Origin: a virus
Direction: 5' to 3' (one strand)
IMG/VR virus record: IMGVR_UViG_3300001533_000352
Span: 1 to 49,605 of that record
Length of the DNA: 49,605 bases
The translations under genes were made by a program, and so were the position numbers. Numbering within the stretch: the first letter of the stretch is position 1; each line of letters begins with the position of its first letter. Shown here piece by piece: positions 1 through 49,605 of this stretch. The notes beneath the pieces were generated by a model. It was not told where the DNA came from. It made no database searches and saw only the letters and a program-made list of their open reading frames with translations.

Positions 1-3000
1 CGGTTGGGGTAACCATGGTGAAGCTGGCTATCTCACTAGTGAGACTGATCCCGTTTTCACGGCACATGATGCTTATGCTGTAACAAGCATCAAGATCGGT
101 AACTGGGATACGGCTTACGGTTGGGGTAACCATGGTGAAGCTGGCTATCTCACCGGTATAACTGGTGAGTCTATTGGGAATCTTAGTGACGTAGACCTTA
201 CATCTATAGCCAATAACAAAATTCTAAGGTACAATAGCACATCGACAAGCTGGGAAGTATCAGATGAACAATCTGTTTCGGGCTTTGTACCTTACACAGG
301 TGCCTCAGCTAATTTGGCTCTTGGTACTTATACCGTTACCGCAAGTAACCTGAACATTAGTGCTTATGCTGTAACAAGCATCAAGATTGGTAACTGGGAC
401 ACGGCTTACGGTTGGGGTAACCATGGTGAAGCTGGCTATCTCACTAGTGAGTCTGATCCTATTTTCGTAGCACATGATGCGTACGCTGTAACAAGCACTA
501 AGATTAGTAATTGGGACACGGCTCATACACATTCAGGCTTAACAAGTGGTAACCCCCACAATGTATCTAAGACTGATGTTGGATTGGGCAACGTACCTAA
601 TACCGATTGCACAAATGCTAGCAATATAACAAGTGGTACGCTGTCGAGTTCAGTGCTGCCACCAGTAGCTTTGACTAAGGTTGATGTTGTCGCTAGCGAG
701 GTGGCTCAGTTAGCATTAACAGCTCAGGAAGGTGACGTAGCGGTACGTAGTGACCAAAACAAGTCGTATATGCACAACGGTGGATCAGCTGGAACGATGG
801 CTGATTGGACTGAGCTACAAACACCTACAGACAGCGTGTTAAGTGTTAATGGTAAAACTGGCACGGTTGTATTAACTACCAGTGAAATTAGTGAAGACGT
901 AGACCATAATTATGTAACTGACGCTCAATTAATTGTTATCGGGAATACAAGTAATACAAATACTGGAGATCAGTCTTCAGGAGATTTTACACATAACAGT
1001 CTTGGTGGTTTAAATGATGGTACGACATATCAACATGTAACTACTACACAAGAATCTAACTTTGAAACCGCCTATTCCCATTCACAAGATGGCACAATAC
1101 ATCTGTCTTCAGCTCAGAAAACAGATTTGACAGATGGTGGGGCTTCTACAGCTCATTATCATACTGCTGATCGAGCAAGAGCCAATCACACAGGAACACA
1201 AGCTGCTACAACAATATCTGATTTTGATACAGAGGTCAGCAATAATACTGATGTCGCTGCTAACACATCTGCAAGACATAGTGCTGTCACTGTAACAGAT
1301 TCTAGCGAAATAGATTTTACTTTAACCGGACAGGATCTTACAGCTTCTCTGAAAACTGGAAGTATTGATGTACTCAAGCTAGATGCTGGTGTTCAAAGCA
1401 GCTTAGGGTTAGCTGATTCTGCGCTACAAGGTAATCAGACTATCACATTAACAGGTGATGCTTCCGGGTCAGGAACAACATCTATTACCGTCACAGTAGC
1501 TAACGATTCCCATACCCATGATACTCGCTACTACACCGAAACCGAGATTAACGCTTTCGGATTTTTGACAAATATTAATTCTGAATCTCTTGGTGATTTG
1601 TCTGATGTAGACCTTACAGGGATTGCTAATGATAAAATTCTAAAATATAACAGTACGTCTGGTAATTGGGAAATTGCCGATGATCAAGATAGTAGTTATA
1701 CTCATCCATCACATCCAGGTGATGATTTTAGTGTTGATACTGGGGCATTAACAGGTGCGACAGTTGTTAGCGATATTGATATTAATGTTACTACCGATAC
1801 TTTAGGTCATGTAACTGATGCTAACGGTGTTGTAAGCACACGGACTTTAACAGCGGCTAATATTGGTGCTGCTGCTACTAATCAGACAATGTATATTGGT
1901 ACCACAGCAGTGGCTATCAATAGGTCTTCGGGAACCTTGAATCTTACTGGTATCGGCACGTTGAGTGTTGGTGAGATTACATCAGTTGGGGATCTAAGCG
2001 TCACGGGTAATATATCTGCTACAGAATCCCTCATTGCATTTGGTCCCACTGAGTCTTTTGCATGGTTAGACATTTCCCACGATGGAGCTGATGTACTATT
2101 CGACAATAATTCCAGTGATTTCGTTTTCAATGGTAACGTAGAACCTGATGCTGATGGAACCCATGACTTAGGTACTACTGCTAACCGTTGGTATAGGGTA
2201 TTTGCCGATGAGCTTAAAGTAACAGACAATGTTGGTATTGGTATAACTCCTGTTAGTCCGTTACATGTTTATGAGAATACTACTCAGACAGGGACGGCAG
2301 CAGGAGTAACCATCGAACAGGATGGTACTGGCGATGCTATTTTGAATTTCGTTTTATCGTCTACTCAGTATTGGGTTGCCGGAATCGACAACTCAGACAG
2401 CGACAAGTTCAAAATAGCATCAAATGCAGATCTCAATACTAATGCCAGGTTGACGATCAATACTAGCGGTTACGTTGGTATCAATGAAACAGATCCAACA
2501 TCAGAATTAGATGTTGATGGTGATATAGAGCTTACTGGTGGTATTTATTTACCTCAGACAACAAGTAATAGCCTTGGAATAATAATGAATAATAATTATT
2601 CATTATTACATGCTTTCGATCCTAGTGGTAATAATACTAATGTATTTGTTGGTCGTAATACTGGTAATTTTACAATGACTTATTCGAGTGGTGATGACTC
2701 GAAATACAATGTTGGTGTTGGATATAATGTGCTTAATGAATTGACAACAGGCAACGGTAATCTTTGTATTGGGACATCGACTGGTCCTGACATTACCACC
2801 GGCAAAAACAATATGTTTATGGGTTTTGCTTCTGGATATAAGCTTACAACTGGTCAAAGTAATACTGGTATTGGCTCATACTCGTTACAGTTACTTGAAA
2901 CAGGAAGTTATAATATAGGTATTGGTCGTTACGCTGGTCGAAATGTTTCAGGAGAATATCATTATAATATTTTTATTGGAGACAAAGCTGGTTTTGACGC

Positions 3001-3487
3001 TAGTCAAGCTAATGACCATCGAATGATAGCTATAGGCACCAATACATATGTTACTGGTGTTCGAGGTATAGTTATCGGTGATGAAATTTCTGCTGGAGCT
3101 AATGAATGTGTAATCGGTGGAACGACTATCACCAGAACATCTCTACAAGGTGACCTCTGTATTGACGATTGTGCCAAACCAACTGATGCTGGTGGTGCTG
3201 TTATAGCTTTACCAGACAACGGTTTAACAGATCCAACCATGGCAAGTGGTACAGCAGGTTTATATGCTAAGAAAGAAAGTTACTTCGATAGAGTCACATT
3301 ATTCGCTATAGACGAAGAAGGTAATACAGCTCAGCTATCGCCACATGATCCTGAAACAGGAGACTGGATCTTTTTCGGATATAATGCTAGACGTAAGAAG
3401 TTCCAAAAAGTGAACATGGCGAAATTGGTTGCAGCTGTTGAAAAAATAACTGGTCAAACATTTATGGAGGAGTGGTCTGATGACTGA
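1..3487 (+). CDS. Tail fibre protein, 5' end beyond window
   Basis: The reading frame is open from base 2, so the start lies left of the window; 1161 residues are visible. The product is low in complexity and rich in Ser, Thr, Gly, Asn and Asp, as in trimeric receptor-binding fibres. A module ending in NWDTAYGWGNHGEAGYL is repeated near the left edge, and a SDVDLT...NSTS.W module occurs twice (about 165-265 and 1588-1685). An NPHNVSKTDVGLGNV segment resembles the linker repeats of phage fibres. Residues encoded by about 2690-3000 contain G-x-x-N-x-x-I-G repeats like the heads of trimeric adhesins. No C-terminal S74 chaperone motif was seen. It overlaps the next gene by 8 bp. Fibre identity is inferred from composition and repeats; the receptor is unknown. 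Confidence 0.8.
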   Translation, partial: GWGNHGEAGYLTSETDPVFTAHDAYAVTSIKIGNWDTAYGWGNHGEAGYLTGITGESIGNLSDVDLTSIANNKILRYNSTSTSWEVSDEQSVSGFVPYTGASANLALGTYTVTASNLNISAYAVTSIKIGNWDTAYGWGNHGEAGYLTSESDPIFVAHDAYAVTSTKISNWDTAHTHSGLTSGNPHNVSKTDVGLGNVPNTDCTNASNITSGTLSSSVLPPVALTKVDVVASEVAQLALTAQEGDVAVRSDQNKSYMHNGGSAGTMADWTELQTPTDSVLSVNGKTGTVVLTTSEISEDVDHNYVTDAQLIVIGNTSNTNTGDQSSGDFTHNSLGGLNDGTTYQHVTTTQESNFETAYSHSQDGTIHLSSAQKTDLTDGGASTAHYHTADRARANHTGTQAATTISDFDTEVSNNTDVAANTSARHSAVTVTDSSEIDFTLTGQDLTASLKTGSIDVLKLDAGVQSSLGLADSALQGNQTITLTGDASGSGTTSITVTVANDSHTHDTRYYTETEINAFGFLTNINSESLGDLSDVDLTGIANDKILKYNSTSGNWEIADDQDSSYTHPSHPGDDFSVDTGALTGATVVSDIDINVTTDTLGHVTDANGVVSTRTLTAANIGAAATNQTMYIGTTAVAINRSSGTLNLTGIGTLSVGEITSVGDLSVTGNISATESLIAFGPTESFAWLDISHDGADVLFDNNSSDFVFNGNVEPDADGTHDLGTTANRWYRVFADELKVTDNVGIGITPVSPLHVYENTTQTGTAAGVTIEQDGTGDAILNFVLSSTQYWVAGIDNSDSDKFKIASNADLNTNARLTINTSGYVGINETDPTSELDVDGDIELTGGIYLPQTTSNSLGIIMNNNYSLLHAFDPSGNNTNVFVGRNTGNFTMTYSSGDDSKYNVGVGYNVLNELTTGNGNLCIGTSTGPDITTGKNNMFMGFASGYKLTTGQSNTGIGSYSLQLLETGSYNIGIGRYAGRNVSGEYHYNIFIGDKAGFDASQANDHRMIAIGTNTYVTGVRGIVIGDEISAGANECVIGGTTITRTSLQGDLCIDDCAKPTDAGGAVIALPDNGLTDPTMASGTAGLYAKKESYFDRVTLFAIDEEGNTAQLSPHDPETGDWIFFGYNARRKKFQKVNMAKLVAAVEKITGQTFMEEWSDD
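71..444 (+). repeat. Intragenic repeats in the fibre gene
   Basis: An 83-bp unit at 71-153 recurs at 362-444 with only a few differences. Its 3' half is also present at 1-36, and a diverged 5' half occurs at about 481-522. The unit encodes AYAVTSIKIGNWDTAYGWGN and the residues that follow. The array probably continues left of the window. Confidence 0.9.
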
Positions 3488-3800
3488 ACCTATTACGATA
3501 ACAGTACCATCAAATGAAGAATTACTATTACAAGCTAAGATGCGTGGCCAGTCAGCTAGTGGTAATTTTCCATTGGAAGAAGGTAAACAATACATTTTGG
3601 CTTTGGTTAGGACATCTGATGCTATTGTCCCTGATAACGTTGTCCAGGCTATAGCTGATCTTACAGATGTAGAAGCTGCTTTCCGTATTGGTGATTATAT
3701 CACTGAAACAGGTGTCCCTGAAGGAAAACAAATCGAAGCCCAAGTAAGGGTAAAAATTAGACTAGGTAATGTCCCTGAACAGGTGGTAGTAGAACCATGA
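3480..3800 (+). CDS. Hypothetical protein following the tail fibre
   Basis: This 106-residue protein is not recognised. It overlaps the fibre stop by 8 bp and the next start by 4 bp (ATGA), so it is translationally coupled to both. It has no Cys, no membrane segment and no signal peptide. Its middle (PEEGK-like turn, VRTSDAIVPDNVVQAIADL) looks like a small mixed alpha/beta fold, and it is acidic. Its place between fibre and head-tail adaptor suggests a virion or assembly accessory protein, for example a fibre chaperone, but nothing in the sequence proves that. Confidence 0.6.
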   Translation: MTEPITITVPSNEELLLQAKMRGQSASGNFPLEEGKQYILALVRTSDAIVPDNVVQAIADLTDVEAAFRIGDYITETGVPEGKQIEAQVRVKIRLGNVPEQVVVEP

Positions 3801-4243
3801 CACATTACACCACAATAGATGACGCCGATACGTATTTTGAGACACGATTAAATACCGATGCTTGGGATAATGCTTATGATGTCGAGAAAACAGCAGCTTT
3901 AACACAAGCAACAAGGCAAATAGATAATCTTAATTTCAAAGGAGACAAAACCGATGCAACTCAAGAACTAGAGTTTCCACGTGGTGGAGATACCGAGGTA
4001 CCGGATCAAATCGTTTGGGCTACTTGTGAAATAGCTTTACAATTACTAAACGATGTTGATATCGAATACGAGATCGGTTCCTTACGAGCAGAAACTCAAT
4101 CTTATGAAGGTGTACGCGAATCGTATAATCGCGGTGTGATGCCTGAGTACCTGTTAGCGGGCATACTTAGTGCGAAGGCATGGCTATATTTGAAACCGTA
4201 TCTTCGTGATGGGAAGACTTTCACTATTAGTCGAGGGAGTTAG
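3797..4243 (+). CDS. Head-tail connector/adaptor (DnaT-like phage family)
   Basis: The 148-residue protein begins with YTTIDDADTYFETRL and has ALTQATRQID and LEFPRGG...VPDQIVWATCEIAL. This pattern is typical of the phage family often labelled DnaT-like ssDNA-binding but found at the position of gp6/gp15-type head-tail adaptors. The protein is mostly helical. It starts at an ATGA overlap with the preceding stop, and scaffold and coat genes follow, which supports a role at the portal-tail interface. The alternative label, ssDNA binding, comes from remote similarity and fits the context less well. Confidence 0.7.
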   Translation: MTHYTTIDDADTYFETRLNTDAWDNAYDVEKTAALTQATRQIDNLNFKGDKTDATQELEFPRGGDTEVPDQIVWATCEIALQLLNDVDIEYEIGSLRAETQSYEGVRESYNRGVMPEYLLAGILSAKAWLYLKPYLRDGKTFTISRGS

Positions 4244-4245
4244 TT

Positions 4246-5028
4246 ATGAGAAATCATGTTATACAAAAAAGTATTTTTACATTGTTGTATGATGATGAAG
4301 AAAATCAAGAAGAAGAACAGAAGCCAGAAGAAGAACAAAAGCCAGAAAATCAAGACTCAAAGTCTTTCACTCAAGATGAAGTGAACAAAATGCTTGCGAA
4401 CGATCGACGCAAGCATGAGGAGAAACTGAAGAAAACGATTACGGATTTGGAGACTTTGAAGAAATCGAAAAGCTTGTCTGAACAAGAGAAAGCAAGCTTG
4501 ACAACACGTATTGAAGAACTACAAACACAAATTATGACGAAAGAGCAACTCGCTGAAAAAGATAAACAAAAAATCGAAAAAGATTACAAAAACAAATTAG
4601 AGCAATTAACACAAGACCGTGACACATGGAAGAAACGCCATGATGACACACTTATTATTAATGCTATCCAGAAAGCAGCAAATGAACATGAAGCTTATGA
4701 TATAGGGCAAATCGTAGCACTTGTTCAAGCTAAAAGCCCACGAGTAGCTGAAGATCTCGATGAGAATGGTGAATCGAAAGGTTCATTTACACCGAGAGTC
4801 AAGCTAGTGGATTTCGATAGCAAGCAGAAGAAAGAGGTAACTCTGGACCTCACAATCTCAGAGGCTGTTAAGCGTATTAAAGAAAGACCTGAGAACTTTA
4901 ATTTATTCAAATCAACATCAAGTGGTGGGCTAGGTCTGAATTCTGGTACAGGACGCAGTGATGCCAATTCTCCACCTCTTAATGATCCTGCGGCTTACCG
5001 TAGATGGCGGAAACAGAATCTCAAATAG
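4246..5028 (+). CDS. Capsid scaffolding protein
   Basis: The 260-residue protein has an acidic, low-complexity stretch of about residues 17-45 (EE/QKPEEEQKPE), a long Lys/Glu/Gln coiled coil of about residues 55-130, and a basic C-terminus (AYRRWRKQNLK). This matches GP20-like and other scaffolds, in which the helical rod fills the procapsid and the basic tail contacts coat protein. It starts two bases after the preceding stop and lies 12 bp upstream of the coat gene, the canonical scaffold position. No protease is evident in or beside it, so the scaffold may leave intact. The call rests on composition and position. Confidence 0.8.
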   Translation: MRNHVIQKSIFTLLYDDEENQEEEQKPEEEQKPENQDSKSFTQDEVNKMLANDRRKHEEKLKKTITDLETLKKSKSLSEQEKASLTTRIEELQTQIMTKEQLAEKDKQKIEKDYKNKLEQLTQDRDTWKKRHDDTLIINAIQKAANEHEAYDIGQIVALVQAKSPRVAEDLDENGESKGSFTPRVKLVDFDSKQKKEVTLDLTISEAVKRIKERPENFNLFKSTSSGGLGLNSGTGRSDANSPPLNDPAAYRRWRKQNLK

Positions 5029-5040
5029 TGGAGTGCTTAG

Positions 5041-6423
5041 ATGAAGACTTTTTTCCTTTTGTACACTAATAGTCTTGACGCTTTCGTTCCTGAATTGTGG
5101 GCCCAGGAATCTTTGGCCATTCTTGAAGAGAACATGGTCGCAGGTATGTTGGTTCACCGTGATTTTGAACCAGCTATTGCGAAATTTGGTGATGTGGTTA
5201 ATACCCGTCAACCAGCGGAATTCACAGCCAAGCGTAAAGGTGTGAATGACGATGTAACTATTCAAGATGCGTCGGCGACCAATGTTCCCGTTCCTTTGAA
5301 CCAATTGGTCCATACTTCTTTCTTGCTTCGAGACGGTGAAGAGAGCAAGAGTTTCAAGAATCTGGTTGCAGAATATTTGCGACCGGCTATTGTTGCTCAG
5401 GCTCGTTTCATTGATCTCGTTGTATTGGGTCAGTATCCACAGTTCCTTACCAATACTGTTGGTAAGCTCGGTGGTCTGTCCAGTTCTACGGCTAAAGGAT
5501 ATATCCTTGACGCCCGGAAGAAGATGAATATCAACAAGGCATTTGAGCAGAATCGTAACATGATTTGGACTCCAAATGCCGAATCCGAAGTTCTGCAATT
5601 GGACCTGTTCCTCAGTGCTGATAAGATTGGCGATGACGGAACAGCAATGCGTGAGGCTAGCCTCGGACGCAAATTGCAGTTTAATCATTGGATGTGCCAG
5701 AATATGAGCAGTGTCGCCTCGACAGCGGTGGATACTGACACTGGTGCTATTAACAATGGTGATGGTTATCCTGCTGGTACTACAACGATGACAGTTGATG
5801 GTCTGTCTGCTGCTATTACGGTAGGGACATTTATTACTGTCGCTGGTGACGCGAATCCTCTTCGTGTCGTGAGCACGGTTGGTGATGCGACGCCTGTCAG
5901 TATCACTGTTGCTTCTCCTGGTTTGCGTAATGCTGTAGTAGATGATGCAGTTATTACGATTTACGAACCGGGTGCGGTTAATGAAGGTGATGGGTATGCT
6001 GAGGGTTACGATGGTGCTATCACTTACGATGGGACCACTAATAAAATCGTAACTGGACAGATGGTGTCTTTCGGTGCCAGTGCTACCGGTGCACTGTACA
6101 CTGTTATTGCTGCTACTACAACAACGATCACTTTGGATCGTCCGTTGGCAGCGGCTTTGACTGATGATGATGCCATTAACATTGGACCTCCAGGCGAATA
6201 CAATCTGGGCTTCCATCCTAATGCCATGGCATTGGTTGTTCGTCCCTTGGCAGCTCCGCAATCTGGAACGGGTGCCATTTCCAGTGTTGTGAATTTCAAT
6301 GGTTTGTCCATGCGGGCTACCATTACCTATAATGGTACGAAGCAAGGTCATTTGGTAACTCTTGATATGCTTATGGGTATCAAGGTTCTGAATTCCGCTC
6401 TCGGGACTATCTTGCTTGGTTGA
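5041..6423 (+). CDS. Major capsid protein, P22 coat-like HK97 fold
   Basis: The 460-residue protein has LDAFVPELWAQESLAILEENMVAG at the N-terminus, an E-loop/spine-helix region (KNLVAEYLRPAIVAQARFIDL) and a P22-coat-like C-terminus (YNLGFHPNAMALVVRPL, then a strand pattern ending DMLMGIKVLNSALG). Residues of about 235-380 are a Gly/Thr/Val/Asp-rich beta insertion with two NEGDGY/NNGDGY repeats, which may be a surface domain comparable to the P22 I-domain. It lies directly after the scaffold and is followed by a strong hairpin. No propeptide processing site is obvious. Coat identity is well supported; the role of the insertion is inferred. Confidence 0.88.
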   Translation: MKTFFLLYTNSLDAFVPELWAQESLAILEENMVAGMLVHRDFEPAIAKFGDVVNTRQPAEFTAKRKGVNDDVTIQDASATNVPVPLNQLVHTSFLLRDGEESKSFKNLVAEYLRPAIVAQARFIDLVVLGQYPQFLTNTVGKLGGLSSSTAKGYILDARKKMNINKAFEQNRNMIWTPNAESEVLQLDLFLSADKIGDDGTAMREASLGRKLQFNHWMCQNMSSVASTAVDTDTGAINNGDGYPAGTTTMTVDGLSAAITVGTFITVAGDANPLRVVSTVGDATPVSITVASPGLRNAVVDDAVITIYEPGAVNEGDGYAEGYDGAITYDGTTNKIVTGQMVSFGASATGALYTVIAATTTTITLDRPLAAALTDDDAINIGPPGEYNLGFHPNAMALVVRPLAAPQSGTGAISSVVNFNGLSMRATITYNGTKQGHLVTLDMLMGIKVLNSALGTILLG

Positions 6424-6439
6424 TCTGTTGCTAAAGGAT

Positions 6440-6469
6440 AAAGCAGGTGGCAATAGTGCCACCTGCTTT
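6440..6469 (+). terminator. Perfect 13-bp hairpin after the coat gene
   Basis: The arms at 6440-6452 and 6457-6469 are perfectly complementary (core GCAGGTGGCA / TGCCACCTGC) with a 4-nt ATAG loop. It begins 17 bp after the coat stop codon. Only three T residues end the 3' arm, so it is probably a partial terminator or an mRNA-stabilising hairpin that sets coat expression above that of the downstream genes. It overlaps a possible GTG start at 6447, which argues against that start. Confidence 0.75.
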
Positions 6470-6479
6470 CGGACGAACT

Positions 6480-6890
6480 ATGAAACAGAATTTCATAAAA
6501 CGTGTTTTGTATCGCCTAAGGCAACATTATGGTTTGTCTCTGGAATATACTCGTCTAGGTGACCCAACAGTTAATCTTGAAACTGGTGCTCAAGAACAAG
6601 TCGAAACGACTTTCACAGTTGCGAAAGCTGTTAGGCTACCTAGGAAATTATTTAGAGACTCAAATCTCGGTAATATTTTACCACAGTTCCGTTATGGTGG
6701 AACCTATGATAAACAGACACGTCGTGTTATTCTTGAGAAAAGTATGCTGCCACTTGATTTCGTACCGAGAAATGATACCGATTACATTGTGATCGACAAT
6801 TCTCGATGGAATGTTAAAGAGGTTGCTGAAATAGATCAAAGACTTGGCTATGTTATTCTAGTCGAAGCTTTAGAAGGAGCAGAGATATGA
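6480..6890 (+). CDS. Head-tail joining/head closure protein candidate
   Basis: The ATG at 6480 is preferred over an upstream in-frame GTG that lies inside the post-coat hairpin; it gives 136 residues. The sequence (YGLSLEYTRLGDPTVNLETGAQE; RKLFRDSNLG; DYIVIDNSRWNVKEVAEIDQRLGYVILVEAL) has the small beta-barrel look of head-closure/stopper proteins. Such proteins usually follow the adaptor and coat genes in siphoviruses. The stop overlaps the next start by 4 bp. Family membership was judged by eye and position only. Confidence 0.5.
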   Translation: MKQNFIKRVLYRLRQHYGLSLEYTRLGDPTVNLETGAQEQVETTFTVAKAVRLPRKLFRDSNLGNILPQFRYGGTYDKQTRRVILEKSMLPLDFVPRNDTDYIVIDNSRWNVKEVAEIDQRLGYVILVEALEGAEI

Positions 6891-7324
6891 ATGAGAATTG
6901 GCCGGTCTGGATCAAAGCATCAATCGTCAAACATTTCGATAGTTACCGTGGTGGCATAACTCTATTTGTTGAAGGTCAAAAACGTCCAGCAACCGAGAGT
7001 CAAGAAAGATTCGAGTTAAGATTAAACGGACCTGACTATATTCAGACAGGTCCGAAATTCTACACTCTGAATGCGATTGTTGATTTATTGATCACATCCG
7101 TTAGTAATGAAACTAACATCTATAGGATGGATGCCCTTAAAGGGATTATTCTAAAGGCTTTCACATCTAGTATTCCCGTTTACAAGTATGGATCTGATGA
7201 TACTTTACTGGGATGCTTGGCTTTGAAATCTCAGATTGATGTCCGTGATTTCGGTTTACGTGATGTCACGTTACGTCAAGTCTCTATAAGTGCGTTCTAT
7301 AAAATTGATTTAGTTTCTACCTGA
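6887..7324 (+). CDS. Tail completion/terminator-like protein candidate
   Basis: The 145-residue protein (NENWPVWIKASIVKHFDS; LRLNGPDYIQTGPKFYTLNAIVDLLITSV; LRQVSISAFYKIDLVST) has an alpha/beta pattern. It lies between the head-closure candidate and the tail-tube gene, where tail terminator proteins normally sit. Its start overlaps the preceding stop (ATGA). No catalytic motif was seen. The function is inferred from gene order and size; a minor virion protein is the alternative. Confidence 0.5.
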   Translation: MNENWPVWIKASIVKHFDSYRGGITLFVEGQKRPATESQERFELRLNGPDYIQTGPKFYTLNAIVDLLITSVSNETNIYRMDALKGIILKAFTSSIPVYKYGSDDTLLGCLALKSQIDVRDFGLRDVTLRQVSISAFYKIDLVST

Positions 7325-7337
7325 GAGAGGAAAGTTA

Positions 7338-7823
7338 ATGGCTACTATTGACCTCAAAAAATGTACGGTTAAGATTCAGGATGGTTCGACTACTCCTAAT
7401 TCTTTGACCCTAACCATGGGTGAAGGTAATCTCACCTACACTATCGCCAGGAATATGGATTACATCCTGGACCGTGGTACAATTGATGCAGTGCGTGAGG
7501 GGGACGAGGTCCCTTGTGCTTTGACAATTGATGCATCTTACGAGTTCTATGAGTCTGATTCAGGCGAATCCATTACACCGGCTGAAGCTCTTCAGAAAAT
7601 TGGATCCGCGGCCGCATGGGTTTCATCTGGATCAGATCCTTGTGAACCTTATGCAGTGGACATTATCTTGGAGTATGATCCTGATTGTTCACCAACGAAG
7701 AAGGAGACTGTGACTTTCAGTGAATTCCGTTGGGAAAGCTTGGATTTCGATGTTCAAGCTGGTACTATCAATGTCTCTGGTAACTGTAACCAAGTCCGAC
7801 CGACTTCTAGCCGGACAACCTAA
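7338..7823 (+). CDS. Major tail tube protein
   Basis: The 161-residue, beta-rich protein starts MATIDLKKCTVKIQDGSTTPNSLTL and contains GNLTYTIARNMDYILDRG, DEVPCALTIDASYEFY and a strand-rich C-terminus. The sequence fits a tail-tube subunit that polymerises around the tape measure. The gene directly precedes the frameshifted tail-chaperone pair, exactly where major tail genes sit. An AGAGAGGAAAG ribosome site lies before the ATG, consistent with high expression. No added Ig-like domain is apparent. Confidence 0.75.
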   Translation: MATIDLKKCTVKIQDGSTTPNSLTLTMGEGNLTYTIARNMDYILDRGTIDAVREGDEVPCALTIDASYEFYESDSGESITPAEALQKIGSAAAWVSSGSDPCEPYAVDIILEYDPDCSPTKKETVTFSEFRWESLDFDVQAGTINVSGNCNQVRPTSSRTT

Positions 7824-7834
7824 GGAAGCGAATT

Positions 7835-8305
7835 ATGAGAATTGCTGGAAAAAATATTGAAGCTCCTCAAGATGAGATTTGTGTTCTTCCGCGTGGAAAT
7901 CAGACTATTGTCTTTCGAGCCAAAGCCGTATTAGACTATAGTGATTTCGACCAGTTATGTCCAGAACCCAAACCTACTATTAAAACGTATCCAGATGGTA
8001 GGCAAGAGGAGAATGACCAAAGCCCAAAGTATAAAGAGAAAAGATTGGATTGGGCTAAGAAACGATCGGATTGGCTTATTATCGAATCCCTTCGAGCTAC
8101 TGAGGATCTCGAATGGGATACAGTAAGTTACTCTGATCCTGAAACCTGGAGCAACTATCAAAAAGAGTTGCAAGCTAATTTTACAACGGGTGAAGTTAAT
8201 CAAATCATTGGTGCTGTTATGGCTGCCAATTCGATGGATGACACCCGTTTCGATGAGGCTAAGCAACATTTTTTGGAAGCACAGCAGCAACCGCTAGAAG
8301 AATAG
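7835..8305 (+). CDS. Tail assembly chaperone, unshifted form (gpG-like)
   Basis: The 156-residue acidic protein lies between the tail-tube and tape-measure genes, the universal position of the gpG/gpGT chaperones that load the tape measure. Residues 55-80 are Lys-rich, and the C-terminal part is helical (NQIIGAVMAANSMDDTRFDEAKQHF). A T TTT TTG heptamer occurs 10 codons before its stop. A second open frame then continues into a conserved-looking extension, described as a separate feature. The protein identity rests on position together with the slippery site. Confidence 0.8.
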   Translation: MRIAGKNIEAPQDEICVLPRGNQTIVFRAKAVLDYSDFDQLCPEPKPTIKTYPDGRQEENDQSPKYKEKRLDWAKKRSDWLIIESLRATEDLEWDTVSYSDPETWSNYQKELQANFTTGEVNQIIGAVMAANSMDDTRFDEAKQHFLEAQQQPLEE

Positions 8306-8481
8306 TTCTACCAAAAAGACGCTCACACGCTTATGCTGAATGGCGTGCGTGCGAGCGTTTTTCTATTTTACCACCTAACGTGTCATCATCTTGGAATGAC
8401 AACAATTGGTGGATGCGTTTGCTGCTTATTGCTTATGACCAGATACGTCAGATCGAGGATGCTGAAAGCATGGTACCATAA
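7835..8481 (+). CDS. Tail assembly chaperone, -1 frameshift fusion (gpGT-like)
   Basis: The predicted product joins 7835-8275 to 8275-8481 by a -1 shift, giving about 215 residues. The slippery heptamer T TTT TTG lies at 8269-8275 in the correct phase. The -1 frame is open from 8263 to the TAA at 8479-8481 and encodes PKRRSHAYAEWRACERF, then WNDNNWWMRLLLIAYDQIR, a composition typical of gpT extensions (Trp-rich, ending in IAYDQIRQIEDAE). This frame has no good start of its own. The stop overlaps the next ATG (TAATG). Programmed frameshifting here is well established in tailed phages; the exact site is my reading. Confidence 0.8.
8269..8275 (+). promoter_or_regulatory. -1 frameshift slippery site T TTT TTG
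   Basis: In the chaperone frame the codons read CAT TTT TTG, forming the canonical X XXY YYZ pattern. Slipping back one base re-pairs TTT TTT and enters the frame that ends at 8481. The nearest strong hairpin is 45 nt downstream, too far for the usual stimulator. Confidence 0.8.
8320..8362 (+). terminator. Hairpin and T-run inside the frameshift extension
   Basis: Arms CGCTCACACGC (8320-8330) and GCGTGCGAGCG (8347-8357) form an 11-bp stem with one mismatch, followed by TTTTTC. It looks like an intrinsic terminator but lies inside the -1-frame coding extension. It may reduce transcription into the tape-measure gene or pause the polymerase or ribosome. Its activity is uncertain. Confidence 0.5.
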
Positions 8482-9047
8482 TGTTACAAGCCCAAGCCCA
8501 TTTCAAAAAAATAGTGTTCAAGAAGAAAGAACACCGTATGGCAATGGAAGCGGCTATTCGTAAGGTTATGTTAACTGGTATGGCTATCTGGTTAAGAGCT
8601 GTTCTGAATGCCGTTCCTCCGGTTGATGGACACACGGGTTTTCCTGTTTACACAGGTATGGCTAAAGGTTCTTTAGAAGCCTTAGCAAATTACTTGAATG
8701 CTAGGGCTTCTGAAGGTGATGGTCGTGGTGTAGCTTTCGGTATATCCCCGAGAGTTACACATATTACAGGTATGAACCCAGCGGCAGGTGCTGCTAAAAG
8801 CAAGAAATCAAATTTCTTGATAGAGTACCGCAATCAATATGGGACATTTTATTACAAATTCGATTGGTGGACAAACGTAGAACATTTCATTCAAAATGAT
8901 TCAACAGCGGCACCAACGGGAGTAAATCTAATTAGACCGACACCTTGGAATACGATGCTTGCAGGTCGTGTTGCTTTAGAAGATTACCTCAGGACACGAG
9001 CACCTAAGTTACCTAGAATCTCCGATTACCTTTTGTGGGTTGATTAA
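8481..9047 (+). CDS. Minor virion protein before the tape measure
   Basis: The ATG at 8481 overlaps the frameshift product's stop. The 188-residue basic protein has a helical N-terminus (HRMAMEAAIRKVMLTGMAIWLRAVLNAVPPVDGHTGF), then PVYTGMAKGSLEAL and an aromatic segment (YRNQYGTFYYKFDWWTNVEHFI). The early helix followed by a TG.(A)KGSL motif recalls HK97 gp10-type neck/tail-completion proteins, although those normally lie before the tube gene. Its stop abuts the tape-measure start. I treat it as structural with unknown function. Confidence 0.5.
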   Translation: MLQAQAHFKKIVFKKKEHRMAMEAAIRKVMLTGMAIWLRAVLNAVPPVDGHTGFPVYTGMAKGSLEALANYLNARASEGDGRGVAFGISPRVTHITGMNPAAGAAKSKKSNFLIEYRNQYGTFYYKFDWWTNVEHFIQNDSTAAPTGVNLIRPTPWNTMLAGRVALEDYLRTRAPKLPRISDYLLWVD

Positions 9048-12000
9048 ATGTCAGATTCACTTGAACAAGTATTCGGTCTCAATGTCAAAGGTCTAACAGA
9101 CCTTGAGAGATTGAATAGGGCTACACAGCAATTTAATAAGAATCTGGCGGCAGTTTCTAGCACTTCCGCGTCGTTCAATGAAGTCGGTAAAATCCTTTCT
9201 CAGACTATAACTGGGCAAATCGACAAATATAGAACATTAACTCAAGTATTTGCACAAACAGATAAAGGCTATAAATTAGTTAACCAGAGTATGTCTGTAA
9301 ATACTCAAGCTATGCAAGCTAATGCTGAAGCTATGGAGGCTTCGGCTAGAGTCCGAGAGAAATTATTACAGATACAAAAAGACACTAAGACTATTGGTGA
9401 AAAAGTACAATCAACACAGAAAGAAAATGTACTGGTCCAAGATTTAATTGATAAACAAAAACAATTAACAAAGCTACAAAGTGATCGTGGCAAAAATGTA
9501 TTGGTAACAGAGCGAAACATTTTAATTCAAATAGATGACATTTATAAACGATTAGTCCAAGCACAAGAGAAAAGGAAAATAGACCCAACGCAAGAGAATT
9601 TACAAGCTGAAAAAAGAATAGCAGCAGAACTCACAGAACAGTACACGAAATTAAAAAATCTTAAAGAAACTCGTGGAGCCAAAGCAGTAACTGCGACTGA
9701 GAAAAAGGCTTTAGAGGAACTCATTACTCTACAAAAGAAATTACAAGAGTTAAAAGCACAACCGAAAATCCAGTTACCTCAAGAGAAAGCTATTGCAGAA
9801 TTAACAGCTAAGAGAATCAAAGCAGAAGAACATTTAGCTAAATTAAAAGCTAGGGAGGGTAAAAGATCTACACTACAATTAGAACAAGAAAACCAAGCTA
9901 AAATTAAAATTAAGAATTTTCAAGAACAAATCAAAGTAGCACAACAACAGCAACAAGTAATAAAGAAACAAGCTATTCAAGTAACGAAAGAAGAAGAAAA
10001 TACATTAAAAAGAATAGCAGCATTACGGGAGAAATTAAATAAATTACAAGCTACCCGTGCCAAGAAAACTGGGTCACAAGAAGAAGTCGCTTTAACACAA
10101 GAATTAGCTAAACAAAGTGCAAAATTACAAGCTATACAAAGTGCTAAGACCCCTGTAGATAATATCTTAAAACAGAAAGCGTTAACTCAAGAGCTTATAC
10201 ATTTACAGAAGAAATTAAAAAATCTAAAGGAAACAGATCCTCGGAACCAGAGGGCAATTGAAACATTAACAGAACAAATCAATAAAACACAACAGTTATC
10301 AGATATATCTAAACAGACATCTCTTGTCGTTGCAAGGGCAACTGAGAAAGAACGTCAGCTTGCAGTTAAACGCAATCATGAACAACAGAAACAAATAGAG
10401 TTACAAGAAAAAATAAAGAGAGCAAATGAACAAACAGTAAAAGCTGTTGCATCCGTTCACGCAGTACCACAATCTGCTGAAGCAGAAATCACGAGACAAG
10501 CTGAAAATCAGAGAAGATTAAATAGTCTACGTGAAAAATATAATCATCTGTTAAAAGATCCATCTATAACTACCCAACAAAAAGATAGAATTAAAGCATT
10601 ACAAAATGAGATCAAACAACAAATAGCCTTATCTAGTCAGAAACAGAAAGCTGCTGAAAAAACACATGCCATCGAAATTAAAAATGAACAGATCCGTGTT
10701 CGTCGATTGCAATTGGATCAACAAGCAATAAAATTAGACCGTGTATTATTTGGATTGAAGAAACAGTTTGAAACAATTAAAAGTACACCTGAAGCTGAAC
10801 GTAATAAACAAATAGCAATTCGGGAACGTTTGATAACTCTTGAAAAACAATATAAAAATATATTAAAAGATCCAGCCGCATCTATGCAACAAAAAGAATT
10901 AGCTCAGGCTTTCATGGAAGTAACGAAAATCGCACAACAAAGAACAGTAACATTACAAAAAGCAGCAGAACGCGAGATTGCAAATAACAAGAAAATTTTA
11001 GAACAAAAAGCTAAGGAAGCACAAATCGAGAAAAGAATACAAGCAATACAGAAACAAATGCCTCAAAGATTAGCACAAACCCCCTCAGAGAAACCACACA
11101 GGGTTCGAGAGAATTTAGAAGCTCAACGTCGATTACTAGATCAAATTATTGCTAAGCAACGTGAGTTGTCACTTTTGCGTCGTGATCCTAGGGTATCACA
11201 AGCACAAAAATATCGTATAGGTCTAATGCAGGAAGAACTCCGGCAACAGCAAACTGCAACACAAAGAATTATTGCTAATCAACAAAAGCAAATAGCAAGC
11301 ATACAAAAGACCAAGTCCGCAACCGATTCCCTTATACTATCTTGGAAGAACGCGGCTCGTGTTTTCCAATTCATAATCTTACATCGTGCCTTTATGGCTT
11401 TCGTTTTCAGTATCAGGCAAGGTATTGCTGATGCCATAGATTTCAGTGTCAAAATCGCATCTATCCGAACCATTAGTGACAGAGCAGCAACATCAACTGC
11501 ACAATGGACAAGCATCGTTAGACAATTGTCTGAAGAATTTGCTAATCCAATTCTGGATACAGCTGAAGGTGTGTACTTAGCTGTCTCGAACCAAATAACG
11601 AAAGCTGCTGCTAATAGTACGTTTCTGCATGAAGCAATGAAACTGTCTATTACATCAATATCTACATTTTCTGAAGCTGTCTCGGCTTCATCAGCTATCT
11701 TAAATGCTTTCAATATGTCTCAGGATCGGGCAGCAGAAGTCAACGCTTTGTTGTTCCAAACTGCTGAACTCGGTCGTGTTCGTTTAACTGAGTTCGCTAA
11801 TACTATTGGTCGTGTTGCATCTTTGTCAAATGAATTAGGTGTCTCTTTACTTGAACAACAAGCAGCTCTGGCTACATTAACTATTCAGGGTGTTAAGCAC
11901 ACACGAGCCGAAACGTTTCTGGTTAACATCTACCAAAAGTTAATTAGACCATCAGAAGAACTGCAAAGGATATACAGGGAGTGGGGTGTAACATCTGGTG

Positions 12001-14915
12001 AAGCAGCAATTAAGACCTTTGGCTTTATCGGTGTTATGCAAAGATTAGAACAAGAAACTATGCGTGGGGGTGATCGCCTAAAAGAATTGGGTGAAATCTT
12101 CCAACGCATACGTGCTGTTACAGGTGCAGCGGCTTTGGATCTCGTGAAATACCGAGATAGTATGGAACGTATGTCCGAAGCTACTATCAAATACAATACA
12201 GCTTTTGAAGAAGTGATGGAAAGTGCCGGTAAGAGAGCACAACAACAAATAACAATATTGAAGAATTTCTTTACTGTTGATGTGGGTGATAGTTTCCTAA
12301 ATGCACTATTGGAAATTTCCGACGCACTCGGTGGTATGAATAATATGATTCAGTATACCATCGCAACAGTCAAGACTTTAGGTTCAACATTTATAACACT
12401 ACTTGCAGCAAAGAAAATAATAGGAACTTTTTTAGCAATTAAAGGTGCGGCAATAGCAGCTGGTACGGCATTAAAATTCACTGCAATAGCTTCAAAGACT
12501 TTTGTTGCTTTAACTGGTGGTCCTGTTACATTGGCCATAGCAGCAGTTACAACAGCTCTTGTTGGTTTCTCAGCTTATACCAAAGCTGCCACGGCTTTGC
12601 TTGAAAAGAAATGTAAACAGTTAATTGAAAATATCAAAGAAAATTATGCAACAGCTGAATCTTTGAAAGTATTGACCCAGATTATTGTTAATAACAATGC
12701 AGTTGTTACACATTGGACACGTAATAATAGACAAATGGGTTCAGTTTTCGGTCAAGCTACAGGGAGGATGTGGAATAATCTTGAAGATTTTGGTGAGAAA
12801 TTCAAAGAAATCTTTGAAGAGAAAACGAAAGCTGCTTTGAAAGCTTTCGAAGATAGTATAGATCAAATCAAAGATCGAATCAAAGAACTAGATAAAATTA
12901 TTGAAAAAACTGAAGATAATATAATCAAATTACATCAAGATTTAGACCAGGTTCAATTCGAAAATTACTTCAATCTAATCGGATTACATGGAGCCAAAGG
13001 CTTTGATATCATAGATAACCGTCTAGCCATTCTGAAAGAGAATTTCGAGGATTTAGCTAGACAAGGGATGCGGGCTCGCTTTGGTATTTTCGATCCAGTT
13101 AAATTAGCTGAAGACAAACAACGCATTATTGAAATTCAGAATCAAATTAAAAATCTTCGAGCTGGCCATATAGATTTGCCTAAAGATGAAGTAAAGCATC
13201 TAATTCAGGCTTTACGTCAAGAACTAGCTTTAATAAATGTAGATCCATTGGTACGTATCCAGTTGGAGATGCAAAAAATATGGCAAGAGCAATTCAGACT
13301 AAATCAAATCAAACAAGAACAAAAGAGAATAGAAGAGGATGTTAGTAATCAAGAACTTGTAGCATTACAGCAACGCTTCAATGATTTAATACAGCGTAAT
13401 CCTTATGAACAATTGGCTCAAGCTACAACTGATCGTGAGAGAGAATTAGCCGAGTACCGTATAGGTCTGGTTGAAAGTACATTAAAGCATTTAGAACAAA
13501 AACAAAAAGAGCATAACCAAAAGTATGGTGGTGATATTCAAGAGGCATTTAATCTTGAACATCAGATTGCCAAACGTCGTATTGATCTTATCAACAAACG
13601 CATAGAAGCCGAGAACAGGGCAGCAGCAAATGCTGCAAAGATAAGACAACAAGAACAACAAAGGTTACAGGAACAAGAGCAACAATTCGAACGTCTTAAA
13701 AAACTGATTTCAAGTATTGAAGAACAAAAATTTGAAGGTATTAAAGTCAGAACAGGAGAAGATTTTAATACAGTATTCAGACGTATCGAGCAACAAGAAC
13801 AAGCAGCCATTGCTCAAATTACAGAAGCCCAAGCTTTACTAACACCAGACCAAATCGAAACATATAGAGCGTTACAACAAAAAATTACACAAATAAAAAT
13901 GGAAGCCGAGGCACATAGACGTGATCTCACACTTCAAAGCTATAACCAGCAACAAGATGAATTGGAACGTCAAGCCAAAGCGGCAGAGGAAACTGTTAGT
14001 AGATTAAGTGAGAAACGACGAGAAGCTTTAGGCGCAGTTATAGACCCATCAATTGACATCTTAACACAAGCACAAAAGAAATTAGAAGAACAATTACTAT
14101 TAGCGGAAAGAGCGGTAAACAACTCTAAGTATTTAATAATGCAAGGTTATAGGGATGTAATAAGAGAAGAAGAAGAAAAAGCAAAGCTAAAGATAATCCA
14201 AGAACGTTTGGATGAAGTGAATCGACTTGTTGCCAATATGGAGAATACTGAATTATTTACAGTTGACAAAAGTATAGAGGATATTGAAAAATTAACTGAG
14301 TTACTTGAATACATTTCAACAATTATCAAAGATCCAATAGAATCAGCAAAAATAGGTAAAATACATACAGATTTAGAAAAGGTTCAAGAACAAGAACAAT
14401 CATATATCGAACAACAAAAAATAGTATTACATATGCAACAGCAAATAGCACAGATTACAGCTCAAATGTATGAGACAGCTGAAACATTTGCAAATAAAGA
14501 TTTGGCTGCTCAGAAACAAATTATGGACCATATTAAAGATCGAACAAAAGCCTTAAATGATATGTATAGAGATACAATCAAGTACATGGACGAAATCGAC
14601 AGACGTATAAATAGAAAGCCAAGGACAGGTCAAGCTCCAGGTCAGGCACTAGGTGGTTTCCCTCGTGGTTCAGATCGTCAGTTAGCTTGGGTTGATAGAC
14701 GGGAATTCATTATGAACCCCGAAGCATCGGCCACTTTCAGACCTATCCTAGAAGCTTTGAACAGTCAACGTGTACCATCGAGAACAAGTAACAGTACAAC
14801 AAATGTTGGTGGTATCACTGTAACAGTTAATGGTGGTGATAGTAACCAACAGACCATTCGTGAAATCGCTTCTGGTCTTCAACGTGAAATCCGTTTAGGG
14901 AGGATCAAATTTTGA
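9048..14915 (+). CDS. Tail tape measure protein
   Basis: This 1955-residue protein is by far the longest in the window. Residues of about 50-765 are a Gln/Lys/Glu/Ala coiled coil. Residues of about 765-1185 form a TP901-type tape-measure domain (SWKNAARVFQF; DAIDFSVKIASIRTISDRA; LSITSISTFSEAVSASSAIL) followed by hydrophobic helices rich in Ala and Gly (GTFLAIKGAAIAAGTAL; GPVTLAIAAVTTALVGF). A second coiled coil follows, then a conserved C-terminus (GGFPRGSDRQLAWVDRREFIMNPEA). At the rule of thumb of about 0.15 nm per residue it would set a tail of about 290 nm. No peptidase or lysozyme motif was recognised within it. Confidence 0.95.
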   Translation: MSDSLEQVFGLNVKGLTDLERLNRATQQFNKNLAAVSSTSASFNEVGKILSQTITGQIDKYRTLTQVFAQTDKGYKLVNQSMSVNTQAMQANAEAMEASARVREKLLQIQKDTKTIGEKVQSTQKENVLVQDLIDKQKQLTKLQSDRGKNVLVTERNILIQIDDIYKRLVQAQEKRKIDPTQENLQAEKRIAAELTEQYTKLKNLKETRGAKAVTATEKKALEELITLQKKLQELKAQPKIQLPQEKAIAELTAKRIKAEEHLAKLKAREGKRSTLQLEQENQAKIKIKNFQEQIKVAQQQQQVIKKQAIQVTKEEENTLKRIAALREKLNKLQATRAKKTGSQEEVALTQELAKQSAKLQAIQSAKTPVDNILKQKALTQELIHLQKKLKNLKETDPRNQRAIETLTEQINKTQQLSDISKQTSLVVARATEKERQLAVKRNHEQQKQIELQEKIKRANEQTVKAVASVHAVPQSAEAEITRQAENQRRLNSLREKYNHLLKDPSITTQQKDRIKALQNEIKQQIALSSQKQKAAEKTHAIEIKNEQIRVRRLQLDQQAIKLDRVLFGLKKQFETIKSTPEAERNKQIAIRERLITLEKQYKNILKDPAASMQQKELAQAFMEVTKIAQQRTVTLQKAAEREIANNKKILEQKAKEAQIEKRIQAIQKQMPQRLAQTPSEKPHRVRENLEAQRRLLDQIIAKQRELSLLRRDPRVSQAQKYRIGLMQEELRQQQTATQRIIANQQKQIASIQKTKSATDSLILSWKNAARVFQFIILHRAFMAFVFSIRQGIADAIDFSVKIASIRTISDRAATSTAQWTSIVRQLSEEFANPILDTAEGVYLAVSNQITKAAANSTFLHEAMKLSITSISTFSEAVSASSAILNAFNMSQDRAAEVNALLFQTAELGRVRLTEFANTIGRVASLSNELGVSLLEQQAALATLTIQGVKHTRAETFLVNIYQKLIRPSEELQRIYREWGVTSGEAAIKTFGFIGVMQRLEQETMRGGDRLKELGEIFQRIRAVTGAAALDLVKYRDSMERMSEATIKYNTAFEEVMESAGKRAQQQITILKNFFTVDVGDSFLNALLEISDALGGMNNMIQYTIATVKTLGSTFITLLAAKKIIGTFLAIKGAAIAAGTALKFTAIASKTFVALTGGPVTLAIAAVTTALVGFSAYTKAATALLEKKCKQLIENIKENYATAESLKVLTQIIVNNNAVVTHWTRNNRQMGSVFGQATGRMWNNLEDFGEKFKEIFEEKTKAALKAFEDSIDQIKDRIKELDKIIEKTEDNIIKLHQDLDQVQFENYFNLIGLHGAKGFDIIDNRLAILKENFEDLARQGMRARFGIFDPVKLAEDKQRIIEIQNQIKNLRAGHIDLPKDEVKHLIQALRQELALINVDPLVRIQLEMQKIWQEQFRLNQIKQEQKRIEEDVSNQELVALQQRFNDLIQRNPYEQLAQATTDRERELAEYRIGLVESTLKHLEQKQKEHNQKYGGDIQEAFNLEHQIAKRRIDLINKRIEAENRAAANAAKIRQQEQQRLQEQEQQFERLKKLISSIEEQKFEGIKVRTGEDFNTVFRRIEQQEQAAIAQITEAQALLTPDQIETYRALQQKITQIKMEAEAHRRDLTLQSYNQQQDELERQAKAAEETVSRLSEKRREALGAVIDPSIDILTQAQKKLEEQLLLAERAVNNSKYLIMQGYRDVIREEEEKAKLKIIQERLDEVNRLVANMENTELFTVDKSIEDIEKLTELLEYISTIIKDPIESAKIGKIHTDLEKVQEQEQSYIEQQKIVLHMQQQIAQITAQMYETAETFANKDLAAQKQIMDHIKDRTKALNDMYRDTIKYMDEIDRRINRKPRTGQAPGQALGGFPRGSDRQLAWVDRREFIMNPEASATFRPILEALNSQRVPSRTSNSTTNVGGITVTVNGGDSNQQTIREIASGLQREIRLGRIKF

Positions 14916-15400
14916 ATGATACATTAAAACATTTAGGCATTTTCCGTGCCAGGATTTTTCGTAAAAAGAGACTGTTGCGAACGATCTACGGGCATAATGA
15001 CATTACTACAGTAGGTAAAAATCATCTACTGGACACTGTGTTTCATGAAGGAACACCAGTTACAACATGGTATATCGGATTGGTTGACAATGCCGCTTTC
15101 GCTTCCTTCTTAGTAACAGATACATTGGCATCACATTCGGGTTGGTCGGAACTGGTTCCAGGAACGGATTACACTGGTGACAGACTAGAATGGAACGAGG
15201 CCGCGGCTTCCGCTGGTAGTATTACCAGTTCCAGTAGCACGACTTTCCCGATGCTCACAACAAAAACAGTCTACGGTATTTTGATTGCATCTGTTGCTTC
15301 TGGAACATCGGGTGTATTATTTGCTACAGGTGCTTTCGATAGCACGATTTCAGTTGTTAATGGGGACGACTTGAAAGTAGACTACACAGTGAGTTATTGA
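14912..15400 (+). CDS. Virion protein, WYIGLVDN phage family
   Basis: The 162-residue protein has a basic N-terminus (FRARIFRKKRLLRTIYG), then GKNHLLDTVFHEGTPVTTWYIGLVDNAAF, DTLASHSGWSE and a beta-rich Gly/Ser/Thr half ending in DLKVDYTVSY. I have seen this pattern in many phage tail clusters, annotated only as hypothetical or structural. It starts at an ATGA overlap with the tape measure, and its stop overlaps the next ATG (TGATG). A tail-tip or fibre-associated role is inferred from position and strand-rich composition. Confidence 0.6.
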   Translation: MNDTLKHLGIFRARIFRKKRLLRTIYGHNDITTVGKNHLLDTVFHEGTPVTTWYIGLVDNAAFASFLVTDTLASHSGWSELVPGTDYTGDRLEWNEAAASAGSITSSSSTTFPMLTTKTVYGILIASVASGTSGVLFATGAFDSTISVVNGDDLKVDYTVSY

Positions 15401-15780
15401 TGGCTATACACACTGCTTCCGTTACCTCGACACTAACACCCTTGCAGTCTACTGGTTCAAGGATGCCTAAGGTAACGTCTACACTTGAACATTCACAAGT
15501 CATTTTAGCCAAATTACCAAGAGTAACAACAACACTTGTTCATAGTCAGACTATACGATCAAATATCACTAATGAAGATATTGCATCCAGACTCGTTCAT
15601 AGTCAGACTATAGAAGTAGAGCACGTAGTATCAGACCCCATTTGTTCTGACAGTTTGGAAGTTACTATCTCAATAGTTCTTTCCAAAAGTAGCTTGAAAG
15701 GTGTTACAAGCAACCTCGCACATCAGGAATATGTTGCTTCAGTTCGAGACAATTACCAAAGTAGGTTCATATGGCCGTGA
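15400..15780 (+). CDS. Small repeat-bearing tail-cluster protein
   Basis: The ATG at 15400 overlaps the preceding TGA and is preferred over a TTG one codon upstream; it gives 126 residues. The protein contains four diverged copies of a beta-strand-like unit with the pattern T-(S/T)-x-L-x-(H)-S-Q-x-I (TSTLEHSQVI, TTTLVHSQTI, ASRLVHSQTI, TSNLAHQEYV). It has almost no aromatic residues until YQSRFIWP at the end. The regular spacing suggests a beta-solenoid or extended strand. The function is not recognised, and the context says virion protein. Confidence 0.55.
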   Translation: MAIHTASVTSTLTPLQSTGSRMPKVTSTLEHSQVILAKLPRVTTTLVHSQTIRSNITNEDIASRLVHSQTIEVEHVVSDPICSDSLEVTISIVLSKSSLKGVTSNLAHQEYVASVRDNYQSRFIWP

Positions 15781-16094
15781 CATTATATGTAGCAGGTCCC
15801 CTTACAGGTGATTTCGAAACAAATGTTCAACAAGCTATAATTGTGGGCAATACTTTAATGGATCTTGGTTTAACCATTTACTTACCACACTTGAGTTACT
15901 ATTTCCACAAACAAAAATACAGAAATTACGAAGAGTGGATGCATCATTGTTTCATTTGGATAACAAAATGTGATGCTTTGTATCGTATGCCAGGCCCATC
16001 ACCCGGAGCAGACAGGGAAGTAGAATACGCTTTCGCTAATGAGAAACCAGTTTTCAGAACAATTCAAGAGGTTAAGCAATGGGCCTTACTTTAA
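15771..16094 (+). CDS. DUF4406/nucleoside 2-deoxyribosyltransferase-like protein
   Basis: The 107-residue protein has the N-terminal YVAGPLTGDF strand-loop, NVQQAIIVGNTLMDLGLTIYLPHLSYYF, WITKCDALYRMPGPSPGADREVEYA and VFRTIQEV. These match the DUF4406 branch of the nucleoside 2-deoxyribosyltransferase superfamily (GP.T near the start, CDA.YR.PG.S.GAD.EV..A). Relatives cleave or transfer the base of deoxynucleosides, but DUF4406 members are mostly uncharacterised. It overlaps both neighbours and sits oddly among tail genes. Enzyme activity is not demonstrated by the sequence alone. Confidence 0.75.
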   Translation: MAVTLYVAGPLTGDFETNVQQAIIVGNTLMDLGLTIYLPHLSYYFHKQKYRNYEEWMHHCFIWITKCDALYRMPGPSPGADREVEYAFANEKPVFRTIQEVKQWALL

Positions 16095-16474
16095 CCAGAC
16101 AGACCTCTATAAAATTGGAACATCCTTATAGTAGTCCAACGGAATCTTTGACATTAAATAATCCAATCTTGGAAAGTAGTTATGCTCAAAATGTCAAACA
16201 TATCAATCGTGTCACCCGTGGTCTAAGACGAAAAGTCTTTAAGGATGCTGATTGGCCTCATTGGATGAAACTATTTGTCATTTGTCAAAATGCAACATTG
16301 ACGAAATTATATCAATACCAGAATTTCATTGCAATAACAGCTGGCGAGGAATTGAAATACACAGATCAAGATAATTTGGTCTACCGGGTAATACTTTTTC
16401 CTGGTGAGGAGACGAGACAATATACCAGTTGCGGTTGGGTTATCAAATTCGAATTGGAGGGTACTAGGGTATGA
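16079..16474 (+). CDS. Tail-tip protein A
   Basis: The 131-residue protein begins TLTRQTSIKLEHPYSSPTESLTLNNPIL and ends YTSCGWVIKFELEGTRV. Its central part (WPHWMKLFVICQNATLTKLYQYQNFIAITAGEELKYTDQDNLVYRVILF) resembles in layout the next gene product: a helix, a short loop, a strand, then a closing strand FELEG or LTFES. The pair probably forms distal-tail or hub components before the large tail-tip protein. Starts and stops overlap on both sides. No named family is certain. Confidence 0.5.
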   Translation: MGLTLTRQTSIKLEHPYSSPTESLTLNNPILESSYAQNVKHINRVTRGLRRKVFKDADWPHWMKLFVICQNATLTKLYQYQNFIAITAGEELKYTDQDNLVYRVILFPGEETRQYTSCGWVIKFELEGTRV

Positions 16475-16866
16475 GTATTCAGTTGACGGCACCCTATCCA
16501 ACCTATACAGGTAGCATTATTTTACCTAATCCAGCATTGGGTGATGGTCAATCTCGTACTTTCAAAGTACAATTACATAGAGCAATGGACAACACGACTT
16601 ACACCCATGTCAAGAAATCTTTGCCAATAATTTTTGATTATTCATTTGAATTAACACATATCAAAGCACTAGAATTATTAGACTTTTTCAAAGATTATGT
16701 CGGATCTATTTGGCGGATGTCTGCTTTCGATATATCAGCTCTTTATTATCAAGTGGTTCTACTAGAGAATCAATTGGAATTGAATAATTTCAAGCGTAGT
16801 GTTTATGAAGGACATAGCTTGGAAACTATTTCTATCAATTTGACTTTCGAAAGTATAGTGTTATGA
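16471..16866 (+). CDS. Tail-tip protein B
   Basis: The 131-residue protein has GSIILPNPALGDGQSRTFKVQLHRAMDNTTYTHVKKSL, then FELTHIKALELLDFFKDYVGSIWRMSAFDISALYYQVVLLENQLELN, ending in SINLTFESIVL. Length and strand order parallel the preceding gene, which suggests an ancient duplication or a shared fold. Its position immediately before the 996-residue hub protein points to a distal-tail or adaptor role. No enzymatic motif is visible. Confidence 0.5.
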   Translation: MSIQLTAPYPTYTGSIILPNPALGDGQSRTFKVQLHRAMDNTTYTHVKKSLPIIFDYSFELTHIKALELLDFFKDYVGSIWRMSAFDISALYYQVVLLENQLELNNFKRSVYEGHSLETISINLTFESIVL

Positions 16867-19853
16867 AAACATTGACAGCTAATGCTTTGGCTGAAATCGC
16901 AAAACAATTTGGAACTGAACCAATCAATATCTTAGGTATTGATTGGTTTGGTAATGATGAATATACTCTGTATGCTGATAAAGTCGTCTCCGGTGGTACT
17001 GCTAAAATTCTGGATTTATCTGAGATCGAGACGACATTATCTAATAGTGTTGGTCAAGCTCGAAGCATGACAGTAACTTTAGATGACACAGAAGGGGATA
17101 TTAAAAATATTTTTAATACGTCCAATATACATCATAAGAAATGTATATTGTATCAATACTTTTCTGGTTTATCTGCATCAGACAAATTTGTTGTTTTCAA
17201 CGGAAAGATCAATGCTCCCATTATTTGGGATGAAGGGCAACGTCAAGTTACTTTCGCTCTTCTATCTGAAATAGAAAACAAAGAAGTTAGTGTTTCATTA
17301 GAAGAAACACAAATCAATTACCCCTCTGACCAATCAACAGGTGATCCTTGGCCACTTTGTTTTGGAAGTGTGCTTCATGTTCCAGCAACCAAATTATATC
17401 AGTACCCCGTTGCCAGGTTGCTAGAACCTTTCTGTATTGTTGACAGAACTCTTGAAAAGAAACTGGATGGTCTGTCTATAGCTTGGCAACAACAGCAAAT
17501 GGTTCTTCATTATTGGGTTACAGTTTTACAGGGTTCAGATTTCATTTACGTTACAGGTGATGAACTACGGAACCAATACATTTACTATATGAAACTAGAA
17601 AGATATTACACGTTTGTCATTGTTGGGTTACAAGATGCCATAGCTAAAGGTGAAGGTGGCCGTCGCCTGAGACGTGGGAAAACTGATGCCGAAAAAGTTC
17701 TTATTGATTCTTTGGCTCAGAATCAAATGGACATGGGTGAAAATGACATTATTCTGAATCAAATCAATACACAGCGTGAGTTCTTCGATAGAGTCATGCG
17801 TGTTCTGGAATGGGAAATAAATATTCAGAAGACAGCAGCTAATAATGTACTGAAAGCTTACAATGGTCTGATAGAAATTTACAATCAATACTACCGTATA
17901 CAGAATGAAATTTGTAGGCAACAGGGTTGTGCAAATAGAGCTGTCCGTGTCAGTAACAGTGAAGATTTCGAGCAAGATACACCGTTAGAACTCATTATTC
18001 GTGGTATGCGTTGGCGTGGTTCTTTTAGCAATGGTACATTGTATATTTATTCAGACGGCCTACCGATATACACAAGTGTTCCATTGGGAGCACGACAAAG
18101 TGTTATTGATGACTGTGGCCGTGTCAATGCCTTGAAAGGTCTAAACAAATTTTGGGTTTCATCTGCTGAATATAACCTAGTGAACAAATACTGTTTGGTA
18201 CGTAAACGTGGTGAGACACGTGGCCATATGATTCATGTAACAGAGCAAGAGGGAACGAAATGCTCTTACGAATTACGGAAATACGGGGATCTAAATAATG
18301 AAGGTCGCTTCGACTTGCAAGTCGTTGTCGGTGATGCTTTACCCACTTTATCATTAGAAGATTTAGGTCTTGTTCCTTCGGGCTCTGGACCATCACCAAA
18401 AGATTTTATTCAAGCTTGGACAGCTTTAACCCCAACGACTTTGGCCCTGTTATCGGGCACCGTTCCTAGTCAAGATGAACTCCAAGATCTTATTAAAATC
18501 GAATGGATAATCTCTAACGAGTCCAAAATAAATGTCTGGTTATCTAATAAAATCGGTTCTTCTTTTAGTACAACACCAGTCATTTGGGTAACACCACCGA
18601 GTCCGAGAAGCATTTACACTTTGATTGGTGAAGACATTGTCGAAATACTTGAAGTGTCAGCAGTACCATTAGACCATTGGTTCGATTACGGGATACCATT
18701 TGAGGAATATGTTGGTGGTGTCTTCTGGCAAGCTCGTGTCGGTGATCCTATTCACTTAGCTGGGCAGTCAGATGCGGTGTTCGTTGCTAACATTTTACCT
18801 TCATCTATCAAAGCTGTAATGGCTTACCGGACTATTGATGAAGTCAAGACCTTGGCTCCCGTTCCAACGGCATACTATTCAAAGAATGAATCGGAGGATT
18901 TATTAGATGCTGATGGCGATACTGTTCTAAGTGTTACATCATTACGTTTCCCTATTCCTGTGAACGAGATCCCTGGTGAGCATTGGGAAGAAGATATTTA
19001 TGTTACTTTGGATTCCACTGTTGGACCAAATGTCGTAGATATTCTTATCCATCTCATTGAGACTTACACTGATAAAAATTATGATGTAACGTCTTTCAAT
19101 TCCGTTAGAACGAAACAAGAAAATTATCCAGCCAATTTCGCTATACTGAAACGCATGGATGTACTGGAACTAATCAACAGTATAGCTCAACAAGCACGTT
19201 GTGTGGTCTACGAAAACAATGACATTTTCTTTATCAAATACTTGTCTGAGGAACCTGCGTCATTAAGAACATTAACCGAGTCCGATATCAAAATGGACAC
19301 ATTGAATTTGGATCATGATTCAACAGATCAAATCGTGACCAAGTTAATTGCTTATTGGCGAGAACACTATTTACCAGAAGAGCCAAAGAAAATAGTTCTC
19401 AGACACAATGTGAACATTTATGGGTTACACGAGGACGAACACGATTACTTTATTTACAACAATTACGATTTGGTAGAGAAGTCTGCAACATTTTGGTTAA
19501 TCAGGAACTCGAATGTTTGGAAGCATGTTCGTTTCGAGACTTTTCTAACTAACTTAGATCTTGATAACTTCGACGCCATAACATTGGACTTCAATCAAAC
19601 ATTTGTAGCCGATACCGCTGTTAAAGGCGAGATCGAAGAACTCGTCCATGACACGGGGAACAATATCATACAAATGTCCGTCTGGCTACCCATTAAGGTC
19701 GGTGAAATGGAACCTTATGTTTTCGCCTGGCCTGGATCAGCAGATGCCGATGAACCTTTCCCAACAGACATGGAAATTAGTGAAGGTAATGCTGGCGGTA
19801 GTGGCATAGGTAAAACAATTGTAACACCAGTCACAGGTATCCCAGATGACTAG
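16863..19853 (+). CDS. Large tail-tip/hub protein
   Basis: The 996-residue protein starts with a hub-like N-terminus (NILGIDWFGNDEYTLYADKVV; QARSMTVTLDDTEGDIKNIF), recalling DUF2163-type baseplate/tail-hub modules that lead phage tail-tip proteins. The segment GDPWPLCFGSVLHVPATKL appears near residue 155. A helical segment follows (residues of about 230-370), then beta-rich domains and a hub-like portion (AILKRMDVLELINSIAQQARCVVYENND). The last residues are Gly-rich. The gene lies after the tape measure and two small tail-tip genes, as gpJ-like or Tal-like proteins do. No lysozyme or peptidase motif was seen. Confidence 0.65.
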   Translation: MKTLTANALAEIAKQFGTEPINILGIDWFGNDEYTLYADKVVSGGTAKILDLSEIETTLSNSVGQARSMTVTLDDTEGDIKNIFNTSNIHHKKCILYQYFSGLSASDKFVVFNGKINAPIIWDEGQRQVTFALLSEIENKEVSVSLEETQINYPSDQSTGDPWPLCFGSVLHVPATKLYQYPVARLLEPFCIVDRTLEKKLDGLSIAWQQQQMVLHYWVTVLQGSDFIYVTGDELRNQYIYYMKLERYYTFVIVGLQDAIAKGEGGRRLRRGKTDAEKVLIDSLAQNQMDMGENDIILNQINTQREFFDRVMRVLEWEINIQKTAANNVLKAYNGLIEIYNQYYRIQNEICRQQGCANRAVRVSNSEDFEQDTPLELIIRGMRWRGSFSNGTLYIYSDGLPIYTSVPLGARQSVIDDCGRVNALKGLNKFWVSSAEYNLVNKYCLVRKRGETRGHMIHVTEQEGTKCSYELRKYGDLNNEGRFDLQVVVGDALPTLSLEDLGLVPSGSGPSPKDFIQAWTALTPTTLALLSGTVPSQDELQDLIKIEWIISNESKINVWLSNKIGSSFSTTPVIWVTPPSPRSIYTLIGEDIVEILEVSAVPLDHWFDYGIPFEEYVGGVFWQARVGDPIHLAGQSDAVFVANILPSSIKAVMAYRTIDEVKTLAPVPTAYYSKNESEDLLDADGDTVLSVTSLRFPIPVNEIPGEHWEEDIYVTLDSTVGPNVVDILIHLIETYTDKNYDVTSFNSVRTKQENYPANFAILKRMDVLELINSIAQQARCVVYENNDIFFIKYLSEEPASLRTLTESDIKMDTLNLDHDSTDQIVTKLIAYWREHYLPEEPKKIVLRHNVNIYGLHEDEHDYFIYNNYDLVEKSATFWLIRNSNVWKHVRFETFLTNLDLDNFDAITLDFNQTFVADTAVKGEIEELVHDTGNNIIQMSVWLPIKVGEMEPYVFAWPGSADADEPFPTDMEISEGNAGGSGIGKTIVTPVTGIPDD

Positions 19854-20661
19854 AAAAGATTACGGTGATCCCTTTCCTAGTGATAGCACGGACACCGCAC
19901 CAGACGCCCCAACATTAAATTTCGCTGAAACAAATTTTCGGCAAGTCGATGTTAGAGATATTCCTATTGGTATTGTCCATGAGTTCGATGGTACAATTAT
20001 CAATGAGGAACAGTTTAAACGTCCACACTCAGGTTACCCCGCAAAAATCATTGCTGAAATAGATGCTATGGGTCTGGGTTCTCATATCATTTCTTTCTAT
20101 AACGGTTACCGGGTAACAGCTAACCAATTGAACCTCAATGAAAAGTATGTCGTTGGGGAAATGGTTAATGTTACACTTCAAAATGACAGATATTGGATTC
20201 TGTCTAAAGGTTATGATAAGCAGTCACCAGTAGGTTGGGCCAAAATAATTAACTTCCTTGAGCCAGGCGACTACGATGAAGATGCCGTTGTTCAAGAGGC
20301 AACAGCTACACCTGGAATATGGCAAGATACAGTGTTTAAGGTACCAGTCTATGATGCCTTCAAACAGAATTGTTATTTACCAGGCGAGTTCGCACAATAT
20401 TGGTACAATTACGAAACGCAACACGGTGAGCTTAATGGGAGTCACGGTTTAATTCGTAATGGTAAAGCGGATTCGCTAATATCCGTCGATGGTCAAGGTG
20501 TAATGTCCATTTGGGATCAACACGGTGATACTGGTGAAAATGTTATAGTACACCACACTTGGATAACCAATGACGAAATCATTTCAGCAAATAAAAAGAT
20601 GACAGTAAAGTATTTTACTGAATTCGAGCAATGGCTAGTTATTGACAGGGAGTGTGAATAA
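19846..20661 (+). CDS. Virion protein after the tail-tip gene
   Basis: The 271-residue protein overlaps the hub gene by 8 bp. Its N-terminus is Asp/Pro-rich, then VRDIPIGIVHEFDGTIINEEQF and alternating strand-rich stretches with many aromatic residues (GEFAQYWYNYETQHGELNGSHGLIRNG). It has no Cys until the last residues. I do not recognise a family. Its place between hub and carbohydrate-binding-like protein suggests a tail-tip accessory or fibre-attachment protein. Confidence 0.5.
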   Translation: MTRKDYGDPFPSDSTDTAPDAPTLNFAETNFRQVDVRDIPIGIVHEFDGTIINEEQFKRPHSGYPAKIIAEIDAMGLGSHIISFYNGYRVTANQLNLNEKYVVGEMVNVTLQNDRYWILSKGYDKQSPVGWAKIINFLEPGDYDEDAVVQEATATPGIWQDTVFKVPVYDAFKQNCYLPGEFAQYWYNYETQHGELNGSHGLIRNGKADSLISVDGQGVMSIWDQHGDTGENVIVHHTWITNDEIISANKKMTVKYFTEFEQWLVIDRECE

Positions 20662-20662
20662 T

Positions 20663-22690
20663 ATGACAAATCGCTTCTGTTGTTGCTCTGAGACTTGTAC
20701 TATATTTTTAGACACTTTCGATAGAAGTTCTATTGGTAGTGATTATAAAATTGAGAATGGTTCATGGATTATTTATAATTCAGCTTTAACTACAAGTAGT
20801 TCAGATGCTAAAATTCGTATCTTAAAAGAGCATCCAGATCAAAATTTTGAAAATGAACGGCATCATATTCTTGTAGTAACTGTCCGTATTCCTAATGCAG
20901 TTGAAGGTGACAAACATCAAGTAAGAGTTTATTATGGGTCTTCTTTATATGTTGAAATTACTATAACAGCTTGGCAAATGATAAATAGTTTTTTCGTTGG
21001 AGAATGTTCATCTGTTAAAATTTTTGAAAATGGCCAACTAATCAATGAAAAATCTAATTTACAAGTCTTTAGATTTTCGCAAGGTGCTTTTATTTTTGTT
21101 GTTGGTTTTGATGAAACAACAAACGTATTTTGGGTTGAGTTTCCAGTAGAACAAGCATACAATTCATATAAATGTTATCAATCTTGGGACCATTGGTTAA
21201 ATGGATCTATAAATATAGAAGATCGGGATACTTGTAATATATGCTTAAATAGTATAAAACTATCAGCATATAATACAAGTGCTTTCTCTACAACCGGTTT
21301 CTCAATGAGTCCATTTAGTCAAGGTATAAATGAAAATGCAATAACTAAAAATCCTTTTGCATTAGGTACTGGTAACATTGTAGATAGTAGAATTGATTTC
21401 ACTGGTATTCATTACTTAAAAGGATACACAAGATTTGATGAACATTGCCCTCCTGCCTGTTTTGAAACAGGTGGAAGCACACAGGATTGTTTAATATCTA
21501 GTTACCCAATGGCAAGGGAAAAGAATAATATAACAGATGACGATTTCATTTGTGGTGGTTTCCATATAGTCTCTGGAACTTGGGACAGTGCACCTAGTCA
21601 AGACAGTCTAGGTAGGGTGAGTTTTAATTTTTTAACATCATCAAGTGATGCTTTAATCGAATTCACAAGTAGTCAAGTTACTGGTATAATAGGTGCACAA
21701 AGATTAACTTTAATAAGTACATTGCCTGTTGGTTGTACAATTCGTATTTATCTTGATTATGTTGATTCTTCAACAAATCATTGTGCTTATTTTTCTAGAC
21801 TCTCTTTAGATGAATTCTTAATACAATTATTCAAAAATGAGTCGTTAATTGAATCGCAAGAGCTGGAAAGTTCAGGCTCTTCTAGTGATTCAGAATTTAC
21901 ATTTGGTGTCTGTACTGTACATGATATTGATGGTTCAGGTTCGGACAGTTTTGGAGCATTTATAGGGTGGTTAGGTATTGCAGCAGAAGCAACTACTCTG
22001 AATGGTGGGGCCAGAGCTGCCTTTGGAACAGGAACGATTAACACTGAAATAAAATTTACAGCTTCAGCTTATGACGGAGATGAAATTTATGGAACAGCCT
22101 TTGCAGATAATTCAGAAGATTGTGAAGCTTGTAGATTAAAAGAATGTGATCCTTGTCCTACTGGTGATATACCTGATAATGGATATAGTATATCTATTGA
22201 AGGATTCTTAAATAATTATCCTCCTATCTGTTTTGCATCATGTGTGGATTGTCCTTATCTCGATGGAACTTATTTGGTTTCAAAAAAGTATTTTAATCCT
22301 TGTGCAGGATCGGAAAGTTATCATGTTTGCACAAAAAATACATCCTTAGGAACTTATGAATGGCTTTTTACTGTCAAATATAACATTACACAGCAACAAA
22401 TTTACATAAATTATGGTCAAATTAACCTTCCAAATCTATTTGGGACATTAGAGTATTATTTCATAGTTGAATTAAAATTAACGGGACCTTCAAGTTCTGG
22501 ATCAGGGTATACTGAATCATATTATCAATATGCTTTTGCTGTGAAAAAAATGAGCATAAATTGTGATGAAATTATTGATGAACTTATCCCAGTGGTTTAT
22601 ATTTCTAATGGTTATTGGTGGATATGTGGATATAACGAGTTACCCTGTACTAATTTAGAAAATCTTGAAATACGTGTAACAGGATATTAA
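20663..22690 (+). CDS. Virion protein with two LamG/concanavalin-like domains
   Basis: The ATG at 20663 follows the preceding stop directly and has GGGAGTG upstream; it gives 675 residues. An N-terminal Cys cluster (RFCCCSETC) is followed by a module IFLDTFDRSSIGSDYKIENGSWIIYNSALTT, which recurs in altered form near residue 290 (DDDFICGGFHIVSGTWDSAP). The F..G.W....G.L pattern is that of laminin-G/concanavalin-like sugar-binding domains. Further Cys pairs (CEACRLKECDPCP; CFASCVDCPYLDG) may form disulfides. The gene is notably AT-rich. A receptor-binding role is inferred from domain type and position at the end of the tail module. Confidence 0.6.
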   Translation: MTNRFCCCSETCTIFLDTFDRSSIGSDYKIENGSWIIYNSALTTSSSDAKIRILKEHPDQNFENERHHILVVTVRIPNAVEGDKHQVRVYYGSSLYVEITITAWQMINSFFVGECSSVKIFENGQLINEKSNLQVFRFSQGAFIFVVGFDETTNVFWVEFPVEQAYNSYKCYQSWDHWLNGSINIEDRDTCNICLNSIKLSAYNTSAFSTTGFSMSPFSQGINENAITKNPFALGTGNIVDSRIDFTGIHYLKGYTRFDEHCPPACFETGGSTQDCLISSYPMAREKNNITDDDFICGGFHIVSGTWDSAPSQDSLGRVSFNFLTSSSDALIEFTSSQVTGIIGAQRLTLISTLPVGCTIRIYLDYVDSSTNHCAYFSRLSLDEFLIQLFKNESLIESQELESSGSSSDSEFTFGVCTVHDIDGSGSDSFGAFIGWLGIAAEATTLNGGARAAFGTGTINTEIKFTASAYDGDEIYGTAFADNSEDCEACRLKECDPCPTGDIPDNGYSISIEGFLNNYPPICFASCVDCPYLDGTYLVSKKYFNPCAGSESYHVCTKNTSLGTYEWLFTVKYNITQQQIYINYGQINLPNLFGTLEYYFIVELKLTGPSSSGSGYTESYYQYAFAVKKMSINCDEIIDELIPVVYISNGYWWICGYNELPCTNLENLEIRVTGY

Positions 22691-22692
22691 CA

Positions 22693-23718
22693 ATGTCATG
22701 GATTTGTCCAAAATGTGGTTTGGCTCTAAATGTCAAAAAGATAATTTATCCTATTCGTTGTAAATGTGGTCATTTTGACCATGGACGTAGGAGTAAGAAA
22801 ACATCTTTAGTAATACGTACACCTATTAGTCCATGGGAGAAAGACTATCGTCTTTCAGTATGTGGACAATGTGCTTATCATAATAATGGTCGTTGTATCC
22901 ATATTGATTTGGGTTGCTCACGAACATTTCAAAAAGTATTATCTGATCCTTATGCCAATTGTCCAAAAGATAAATGGGGACTGGTACCTTCACCATTTAA
23001 TACACCGATCAAAAATCGACATTGTATTTATCATATTTACGCCAAAAGAGACGATGATATATGGTTAAAAAACATTGAAAAATTACGAAAAAATACACAT
23101 ATTTTCAATGGTAAGAGAATAGCGGCCATAGCTTTCGATCAGTTCACTGTACCAGTTGATGAAGTAAAAAAGGAGTTACCTGGTTTCGATTTCATTGAGA
23201 CCCGTAATGATCCTGAATTAAGGGAAACGGTATCTTTTCCTAAGTTATTGAAATTGGTTATGACACCTGAGGAAGATGCCATTTTCTATGCTCACACCAA
23301 AGGTAATACAACCACCAATAACAAGCAAGGTGCTGCCATTTGGCGTAATGTTATGTACCGAGAGCTCTTAGACAATTATGAACAATGTCTGGAACATCTA
23401 AAACAATATATTGCTGTCGGTATTCATAAAATGTCTTGGCCAATTCGCCCGGCACCTTTCCCATCGAAACTAGATTTCGGTAATAGATGGATGTTTGCTG
23501 GGACATTTTTTTGGTTTCGCACCGATGCCCTGTATCAAGCTAATTGGAAAACAGTACCCATTGATCGTTATGGGGCTGAAGGTTGGTTATCTGGTAGTCT
23601 AAAATCACATGAAGGAAAATCTGTTTACCAATGTTGGGATGAAAATAATTACCCAGACATTAGTCCATATTCTCCTTTAACGTACCCTTCAAGAGATAGA
23701 GAAGCATGGAAAAAATAG
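22693..23718 (+). CDS. Zinc-ribbon glycosyltransferase-like protein 1
   Basis: The 341-residue protein starts with a zinc ribbon (WICPKCGLALNVKK...RCKCGHFD). A second Cys module follows at about residues 55-95 (LSVCGQCAYHNNGRCIHI...GCS...NCPKDKWG). The rest carries CIYHIYAK, AIFYAHTKGNTTTNNKQGAAIWRNVMY and FGNRWMFAGTFFWFRTDAL, a pattern resembling RgpF/rhamnan-synthesis-type glycosyltransferases (YAHTKG, then W-R-N-x-M-Y). There is no signal peptide, so it is cytoplasmic. The next gene is a paralogue. Sugar donor and acceptor are unknown. Confidence 0.65.
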   Translation: MSWICPKCGLALNVKKIIYPIRCKCGHFDHGRRSKKTSLVIRTPISPWEKDYRLSVCGQCAYHNNGRCIHIDLGCSRTFQKVLSDPYANCPKDKWGLVPSPFNTPIKNRHCIYHIYAKRDDDIWLKNIEKLRKNTHIFNGKRIAAIAFDQFTVPVDEVKKELPGFDFIETRNDPELRETVSFPKLLKLVMTPEEDAIFYAHTKGNTTTNNKQGAAIWRNVMYRELLDNYEQCLEHLKQYIAVGIHKMSWPIRPAPFPSKLDFGNRWMFAGTFFWFRTDALYQANWKTVPIDRYGAEGWLSGSLKSHEGKSVYQCWDENNYPDISPYSPLTYPSRDREAWKK

Positions 23719-23721
23719 AAA

Positions 23722-24699
23722 ATGGAAACATGGAGCTGCTCTGATTGTAATTTAGTTCTAAACGTGAGGAAAATAGTCTATCCTATCAGGTGTAAATGTG
23801 GATTTTTTGACAAAGGGAAAACATATAAGAAAAGAATTGAGACACCTTTAAGCCCTTGGGAACAAGAGTATCGTGCAAATTTTCCTAAAGGGCTATGTCC
23901 ATTAACTCTCAAATCTCCTATCACACTTAGACATTGTCTCTATCATATCTATGCACCTGAAGGTGATACCGATTGGTTGGATAATGTGAAACAGTTACGG
24001 AGAAACAGTCAAATCTTTAATGGGATCAAATACGCTGCGATAGCACATGATAATAATACAATACCAAACAAAGAAATAAAAAAGCAATTACCAGGTTTCC
24101 AATTTATTGAAATGAAAAATGATCCAATCTTGAGGGAAACTATTACATTTCTTCCTTTGCTTAAGAAGGTAATTAAATACAACCAACCAGGTAATGCTGT
24201 TTTTTATGCCCATACGAAAGGTAATACAACATTACCAGTCACAAATACAGAGGGTGCTAGGTTATGGCGTAATATTATGTATGATAGGCTTCTTGATAAG
24301 TATAGACAATGTATGATTTACTTGCGAAAATATTATGCTGTAGGGATACACAAAACGACTTGGCCAGAAAGTATGCGAGACACTTTCCCCTCTGGCTTAG
24401 AATTCGGTAACAGATGGATGTTTGCAGGTACCTTTTTTTGGTTTCGTGCAGATGCTTTATTTTCTGCTAATTGGAAAATTTTAGCTAGGGACCGTTATGG
24501 TGTTGAAGCTTGGTTATCTGGGAGTTTGAAACTACATGAAGGTAAATCTGTTTATCAGGTCTATGATGAAATGTATCCATTTTGTCAATATGACCCTCGA
24601 CTCTATGACTTAAAACACGGTGAAAGATTTAATAGGAGTGGAGTTAATGCGAATCTTAATAACGGGTATTGCTGGTCTTATGGGGAGCCACTTAGCTAA
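23722..24699 (+). CDS. Zinc-ribbon glycosyltransferase-like protein 2
   Basis: The 325-residue paralogue of the preceding product shares the N-terminal ribbon (WSCSDCNLVLNVRK...RCKCGFFD), CLYHIYAP, VFYAHTKGNTT, ARLWRNIMYDRLL and FGNRWMFAGTFFWFRADAL. It lacks the second Cys module; the region between the ribbon and the LRHCLYHIY motif is about 40 residues shorter. Its last 53 bp overlap the epimerase start. The tandem pair probably arose by duplication and then diverged in acceptor choice. The glycosyltransferase call is by motif reading, not by a named family hit. Confidence 0.65.
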   Translation: METWSCSDCNLVLNVRKIVYPIRCKCGFFDKGKTYKKRIETPLSPWEQEYRANFPKGLCPLTLKSPITLRHCLYHIYAPEGDTDWLDNVKQLRRNSQIFNGIKYAAIAHDNNTIPNKEIKKQLPGFQFIEMKNDPILRETITFLPLLKKVIKYNQPGNAVFYAHTKGNTTLPVTNTEGARLWRNIMYDRLLDKYRQCMIYLRKYYAVGIHKTTWPESMRDTFPSGLEFGNRWMFAGTFFWFRADALFSANWKILARDRYGVEAWLSGSLKLHEGKSVYQVYDEMYPFCQYDPRLYDLKHGERFNRSGVNANLNNGYCWSYGEPLS

Positions 24700-25711
24700 G
24701 TGGCTTTATACTAATACCGATCATGATATTTTCGGTATAGACGATCTCAGTTGTGGTGATCCAAGCAACATTATCGGTAGTTATTACAAAGCAACAATTG
24801 GCCGGGAACCTATAGACCATATTTTTAAGATCTTCAAACCAGACCTGGTTTATCATTGTGCAGCTTATGCTGCTGAAGGTTTGTCACCTTTCATTAGGAA
24901 TTATAATTACACAAATAATTTATTAGCGACAGCAGACATCGTTACCAGTTGTATTAGACATAATGTTTCACGACTAGTCTATTGTTCATCAATGGCTACT
25001 TACGGAACAGGACACAAGCCACCATATGATGAAAGTGGTCCAACAGAACCCATAGATCCTTATGGTATAGCTAAACTAGCAAGCGAAAAAGATATACAAG
25101 TGGCTGGTGAACAACACGGTTTAGATTGGTGTATAATCAGACCACATAATATCATAGGTCCAGGACAAGTCTGTACCCAAAAATACAGAAATGTTATAGG
25201 AATCTGGATGTGGCGATATTTGAACGGGGAACCTTTACTTATTTACGGAGATGGTCAGCAGCAGAGAGCTTTCTCTTATGTCGAAGACAACATGGAACCC
25301 ATGTATCTAGCTGGAACGATAATTACAGCTAGTAAACAAATTATCAATCTCGGTGGCCCCTTCCCTATAACCATTGAAGAAGCTGCAAAGAAACTAATAA
25401 AAGTAATGGGCGGTGGGGAAATTATTTACAAAGAACCCCGACACGAAATTAAAGAAGCATGGTGTACTATAGCCAAAAGTGAAAAGCTTTTAGACTATAG
25501 ACTTATTATACCTTTTGAAGAAGGTATAGCTCGAATGTGGGAATGGGCCAAAGCACATAACCATCCCGAATTTCGTCCTATTAAGATTGAATTGGAGAAG
25601 AACATTTATTCATATTGGAGCGATTATGTTACTGAAAGTCAAGAACTTTACAGTCGCAGCGATAGCACATTTCTTGAATGGGAGCCCGACCTGCTCGCAA
25701 GAAGAGATTGA
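24647..25711 (+). CDS. NAD-dependent nucleotide-sugar epimerase/dehydratase (SDR)
   Basis: The ATG at 24647, with TAGGAGTGGAG upstream, gives 354 residues; the frame extends further up but lacks a better start. It shows the extended-SDR Rossmann motif TGIAGLMGSH at the N-terminus, D-x-x-S near residue 35, VYHCAAYAA, CSSMATYGTG, the catalytic YGIAKLASEK (Y-x-x-x-K) and RPHNIIGPGQ. This is the GalE/RmlB/WbpP-like family acting on NDP-sugars with NAD(P). The flanking glycosyltransferase genes support sugar-nucleotide remodelling. Exact substrate and reaction (epimerase, dehydratase or reductase) cannot be told. Confidence 0.85.
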   Translation: MRILITGIAGLMGSHLAKWLYTNTDHDIFGIDDLSCGDPSNIIGSYYKATIGREPIDHIFKIFKPDLVYHCAAYAAEGLSPFIRNYNYTNNLLATADIVTSCIRHNVSRLVYCSSMATYGTGHKPPYDESGPTEPIDPYGIAKLASEKDIQVAGEQHGLDWCIIRPHNIIGPGQVCTQKYRNVIGIWMWRYLNGEPLLIYGDGQQQRAFSYVEDNMEPMYLAGTIITASKQIINLGGPFPITIEEAAKKLIKVMGGGEIIYKEPRHEIKEAWCTIAKSEKLLDYRLIIPFEEGIARMWEWAKAHNHPEFRPIKIELEKNIYSYWSDYVTESQELYSRSDSTFLEWEPDLLARRD

Positions 25712-26516
25712 TCGTAGACTAGCGATTTGTAAACAATGCACATACTTCACAGGGGACAGTTGTGCCCACAAACGCTGCGGATGTAACATCAACGATCAAC
25801 AAATATATCTAAATAAATTAGCTTGGGCTGACCAGAAGTGTCCAATTGAGAAGTGGGGTGTCCCCTTGAGAGACGACATTACACTTTGTATCACGACTTT
25901 CCTTAGACCTAGGGCTTTGGAAAATCTGGAACACTCGATAGATCTGTATTATCCAGATCTGAAACGAGTCATTGTAGATACGAAAGGTAACGTCAGTTGG
26001 GGACGCAATTACGCTACCAAGCAAGTCATTACACCTTACTGTGTAATTCTTGATGATGATTTCGTTTTCACAGAAGAAACGAAATTAGAAACCATGCTCA
26101 ATCTGCTTAAAAATTATGCTGAGTTAGGTTGTGTAGGTGGGCTCGTGAATAGAGAGTGGTTTGCCTATAATTTCAAGGCTTTCCGGGACAAGTTATTTAT
26201 TGAACCTGTCGAAGATAACGAATTCGTTTTATGTGATCTTATAAACCAGTTTGCAATGTTTCGGACGGAAGTGTTACACAAATACAAATGGGACGAGAAC
26301 TTGCCTATAAATGAACATTATAATTTTTTCTATCATTTGTGGCGAGGTGAACAATGGCGTATTTGTCTAACTAAATTAGTTAACATAAACCACGTTCGAC
26401 CTCGACCAACAAATGAGTATCTAAAGTACCGTAAACGAAATTTCGTTGACAAAGCAGAAGCAAGTATTGGTTTGAAGTACATGAAAGGTAAAGCAAATAG
26501 CTTTATGTCTATTTGA
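25626..26516 (+). CDS. GT-A-type glycosyltransferase with Cys-rich N-module
   Basis: The ATG at 25626, with TTGGAG upstream, gives 296 residues and an 86-bp overlap with the epimerase gene. Residues of about 15-75 form a Cys-rich module (RLAICKQCTYFTGDSCAHKRCGC...KCPIEKWG) closely matching the one in the first zinc-ribbon protein. A GT2-like domain follows, with LCITTFLRPRALENLEHSI, VSWGRNYATKQ and the metal-binding ILDDDF. ACVGGLV-like and LINQFAMF segments fit acceptor-side motifs. It converges on the minus-strand exonuclease gene with overlapping stops. A role in decorating a phage or host structure is inferred. Confidence 0.75.
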   Translation: MLLKVKNFTVAAIAHFLNGSPTCSQEEIDRRLAICKQCTYFTGDSCAHKRCGCNINDQQIYLNKLAWADQKCPIEKWGVPLRDDITLCITTFLRPRALENLEHSIDLYYPDLKRVIVDTKGNVSWGRNYATKQVITPYCVILDDDFVFTEETKLETMLNLLKNYAELGCVGGLVNREWFAYNFKAFRDKLFIEPVEDNEFVLCDLINQFAMFRTEVLHKYKWDENLPINEHYNFFYHLWRGEQWRICLTKLVNINHVRPRPTNEYLKYRKRNFVDKAEASIGLKYMKGKANSFMSI

Positions 26517-27159
26517 ACCTCATGGCATTTTTAACCATCTTGCGATAACATTCAGCTGTCGCAACACAATCATCCATAGCCGTATGTGCCTGGGTCCGGG
26601 GGACACCTAATTCAGAACATAAGTAAGCTAAGTTATTTTTCGGATATGGAAAATCTTCACCATGCCAAGCAGCAATATCATTATCATATAGACTCATGGT
26701 CATAGTATCCCGGTATCGGGGATCGAAACACATTTCAAAAGTCTCGTAACCTAACCAGTCAATAATGAATTCGCGATCGAAACACCAATTATGGGCGATT
26801 GGCATAATACGTTTGAAAGTATTTAGTTTCAATCTATCCCACCATTCAACAAACAAGTCAGCCGCTCGCGATGGTTCGCAACCTTTCAATGTTGTTTGAA
26901 CTAATCGGTTCTTTATCCAACAGATTTTGTCTTTTGTTGTTTTGTCCATGTACTTGCGTTGAATACGTAAAGCTTCGAAGTCGATATTGTCTTTACGCAT
27001 TGGGATGAGATTCATGACAAAAGGTAAAATTTTTTCATCAGGTCTTAACCTCATATCCAAGGGTAAGATACAAATTTCAATTATGTCATGATGCCTTGGT
27101 TTGGGTCCAGTGGTTTCGACGTCAATTACACAAAGTATATTGTCATTGAGATGACGCAT
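26509..27159 (-). CDS. DnaQ-like 3'-5' exonuclease
   Basis: The 216-residue protein carries the DEDDh-type signature: VIDVETTG (Asp13, Glu15), PIAHNWCFDREFI (Exo II) and QAHTAMDDCVATAECY (Exo III, with His and Asp). Such enzymes degrade ssDNA or RNA from the 3' end using two metal ions. The polymerase in the right arm has its own exonuclease domain, so this one may serve repair, RNA turnover or host DNA breakdown. It is the last gene of the minus-strand operon, and its start overlaps the stop of the methyltransferase gene. Its stop overlaps that of the convergent glycosyltransferase gene. Confidence 0.88.
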   Translation of the reverse strand: MRHLNDNILCVIDVETTGPKPRHHDIIEICILPLDMRLRPDEKILPFVMNLIPMRKDNIDFEALRIQRKYMDKTTKDKICWIKNRLVQTTLKGCEPSRAADLFVEWWDRLKLNTFKRIMPIAHNWCFDREFIIDWLGYETFEMCFDPRYRDTMTMSLYDNDIAAWHGEDFPYPKNNLAYLCSELGVPRTQAHTAMDDCVATAECYRKMVKNAMRFK

Positions 27160-27995
27160 TAGTCGTTTTCCTTAATCCATAAACATTCTGTTCTAGACGT
27201 ACTACGATCAGCTTTCGTATCAAAGACACGATTCGTAATTTCAAAATAGTGTTTACCATCCCAAGGGTACTTGTTGTAAATGGGATTCTCATATCCAGAC
27301 AAAGCAACGAAACCTTTCAAATCGAAAATGGCATCACACATTTTGATATGTTCACCAACAGTCATATTGTGCTTGTAATCCCTTGTGTTCATGTAAGGGG
27401 GATCACAATAGAAAACGACATCTGGTCCATCGTAATCTTTGAAAATTTGTTCCCAGCTTAAGTTCTCGATTTGGACTTCTTTGAATCTTTTATGTATCAA
27501 AGGGAAAGTATCAAGTGTTTTGTATAATTTATCAATTATATCATTACGTCCTTTGGTCACTCTACCAAAGCAATCACTCTTCCCAGCGAAAGATACTTGA
27601 ATCATGTAGTACCATTTCGCTCCTCGCACCACATCATCGTGGTCTTTGTCCTGTGTCTGTTTCGCCCAAACGAAGAACTCTCTAGCTTGTGGCATGAGTT
27701 CTATTTGGGTAATTAGTTCATCAGGACGTTCTTTGATAGCACGGAAGAAAGCACAAGCACCACCGTGCCGATCATTATAGACATCAAGTGGAGATCGTCT
27801 ACGTGCAATCGTTACAGAACCAGAGCCACCAAACACATCAACCCAGGTGTTGTAATAAGGTAACAATGGTAACAGTTTATCTAGGACATCACGCTTGGAA
27901 CCTTTATAGTTAATGTACTCCCGTTTGAAAGTCCTTTTCTTCGGTTCCTCGTCGTAATTGTCCAGTTGTTCAAAGAATGTGAGCAAATCTGTCAT
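27159..27995 (-). CDS. D12-class DNA N6-adenine methyltransferase
   Basis: The 278-residue protein shows INYKGSKRDVLDKLLPLLP (motif X), WVDVFGGSGSVTIAR (AdoMet-binding motif I) and VFYCDPPYMNTRDY (catalytic DPPY). ITNRVFDTK...ECLWIKE closes the Dam-like fold. It would methylate adenine N6 in phage DNA. No partner restriction enzyme is adjacent, so protection from host restriction or regulation is likely. It overlaps the dNMP kinase gene by 26 bp and the exonuclease gene by one base. The recognition sequence cannot be deduced. Confidence 0.92.
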   Translation of the reverse strand: MTDLLTFFEQLDNYDEEPKKRTFKREYINYKGSKRDVLDKLLPLLPYYNTWVDVFGGSGSVTIARRRSPLDVYNDRHGGACAFFRAIKERPDELITQIELMPQAREFFVWAKQTQDKDHDDVVRGAKWYYMIQVSFAGKSDCFGRVTKGRNDIIDKLYKTLDTFPLIHKRFKEVQIENLSWEQIFKDYDGPDVVFYCDPPYMNTRDYKHNMTVGEHIKMCDAIFDLKGFVALSGYENPIYNKYPWDGKHYFEITNRVFDTKADRSTSRTECLWIKEND

Positions 27996-28542
27996 GTACG
28001 ACCTGTTCCGTGAAAGTGATTATTGTTTTATGAAAATCCGATAAAAGACCATTATTTTTAATAATATGGGTCCAGCCAGAATAATTACTCAGTTCCGAAT
28101 CCGCACCATCATCGAATTGGTCCACATCAGGTCGATCAATTCTAACCAAGAACCCATCTTGTTCAATAATACAATCAGCTTCATTTGGAAAACGCATGTC
28201 AGTGACGAAAACAATATCGGCTAACGGGTTCTTGAGAGCCAGATTAGTCCAGACATCTGTTTCTATTTCACGACAAGCATTACCATATTTTATCCAAACA
28301 TCCCTGGCAGAACGACCAAGAGTCGGAATATAAAGATCTTTCTCTTCAGGATGTTGCTCGTAGTATTCAGTTGTTTTCAAACCAAAATCTTGGAATAGTT
28401 CATAGCAATGTTCTTTCATTGTATATGCGAAAGTTATTTTTTGAGTCGTTATACCAGGGTACTCCCACCTTAGATGATTGAGCATGAAACGAACAGCAGT
28501 GTCCTTACCAACATAGCGTCGGTGTCCGAAAGCAATTAGCAT
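27970..28542 (-). CDS. Deoxynucleoside monophosphate kinase
   Basis: The 190-residue protein has a P-loop at the N-terminus (FGHRRYVGKDTAVRFML), KYGNACREIETDVWTN and VFVTDMRFPNEADCI. This combination is characteristic of T4 gp1-like dNMP kinases, which convert dNMPs to dNDPs for phage DNA synthesis. It lies between primase-helicase and methyltransferase genes and overlaps both (7 bp and 26 bp). Together with the ribonucleotide reductase at 45492 it completes a dNTP supply route. The identity is clear; base specificity is not. Confidence 0.85.
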   Translation of the reverse strand: MLIAFGHRRYVGKDTAVRFMLNHLRWEYPGITTQKITFAYTMKEHCYELFQDFGLKTTEYYEQHPEEKDLYIPTLGRSARDVWIKYGNACREIETDVWTNLALKNPLADIVFVTDMRFPNEADCIIEQDGFLVRIDRPDVDQFDDGADSELSNYSGWTHIIKNNGLLSDFHKTIITFTEQVVHDRFAHIL

Positions 28543-31214
28543 GAGACGTCCTCTAAATGTAATTTGTCACCATGTAAAACAAATTTCTTACCATTTTCGG
28601 GTTGTGGTTCGAAACTAATGTTTCCGATATACCATTGTGCATCAGCGGGGTTCCTTCCTTTGGGGAACTTATGTTTCGGTAACTCCTTACCGAAACGAAC
28701 AATAGACCAATCGTAAATGTCATTAGGGTCCAACCATTCTTTGTAACTATCATACAGTTTACTGTACTTGATCCAATGACCTGGTGCATAATGACAAAAA
28801 TCTTCTAACCACTCTTCAAGTAGTGTTCTGTTTGATTGTTGTACTGATCTTTTCGCTTCGGTTTCGATAACAGGTATATTGAGTCTATCCTGAGCATAAG
28901 GTATTTCAAGATTCAAAAGCTTTGCTAAGAAATTCGGTGCCTCCTTCTCTAATCTTGGAATAATTTCTCTTTTCGGAATGATGTTCATTAGATCACCGAC
29001 ATGGATCATAGTGATACGGCTGTCACCAGGGAAAACTGGACACGAATCCAAATCATTACTCGCATGGATAAAATGCGTAGTATTGATTGCCATGTACGGT
29101 GTTTGTCCTTTCTTATGAATTGCAATTTTGCGTGAAGTAACCCAATCCTTAATACGATTGTACGCGGTCTTGTTTCGCTTGAGGTCCGTTTCCTCGATAA
29201 CACAGAGTACAGCTTTCTCTATTTCGGCATTGAAACCACTTTGGTTAATTAAAGCTGCATCCGCACGCATGACACCACCAGTTATGAGTAACTCAATAGC
29301 TTCATGCAAAATGGACTTGCCAGCATTCTGGCTACCCCAAAGGAAAAGATAAGGTAATGGTTCCAATGGTTCTTTGAACATGGAAGCTAACCAACAGATA
29401 AGATAGTCAGCACCAGTCAAAACGTTATTGGTTTTCGCCCAAGGATGTTCCTGGATTATTGGGTCTAGATCCTTACCTATATGATTTAGAATCAGTTTCC
29501 AGGTTTCAAAATTCAGATCATCATTGTAGATGGCTGGTGCATAACGTAAGCGAGCAGCTTTACGATTCCATCGTCGATCACTAAGATACTCGTCAGCGAA
29601 AGGTCTGTTAACGAGACGCCAAGGTCTACTGATACAGGAACCAATAAGCTCAACAGTTTCTTTATGAGCTAGACCATTACCTTGTAAGAAATTCTTAACA
29701 TGAATCAATGGTTCATGGACCCATGTATTATCGGCACGAATAACCCAGCCACAATCTTCACCAGACTCAGTTATTAAATGCCTGACCAAATCATCATAGT
29801 TACCGACTTCGACTTCTTCTTTCGATGGTGATTTGGAATTGAAAATCTTTTGCCAGTAACCTTTTTTAATTAACCATGAGTTCAATGTATCATCTGGAAC
29901 GTCATGTGCTTCATGCTTAATACAGACAAGTAAACGACCATCTTTATGTAATTTGAGTTTGGTCTCCCGACCTGAACGCAGCCATACAGGTAGCTCGAAA
30001 TGGACACCTAAAAGATTTGCCGCTTGTGTTGCGACTTCTGCTTCTTTGAAAATGAAACCACCATCGGTATCCTCGATACCACCGAAAGCTTTCGATGCGA
30101 TATTTAGATCAGGGTCTTTATTGAAGAAACATTTGGTCCAACCATTACGATCTTGAGTCCAGGTTTCAGCTTCACCTATACCAGGTGTGAAACGCCTAAT
30201 GACCCAGGCACCATTCCTTAATGGATGCCCGAAACAGTTTTGCTCTTGTAAATCATTACCTTGAGATAATGTCTTATAGACACCGCGTAGATTGAGATTA
30301 TCATGTGCAAGCTGGAGAGCATAAGTATGTGTAACAAGGGCATGATGATCGGGGTCCCACCACCAGATATGATTGTTATCTTGTAGGAAATCTATTAGTT
30401 TCTTATGTGAATCGTCTAAGGGTATTTGGACATGTTGTCCAGTTACCTCTTCAAACATCTGTTCCACAGAATTAGCAACAAAGCTAGGTAAGACTTTGTT
30501 ACGCTGTCCTTGGACCACAGGGACATGATCTTGCCAATTGATGGGTATCTCTTTTAATACACTTCCTTGTTTAATTAACTGTAGTCCATTACCTTTCATC
30601 TTCCGGTGCCAGATCCAATGATTACCACCACAGACATCGACTTTCGCCCGGAGGTCTTTACCTGTCATCGCGGAGATCATGCCCAAGATAGCACGGGCCA
30701 GGGCAGCGTGTTCGGTATGATTACATGTAGACACATTATCTAGATACACATATAAATGTAAACCAGACCCAGATGTCGAATATCTTACTGTAACCCACGG
30801 GATATCTGTTACAGTGTTTTGAATGTCTTTGAGTTCTGTGTTAGTTAGACCATCACCATGGTCTATAATACTATCGAAATCGAAAGCAACCCAACATGAA
30901 GACTTGTTTACCCAATCCCAACCAGTCATGCCGATACCTTCAGCATGTTTCAACAAATCATAAGACATCTCCGTGTCTGTGTACTCGGGATCGGAGTTCG
31001 CTTTGTGGGGTATCCGAAAAGATTTCCAGGTCTGAACACCATCAGTCCAACCATGCCACTGACGACCTTTATATTCTGCCTCAATACGTTCGCCACCATC
31101 CTGAGCAACATTAACCTGCACTTCCATGTTAGCATTGTATAAATCAGCCAGATCTTTGTGGGTCTGATTAGCTAGAAATCTTTTTATAGCTTCCGTTTTC
31201 GTTGGTTGGACCAT
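28536..31214 (-). CDS. Primase-helicase (AEP primase plus SF3/D5 helicase)
   Basis: I place the start at 31214 (892 residues). An upstream in-frame ATG at 31277 would fall at the predicted transcription start, and the leader hairpin would then be coding. An AAGGA site lies 8 nt before 31214. The N-terminal third has WVAFDFDS and TSGSGLHLYVYL, the D-x-D and S-x-H signatures of archaeo-eukaryotic primases. The C-terminal part has LFLWGSQNAGKSIL (Walker A), VLCVIEETD (Walker B) and FIHASND (sensor 1), as in D5/SF3 helicases. It should prime and unwind at the fork. It heads the minus-strand operon. Confidence 0.88.
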   Translation of the reverse strand: MVQPTKTEAIKRFLANQTHKDLADLYNANMEVQVNVAQDGGERIEAEYKGRQWHGWTDGVQTWKSFRIPHKANSDPEYTDTEMSYDLLKHAEGIGMTGWDWVNKSSCWVAFDFDSIIDHGDGLTNTELKDIQNTVTDIPWVTVRYSTSGSGLHLYVYLDNVSTCNHTEHAALARAILGMISAMTGKDLRAKVDVCGGNHWIWHRKMKGNGLQLIKQGSVLKEIPINWQDHVPVVQGQRNKVLPSFVANSVEQMFEEVTGQHVQIPLDDSHKKLIDFLQDNNHIWWWDPDHHALVTHTYALQLAHDNLNLRGVYKTLSQGNDLQEQNCFGHPLRNGAWVIRRFTPGIGEAETWTQDRNGWTKCFFNKDPDLNIASKAFGGIEDTDGGFIFKEAEVATQAANLLGVHFELPVWLRSGRETKLKLHKDGRLLVCIKHEAHDVPDDTLNSWLIKKGYWQKIFNSKSPSKEEVEVGNYDDLVRHLITESGEDCGWVIRADNTWVHEPLIHVKNFLQGNGLAHKETVELIGSCISRPWRLVNRPFADEYLSDRRWNRKAARLRYAPAIYNDDLNFETWKLILNHIGKDLDPIIQEHPWAKTNNVLTGADYLICWLASMFKEPLEPLPYLFLWGSQNAGKSILHEAIELLITGGVMRADAALINQSGFNAEIEKAVLCVIEETDLKRNKTAYNRIKDWVTSRKIAIHKKGQTPYMAINTTHFIHASNDLDSCPVFPGDSRITMIHVGDLMNIIPKREIIPRLEKEAPNFLAKLLNLEIPYAQDRLNIPVIETEAKRSVQQSNRTLLEEWLEDFCHYAPGHWIKYSKLYDSYKEWLDPNDIYDWSIVRFGKELPKHKFPKGRNPADAQWYIGNISFEPQPENGKKFVLHGDKLHLEDVSC

Positions 31215-31235
31215 AGACATTTCCTTGATGGCTTG

Positions 31236-31261
31236 GGTCTGGTCTAAATTCCGACCAGACC
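31236..31261 (-). promoter_or_regulatory. Leader hairpin, left arm
   Basis: Nine-bp arms GGTCTGGTC and GACCAGACC, with an 8-nt loop GGAATTTA read on the minus strand, lie just downstream of the leftward promoter and upstream of the preferred primase-helicase start. The same stem occurs in the rightward leader at 31519-31543. Confidence 0.8.
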
Positions 31262-31280
31262 TGATAGAATGAACCATAAT

Positions 31281-31318
31281 ACTATACTGCTATAACTAAA
31301 ATTATGAAAACGGTTTTC
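31281..31318 (-). promoter_or_regulatory. Leftward promoter with palindromic operator
   Basis: On the minus strand a -35 box TTTTCA (31310-31305), an 18-bp spacer and a -10 box TATAGT (31286-31281) are visible. The palindrome GAAAACCGTTTTC (31318-31306) covers the -35 box and should act as an operator. 32 of 40 positions match the rightward promoter. Confidence 0.7.
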
Positions 31319-31452
31319 GTAAAGTGTTGTAAGATAAGGGTTTACGGATTACTAACCAACTGTTTCCGCAATTGCTAACGTAATTGGGGTATAGGTGATC
31401 GCACATACGTCACTCCTACCGGCTTCACTACTTGTTTGTTTCCAGTTTTTTT
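31319..31452. other. Divergent intergenic spacer
   Basis: This is the core of a 359-bp gene-free region between the two replication arms. It holds no credible ORF. Imperfect inverted segments occur (TAGGTGA at about 31392 and TCACTCCTA at about 31411; ACGTA and TACGT around 31378-31410), so an origin or further regulator sites are possible but not shown. Confidence 0.4.
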
Positions 31453-31490
31453 GAAAAACGTTTTCATATTTTTAATTATGGTGGTATAGT
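31453..31490 (+). promoter_or_regulatory. Rightward promoter with palindromic operator
   Basis: A -35 box TTTTCA (31461-31466), an 18-bp spacer and a -10 box TATAGT (31485-31490) are present. The near-palindrome GAAAAACGTTTTC (31453-31465) overlaps the -35 box, as in the opposed promoter. Transcription would start near 31497 and serve the ParB-helicase-polymerase arm. Confidence 0.7.
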
Positions 31491-31518
31491 GGAGTAGCTA
31501 GTTTGTGGCCACGTCAAA

Positions 31519-31543
31519 GGTCTGGTCGAATTTAGACCAGACC
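31519..31543 (+). promoter_or_regulatory. Leader hairpin, right arm
   Basis: Arms GGTCTGGTC (31519-31527) and GACCAGACC (31535-31543) flank a 7-nt loop GAATTTA. Stem and most of the loop are identical to the leftward leader hairpin, including the following CCAA. It lies in the 5' untranslated leader, about 20 nt after the expected transcription start. Confidence 0.8.
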
Positions 31544-31560
31544 CAAAGCATTCAGACCAA

Positions 31561-31578
31561 AGGAGGTGTACCATGTAA
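31561..31578 (+). promoter_or_regulatory. Start-stop minigene (ATG TAA) with strong ribosome site
   Basis: AGGAGG at 31561-31566 is followed after 6 nt by ATG TAA, and TAG comes next. The ribosome site is better than that of the true gene 60 nt downstream, so ribosomes should initiate and terminate at once. This may control translation of the ParB-like gene or titrate ribosomes or initiator tRNA. Confidence 0.6.
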
Positions 31579-31636
31579 TAGACAATAGATTGCGTTCCCA
31601 CGTTTATTTACTATTTCCCATTGAAAGGTGCTGCAA

Positions 31637-32713
31637 ATGTCTGAAGATCTTATGACAGAATTCGGTGTCCAAGAAATTCCAGTTAGCATGATCCGCTTGG
31701 CCAAAGACTCATTGCGTGATGCTCAACGTGAGAATGAGTCTTTTGGTGAATTGGTGGATTCGATTCGGACCCATGGTCTATTGAATCCTATCGTTGTGTA
31801 TCATGTTGCGGATGACGAGGATGAGCATTTCGTCCTCGTGGATGGCACGCAACGTTTCGCTGGGTGTTGTGATGCAGGTCTAGAAATCATCCCTGCAAAT
31901 GTTATCCAGAATCGTGGTGAAGCAGACATGCTTCGCAAACAGATTGTCGGTAACATTCACCGAATCGAAACGAAGCCTGTTGAATATTCAAAACAGCTTC
32001 AAAAGATTTTGTCCTTGGACCCGGTTTTGACGGTGAATCAATTGGCCAACCAATTGAATAAGTCGTCAGCTTGGATTGGGCAACGTTTGGGCTTGCTCAA
32101 ATTGGACAAGTCTGTTGCTGAATTGGTTGATGATGGCAAAATCAATTTGTCCAATGCTTATGCTCTGGCAAAACTGCCAATCGAAGAGCAGATCAACCAC
32201 GTTGAAGCGGCCATGACGAAAACGCCTGGGGATTTCGTTCCCGAGATTTCTGAGCGAAAGCGTGAATTGGACAAGGCTCGTCGTGAAGGTCGTACCGCAA
32301 GTGACGAGTACATTCCTGTTCCACGATACCAGAAATTGACTGTTGCCAAGGCTGAAGTCGAAGATCCTAAGCTTGCTCCTGTCTTGTGCAAGCGTCATGG
32401 TTGCGAGACACCTGCTGACGGTTTCACACTCGGTGTGAAATGGTGTATGCAGATCGACCCTGATAGTGTTGCAGTTGGCAAAGAAAAGCATGATGCCAAG
32501 ATGCTAGCTATCCAGGAACGACGCGAAAAGGCGAAAGCTTCACGTTTGGAGAAGCGGCAGAAGGAAGCTGAAATCAAAGCCGAACGAATCCGTATTGAAG
32601 CGGAGGCAATTCGTGATGGTAAGAGCGAAGACGAAATCAAAGCTATTCTGGCTGATTTCGACACACAATATAAGGAGTCAAGAGCAGAAGCAGAAACAGA
32701 AACAGAAGAGTGA
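31637..32713 (+). CDS. ParB-like nuclease/partition-domain protein 1
   Basis: The ATG at 31637 (358 residues) is preferred over a GTG three codons upstream. It has EIPVSMIRLAKDSLRDAQRENESFGELVDSI near the start, then GLLNPIVVY...FVLVDGTQRFAGCCDAGLEIIPANVI, the ParB N-terminal fold with DGTQR in place of the usual GERR. A helix-turn-helix follows (LTVNQLANQLNKSSAWIGQRLGLLKL). The last 80 residues are a highly charged coiled coil. No ParA gene is nearby, so it is more likely a replication regulator or DNA-binding factor than a plasmid partition protein. It is the first gene of the rightward arm. Confidence 0.8.
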   Translation: MSEDLMTEFGVQEIPVSMIRLAKDSLRDAQRENESFGELVDSIRTHGLLNPIVVYHVADDEDEHFVLVDGTQRFAGCCDAGLEIIPANVIQNRGEADMLRKQIVGNIHRIETKPVEYSKQLQKILSLDPVLTVNQLANQLNKSSAWIGQRLGLLKLDKSVAELVDDGKINLSNAYALAKLPIEEQINHVEAAMTKTPGDFVPEISERKRELDKARREGRTASDEYIPVPRYQKLTVAKAEVEDPKLAPVLCKRHGCETPADGFTLGVKWCMQIDPDSVAVGKEKHDAKMLAIQERREKAKASRLEKRQKEAEIKAERIRIEAEAIRDGKSEDEIKAILADFDTQYKESRAEAETETEE

Positions 32714-32750
32714 TTAAACGAATAAACAATTCCTTAAAAAGGTAAATCAA

Positions 32751-33437
32751 ATGTCTGATGAACTCATTATCAATGTTCCGCAAACAGAGCAACTGCCTGT
32801 TGAGTATCAACAAGAATGGGACAGTGTCGTCAATGCGGCAGACTTTGTTCCACGTATTCAATTGTATGGGAGCAACAGCAACGCTGTCAAAAGTGAACTA
32901 ATTAACCAAGGTCGTTATGGCTTCCCCAAAACGGCTGAAGAGATTATCGACCTTGGGAAAGAAGTCAATTGTATCCCACTTGCATGGCATTTCAAAGCTA
33001 TGCAATTTAATGGTGACGAACCACCGATTGTTACTTTCGATCCAAAGTCTGAAGTCTTTGCACAGATTAAAGAGATTTCAGATGGTGGTGGTTTGACAGG
33101 TTGTGTCTATGGTATCGAGTTCCTTCTCTTCCTTCCTGTGGAAGAGGGAGAAGTCTCGAACTATGTCACTTTCTATCTGAACTCGAAATCTTCGAGACGT
33201 GAAGCTGGTAGCATTCGTGGTCTGTTAGGTAGAGCGGCCACATTGAAGGTTCGACTCGTGAAGAACGCGAAAGGCTCTTGGCATGTGCCAATTGTTACGA
33301 AGTGTTCGACACCTTTCGACATCGTTCCTGACAATGACGAGATCAATCAAAAAATTGAACTCTTCAACATGGAACCCACAACAAATGCTGACATCGCGTC
33401 ATCTGAAGATGTTGCTTCTCAAGATGTAGAAAGATAA
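32751..33437 (+). CDS. Hypothetical replication-module protein, possible ssDNA-binding protein
   Basis: The 228-residue protein is not recognised. It begins LIINVPQTEQLPVEYQQEWDS, has a strand-rich middle (GCVYGIEFLLFLPVEEGEVSNYVTFYLNSKSSRREAG) and ends in a flexible acidic tail (NADIASSEDVASQDVER). A beta-rich core with an acidic tail, beside helicase and polymerase genes, is compatible with a single-stranded DNA-binding protein, but no OB-fold signature can be read with confidence. A good ribosome site (AAAAAGGTAAATCA) precedes it, and a structured intergenic element follows. Confidence 0.5.
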   Translation: MSDELIINVPQTEQLPVEYQQEWDSVVNAADFVPRIQLYGSNSNAVKSELINQGRYGFPKTAEEIIDLGKEVNCIPLAWHFKAMQFNGDEPPIVTFDPKSEVFAQIKEISDGGGLTGCVYGIEFLLFLPVEEGEVSNYVTFYLNSKSSRREAGSIRGLLGRAATLKVRLVKNAKGSWHVPIVTKCSTPFDIVPDNDEINQKIELFNMEPTTNADIASSEDVASQDVER

Positions 33438-33450
33438 GCTTTGCGAGGGT

Positions 33451-33469
33451 ACCAGTGTCTAACACTGGT
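33451..33469 (+). promoter_or_regulatory. Short hairpin overlapping the large inverted repeat
   Basis: ACCAGTGT (33451-33458) and ACACTGGT (33462-33469) form a perfect 8-bp stem with loop CTA. Its last three bases are also the first three of the long inverted repeat at 33467, so the two structures compete at the boundary. No T-run follows, so it is not an ordinary terminator. Confidence 0.7.
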
Positions 33470-33553
33470 GCCCGTCGCTGTGGGCCAGTCAACATTTTTA
33501 TGATAGCCCAAAATGTTGAATCGACCAACCACTGGCCCACAGCAACGGGCACC
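33467..33553 (+). ncRNA. Nested 87-nt inverted-repeat structure
   Basis: Bases 33467-33489 and 33531-33553 are complementary at 22 of 23 positions (a single C-A mismatch) and GC-rich. Inside lies a perfect 9-bp hairpin, CAACATTTT (33490-33498) with AAAATGTTG (33510-33518), stacked on the 5' arm, plus a 12-nt single-stranded 3' bulge. It ends 16 nt before the next start codon. There is no terminal T-run on either strand. It may be a structured RNA, an RNase III site or a replication structure; none is proven. Confidence 0.6.
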
Positions 33554-33569
33554 AAACAAGAGGTAATAA

Positions 33570-34070
33570 ATGTTTCCACGTGCAATTAAAATAGGCAAAC
33601 ACACAGCTGAGTATGATTTATTTTATAAGACGATGTCTGATGCGTTGGGCCACAGTGTCACCACTGTCATTGATTCTAGTAGTAGGTCTAGTCACACTGA
33701 GCTAAGTTACCTTTTAGCTATAGCTGCGGCTACAGGTGACACTCGCCCAATGTCAGACATCACAGAGTATTGTAATATCCATGCTAGACATTTGTTCTAT
33801 TCTTTCTTGGTTGTTCATATCAGACCCCTAATCACTGATTTCAATAATTACACGAACTTGGATTTAACCCAAATCGAGACCAAGAAACATATGTTTCTGT
33901 ATCTCGTTAGTGGGAGACTGATAGATTTCAAAATGGCTCTCCTCCAAAAGCATGAGGTCGAAGAAGATTTCGCTGAGGTTCTTGAGCAAATTCGAAACAT
34001 TTTGAAAGATGAAGGGTTCCGTAACTTGGTCGAAGAGTGTAAAGTAAAAGGAGTAAATCGTTTATTATGA
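33570..34070 (+). CDS. Hypothetical protein downstream of the inverted repeat
   Basis: The 166-residue protein is not recognised. It is mostly helical (ELSYLLAIAAATGDT; FYSFLVVHIRPLITDFNNY; DFAEVLEQIRNILKDEGFRNLVEECKVKG), without Cys clusters, a membrane segment or a nucleotide-binding motif. AAGAGGTAATAA precedes the ATG. The large structured element ends 16 nt upstream and could regulate its translation. Its stop overlaps the next start (ATGA). The context is DNA replication. Confidence 0.55.
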   Translation: MFPRAIKIGKHTAEYDLFYKTMSDALGHSVTTVIDSSSRSSHTELSYLLAIAAATGDTRPMSDITEYCNIHARHLFYSFLVVHIRPLITDFNNYTNLDLTQIETKKHMFLYLVSGRLIDFKMALLQKHEVEEDFAEVLEQIRNILKDEGFRNLVEECKVKGVNRLL

Positions 34071-34378
34071 AGATGCAATTATCAAAAGGTCCAACACTTA
34101 CTCCCGCGATGTTTCCTGTTAGTTCGAATGTTGCTGGTTCTGAACCAACACTTATCGGTTTCTCTGGAATGACGGAATTGGATTACGTTGCAACACATTT
34201 GGCAGCTGCATTGATTCAAAAGTATAATCCAGAAGAGGTCGACATTATATCTTTAGCTGTCGTAACGGCGGAGAAGCTGTTACAAAAATCTGAAAATACC
34301 AGACAACAGCGTGAAGCTCAAGCTATGGCTCAGTATCAACAGCAACAGCAACAGCAACAAGTGGATTTCGGTCAATGA
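34067..34378 (+). CDS. Small protein with C-terminal polyglutamine
   Basis: The 103-residue protein is not recognised. A Ser/Pro-rich N-terminus is followed by a helix (LDYVATHLAAALIQKYNPEEVDIISLAVVTAEKLLQK) and then RQQREAQAMAQYQQQQQQQQVDFGQ. The eight-Gln run is encoded by alternating CAA/CAG. It is coupled to both neighbours by 4-bp overlaps, including the SNF2-type helicase gene, so it may be a helicase partner. The polyGln tail could vary in length. Confidence 0.55.
   Translation: MKMQLSKGPTLTPAMFPVSSNVAGSEPTLIGFSGMTELDYVATHLAAALIQKYNPEEVDIISLAVVTAEKLLQKSENTRQQREAQAMAQYQQQQQQQQVDFGQ
34337..34360 (+). repeat. CAA/CAG trinucleotide run
   Basis: Eight consecutive Gln codons form an uninterrupted CAR tract near the 3' end of the 103-codon gene. 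Such tracts are prone to slippage, so length variation between isolates is expected. Confidence 0.9.
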
Positions 34379-36294
34379 GTAAATATCATAAATGTCCACT
34401 GGAAAATAACCAGCAACTCATAACATCGTGGCTTGCACCGGGGTCCAAATTCAAGAAAAAAGTGACAATAACCAAACGTGGTGATAGACTTTGGTTGCAA
34501 TTCCCCTATGACAAAAAGTTACTGTCGGAAGTCAAAATGTGTTTCACTGGTCCCAAGTGGCATGGCTTCGAGGACCCTCCCATAAAACAGTGGTCTGTTA
34601 AAGATTGTCCACATAACTGGTGGACGATTGCTTTCTTGTCAGGCAAGAATCCGTATTCGGATTATATCTTTAATAGGGACACTGGTATCTGGACCTATGA
34701 GCGACCATTGTATTCTCACCAAGGTGAGGGTACAATTTTCCTTTTAGACCAGAAACGTTGCATACTAGCTTGGGAAATGGGTACTGGTAAGACCCTAGCA
34801 GTTATCGAAGCTATGGAGAAAACTGGTAAAGAGAACTGGTTATATGTTGCTCCACGTTCAGCTCTACATGCTGTTGAACTAGAATTCAAAAAATGGGGAG
34901 CGAAGATCATGCCCGATTTCGTTACCTATGCTAGTTTGTCACGTAGACTCGAACAATGGATTGACGGTTTACCTGTATGGGATGGTGTGATTTTCGATGA
35001 ATCACATAAAGTAAAAACCAGTACAGCGAAAAGGACTATAGCGGCTGCTTATATCGCGAATGCCGTTCGCAATGAACATGATGGCTATGTCTGGTTGATG
35101 ACGGGTTCCCCGGCACCGAAGAGTCCGATTGATTGGTACAGTCAATGCGAGATCGCTTGTCCAGGTTTCTTGAAAGAAGGTAGTGTTCATAAATTTCGTG
35201 AGCGGTTGAGTATTGTTTCTCAGGAAGAAAATCCCGTTACAGGTGGTTCTTATCAGTCGATCGTTGCTTGGCGTGATGACGAGAAAAAATGTAAGGTCTG
35301 TGGTGAACTAGCAGACCATATCAATCACGACACAATCAACATGCTTGAATCATGGTGTCATAAATATGAACCATCAACCAATGAGGTGGCTTTACTTTAC
35401 AAAAGGATGAAGGGTCTTGTTTCAGTGAAATTTAAGAAAGATTGTTTAGACCTACCTGAGAAACGCTACATCACCCTTACTTGTGAACCTGATCCAGAGA
35501 TCCTTCGTGCAGCGAAATTGATTGTTCAAACTGCTCCTACAACAATTAAAGCCTTAACTCTATTACGAGAATTGTCTGATGGATTCCAATATACAACCAA
35601 AGTCATTGGAAAAGTTCCTTGTCCAACGTGCGGAGGAGCAAAAACAATTCTACAATGGTCTTCTGACGGAGCAGAGATCCCAGGAGATAATAACTACGCA
35701 AATGCTGAAGGATGGACTCAAAGACAAGAACCTTGCCCCAACTGCAAAGCAACTGGCGAGATTGCAAAGACAGAACGTTCTGTCTCTTATACGAAATCTC
35801 CAAAAGAAGACATCCTTCGAGACCTGATAGACCAACACGATGATGTTGGTCGCATTGTCATTTATGCAGGTTTCACTGGTAGCATAGACCGTATTATAGA
35901 TGTGATCCAAAGTATCCATGGTTGGGATTACATCCGCGTTGATGGCCGTGGGTGGGACTCCAGTATCGGCGGTAACCCGGCGGGTTTGTTACAAATGTTC
36001 CAATCGGGCGAGTCCCGTGTAGCATTTGTGGGGGCACCGGGTGCCGCTGGTACTGGTTTAACATTAACCGCTTCCCCTTCAATTGTCTATTACAGTAATG
36101 ATTTCAATGCCGAGTCACGAATTCAAAGCGAAGACCGTATTCATAGACCTGGTATGGACTACAATCGGGGTGCTACTATCTACGATATTGTTAACCTACC
36201 GGTTGATACGTATGTTCTGGAAAACCTGAAAGTGAAACGAGATCTTCAAGGTATTAGCCTGGGCGAACTACGTACAGTATTTGATAAGGAATAG
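34375..36294 (+). CDS. SNF2/DEAD-like superfamily 2 helicase with zinc-binding insert
   Basis: The 639-residue protein has CILAWEMGTGKTLAVIEAM (Walker A), LYVAPRSAL (Ia), GVIFDESHKVK (DESH, Walker B), WLMTGSP (III), VIYAGFTGSIDRIIDVI (IV) and AGTGLTL...SEDRIHRPG (V-VI, with arginine finger). This is the SNF2-like helicase/translocase layout common in phage replication modules. Two Cys-rich inserts lie between the RecA lobes: KCKVCGELADHINHD, and a pair of CPTCGG / CPNCKATG knuckles resembling a DnaJ-type zinc finger. It overlaps the upstream small gene by 4 bp. It may remodel forks or D-loops. Confidence 0.88.
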   Translation: MSKYHKCPLENNQQLITSWLAPGSKFKKKVTITKRGDRLWLQFPYDKKLLSEVKMCFTGPKWHGFEDPPIKQWSVKDCPHNWWTIAFLSGKNPYSDYIFNRDTGIWTYERPLYSHQGEGTIFLLDQKRCILAWEMGTGKTLAVIEAMEKTGKENWLYVAPRSALHAVELEFKKWGAKIMPDFVTYASLSRRLEQWIDGLPVWDGVIFDESHKVKTSTAKRTIAAAYIANAVRNEHDGYVWLMTGSPAPKSPIDWYSQCEIACPGFLKEGSVHKFRERLSIVSQEENPVTGGSYQSIVAWRDDEKKCKVCGELADHINHDTINMLESWCHKYEPSTNEVALLYKRMKGLVSVKFKKDCLDLPEKRYITLTCEPDPEILRAAKLIVQTAPTTIKALTLLRELSDGFQYTTKVIGKVPCPTCGGAKTILQWSSDGAEIPGDNNYANAEGWTQRQEPCPNCKATGEIAKTERSVSYTKSPKEDILRDLIDQHDDVGRIVIYAGFTGSIDRIIDVIQSIHGWDYIRVDGRGWDSSIGGNPAGLLQMFQSGESRVAFVGAPGAAGTGLTLTASPSIVYYSNDFNAESRIQSEDRIHRPGMDYNRGATIYDIVNLPVDTYVLENLKVKRDLQGISLGELRTVFDKE

Positions 36295-36299
36295 TTATT

Positions 36300-36536
36300 A
36301 TGAATTGTAGCTTAAAGATTAAGAAGTTAACAAATAAACTGGATCAAGCTGAAGACGAGATCTATAGTCTAAATAACAAATTAACAAAACAATCAATAAT
36401 TCTAAACAAAATCAGGGAAACGTTGTTGCTTAAAACTGATTGGAATGGTGCTTTTGAAATAGGAGAAGACCTTTCTGACATCATGACAAAGTATTTAGTG
36501 AAAAGAGGTGCAGTATGTCCGCCGTCGGAACAGTAG
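36300..36536 (+). CDS. Small coiled-coil protein
   Basis: The 78-residue protein has an N-terminal heptad pattern (KIKKLTNKLDQAEDEIYSLNNKLTKQSIILNKIRETLLL) and a short C-terminal part without a known motif. It starts 5 bp after the helicase stop and overlaps the second ParB-like gene by 22 bp. It probably oligomerises or binds one of its neighbours. No function is recognised. Confidence 0.5.
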   Translation: MNCSLKIKKLTNKLDQAEDEIYSLNNKLTKQSIILNKIRETLLLKTDWNGAFEIGEDLSDIMTKYLVKRGAVCPPSEQ

Positions 36537-37342
36537 TTCAAGATATTCCGTTGAAAGATATTCTTTCTGACCCTACCTTCAATTGTAGACAGGAGAAAAT
36601 CGTTCCTTACGATGTTCAAAGCCTAGCCGAGAACATCAAATTAAATGGTCTAACTCAACCTGTCATTATTCAACCCTGGGACAAGAACGGGTTCAAGTAC
36701 CGTATTGTTGTCGGGCATCGTAGACATCAAGCTTTCTTAAATCTCAAGTACGAGCGTATCCCTGCTATTGTTCGAGATGATCTTGATGATAATGCTGCTC
36801 GTGTGCTGAATATCACTGAGAATATCGAACGAAAAGATCTGAACATTTACCAAGAAGCCAAAGCTATCGAATACTTTTACCTTCAAGGTAAGACTATTAA
36901 TGAAATCTCGGATATGCTTGGTGTTTCAACAGGTTGGGTCCAGATTCGTTTAACTGTTTTGAAATTACCTTTTGAAATTCAACAAGAGGTTGCCGCAGGC
37001 TTTCTTAATCAGACACACATCAAAGATATTTACTCTTTGCATGATCGTGATAAAATGTTTGCGGCTGTTCGAGAACTCAAAGACAGGAAACTACGTAACG
37101 AAAAGAAAATCATCATTGAAAAACCGAAAAAGAAAATCAATCCGACTCGTGCAAAAGTACAACAACCATCAGACCTGTATCGTCTTCAAGATTATATCAC
37201 AGACACTCTGGGGCCCAATCTAGCAACACGAGTTCTCGCTTGGGCTGGTGGTGTTATCACTACTGAAGAAGTCTTGACGTCTGTTGCCGAAGAATGTGCA
37301 AAACAAAAAATCACTTACAATTCTCCTGATTGGGTCGAGTAA
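36515..37342 (+). CDS. ParB-like protein 2
   Basis: The 275-residue protein has the ParB N-terminal signature in classical form: VQSLAENIKLNGLTQPVIIQPW, then FKYRIVVGHRRHQAFLNLKYERIPAIV (GHRR box) and NITENIERKDLNIYQEAKAI. A helix-turn-helix (KTINEISDMLGVSTGWVQIRLTVLKLP) follows. The C-terminal half is basic and differs from ParB dimerisation domains. No ParA homologue is adjacent. The stop overlaps the polymerase ATG (TAATG). Its location directly before the polymerase suggests a replication, transcription or CTP-dependent DNA-loading role rather than segregation. Confidence 0.85.
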   Translation: MSAVGTVVQDIPLKDILSDPTFNCRQEKIVPYDVQSLAENIKLNGLTQPVIIQPWDKNGFKYRIVVGHRRHQAFLNLKYERIPAIVRDDLDDNAARVLNITENIERKDLNIYQEAKAIEYFYLQGKTINEISDMLGVSTGWVQIRLTVLKLPFEIQQEVAAGFLNQTHIKDIYSLHDRDKMFAAVRELKDRKLRNEKKIIIEKPKKKINPTRAKVQQPSDLYRLQDYITDTLGPNLATRVLAWAGGVITTEEVLTSVAEECAKQKITYNSPDWVE

Positions 37343-39573
37343 TGCTTTACTTCGATACCGAGACCTGTGGTCTCCATGGTGTTCCGGTCCTTTTGCAATA
37401 TGCTGTCGATGATGGTGAGGTACAATTATATAATTTTTGGAAACACCCAATTCAACAATCTTTGGATTTATTAGGGTGGTTAACCAGTCAAGAGGTGTGT
37501 GCTTTTAACATAGCTTTCGACTGGTTTCACCTTAATAAAATCTATAATATCTTCAATCTTTGGCCAGATAAAAATGATGTTCCTGAAGACATTATTATGG
37601 CTTTGGCCTTGATTGAAAAGACAGCTAGAGACGGTGTCTGTTTGAAACCGCAAGCTGCTTTAGATCTTATGCTTCATGCCCGAAAAGGTCCATATCAAGC
37701 TACAATGGATAGGCATGACATCAAAATCAAACGTGTCCCAACAGCTATAGCCTATGATTTGGCTTACGAGTTAGAGCAAAGAGTTCCATTGAAAGATATT
37801 TATTTCGCTCGCCGCGTAAATAAATTAACACAGAAATGGCAAGTCGAAGACATTCTTGATGATGACGGGTTGATAAGCCCTGAATTCAAGAATGTCGTTT
37901 TGCGTTTCGCTCCAACTGTTGCCTTGAAAGCGTTGGCTGCTGATGCTCTTAATTTGGACACTACTACTTTTGATGAAGTAAGTATAGACAAAGGTTTCTT
38001 ACCTAATGAATTAGGTTATGCTCCTTTCGCGGAAGCCGTAGCGAAGATCAGACCTGATGGTTATATTGATTGGCAAAGGTCTTGGCCTGATGTCATTCAA
38101 GCCCATATCGACCATTGGGAATATTACCCTAAAGCAAGGAGATACGCTACCGATGACGTTGTTTACCTTCAAAAACTGCACGAGCATTTCGAGTACGTGG
38201 AAGCAGGTGATGATGATTCCGAATTGGCTTGTGCTATTGCTGCTATCCGATGGAAAGGATATGCTCTGGACCTGGAGAAAATACGAGAGCAAAGAGTCCA
38301 AGCTTTGGAGAAAGCAGCAAAAGCACCTAAGGCACCGAACTACGTGAAAAATTACATTTGGCCGTATCTCAGTGAAACAGAGATTGCGGTCATTGGCAAC
38401 AGTACCAAAAAAATTATTCTGGAAGAAATTGCTAAATATCGTGAACCAGACGGATCGTTACATCCTGCGGCAGAGAAAGCACAAGAAGTTCTCGACGCCC
38501 GGATGGCTCAAAAGGAAGTCGAACTATTTGATAAATTATTATTAGCAGGTCGTTTCCATGCAAGCTTTAAAATTATCGGAACTCTATCAGGACGAATGTC
38601 TGGTGGTGATGGGCTTAATCCACAAGCAATTAAAGCAACAAAGGAAGTCAGGTCTTGTTTCCCCCTGGCCCCGAAAGATTATATCTTGTCAGGTGGAGAC
38701 TTTGCAGCTTTCGAAATCGCAATCGCTGCTTCTTATTTTAATGACGAAAAGTTATTTGAAGAGCTTCGTAAAGGTAAGAAGATACATGCACTTTTTGGCG
38801 AAGAACTTTACCCAGAAGAAACATACGAGTCTATACTGGCGACGCAAGGTACAGATGATGACAAGTACAAAAAGGCTAAGTCAGCTTTATTCGCGATGAC
38901 ATTGTATGCCGGAACAGGGCACACCGTTAAAGAAAGATTGGGTTTGGATGAAGACCTCGCAGATAAAGCGAAAGAGAACTGGGCTAAAAGGTTTCCAGGT
39001 ATCGGGCGAAAACAAAAAGAAATCCACAACATCATGTGCAGTATGCGACAACCTGGTGGCCTGGGTACCCGTGTCGAATGGCATGAACCAGCAGAATATG
39101 TGGAGTCGATGCTTGGTTTCAGACGTTATTATACTTTGGAGAACATGATAACGAAAGCCTTATTCGACCTCGGGGAGCATCCACCCAAGAAATGGTTACA
39201 ATATCAATTCAAGGTCCATCGTCGAGATCGCGATCAAACAGCTTCTGGTGCTGCAAGGTCTGCTTGCTTTGGTGCGGCTTTCGCTATACAAAGTGCTAAT
39301 CTACGTTCAGCTCAAAATCACGTCATACAGTCTACAGGGGCTCAAATAACGAAAGCATTACAGCGTAAAGTCTGGGACATGCAACCTTTTGGCATACACC
39401 AATTAACAGTTATGCCTTTGAACATCCATGACGAGTTAATGGTACCATGCCTACCACAACATTTGGATAAATTAGAACAAATTGTCAAAGATTTCGTTAC
39501 AGAGTACAAATCAGAAATCGAATTACTGGCTATAGACTGGGGAAAGGAACTTAAATCATGGGCGGATAAATGA
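37342..39573 (+). CDS. Family A DNA polymerase with 3'-5' exonuclease
   Basis: The ATG at 37342 overlaps the ParB-like stop (TAATG) and gives 743 residues, avoiding an upstream TTG. The exonuclease domain has YFDTETCG (Exo I), AFNIAFDWFHL (Exo II) and RRYATDDVVYL (Exo III). The polymerase domain has motif A GGDFAAFEIAIAA, motif B YKKAKSALFAMTLYAGTG and motif C LNIHDELMVP. Motif A departs from the usual DYSQIELR: the aspartate and glutamate are kept, but the arginine position is not. No 5'-nuclease domain is present. It is the replicative polymerase candidate. Confidence 0.95.
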   Translation: MLYFDTETCGLHGVPVLLQYAVDDGEVQLYNFWKHPIQQSLDLLGWLTSQEVCAFNIAFDWFHLNKIYNIFNLWPDKNDVPEDIIMALALIEKTARDGVCLKPQAALDLMLHARKGPYQATMDRHDIKIKRVPTAIAYDLAYELEQRVPLKDIYFARRVNKLTQKWQVEDILDDDGLISPEFKNVVLRFAPTVALKALAADALNLDTTTFDEVSIDKGFLPNELGYAPFAEAVAKIRPDGYIDWQRSWPDVIQAHIDHWEYYPKARRYATDDVVYLQKLHEHFEYVEAGDDDSELACAIAAIRWKGYALDLEKIREQRVQALEKAAKAPKAPNYVKNYIWPYLSETEIAVIGNSTKKIILEEIAKYREPDGSLHPAAEKAQEVLDARMAQKEVELFDKLLLAGRFHASFKIIGTLSGRMSGGDGLNPQAIKATKEVRSCFPLAPKDYILSGGDFAAFEIAIAASYFNDEKLFEELRKGKKIHALFGEELYPEETYESILATQGTDDDKYKKAKSALFAMTLYAGTGHTVKERLGLDEDLADKAKENWAKRFPGIGRKQKEIHNIMCSMRQPGGLGTRVEWHEPAEYVESMLGFRRYYTLENMITKALFDLGEHPPKKWLQYQFKVHRRDRDQTASGAARSACFGAAFAIQSANLRSAQNHVIQSTGAQITKALQRKVWDMQPFGIHQLTVMPLNIHDELMVPCLPQHLDKLEQIVKDFVTEYKSEIELLAIDWGKELKSWADK

Positions 39574-39574
39574 T

Positions 39575-39937
39575 ATGGTTAAGTCTTTTGAAGATCTCGT
39601 TTTATATGCGCATCAGAAATTCCTCAAGACAAAACGTCTTAGGCATTATATCAATAGCTTTCATTTCCAACAAGCCTATGCTTTGGCAAATAAAGACCAA
39701 ATCCAAGAACTTATTGATAAAGGAGACCTTAATGACTTGAAAAAATATACTGAAAAATTGCTAGATGGGAATTTGGAAATGCAGAGAATAGGTAACTTAC
39801 GTGAAATCGCCAGAAGACATCACGTAAAAAATTACCATTGTTTAACTCGTGAACAGTTAATTGAAGGAATTGAAAATGAAAAAATTAACAAGTCTGAAGA
39901 TCACCAAGAAACTAAACGATGCGAAGATCAATCCTAA
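39575..39937 (+). CDS. Hypothetical helical protein after the polymerase
   Basis: The 120-residue, Lys-rich, all-helical protein (LKTKRLRHYINSFHFQQAYALANKDQIQELIDKGDL; HHVKNYHCLTREQLIEGIENEKIN) contains a stretch resembling a Rho-N/SAP-like helix-extended-helix (MQRIGNLREIARRHHVKNYHCLTREQLIEGI). Such motifs often bind nucleic acid. It starts one base after the polymerase stop and overlaps the next gene by 62 bp. The function is not established. Confidence 0.55.
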   Translation: MVKSFEDLVLYAHQKFLKTKRLRHYINSFHFQQAYALANKDQIQELIDKGDLNDLKKYTEKLLDGNLEMQRIGNLREIARRHHVKNYHCLTREQLIEGIENEKINKSEDHQETKRCEDQS

Positions 39938-40106
39938 TAAAGATACTGCTTGGTCTTTCGTCGTAGAGCTTGATGATCCTGGTTATTGTATGATTAAAGC
40001 AGCAGATCTGATATTGGATGCAAGGACAAGCAAAACAGGTCGAGATGCTAAACTGAAACAAGCTATTACATTGCTTGCAGTAACCAGAGCTATGGAGGAA
40101 AAGTAA
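39876..40106 (+). CDS. Small hypothetical protein
   Basis: The ATG at 39876, preceded by GAAGGAATTGAAA, gives 76 residues; an upstream TTG at 39861 is less likely. The protein is MKKLTSLKITKKLND...DTAWSFVVELDDPGYCMIKAADLIL, then a basic helix (RTSKTGRDAKLKQAITLLAVTRAMEE). It overlaps the previous gene by 62 bp in another frame and the next by one base. It is not recognised; it may bind DNA or a replication protein. Confidence 0.5.
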   Translation: MKKLTSLKITKKLNDAKINPNKDTAWSFVVELDDPGYCMIKAADLILDARTSKTGRDAKLKQAITLLAVTRAMEEK

Positions 40107-40429
40107 TGATGAAACAGGCTGAACTTGATAAACTGTGGATTGCAAGTCATTTACTACCCGATCCTGGTGGTGAAGTAGCTCGGGACCTAATAACCGAGAT
40201 CAAGCGACTAAATAAAATAATAGACAACAACCTCGAGCATTCAGCAGATGGGATATTACTTTGTGAATATAATGGACCATTATATTGTCTCAACTGTGGG
40301 GAAATGGTTAGATATGAATTTGATCTTTGCTACTGTGATTCGTGTCCGAATCCAGATAGTGGGGATGAACCACCTTTACCTTTATTTTATTCACAATGTT
40401 TAACTAAAGGGAAAAATGAATGTCCGTAG
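40106..40429 (+). CDS. Small zinc-ribbon-like protein
   Basis: The 107-residue protein starts at ATG ATG overlapping the previous stop. Its N-terminal half is helical (AELDKLWIASHLLPDPGGEVARDLITEIKRLN). Its C-terminal half carries LYCLNCGEMVRYEFDLCYCDSCPNPDSG, a C-x2-C...C-x-C-x2-C arrangement suited to zinc. It overlaps the following gene by 10 bp. Zinc binding is inferred from Cys spacing, and no function is known. Confidence 0.5.
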   Translation: MMKQAELDKLWIASHLLPDPGGEVARDLITEIKRLNKIIDNNLEHSADGILLCEYNGPLYCLNCGEMVRYEFDLCYCDSCPNPDSGDEPPLPLFYSQCLTKGKNECP

Positions 40430-40992
40430 CAATCCCAGGGAAAATTGTTTTCTTAGCAAACCCGCGAACAGGTAGTCAAGCTGTTACCAAGTACCTTGTA
40501 GACACTTTTCCAGAAGCTATTTGGACAGAGAAACGTCATCATTGTACTTTGATAGAGTTCGCGGGCCTCGATCCCAGGTTACTAGGTTGCCCAAATTTCC
40601 ATCTCGAAAACGAGGTAACTTGCACAACTGTTCGTAATCATTGGGATACAATTGTAACCTGGTACTTGCTTATGTACCCAAAGCAAAATGTTTCTTTGGA
40701 GTGGTTCATCTGGAACGGTGAACATGATTACTTTGCTAGAGGTAATCAGCTCTTTTGGTTACATCATGCTGATGTCTATTTGCGTTATGAAACCCTGAAA
40801 TATGACTTAGGGTATTTGTTGGGTAGGAAGGTGGTGTTACCTGTCGTCGGTGCAACTGAAGAAAAAGACCATTACAAAAATTACTACAATAAAAATAGTT
40901 GGGAGGCCGTTCGTGAAAGATTTTTAGACGAGATTATAGCCTTTGGGTATGCCAATGAGACCTTTGAAACAACGTCCGAAAAGAGGGCCTGA
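40420..40992 (+). CDS. Sulfotransferase-like protein
   Basis: The 190-residue protein begins KIVFLANPRTGSQAVTKYLVD, resembling the 5'-phosphosulfate loop of PAPS-dependent sulfotransferases (P-x-T-G-S/T). TTVRNHWDTIVTWYLLMYP resembles the 3'-phosphate-binding motif (VRNPWDR.VSWY). LRYETLKYDLGYLLG and a C-terminal helix also fit the family. It is shorter than most cellular sulfotransferases. It lies between a zinc-ribbon gene and a nuclease gene, overlapping both. It would transfer sulfate to a small molecule, glycan or protein; the substrate is unknown. Confidence 0.7.
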   Translation: MSVAIPGKIVFLANPRTGSQAVTKYLVDTFPEAIWTEKRHHCTLIEFAGLDPRLLGCPNFHLENEVTCTTVRNHWDTIVTWYLLMYPKQNVSLEWFIWNGEHDYFARGNQLFWLHHADVYLRYETLKYDLGYLLGRKVVLPVVGATEEKDHYKNYYNKNSWEAVRERFLDEIIAFGYANETFETTSEKRA

Positions 40993-41317
40993 AGCAAAAA
41001 TACAAGAAGATATAATAAAAATGTTGAAAGCGTATGATTGGTTTGTCCAAATCATGCATGGAAATATGTTACAATTCGGTGTCCCCGACTTGTATTGTTG
41101 TCATGCGAAGTACAGAGCTAGGTGGGTTGAAGTTAAGAACCCTGTAAGCTATCGCTTCACACCAGCACAACTAGAGAAATTTCCGTTATTTAGTGCCCAT
41201 GGTGCAGGTATTTGGATATTAACGGCCGCCACGGAATCCGAGTACATGAAACTATTTGCACCTGAGAACTGGTTTACTTATTTGAGTCTGTGGCGTAACA
41301 CAGGGAACCTATATTGA
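40949..41317 (+). CDS. VRR-NUC domain nuclease
   Basis: I choose the ATG at 40949 (122 residues); another at 40955 is possible. The core is GPEAKIQEDIIKMLKAYDWFVQIMHGNMLQFGVPDLYCCHAKYRARWVEVKNPVSYRFTPAQLEKF. This contains the Glu, the G-x-PD and the E-x-K of the PD-(D/E)XK VRR-NUC fold and the T-x-x-Q after it. Phage members act as standalone structure-specific nucleases in replication or repair. It overlaps the sulfotransferase-like gene by about 44 bp and the DHH gene by 4 bp. Confidence 0.85.
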   Translation: MPMRPLKQRPKRGPEAKIQEDIIKMLKAYDWFVQIMHGNMLQFGVPDLYCCHAKYRARWVEVKNPVSYRFTPAQLEKFPLFSAHGAGIWILTAATESEYMKLFAPENWFTYLSLWRNTGNLY

Positions 41318-42105
41318 ACACTTACATACTTTATCACAATGATGCTGATGGTTTCTGTGCTGCTTGGGTATTTTACAAAGTGATACCTGATGCAATATTT
41401 TTTCCCGTCCAGTATGGTGAAGATCCTCCTGAACAATTACTAAAAGTCGGTGAATGTAGTAATTTGTACATCATAGACTTCTCTTACCCAAAAAAGGTAT
41501 TGCAGGAACTAGCCACTTACTCACCTCTAACAGTTTTGGATCATCACAAGTCTGCTGAAGAAGCTCTACGAGATTTACCCTTCTGTCATTTCGATATGAA
41601 TCGTGCTGGTTGCATGATGGCCTACGATTATTGGGTGGAACGTGGTGTGAAATCAGCTGTGAATTATGATATTGTAAAATATATCCAAGATCATGATTTG
41701 TGGCGTTTCGAGTTACCTTCAAGCAAAGAAGTCCGTGCCGCCCTTGCAAGTTACCCTTTTAATTTTGCCATCTGGGATACTTTCGAGGTCCAGAATCTCA
41801 TTGCTGAAGGGAAATCAATTCTACGTTTCCAAGAACGTATGATTGAACGACATATTAAACATGCAACTGAAACCAATTTCCATGGTCACAAGGTGTTGAT
41901 GACAAATTGTACTGAGTCTAGTATAATCAGTGAGGTCGCTGGACGTTTGGCTATGGATAGGGAGTTCGGTGTTACGTTCTTTGATACCCAAGATGAGCGT
42001 ATCTACAGTCTACGTAGCCGTAGCAATTTCGATGTGTCAGCGTTTGCTAAACAATTCGGTGGTGGCGGTCATGCCAAAGCAGCGGGGTTCAAAATAACAT
42101 TATGA
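41314..42105 (+). CDS. DHH-family phosphoesterase
   Basis: A TTG start at 41314, overlapping the previous stop and preceded by CAGGGAAC, places the first motif HNDADGFCAAW at the very N-terminus, so it is likely genuine (263 residues). The other DHH-DHHA1 signatures follow: IIDFSYP, VLDHHKSAEE and C-terminal FGGGGHAKAAGFKI. Relatives include RecJ-like exonucleases, NrnA oligoribonucleases and cyclic-dinucleotide phosphodiesterases. In this setting, degrading short RNA/DNA or c-di-nucleotide signals are both possible. It overlaps the next gene by 4 bp. Confidence 0.88.
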   Translation: MNTYILYHNDADGFCAAWVFYKVIPDAIFFPVQYGEDPPEQLLKVGECSNLYIIDFSYPKKVLQELATYSPLTVLDHHKSAEEALRDLPFCHFDMNRAGCMMAYDYWVERGVKSAVNYDIVKYIQDHDLWRFELPSSKEVRAALASYPFNFAIWDTFEVQNLIAEGKSILRFQERMIERHIKHATETNFHGHKVLMTNCTESSIISEVAGRLAMDREFGVTFFDTQDERIYSLRSRSNFDVSAFAKQFGGGGHAKAAGFKITL

Positions 42106-42455
42106 ATAGTAAATTACAAAGTGAATACCGTTACAATAAAACAACTGATGTACATATTTACTCCGTAGTCGGTGGAGCGGGAACAGTACACTTACACTTT
42201 CGACAATATGCTGACGAATGTCATGGCGGTATCGAACAACATTACAGATACCCACCAGCATATAGGAAACATGATGCACCAGATCAAATTCATTGTTGGT
42301 TACTAGGTGGTCCATGTTGGCATGATGGATCATCTTTACAAGTAGAGGAGGTCTGGGCACCATTGTGGAAATCATTATTTCCAGACCATATTCGAATGTT
42401 GGAATTGTTAGAAGGTGAATACTATAGACTATTTGTGGAGGTGACGGATGAATAA
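42102..42455 (+). CDS. Hypothetical protein, His/Trp-rich
   Basis: The 117-residue protein is not recognised. It has YSVVGGAGTVHLHFRQYADECHGGIEQHYRYPP, then CWLLGGPCWHDGSSLQVEEVWAPLW and a closing helix. Many His residues suggest possible metal binding. It overlaps the DHH gene by 4 bp. It is the last AT-rich gene before the GC-rich island. Confidence 0.5.
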   Translation: MNSKLQSEYRYNKTTDVHIYSVVGGAGTVHLHFRQYADECHGGIEQHYRYPPAYRKHDAPDQIHCWLLGGPCWHDGSSLQVEEVWAPLWKSLFPDHIRMLELLEGEYYRLFVEVTDE

Positions 42456-42503
42456 ACAATACAACACCATTTATAGGATGTTCACTAAGTAAAATCTATC
42501 GAC

Positions 42504-42524
42504 TAGAGTCTGGCACAGACTCTA
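42504..42524 (+). other. Perfect 9-bp hairpin before the GC-rich island
   Basis: TAGAGTCTG (42504-42512) and CAGACTCTA (42516-42524) form a stem with a 3-nt loop. It sits in a 127-bp gene-free stretch (42456-42582) that separates the AT-rich replication genes from the GC-rich genes. No T-run follows. It could be a weak terminator or processing site. Confidence 0.5.
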
Positions 42525-42582
42525 ATCTGTGTTTATCAGACATTGATAACTACTTATCGGTACTCAACGAAAAAGGTGGCAA

Positions 42583-42996
42583 ATGAGCGGTTACAAGTTC
42601 GGCGTGGGCGAGTACACGACACGCGATGGCTCGAGGGCTATTGTCCATTTTAAGCTGCGCGAACCGTGCAGGTCTTCATTTGTTCTGATGGGCGAGGTGT
42701 GTGATAAAGGTAGTTGGTGCAGTGGCAGTTGGACGTTGAACGGCATGTATCAGTATGAGATAAACGGAAATGCCCGTGACTTAATGTGCCCTCGCGCTGT
42801 CGACGAAACAGATTGCGTTAACATCGACCCAGTCACGGTCACTGTCCGCCGCCAGCCGAAAGCCGAGCAACAGACTGAGCAACAGAAAATTAGTGCCATA
42901 CTGATGAAGCTATTTGACGCACCAGACATGCCGACCTGGGCACGCCACACAGCGGCATTGGTGCTCGATTGGCCGAGCGAAGGAGGTGACGAGTGA
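42583..42996 (+). CDS. Phage small protein, TTRDG family
   Basis: The 137-residue protein begins FGVGEYTTRDGSRAIVHF, then LMGEVCDKGSWCSGSWTLNGMYQYEINGNARDLM. This pattern of a short beta module (T.DG..A.V....G....W...G) recurs in small uncharacterised phage proteins. A helix follows (EQQKISAILMKLFDAPDMPTWARHTAAL). The gene opens the GC-rich island and uses CTG, GCG and CGC codons unlike its upstream neighbours. An AAAGGTGG site precedes the ATG. The stop lies inside a junction repeat that contains the next start. Confidence 0.6.
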   Translation: MSGYKFGVGEYTTRDGSRAIVHFKLREPCRSSFVLMGEVCDKGSWCSGSWTLNGMYQYEINGNARDLMCPRAVDETDCVNIDPVTVTVRRQPKAEQQTEQQKISAILMKLFDAPDMPTWARHTAALVLDWPSEGGDE

Positions 42997-43433
42997 GTGA
43001 TTTTAAATTCACGAGACTAGAACTAGAACGCCAAGCAGACGCCAACCAAATTCGTGAATTAGAACAGGAGATTGAGCGATTGCAGGTAGAGGTTGCGATG
43101 CTGAGCGACGAATTAGCTGTGTGGAAAAATGCTTCACAGTATGGGCATCCAGATCCATGTACACTCGGTCCACTCTGTCCATATTGCGAGATCGAGCGGC
43201 TGCGGAACGATGTGGACCAAGCAAAGGCAACAATCTACAACATGACGCCGTATCGAACGACAGCGGATGTCAAAGACACACTGGATGAGCAGTTGCTCTT
43301 TTTCGTGCAGCAAATGGACGCGGCTTGCACCGAGCTGGCGAATGCAATTTTGAGCGGGCCGGCTTATCGGCTGTTGGATCGAGTAAGCATCGGATTCCGT
43401 ATAGAGGCGGCGAAGGAGGTGACGAGTGAGTGA
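42993..43433 (+). CDS. Coiled-coil protein of the GC-rich island
   Basis: A GTG at 42993 follows AAGGAGGTGAC and gives 146 residues. The N-terminal 45 residues are a strong coiled coil (NQIRELEQEIERLQVEVAMLSDEL). A short Cys segment follows (DPCTLGPLCPYCEIERLRND), then a second helical part. The EIERLR unit is shared with the next two proteins of the island. The C-terminus IEAAKEVTSE is encoded by the junction repeat. No function is known. Confidence 0.6.
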   Translation: MSDFKFTRLELERQADANQIRELEQEIERLQVEVAMLSDELAVWKNASQYGHPDPCTLGPLCPYCEIERLRNDVDQAKATIYNMTPYRTTADVKDTLDEQLLFFVQQMDAACTELANAILSGPAYRLLDRVSIGFRIEAAKEVTSE

Positions 43434-43476
43434 CCGACTGTCAGACGTGAAGGCAGAGGAGGTGGAAGGTGGCTGA
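43426..43476 (+). CDS. Possible 16-residue leader peptide
   Basis: After the second junction repeat the GTG at 43426 opens a short frame, MSDRLSDVKAEEVEGG, which ends at 43476 and overlaps the following GTG start at 43469. It has the same ribosome site as the larger gene at 42993. It may be a degenerate remnant or a translated leader that couples to the next gene. Confidence 0.3.
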   Translation: MSDRLSDVKAEEVEGG

Positions 43477-43672
43477 CCGCATCCGCTGCCAGAGGTGCAA
43501 GGCCGAGTCTATATCATTCCGCGCACGACTCGTATGTGCTAACTGTTATCGCCAGCAGCAAGCCGAGATCGAGCGGCTGCGGCAGCAACTCGCCGACATC
43601 CGCTCGGCACTGCCGACCGAGTGGACCGAGGGTGATTGTGTGGACTGGACGGAAGAAGGAGGATTCGGATGA
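43469..43672 (+). CDS. Small zinc-finger coiled-coil protein
   Basis: The GTG at 43469 gives 67 residues. RIRCQRCKAESISFRARLVCANCYRQQQAEIERLRQQL combines a C-x2-C...C-x2-C zinc knuckle with the EIERLR coiled-coil unit that recurs in the island. The end (TEWTEGDCVDWTEEGGFG) is acidic. The call is supported by Cys spacing and by homology of the coil to its neighbours. Confidence 0.55.
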   Translation: MADRIRCQRCKAESISFRARLVCANCYRQQQAEIERLRQQLADIRSALPTEWTEGDCVDWTEEGGFG

Positions 43673-43694
43673 CCAAATCCGGGATCTGTTTGGC

Positions 43695-44120
43695 GTGGAC
43701 AACGACAATATGGTCGTGCCGCTGCTAAATCGTGCCCAACAAGCAGAGGCCGAGATCGAGCGGCTGCGGACCGAGGTGTCCGATCTGCGAGACACACTTA
43801 TCAACGAATCAGCCGACGACCCCGAGCGTTGTTGCTACGCGGTCAAGCAGCAGCAGCAAGCCGAGATCGAGAGGCTGCGGTCAACGGTGCGAGCTCTGCA
43901 GCAACAGGTGGCAGAGTACGAGCAGCGAGCGGAAGATAACGCAGAGATGGCACGCACAGCAGAGGCTGATGTTCAGCGGTTGCGGCAACAACTCGCCATG
44001 ATCAATCGCGAGTGGCAATTCGGAGTGCAGGACATTGACACGCCGTGGCGGCGAAGGATGGCGCGGCTCGTCGGTGATAATGAGGGGCTAGAGGCGGCGA
44101 AGGAGGTGACGAATGAATGA
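43695..44120 (+). CDS. Coiled-coil protein, start uncertain
   Basis: About 141 residues from a GTG at 43695; an ATG at 43710 is also possible. Two copies of (Q)QAEIERLR (NRAQQAEAEIERLRTEVSDL; KQQQQAEIERLRSTVRALQQQ) form a long coil, ending in the junction-repeat C-terminus LEAAKEVTNE. The best ribosome site and ATG (GAAGGAGGATTCGG, ATG at 43669) are in a different frame and give only 19 codons. The gene may therefore have lost its normal N-terminus by a small indel. Confidence 0.5.
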   Translation: MDNDNMVVPLLNRAQQAEAEIERLRTEVSDLRDTLINESADDPERCCYAVKQQQQAEIERLRSTVRALQQQVAEYEQRAEDNAEMARTAEADVQRLRQQLAMINREWQFGVQDIDTPWRRRMARLVGDNEGLEAAKEVTNE

Positions 44121-44265
44121 TTTAGAGCGACGAATGCTGCAACAGCAGACCGAGTTTGAGCGGCTCACTAGAAAAAGGATGAAGATTTTGAATAAGCGTT
44201 GTCTCTTGGCTGCCGCCGTTTGGGCTGTGGCTTGTGTAGTCTATGTGTGGCTGCTGTCACAATAA
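44113..44265 (+). CDS. Single-pass membrane microprotein
   Basis: An ATG at 44113, after the third junction repeat's AAGGAGGTGAC, opens a 50-residue protein. Its N-terminal half is charged (NDLERRMLQQQTEFERLTRKRMK). Its C-terminal half is a hydrophobic segment (LLAAAVWAVACVVYVWLL) of about 20 residues preceded by basic residues, suited to a tail-anchored inner-membrane protein with a cytoplasmic N-terminus. It could be a holin-like, spanin-like or host-membrane effector protein; no family is recognised. Confidence 0.6.
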   Translation: MNDLERRMLQQQTEFERLTRKRMKILNKRCLLAAAVWAVACVVYVWLLSQ

Positions 44266-44336
44266 AAAGGGCACCGTCAAAATCGGGGCATTGCGACAGC
44301 TAGCGAATGGCGGCATACATATCTGGAGGATGCCTC

Positions 44337-44477
44337 ATGATAGTGAACGATGAAACTATAAAAGAACTAGAAAGTCAATTGGAAAATTATCGTCGATTAT
44401 GGCAAGAACAAAATGAGATAATTACGGAACTCATGATGGAGAAGGAGCACCCACTTGTCCGAGAAAAAAAGAAATAA
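44337..44477 (+). CDS. Small coiled-coil protein (46 residues)
   Basis: The ATG at 44337 is preceded by CTGGAGGATGCCTC. The product (TIKELESQLENYRRLWQEQNEIITELMMEKEHPLVREKKK) is a heptad-like helix with a basic end. Codon use returns to the AT-rich style, so this gene lies outside the GC-rich island. It overlaps the next gene by 23 bp. Small size and composition permit only a structural description. Confidence 0.5.
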   Translation: MIVNDETIKELESQLENYRRLWQEQNEIITELMMEKEHPLVREKKK

Positions 44478-44697
44478 TCAACGCTGTATCCAGTGTAATG
44501 GTCCACTTATTAACGATTACTGTTATCGTTGCATGACTAAGAAGATGCCTACACCTGAAGAGATTCGGTTGGAATGTCTAAGGATACAAGATTCCTGGGA
44601 TGAAGAAACGGAATTAAGGAGACGTTGTATTCCGGCACCAGAATTAACGATTCACGTTATACCACAACCAATAAAAAGGTGGATACCATGCAATTAA
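44455..44697 (+). CDS. Small zinc-ribbon protein
   Basis: A TTG start at 44455 lies 7 nt after GAAGGAG and gives 80 residues. RCIQCNGPLINDYCYRCM is a C-x2-C...C-x2-C zinc ribbon. The rest is charged and helical (TPEEIRLECLRIQDSWDEETELRRRC). It overlaps the protease gene by 10 bp. No function is known; a regulatory nucleic-acid-binding role is possible. Confidence 0.55.
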   Translation: MSEKKRNNQRCIQCNGPLINDYCYRCMTKKMPTPEEIRLECLRIQDSWDEETELRRRCIPAPELTIHVIPQPIKRWIPCN

Positions 44698-45332
44698 CTT
44701 TCGGTCGTTTATACTCTTATGATAAACGTGATGACAATTATCCAATGAGACATCAGGTAGCGAAAAGAACTTTTCGTTACTGGAATCAAACTGCTTGGAA
44801 AGGTAATCAAAAGAAATTACCACAATGTGTCGGTTACGCCTGGGCACACTGGTTGAGTGATGGACCTTTCACACACAAAAAGAAACCACCAGTTAGACCA
44901 TCTCTAATTTATAAAGAGGCTCAAAAGATTGACGAATGGCCTGGTGAAGATTATGAAGGGACAAGTGTTAGAGCTGGAGCTAAAGTCTTAGCATCTATGG
45001 GTTATATTACCGAGTATCGTTGGGCTCGTGAAATTTTTGATATCATCAACGTTATTTTGACCCAAGGTCCGGTGGTGGTGGGTACACTGTGGTTTGAAGA
45101 TATGTCGTATCCGGACGAAAAACATTTCATGCACTGCGGTGGTGCTTATCAAGGTGGACACGCTTACCTTCTTAATGGTTGTAATATACAAAAACAAATT
45201 TTTCGAGTAAAAAACAGTTGGGGACCACAGTGGGCTAACCAAGGGAGTGCTTTCATCAGTTTCAAGGATTTCGATACTCTGTTCCAATTAGAAAAGGAGG
45301 CCTGTATAGGTCATGAGTCAACACCAATATGA
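44688..45332 (+). CDS. Papain-like (C1 family) cysteine protease
   Basis: The ATG at 44688 gives 214 residues. The papain catalytic set is readable: LPQCVGYAWAHWLSDG (Cys47, with Gln46 before it), GGHAYLLNGCN (His148) and FRVKNSWGPQWANQGSAFISF (Asn166 within NSWG). EDYEGTSVRAGAKVLASMGYI matches the GTS...G segment of C1 enzymes. There is no propeptide and no signal peptide, so it would act in the cytoplasm or in the virion. It may process phage or host proteins. It overlaps the genes on both sides and lies two genes upstream of the reductase. Confidence 0.82.
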   Translation: MQLTFGRLYSYDKRDDNYPMRHQVAKRTFRYWNQTAWKGNQKKLPQCVGYAWAHWLSDGPFTHKKKPPVRPSLIYKEAQKIDEWPGEDYEGTSVRAGAKVLASMGYITEYRWAREIFDIINVILTQGPVVVGTLWFEDMSYPDEKHFMHCGGAYQGGHAYLLNGCNIQKQIFRVKNSWGPQWANQGSAFISFKDFDTLFQLEKEACIGHESTPI

Positions 45333-45519
45333 AGAAGAATTGGAAAATTTGTTAATCCAAACTGAAGAACAAGTAAAAAAATTACAAACGGAAAAACAAG
45401 AACTGTTAAGTATTTTGCTTGAAGCCGCCGGTCTACTTTCTTTAAGTGACTACGGTATGGTGCCATCTGCCATCAGGAGATTAAAAGGTCAATGTTTGTA
45501 CAAGAAAGATTTGTGTTAG
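45313..45519 (+). CDS. Small coiled-coil protein before the reductase
   Basis: The 68-residue protein has a coiled coil (QYEEELENLLIQTEEQVKKLQTEKQELLSILLEAAGLL) and a short tail (YGMVPSAIRRLKGQC). It starts 20 bp inside the protease gene and overlaps the reductase gene by 28 bp. AAAGGAGGCC precedes the ATG. The function is unknown. Confidence 0.5.
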   Translation: MSQHQYEEELENLLIQTEEQVKKLQTEKQELLSILLEAAGLLSLSDYGMVPSAIRRLKGQCLYKKDLC

Positions 45520-47597
45520 ACTCATCCATTGTTGAAGAACTTGCTACCCTGACACCCGAGTTCGGATACAATGGCTTTGGAGAATTTATTTTCTATCGTA
45601 CTTACTCCAGAATTAAACCCGATGGGTCTATGGAGAACTGGCACGATGTCATTAAGCGTGTTACTGAAGGTACTTTCAGTATAAGGAAAGACCATTACAT
45701 AAAAAACCATATTGAATGGGATGAATCTTTTTGGCAACACTATGCTAAACAGTTTGCCATCTCATTGTTTAATATGCACTGGCTCCCCGCTGGTAGGGGT
45801 CTATGGGGCATGGGAACGGACTTCATGTACGAAATGGGTTCCATGATCCTGACCAATTGTGCTTTTATTGAAGTAGATGAGAATCTCAGTGAAAATATGC
45901 ACTGGGTTATGGATTGTTTGATGTTAGGTGTGGGTGTCGGGGCTAAACCGACCGATAACGACTTGCCGATTTTCCTCCCTTCAATTGTTACTAAAAAATA
46001 TGTTATCGAAGATAGTCGAGAAGGGTGGTGTGAAAGTGTCAAGAAACTAATTGACAGTTACACCAGACCTTATAATCACACCGTCACATTCGATTACTCA
46101 TTGATTAGACCCATGGGGGAACCGATCAAAAGGTTTGGAGGTGTCGCTAGTGGACCTGAACCTTTAATACATCTCCATAGGAAAATAGAACACTTCCTGA
46201 AGATGTATTATTTCGGTGACTCAACCACTGTGCAATTGAAAGCTGATATAATCAATGCCATTGGACAGTGTGTCGTTGCAGGTAATGTCCGCAGGTCTGC
46301 TGAGATTCTGTTGGGGGACATCAATGACACGGTTTTCATTGACTTGAAAGACTACGAACGTTTCCCTTATCGTGCCGAGTTCGGATGGTTATCTAATAAC
46401 AGTGTGATCTTGGAAAAGACCGAAGATTTCGAGAAACTAGATGTCATCGCTCACCGGATTGTCCACAACGGGGAACCAGGTATCCTTAACAAAAAGAATC
46501 TTTCTAAAGGTCGCATAGGTAAAAATGATAACATCTTACCTGATCCAGCGATTGGTGTGAATCCCTGTGGTGAGATACCTTTAGAAAGTTATGGTGTCTG
46601 TATTTTATCTTGTACTTTGCCAACACGTTGCGAGAATCATGCTCAATGGCTCAAAGCGTGCGAGTACTCGACTTGTTATGCTTCAACGGTGACGTTGCTA
46701 CCTACCCACCGCAAGGAAACGAACCGTGTTATTGCCAAAACCCGGAGGATCGGTATAGACATCATCGACTTCTCCGGATGGAAATACACTGTCGGAGCAA
46801 CTCAGGTAGTGAAGTGGTTACGTTTGGGTTACGATAACGTAACGAAAGTCAATAAGTGGCTAAACGCCGAAGCCGGTGTACCAGAAGCCTTGAGGAAGAC
46901 CACGATTAAACCAGGTGGTACGGTACCTAAACTGGCTGGTAAGACGCCTGGCGTCGGGCATCCTACTTTCCATTATACTCTGCGACGAGTCCGTTTGGCG
47001 AAGAACTCTCCACTTATCCCTTTACTGCAACACATGCCTCATGAAGAAGATGTTAATGATCCTGGTACTCTTGTTTTCGAATGGCCAATAGAACAGGGTC
47101 CAGCGAAAGCGTCTTCCGAGGTCTCGATCTGGGAACAGGCGATGAATGTCGTTTTGTTACAGCGTGAATGGGCAGACAATGCAGTCAGTAATACTTTGTA
47201 TTTCAGACCGAAATGGGTTTTGGTTAAAGACTGTGCCTATGTGAGATTGATCGGTGAAACTGATAATCAAATTCATATTTGGAAAACCGAAACTCATTTG
47301 GACACTTACCCAAAGAAAAATTATAAAATAATAGATAAGAAATTGTACAAATACGATCCTCGACATGAAGAAGACGACCTGGAAGCCGTACTATCCGCAA
47401 TAACACCACTAATCAAATCTATATCTTTATTACCTCACACTGCTTCAGGCGTTTACGCCCAGATGCCCGAGAGCGAATTATCGAGGGAAGAATATAATGA
47501 ACGTATGTCAAAAATCCAAGCCATCGACTGGTCAGTATTGTCAAATCATATTGCAACACCTGATAAATATTGTACAGGTGATACCTGTTCAAGGTGA
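45492..47597 (+). CDS. nrdJ: Class II ribonucleoside-triphosphate reductase (B12-dependent)
   Basis: The 701-residue protein converts ribonucleotides to deoxyribonucleotides using adenosylcobalamin. The Cys layout matches the monomeric Lactobacillus-type enzyme: a Cys in LTNCAFIEV, the thiyl-radical Cys in NPCGEIPLESYGVC with a second Cys 11 residues on, and a C-terminal CTGDTC pair five residues apart for re-reduction. ENMHWVMDCLMLGVGVG and KPGGTVPKLAGKTPGVGHP are further family signatures. No class I or III subunit is nearby. It feeds the dNMP kinase and polymerase. Its stop overlaps the region just before the NYN gene. Confidence 0.92.
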   Translation: MFVQERFVLDSSIVEELATLTPEFGYNGFGEFIFYRTYSRIKPDGSMENWHDVIKRVTEGTFSIRKDHYIKNHIEWDESFWQHYAKQFAISLFNMHWLPAGRGLWGMGTDFMYEMGSMILTNCAFIEVDENLSENMHWVMDCLMLGVGVGAKPTDNDLPIFLPSIVTKKYVIEDSREGWCESVKKLIDSYTRPYNHTVTFDYSLIRPMGEPIKRFGGVASGPEPLIHLHRKIEHFLKMYYFGDSTTVQLKADIINAIGQCVVAGNVRRSAEILLGDINDTVFIDLKDYERFPYRAEFGWLSNNSVILEKTEDFEKLDVIAHRIVHNGEPGILNKKNLSKGRIGKNDNILPDPAIGVNPCGEIPLESYGVCILSCTLPTRCENHAQWLKACEYSTCYASTVTLLPTHRKETNRVIAKTRRIGIDIIDFSGWKYTVGATQVVKWLRLGYDNVTKVNKWLNAEAGVPEALRKTTIKPGGTVPKLAGKTPGVGHPTFHYTLRRVRLAKNSPLIPLLQHMPHEEDVNDPGTLVFEWPIEQGPAKASSEVSIWEQAMNVVLLQREWADNAVSNTLYFRPKWVLVKDCAYVRLIGETDNQIHIWKTETHLDTYPKKNYKIIDKKLYKYDPRHEEDDLEAVLSAITPLIKSISLLPHTASGVYAQMPESELSREEYNERMSKIQAIDWSVLSNHIATPDKYCTGDTCSR

Positions 47598-47605
47598 TAA
47601 CCATT

Positions 47606-48100
47606 ATGTCAACAACGAAAGTGGTAGGGCTTTTCGTAGATGTTTCGAATCTGTATTTCTGTGTTAATAAAGCGTTTCCTGGTAAGAAAATCAATTACGG
47701 TGTTTACCGTGATTTCGTAGTGGGAAACGACATCCTTTATTGTGCTCTGGCTTGTGGCACACAAAATAACCCAGAAAGTCTGAAATTCGAAACATGTCTG
47801 AACCATTTGGGTTATGAAACGATTTTCCGTTACAATCAAAACAAAAATAGAAAGTATCTCAACACAAATGTCATCATCACAATTGAAGTATTGAAAAAAT
47901 TACCAAAGATAGACGAGGTTATTTTAGGGACCTCTGACCCTGATTTCGTCGAACTCGTTTCTTATATCAAGGAATTAAAGAAAAGTGTTCGTATTGTATC
48001 TTGTGGCATTAACCATCAACTGAAGAAACATGCTACAAGCTATGAAGAAATTACTGAAAATTTGTTAGAGGTACCCAATGTTGCTCCAGACTCAGCCTAA
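47606..48100 (+). CDS. NYN-domain (PIN-like) protein
   Basis: The ATG at 47606, 8 nt after AAGGTGA, is preferred over a GTG at 47594; it gives 164 residues. It begins VVGLFVDVSNLYFCVNKAF (the Asp-x-x-N of NYN/PIN-like nucleases). ILGTSDPDFVELVSYIKELKKSVRIVSCG carries the G-S/T-x-D-x-D-F motif that completes the acidic site. Relatives (DUF88/LabA) are metal-dependent RNases. It may cut host or phage RNA. Its 3' end overlaps the next gene by 23 bp. Confidence 0.85.
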   Translation: MSTTKVVGLFVDVSNLYFCVNKAFPGKKINYGVYRDFVVGNDILYCALACGTQNNPESLKFETCLNHLGYETIFRYNQNKNRKYLNTNVIITIEVLKKLPKIDEVILGTSDPDFVELVSYIKELKKSVRIVSCGINHQLKKHATSYEEITENLLEVPNVAPDSA

Positions 48101-48512
48101 TAATTGGTCTTGTCTCCCTACTGCTTTCGCTATGGTTCTCGATGTTCCTGTTGCTCTGTTTATAGAACAACTGGGGCATGATGGATCACAGCAGCATTGG
48201 GAACGTTACCGATTAGCTTGGCATATTCAAGAGATTGCGAAAGTCTGTTATGATTACTATGGTGTCTGTGTCACTCAATTGGAAGCCGTTACACTCGCAG
48301 CACCGACACCGGGTTACGACCCACATGAGCAGACTTACGACTTATCTGAATACTATGGAGCAGATGCTGGGGTGGCTGGTGTCACGAACACTCGTGGCAT
48401 TGGCCACGCCCTAGCTTTCTCTAAGAGTCACTTCTATAATCCATCATCTGGACGGGAATGTAGTCTAAAAGATTACCAGGTCCATACTGTTTGGCTTTTG
48501 GGTCTAGTCTAA
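48078..48512 (+). CDS. C39-like cysteine peptidase candidate
   Basis: The 144-residue protein starts MLLQTQPNNWSCLPTAFAMVLDVPVALFIEQLGHDGS, resembling the C39 papain-like fold with Cys12 after Q-x-x-x-x-(W/D)-S/D-C. GIGHALAFSKSHFYNPSSG gives His110 and Asn121 at the position usually held by Asp. No ABC transporter or leader peptide is present, so bacteriocin export is unlikely. The protein may cleave peptides or only bind them. It is the second papain-fold candidate within 4 kb. Confidence 0.65.
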   Translation: MLLQTQPNNWSCLPTAFAMVLDVPVALFIEQLGHDGSQQHWERYRLAWHIQEIAKVCYDYYGVCVTQLEAVTLAAPTPGYDPHEQTYDLSEYYGADAGVAGVTNTRGIGHALAFSKSHFYNPSSGRECSLKDYQVHTVWLLGLV

Positions 48513-48600
48513 ATTCTTAATTTATTTGTTAGGGGGTTGACACGCATTTAATTTTATGCTATACTGTAGTTGGCAGGATCGCCCAAATAAGGTCTGGTCT
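48501..48600. repeat. Leader-type GGTCTGGTC half-sites around the sigma promoter
   Basis: GGTCTAGTCTAAATTC at 48501-48516 matches the leader hairpin half-sequence at 31236-31251 at 15 of 16 bases. A second copy, GGTCTGGTCTAAA, lies at 48591-48603, just downstream of the promoter. Neither has the complementary arm next to it. They may be binding sites for a shared regulator. Confidence 0.55.
48537..48565 (+). promoter_or_regulatory. Consensus sigma-70 promoter of the sigma-like gene
   Basis: TTGACA (48537-48542), a 17-bp spacer and TATACT (48560-48565) match the host housekeeping consensus almost perfectly. Transcription would start near 48572, about 50 nt before the sigma-like gene. It lacks the GAAAAC palindrome of the divergent replication promoters. 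Confidence 0.88.
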
Positions 48601-48621
48601 AAAAAACGGAGAATGAACAGA

Positions 48622-49233
48622 ATGTTCAGTGTGAAACGTAGACCTGTTACGCCTATTGATTCACCTTATGGCAGTGAAGACATAATGGTGGAGACGGAAC
48701 CTTTTCTCAAAAGATTAGCTAATGGGGACCTGGATGCAATAGAACCAGTGGTTCTAGGTCACGCCCGTTTGGCAATGAAAATCGCTGGTGGCTATTATCG
48801 GGCTGCCATCGCTCAAGATCTTCCATCCATTGCCATAATGGCTTTGTTCGATGGTTGTCTGGAAATCATCAAAGGTCATGATTGTAGGGGTAATTTAACG
48901 GGATACCTCGTGTCGAAGGTCCATTCCCGTTGTTACCGCTTCTATTGTGAAGATCGTCTGCTTCGCGTTCCGATGAACATGATTAACAAGAAAGGACCAG
49001 TTCTATTAGATAAGAAAGCTGACATCTATACCCTTAGAGCAAAGAAAGGAGGGACTTCCGAGTTAATACAAACAATTCTAGACTGTTGTGCAACAACCAG
49101 GGAGAAACAGATTATTCGTATGAAACAATATGGTTTTACTAACCTCGAAGTCGCATTTGTTTTCGGTTTAACCCGACAACAAATTGGCAACATTTTACGA
49201 CGTATCGAGAAACGTTTTGACAAAATGCAATAA
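48622..49233 (+). CDS. Sigma-70-like RNA polymerase sigma factor
   Basis: Of two ATGs (48613, 48622) the second is better spaced from CGGAG; it gives 203 residues. The N-terminal part holds a region-2-like segment (EPVVLGHARLAMKIAGGYYRAAIAQDLPSIAIMALFDGCLEIIKGHDCRGNLTGYLVSKVHSRCYRFY), with the LV..h...A..Y helix and the D.R..F.(T/S)Y.-like pattern. TREKQIIRMKQYGFTNLEVAFVFGLTRQQIGNILRRIEKRF is a region-4 helix-turn-helix. It probably redirects host RNA polymerase to phage promoters. It has its own strong promoter. Confidence 0.82.
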   Translation: MFSVKRRPVTPIDSPYGSEDIMVETEPFLKRLANGDLDAIEPVVLGHARLAMKIAGGYYRAAIAQDLPSIAIMALFDGCLEIIKGHDCRGNLTGYLVSKVHSRCYRFYCEDRLLRVPMNMINKKGPVLLDKKADIYTLRAKKGGTSELIQTILDCCATTREKQIIRMKQYGFTNLEVAFVFGLTRQQIGNILRRIEKRFDKMQ

Positions 49234-49243
49234 GGGAAAACAA

Positions 49244-49605
49244 ATGACAACAGACATAAAAGACATACTTACGCTTCATATGAAATGGTTGAACAATCAA
49301 CCTGATGGTGTATGTGCAAACCTCCAAGATGCATATCTCCAGGGTATAGATCTCCAAGATGCAAACCTCCGGGGTGTAGATCTCCAAGATGCAAACCTCC
49401 GGGGTGTAGATCTCCGGGATGTAGATCTCCAAGATGCAAACCTCCGGGGTGCAAATCTCGAAGGTGCAAACCTCCAATATGCAAATCTCGAAGGTGCAAA
49501 TCTCGAAGGTGCAAACCTCCGGGGTGTAGATCTCCAATATGCAAACCTCCGAGATGTTACCTTAAATTGGCAATCACATGCTTTGTTATCAGAGATCTTG
49601 ATACG
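49244..49605 (+). CDS. Pentapeptide-repeat protein, 3' end beyond window
   Basis: The ATG at 49244 (10 bp after the sigma stop, with AAGGGAAAAC upstream) opens a frame that runs off the right edge; 120 residues are visible. After a 20-residue lead it carries at least sixteen A(D/N)LxG-type pentapeptides (ANLQD AYLQG IDLQD ANLRG...), predicted to form a right-handed quadrilateral helix as in MfpA/Qnr. TLNWQSHALLSEILI then begins a C-terminal extension seen in other phage pentapeptide proteins. DNA mimicry or gyrase binding is possible but not shown. Confidence 0.85.
   Translation, partial: MTTDIKDILTLHMKWLNNQPDGVCANLQDAYLQGIDLQDANLRGVDLQDANLRGVDLRDVDLQDANLRGANLEGANLQYANLEGANLEGANLRGVDLQYANLRDVTLNWQSHALLSEILI
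49313..49553 (+). repeat. Tandem 15-bp repeats in the pentapeptide gene
   Basis: About sixteen copies of a 15-bp unit of the type GCAAACCTCCGGGGT (variants GTAGATCTCCAAGAT, GCAAATCTCGAAGGT) follow in register, each encoding one pentapeptide. The near-identity of units at DNA level indicates recent expansion. Confidence 0.9.

Follow-up and report, generated by a model that had tools for sequence, protein, structure and literature searches.

A phage-specific box at two divergent replication promoters and a distant third promoter is probably a DNA operator

In a group of phages, a short sequence box recurs at the divergent promoters of a primase gene and a ParB-like gene, and again 11-20 kb away, where it usually brackets a third promoter. 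The box varies from phage to phage and agrees between the arms of one phage. It is probably a DNA operator, read at all three promoters by one phage-specific trans-acting protein.

The twin promoters and their leader boxes

The window is the whole stretch of DNA analysed, 49,605 nt long. The initial annotation had described opposed promoters, palindromes at the -35 boxes and stems in the leaders, and the sequence at 31228-31551 bears this out. The 43-nt segments 31281-31323 and 31448-31490 are inverted copies of each other with 81% complementarity, which is consistent with the agreement at 32 of 40 positions reported before. "Promoter" at the twin region means a sigma-70-like consensus prediction on both strands. 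The features are:

28536-31214, minus strand: first gene of the left arm, a primase with a DUF5906 helicase-like domain (start 31214 picked for its AAGGA ribosome site, 31226-31222)
31235-31251, plus strand: full box GGGTCTGGTCTAAATTC, outer copy, primase leader (one of the window's three exact copies of the 17-mer)
31253-31261, minus strand: inner 9-bp box GGTCTGGTC, inverted partner, primase leader (inverted-copy comparison and mismatch count)
31281-31310, minus strand: predicted primase-arm promoter, TTTTCA-18-TATAGT (consensus scan; mirrors the right promoter)
31306-31318, no strand: palindrome GAAAACGGTTTTC, left -35 region (inverted-copy comparison and mismatch count; family-wide sequence conservation not found)
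31453-31465, no strand: palindrome GAAAAACGTTTTC, right -35 region (inverted-copy comparison and mismatch count)
31461-31490, plus strand: predicted ParB-arm promoter, TTTTCA-18-TATAGT, with TG ahead of the -10 (consensus scan)
31519-31527, plus strand: inner 9-bp box GGTCTGGTC, ParB leader (inverted-copy comparison and mismatch count)
31528-31544, minus strand: full box GGGTCTGGTCTAAATTC, outer copy, ParB leader (17-mer search)
31637-32713, plus strand: ParB-like protein 1 (ParB_N and HTH_ParB), first gene of the right arm

Each twin leader carries GGTCTGGTC/GACCAGACC, the 9-bp stem noted earlier, at 31236-31244/31253-31261 and 31519-31527/31535-31543. Its loops had both been called GAATTTA-type; one is GAATTTA, the other is TAAATTCC, and the two are not alike. 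At the outer elements, 31228-31251 repeats 31528-31551 in inverted form over 24 nt (92%). With up to one mismatch, GGTCTGGTC occurs 15 times against 6.0 expected, a count that no shuffle reaches. The full box is a 17-mer, GGGTCTRGTCTAAATTC, present in three exact copies (31235 +, 31528 - and 48500 +) where 0.31 would be expected even allowing up to three mismatches; the inner partners have 9 bp in common with it. The copy at 48500-48516, and a partial copy at 48590-48603, go beyond what had been annotated.

The GAAAA palindrome is weaker evidence than the leader boxes. Allowing one mismatch at most, it has 10 matches where 5.4 are expected, and 5 of 100 shuffles reach as many. Its earlier reading as a shared operator is not supported, as its sequence is not conserved in the family and it is missing at the third promoter.

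Relatives and box variants

A DNA-level search of annotated phages with the window gave no match, and protein searches reached only distant primases and ParBs, with no cultured relative or host found. ParB alone as query returned nothing. The window primase returned six IMG/VR contigs, and an alignment of seven primases gave 178 matches, of which 80 were kept. The primase is common to about 85 IMG/VR phages, in most of which a ParB gene lies divergent beside it. Fragments are carried by three MAG contigs from unlike phyla, which gives little indication of the host.

Box and leader statistics were taken from 60 dereplicated contigs. In 32 of these phages both leaders contain the same 9-bp word, each in both orientations, against 2.05 in dinucleotide shuffles; the other 28 have no such four-fold matched box. 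The commonest box is GATTYGATT; others are GATGTGATG, GATGGGATG, CCGATGTCG and TTATCTTAT, with GGTCTGGTC in the window, and many consist of a 4-mer, one base and the same 4-mer again. The word GATTTGAT is found in 32 of the 60 intergenic regions (1.8 expected). The distance from -10 to box is only weakly enriched (17 vs 10.4). In L035, L036 and L038 the primase leaders carry TGTGGATAA repeats in place of the box. The GGTCTGGTC hairpin had 16 matches across all IMG/VR, all unrelated, and the stem sequence itself is therefore not conserved. The initial annotation had held that loss of its elements in close relatives would count against them: the closest relative of the window, L009, goes the opposite way, while some relatives have no recognisable boxes.

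Several further features of these regions were recorded. In the ParB leader of the window (31559-31578) a strong ribosome site, AAAGGAGG, is followed by ATG-TAA-TAG, a start codon with a stop right after it; this element, comparable to STAB-SD or the lambda bar minigenes, was not seen in L009. A second common element, the palindrome GTAAGTCACSTAATTASGTGACTTAC, lies at the centre of the divergent region in L010, L012 and L062, and G003 and G024 have a similar sequence in their third cassette. Of the 60 intergenic regions, 22 contain the word GTAAGTC (3.1 expected). L035 and L036 each have three exact TGTGGATAA words, which are DnaA-box-like, in the primase leader and nowhere else in contigs G015 and G016. 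Primase genes about 330-350 codons longer occur in L062 (5998-9735), L076 (5986-9753) and L009 (2305-5964); in L062 and L076 the primase match is interrupted at one point (model position ~720), and this single break suggests an intein. Window G+C is about 0.50 at 42000-45000 and 0.40 elsewhere. The gene at 33570-34070 belongs to a fast-diverging family found in 18 of 21 contigs, with 23-25% identity to the window member, which by eye resembles a degenerate ThyX and has no Pfam match.

The box changes in concert between arms

Among the 60 contigs, the best ungapped match between the two leaders scored 11.31 within a phage and 7.84 between phages, a difference reached in 0 of 10,000 permutations; in the 32 phages without GATTY boxes the scores were 10.31 and 7.20. 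Promoter halves, taken as separate, non-overlapping halves, scored 12.10 within and 7.46 between, mainly as inverted copies, again with 0 of 10,000 permutations. The shuffle control given above matters beside the permutations because base composition is common within one phage. With leaders and promoters both matching within phages and not between them, the earlier suggestion that one factor acts on both arms is probably right.

Taken alone, the match of neighbouring arms could be a product of gene conversion; the distant third locus speaks against that being the whole cause.

A third, distant locus upstream of a sigma-like gene

The features of the third locus in the window are:

48078-48512, plus strand: conserved gene without assigned function, with the upstream third-locus box at its stop codon region (family in 16 contigs)
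48500-48516, plus strand: third full box GGGTCTAGTCTAAATTC, upstream of the third promoter and overlapping the 3' end of gene 48078-48512 (17-mer search)
48537-48565, plus strand: third promoter, TTGACA-17-TATACT (read in the sequence)
48590-48603, plus strand: partial box AGGTCTGGTCTAAA, leader of the sigma-like gene (mismatch count and reading)
48613-49233 (start 48613 or 48622), plus strand: phage sigma-70-family factor (family HMM)

In the relatives as well, the bracketed third promoter usually lies after the stop of the 48078-48512 family gene and, in many phages, before a sigma-70-like gene. The phage's own box falls within about 46 nt of that stop in 13 of 16 contigs, often with a second box 70-150 nt further on; these boxes are single, and every orientation occurs. 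Searched over whole contigs, exact GATTYGATT outside genes is almost entirely confined to the twin region and a single other region. In 12 of 21 contigs, words derived from the leaders occur elsewhere in pairs separated by 70-160 bp, though at least one of the 12 is not the orthologous site (G020, 438/517, another word in another place); the reversed-word control gave 0 of 21, and words from foreign phages gave 7.9%. Four relatives with non-GATTY boxes (L005, L035, L036, L063) likewise have a distant site where the box is the phage's own variant, as does the window, with no tie to the 48078-48512 family gene shown for the L063 box.

The family of gene 48613-49233 has sigma-70 regions 2 and 4. 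Its profile matches PDB sigma factors (1l0o_C, E=5e-20), Pfam Sigma70_r2 is found in 5 of 7 members, and a leave-one-out family HMM finds the window protein at E=1e-25; the window protein alone has no Pfam match. The third promoter precedes ParB-2 instead in G017, and in G015 and G016 other genes come first after it.

Are the boxes read as DNA?

The leader elements had been proposed to act as RNA hairpins in the transcripts, whether by put-like antitermination, mRNA protection or as a protein-binding leader. They do sit between promoter and ribosome site, both window twin leaders fold with a stem (z of -2.9 and -2.0), and the spacer length varies, as loops may. At the third locus, however, the window leader forms no hairpin (z +0.75; folding there was calculated for the window), and the boxes of the relatives there are simply unpaired. 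More than a dozen of the twin leaders themselves, on the ParB and the primase side, lack the inverted partner. The two arms of one phage have opposite polarity, ParB-side leaders being mostly AATCAAATC..GATTTGATT and primase-side leaders GATTTGATT..AATCAAATC, and both polarity and spacing vary widely (spacers mostly 0 to 42), so the conserved stem-loops of fixed polarity that characterise put-like elements are not found; Rfam has no family above threshold. A reader of RNA stems would need a fixed polarity and a partner and a DNA box needs neither, and we therefore prefer the DNA reading. The hairpin reading is probably wrong, and we consider it improbable in any of its forms.

It also seems rather unlikely that the region is a replication origin whose boxes serve as iterons for an initiator, be it the primase-helicase or some other protein. 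The replication genes are divergent, the boxes repeat a 5-mer in tandem (GATTT GATT, GGTCT GGTC), much as SF3 initiators bind repeated pentamers, and exact DnaA-box words (TTATCCACA) are confined to the intergenic region in contigs G015 and G016. Yet the same boxes bracket a third promoter distant from the replication genes, and the DnaA-box words occur in several copies in one small clade only. Equally unlikely is a role of the boxes as recombination boundaries, with promoter cassettes exchanged or converted within a phage: the boxes do bracket whole cassettes, and the G017 third promoter copies its twin promoters, but a 9-bp word matched across 11-20 kb while the rest of most cassettes differs needs a further reason.

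A proposed operator and its reader

From the boxes, their positions and their concerted change, all seen directly, we infer that one phage-specific protein binds at the divergent primase and ParB promoters and at the third promoter, which in many of these phages precedes the sigma-like gene. Boxes in the promoter-proximal leaders and just upstream of the third promoter bracket each regulatory cassette. The protein would likely repress early transcription, either as a roadblock or through contact or looping between the bracketing boxes, and repression of this kind would tie both replication arms to sigma synthesis.

The ParB-like proteins had been put forward as repressor candidates. This is weakened, in the one pair compared, by an adjacent ParB-1 helix-turn-helix almost unchanged between the window and L009 despite a change of box (to GATTCGATT in L009). 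The sigma-like protein, the primase-helicase and ParB-2 are other candidate readers. The part of the window's proteins that was searched, on a contig that may be incomplete, contained no recognisable repressor or integrase, and a small-ORF search gave no clear repressor family. A bolder version of the operator model, which we regard as possible though unlikely, is that the reader is a phage ParB-family protein that works without ParA and regulates transcription, bridging or spreading between the boxes that bracket the three promoters across a large uncultivated phage lineage, its specificity shifting quickly between phages in an immunity-like way.

The model offers a testable early-control circuit, comprising replication genes and a phage sigma-like factor, in a widespread lineage known only from metagenomes. 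The joint variation of the box at all loci from phage to phage makes it a natural experiment for studying the evolution of regulator specificity. In practice, the box predicts which promoters would be under the control of one phage regulator.

Comparison with known systems

KorB binds a fixed palindrome. KorB of plasmid RK2, a member of the ParB family, silences promoters over long distances (PMC11790492); the ParB genes that adjoin the boxes here are a likeness. Unlike KorB, the boxes have free spacing and often stand singly, with no palindrome of fixed half-site spacing as in KorB or parS operators, and the helix-turn-helix hardly changed when the box changed (one pair only).

The earlier statement that no described element resembles this one was too strong. 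Extended start-associated sequences (ESAS) of cluster K mycobacteriophages are 17-bp imperfect inverted repeats with a variable spacer, mostly 4-13 bp, in several copies per genome; they are found close to SigA-like promoters and to the translation starts of certain genes, are mostly tied to a 13-bp SAS, GGGATAGGAGCCC, at start codons, and differ in consensus between subclusters (PMC3203893, PMC11373665, PMC12699233). Here too there are inverted repeats with a variable spacer near promoters and a consensus that varies between phages. The present boxes differ in being 9-17 bp long at two regions of unrelated phages, with free orientation: the repeats are of 9 bp (17 bp for the outer copies in the window), spacers run from 0 to over 40, the partner is often missing and single boxes are common, and no SAS (GGGATAGGAGCCC) was seen in the leaders that were read. 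The findings suggest a possible role for ESAS-like repeats.

The stoperators and operators of cluster A mycobacteriophages are asymmetric boxes that a phage protein recognises within promoters and downstream of them. A genome has 20-30 of these sites, most of which share one orientation (with transcription); the phage immunity repressor that binds them is known, and the site sequence diverges between phages together with it (PMC6550527, PMC9283540). The boxes described here number about six and take any orientation, and the proteins searched included no recognisable repressor or integrase; like stoperators, they are asymmetric, phage-specific sites that change in concert. ESAS and stoperators are the closest known systems, similar in placement and in their phage-specific consensus, and the present boxes share features with both while matching neither in full.
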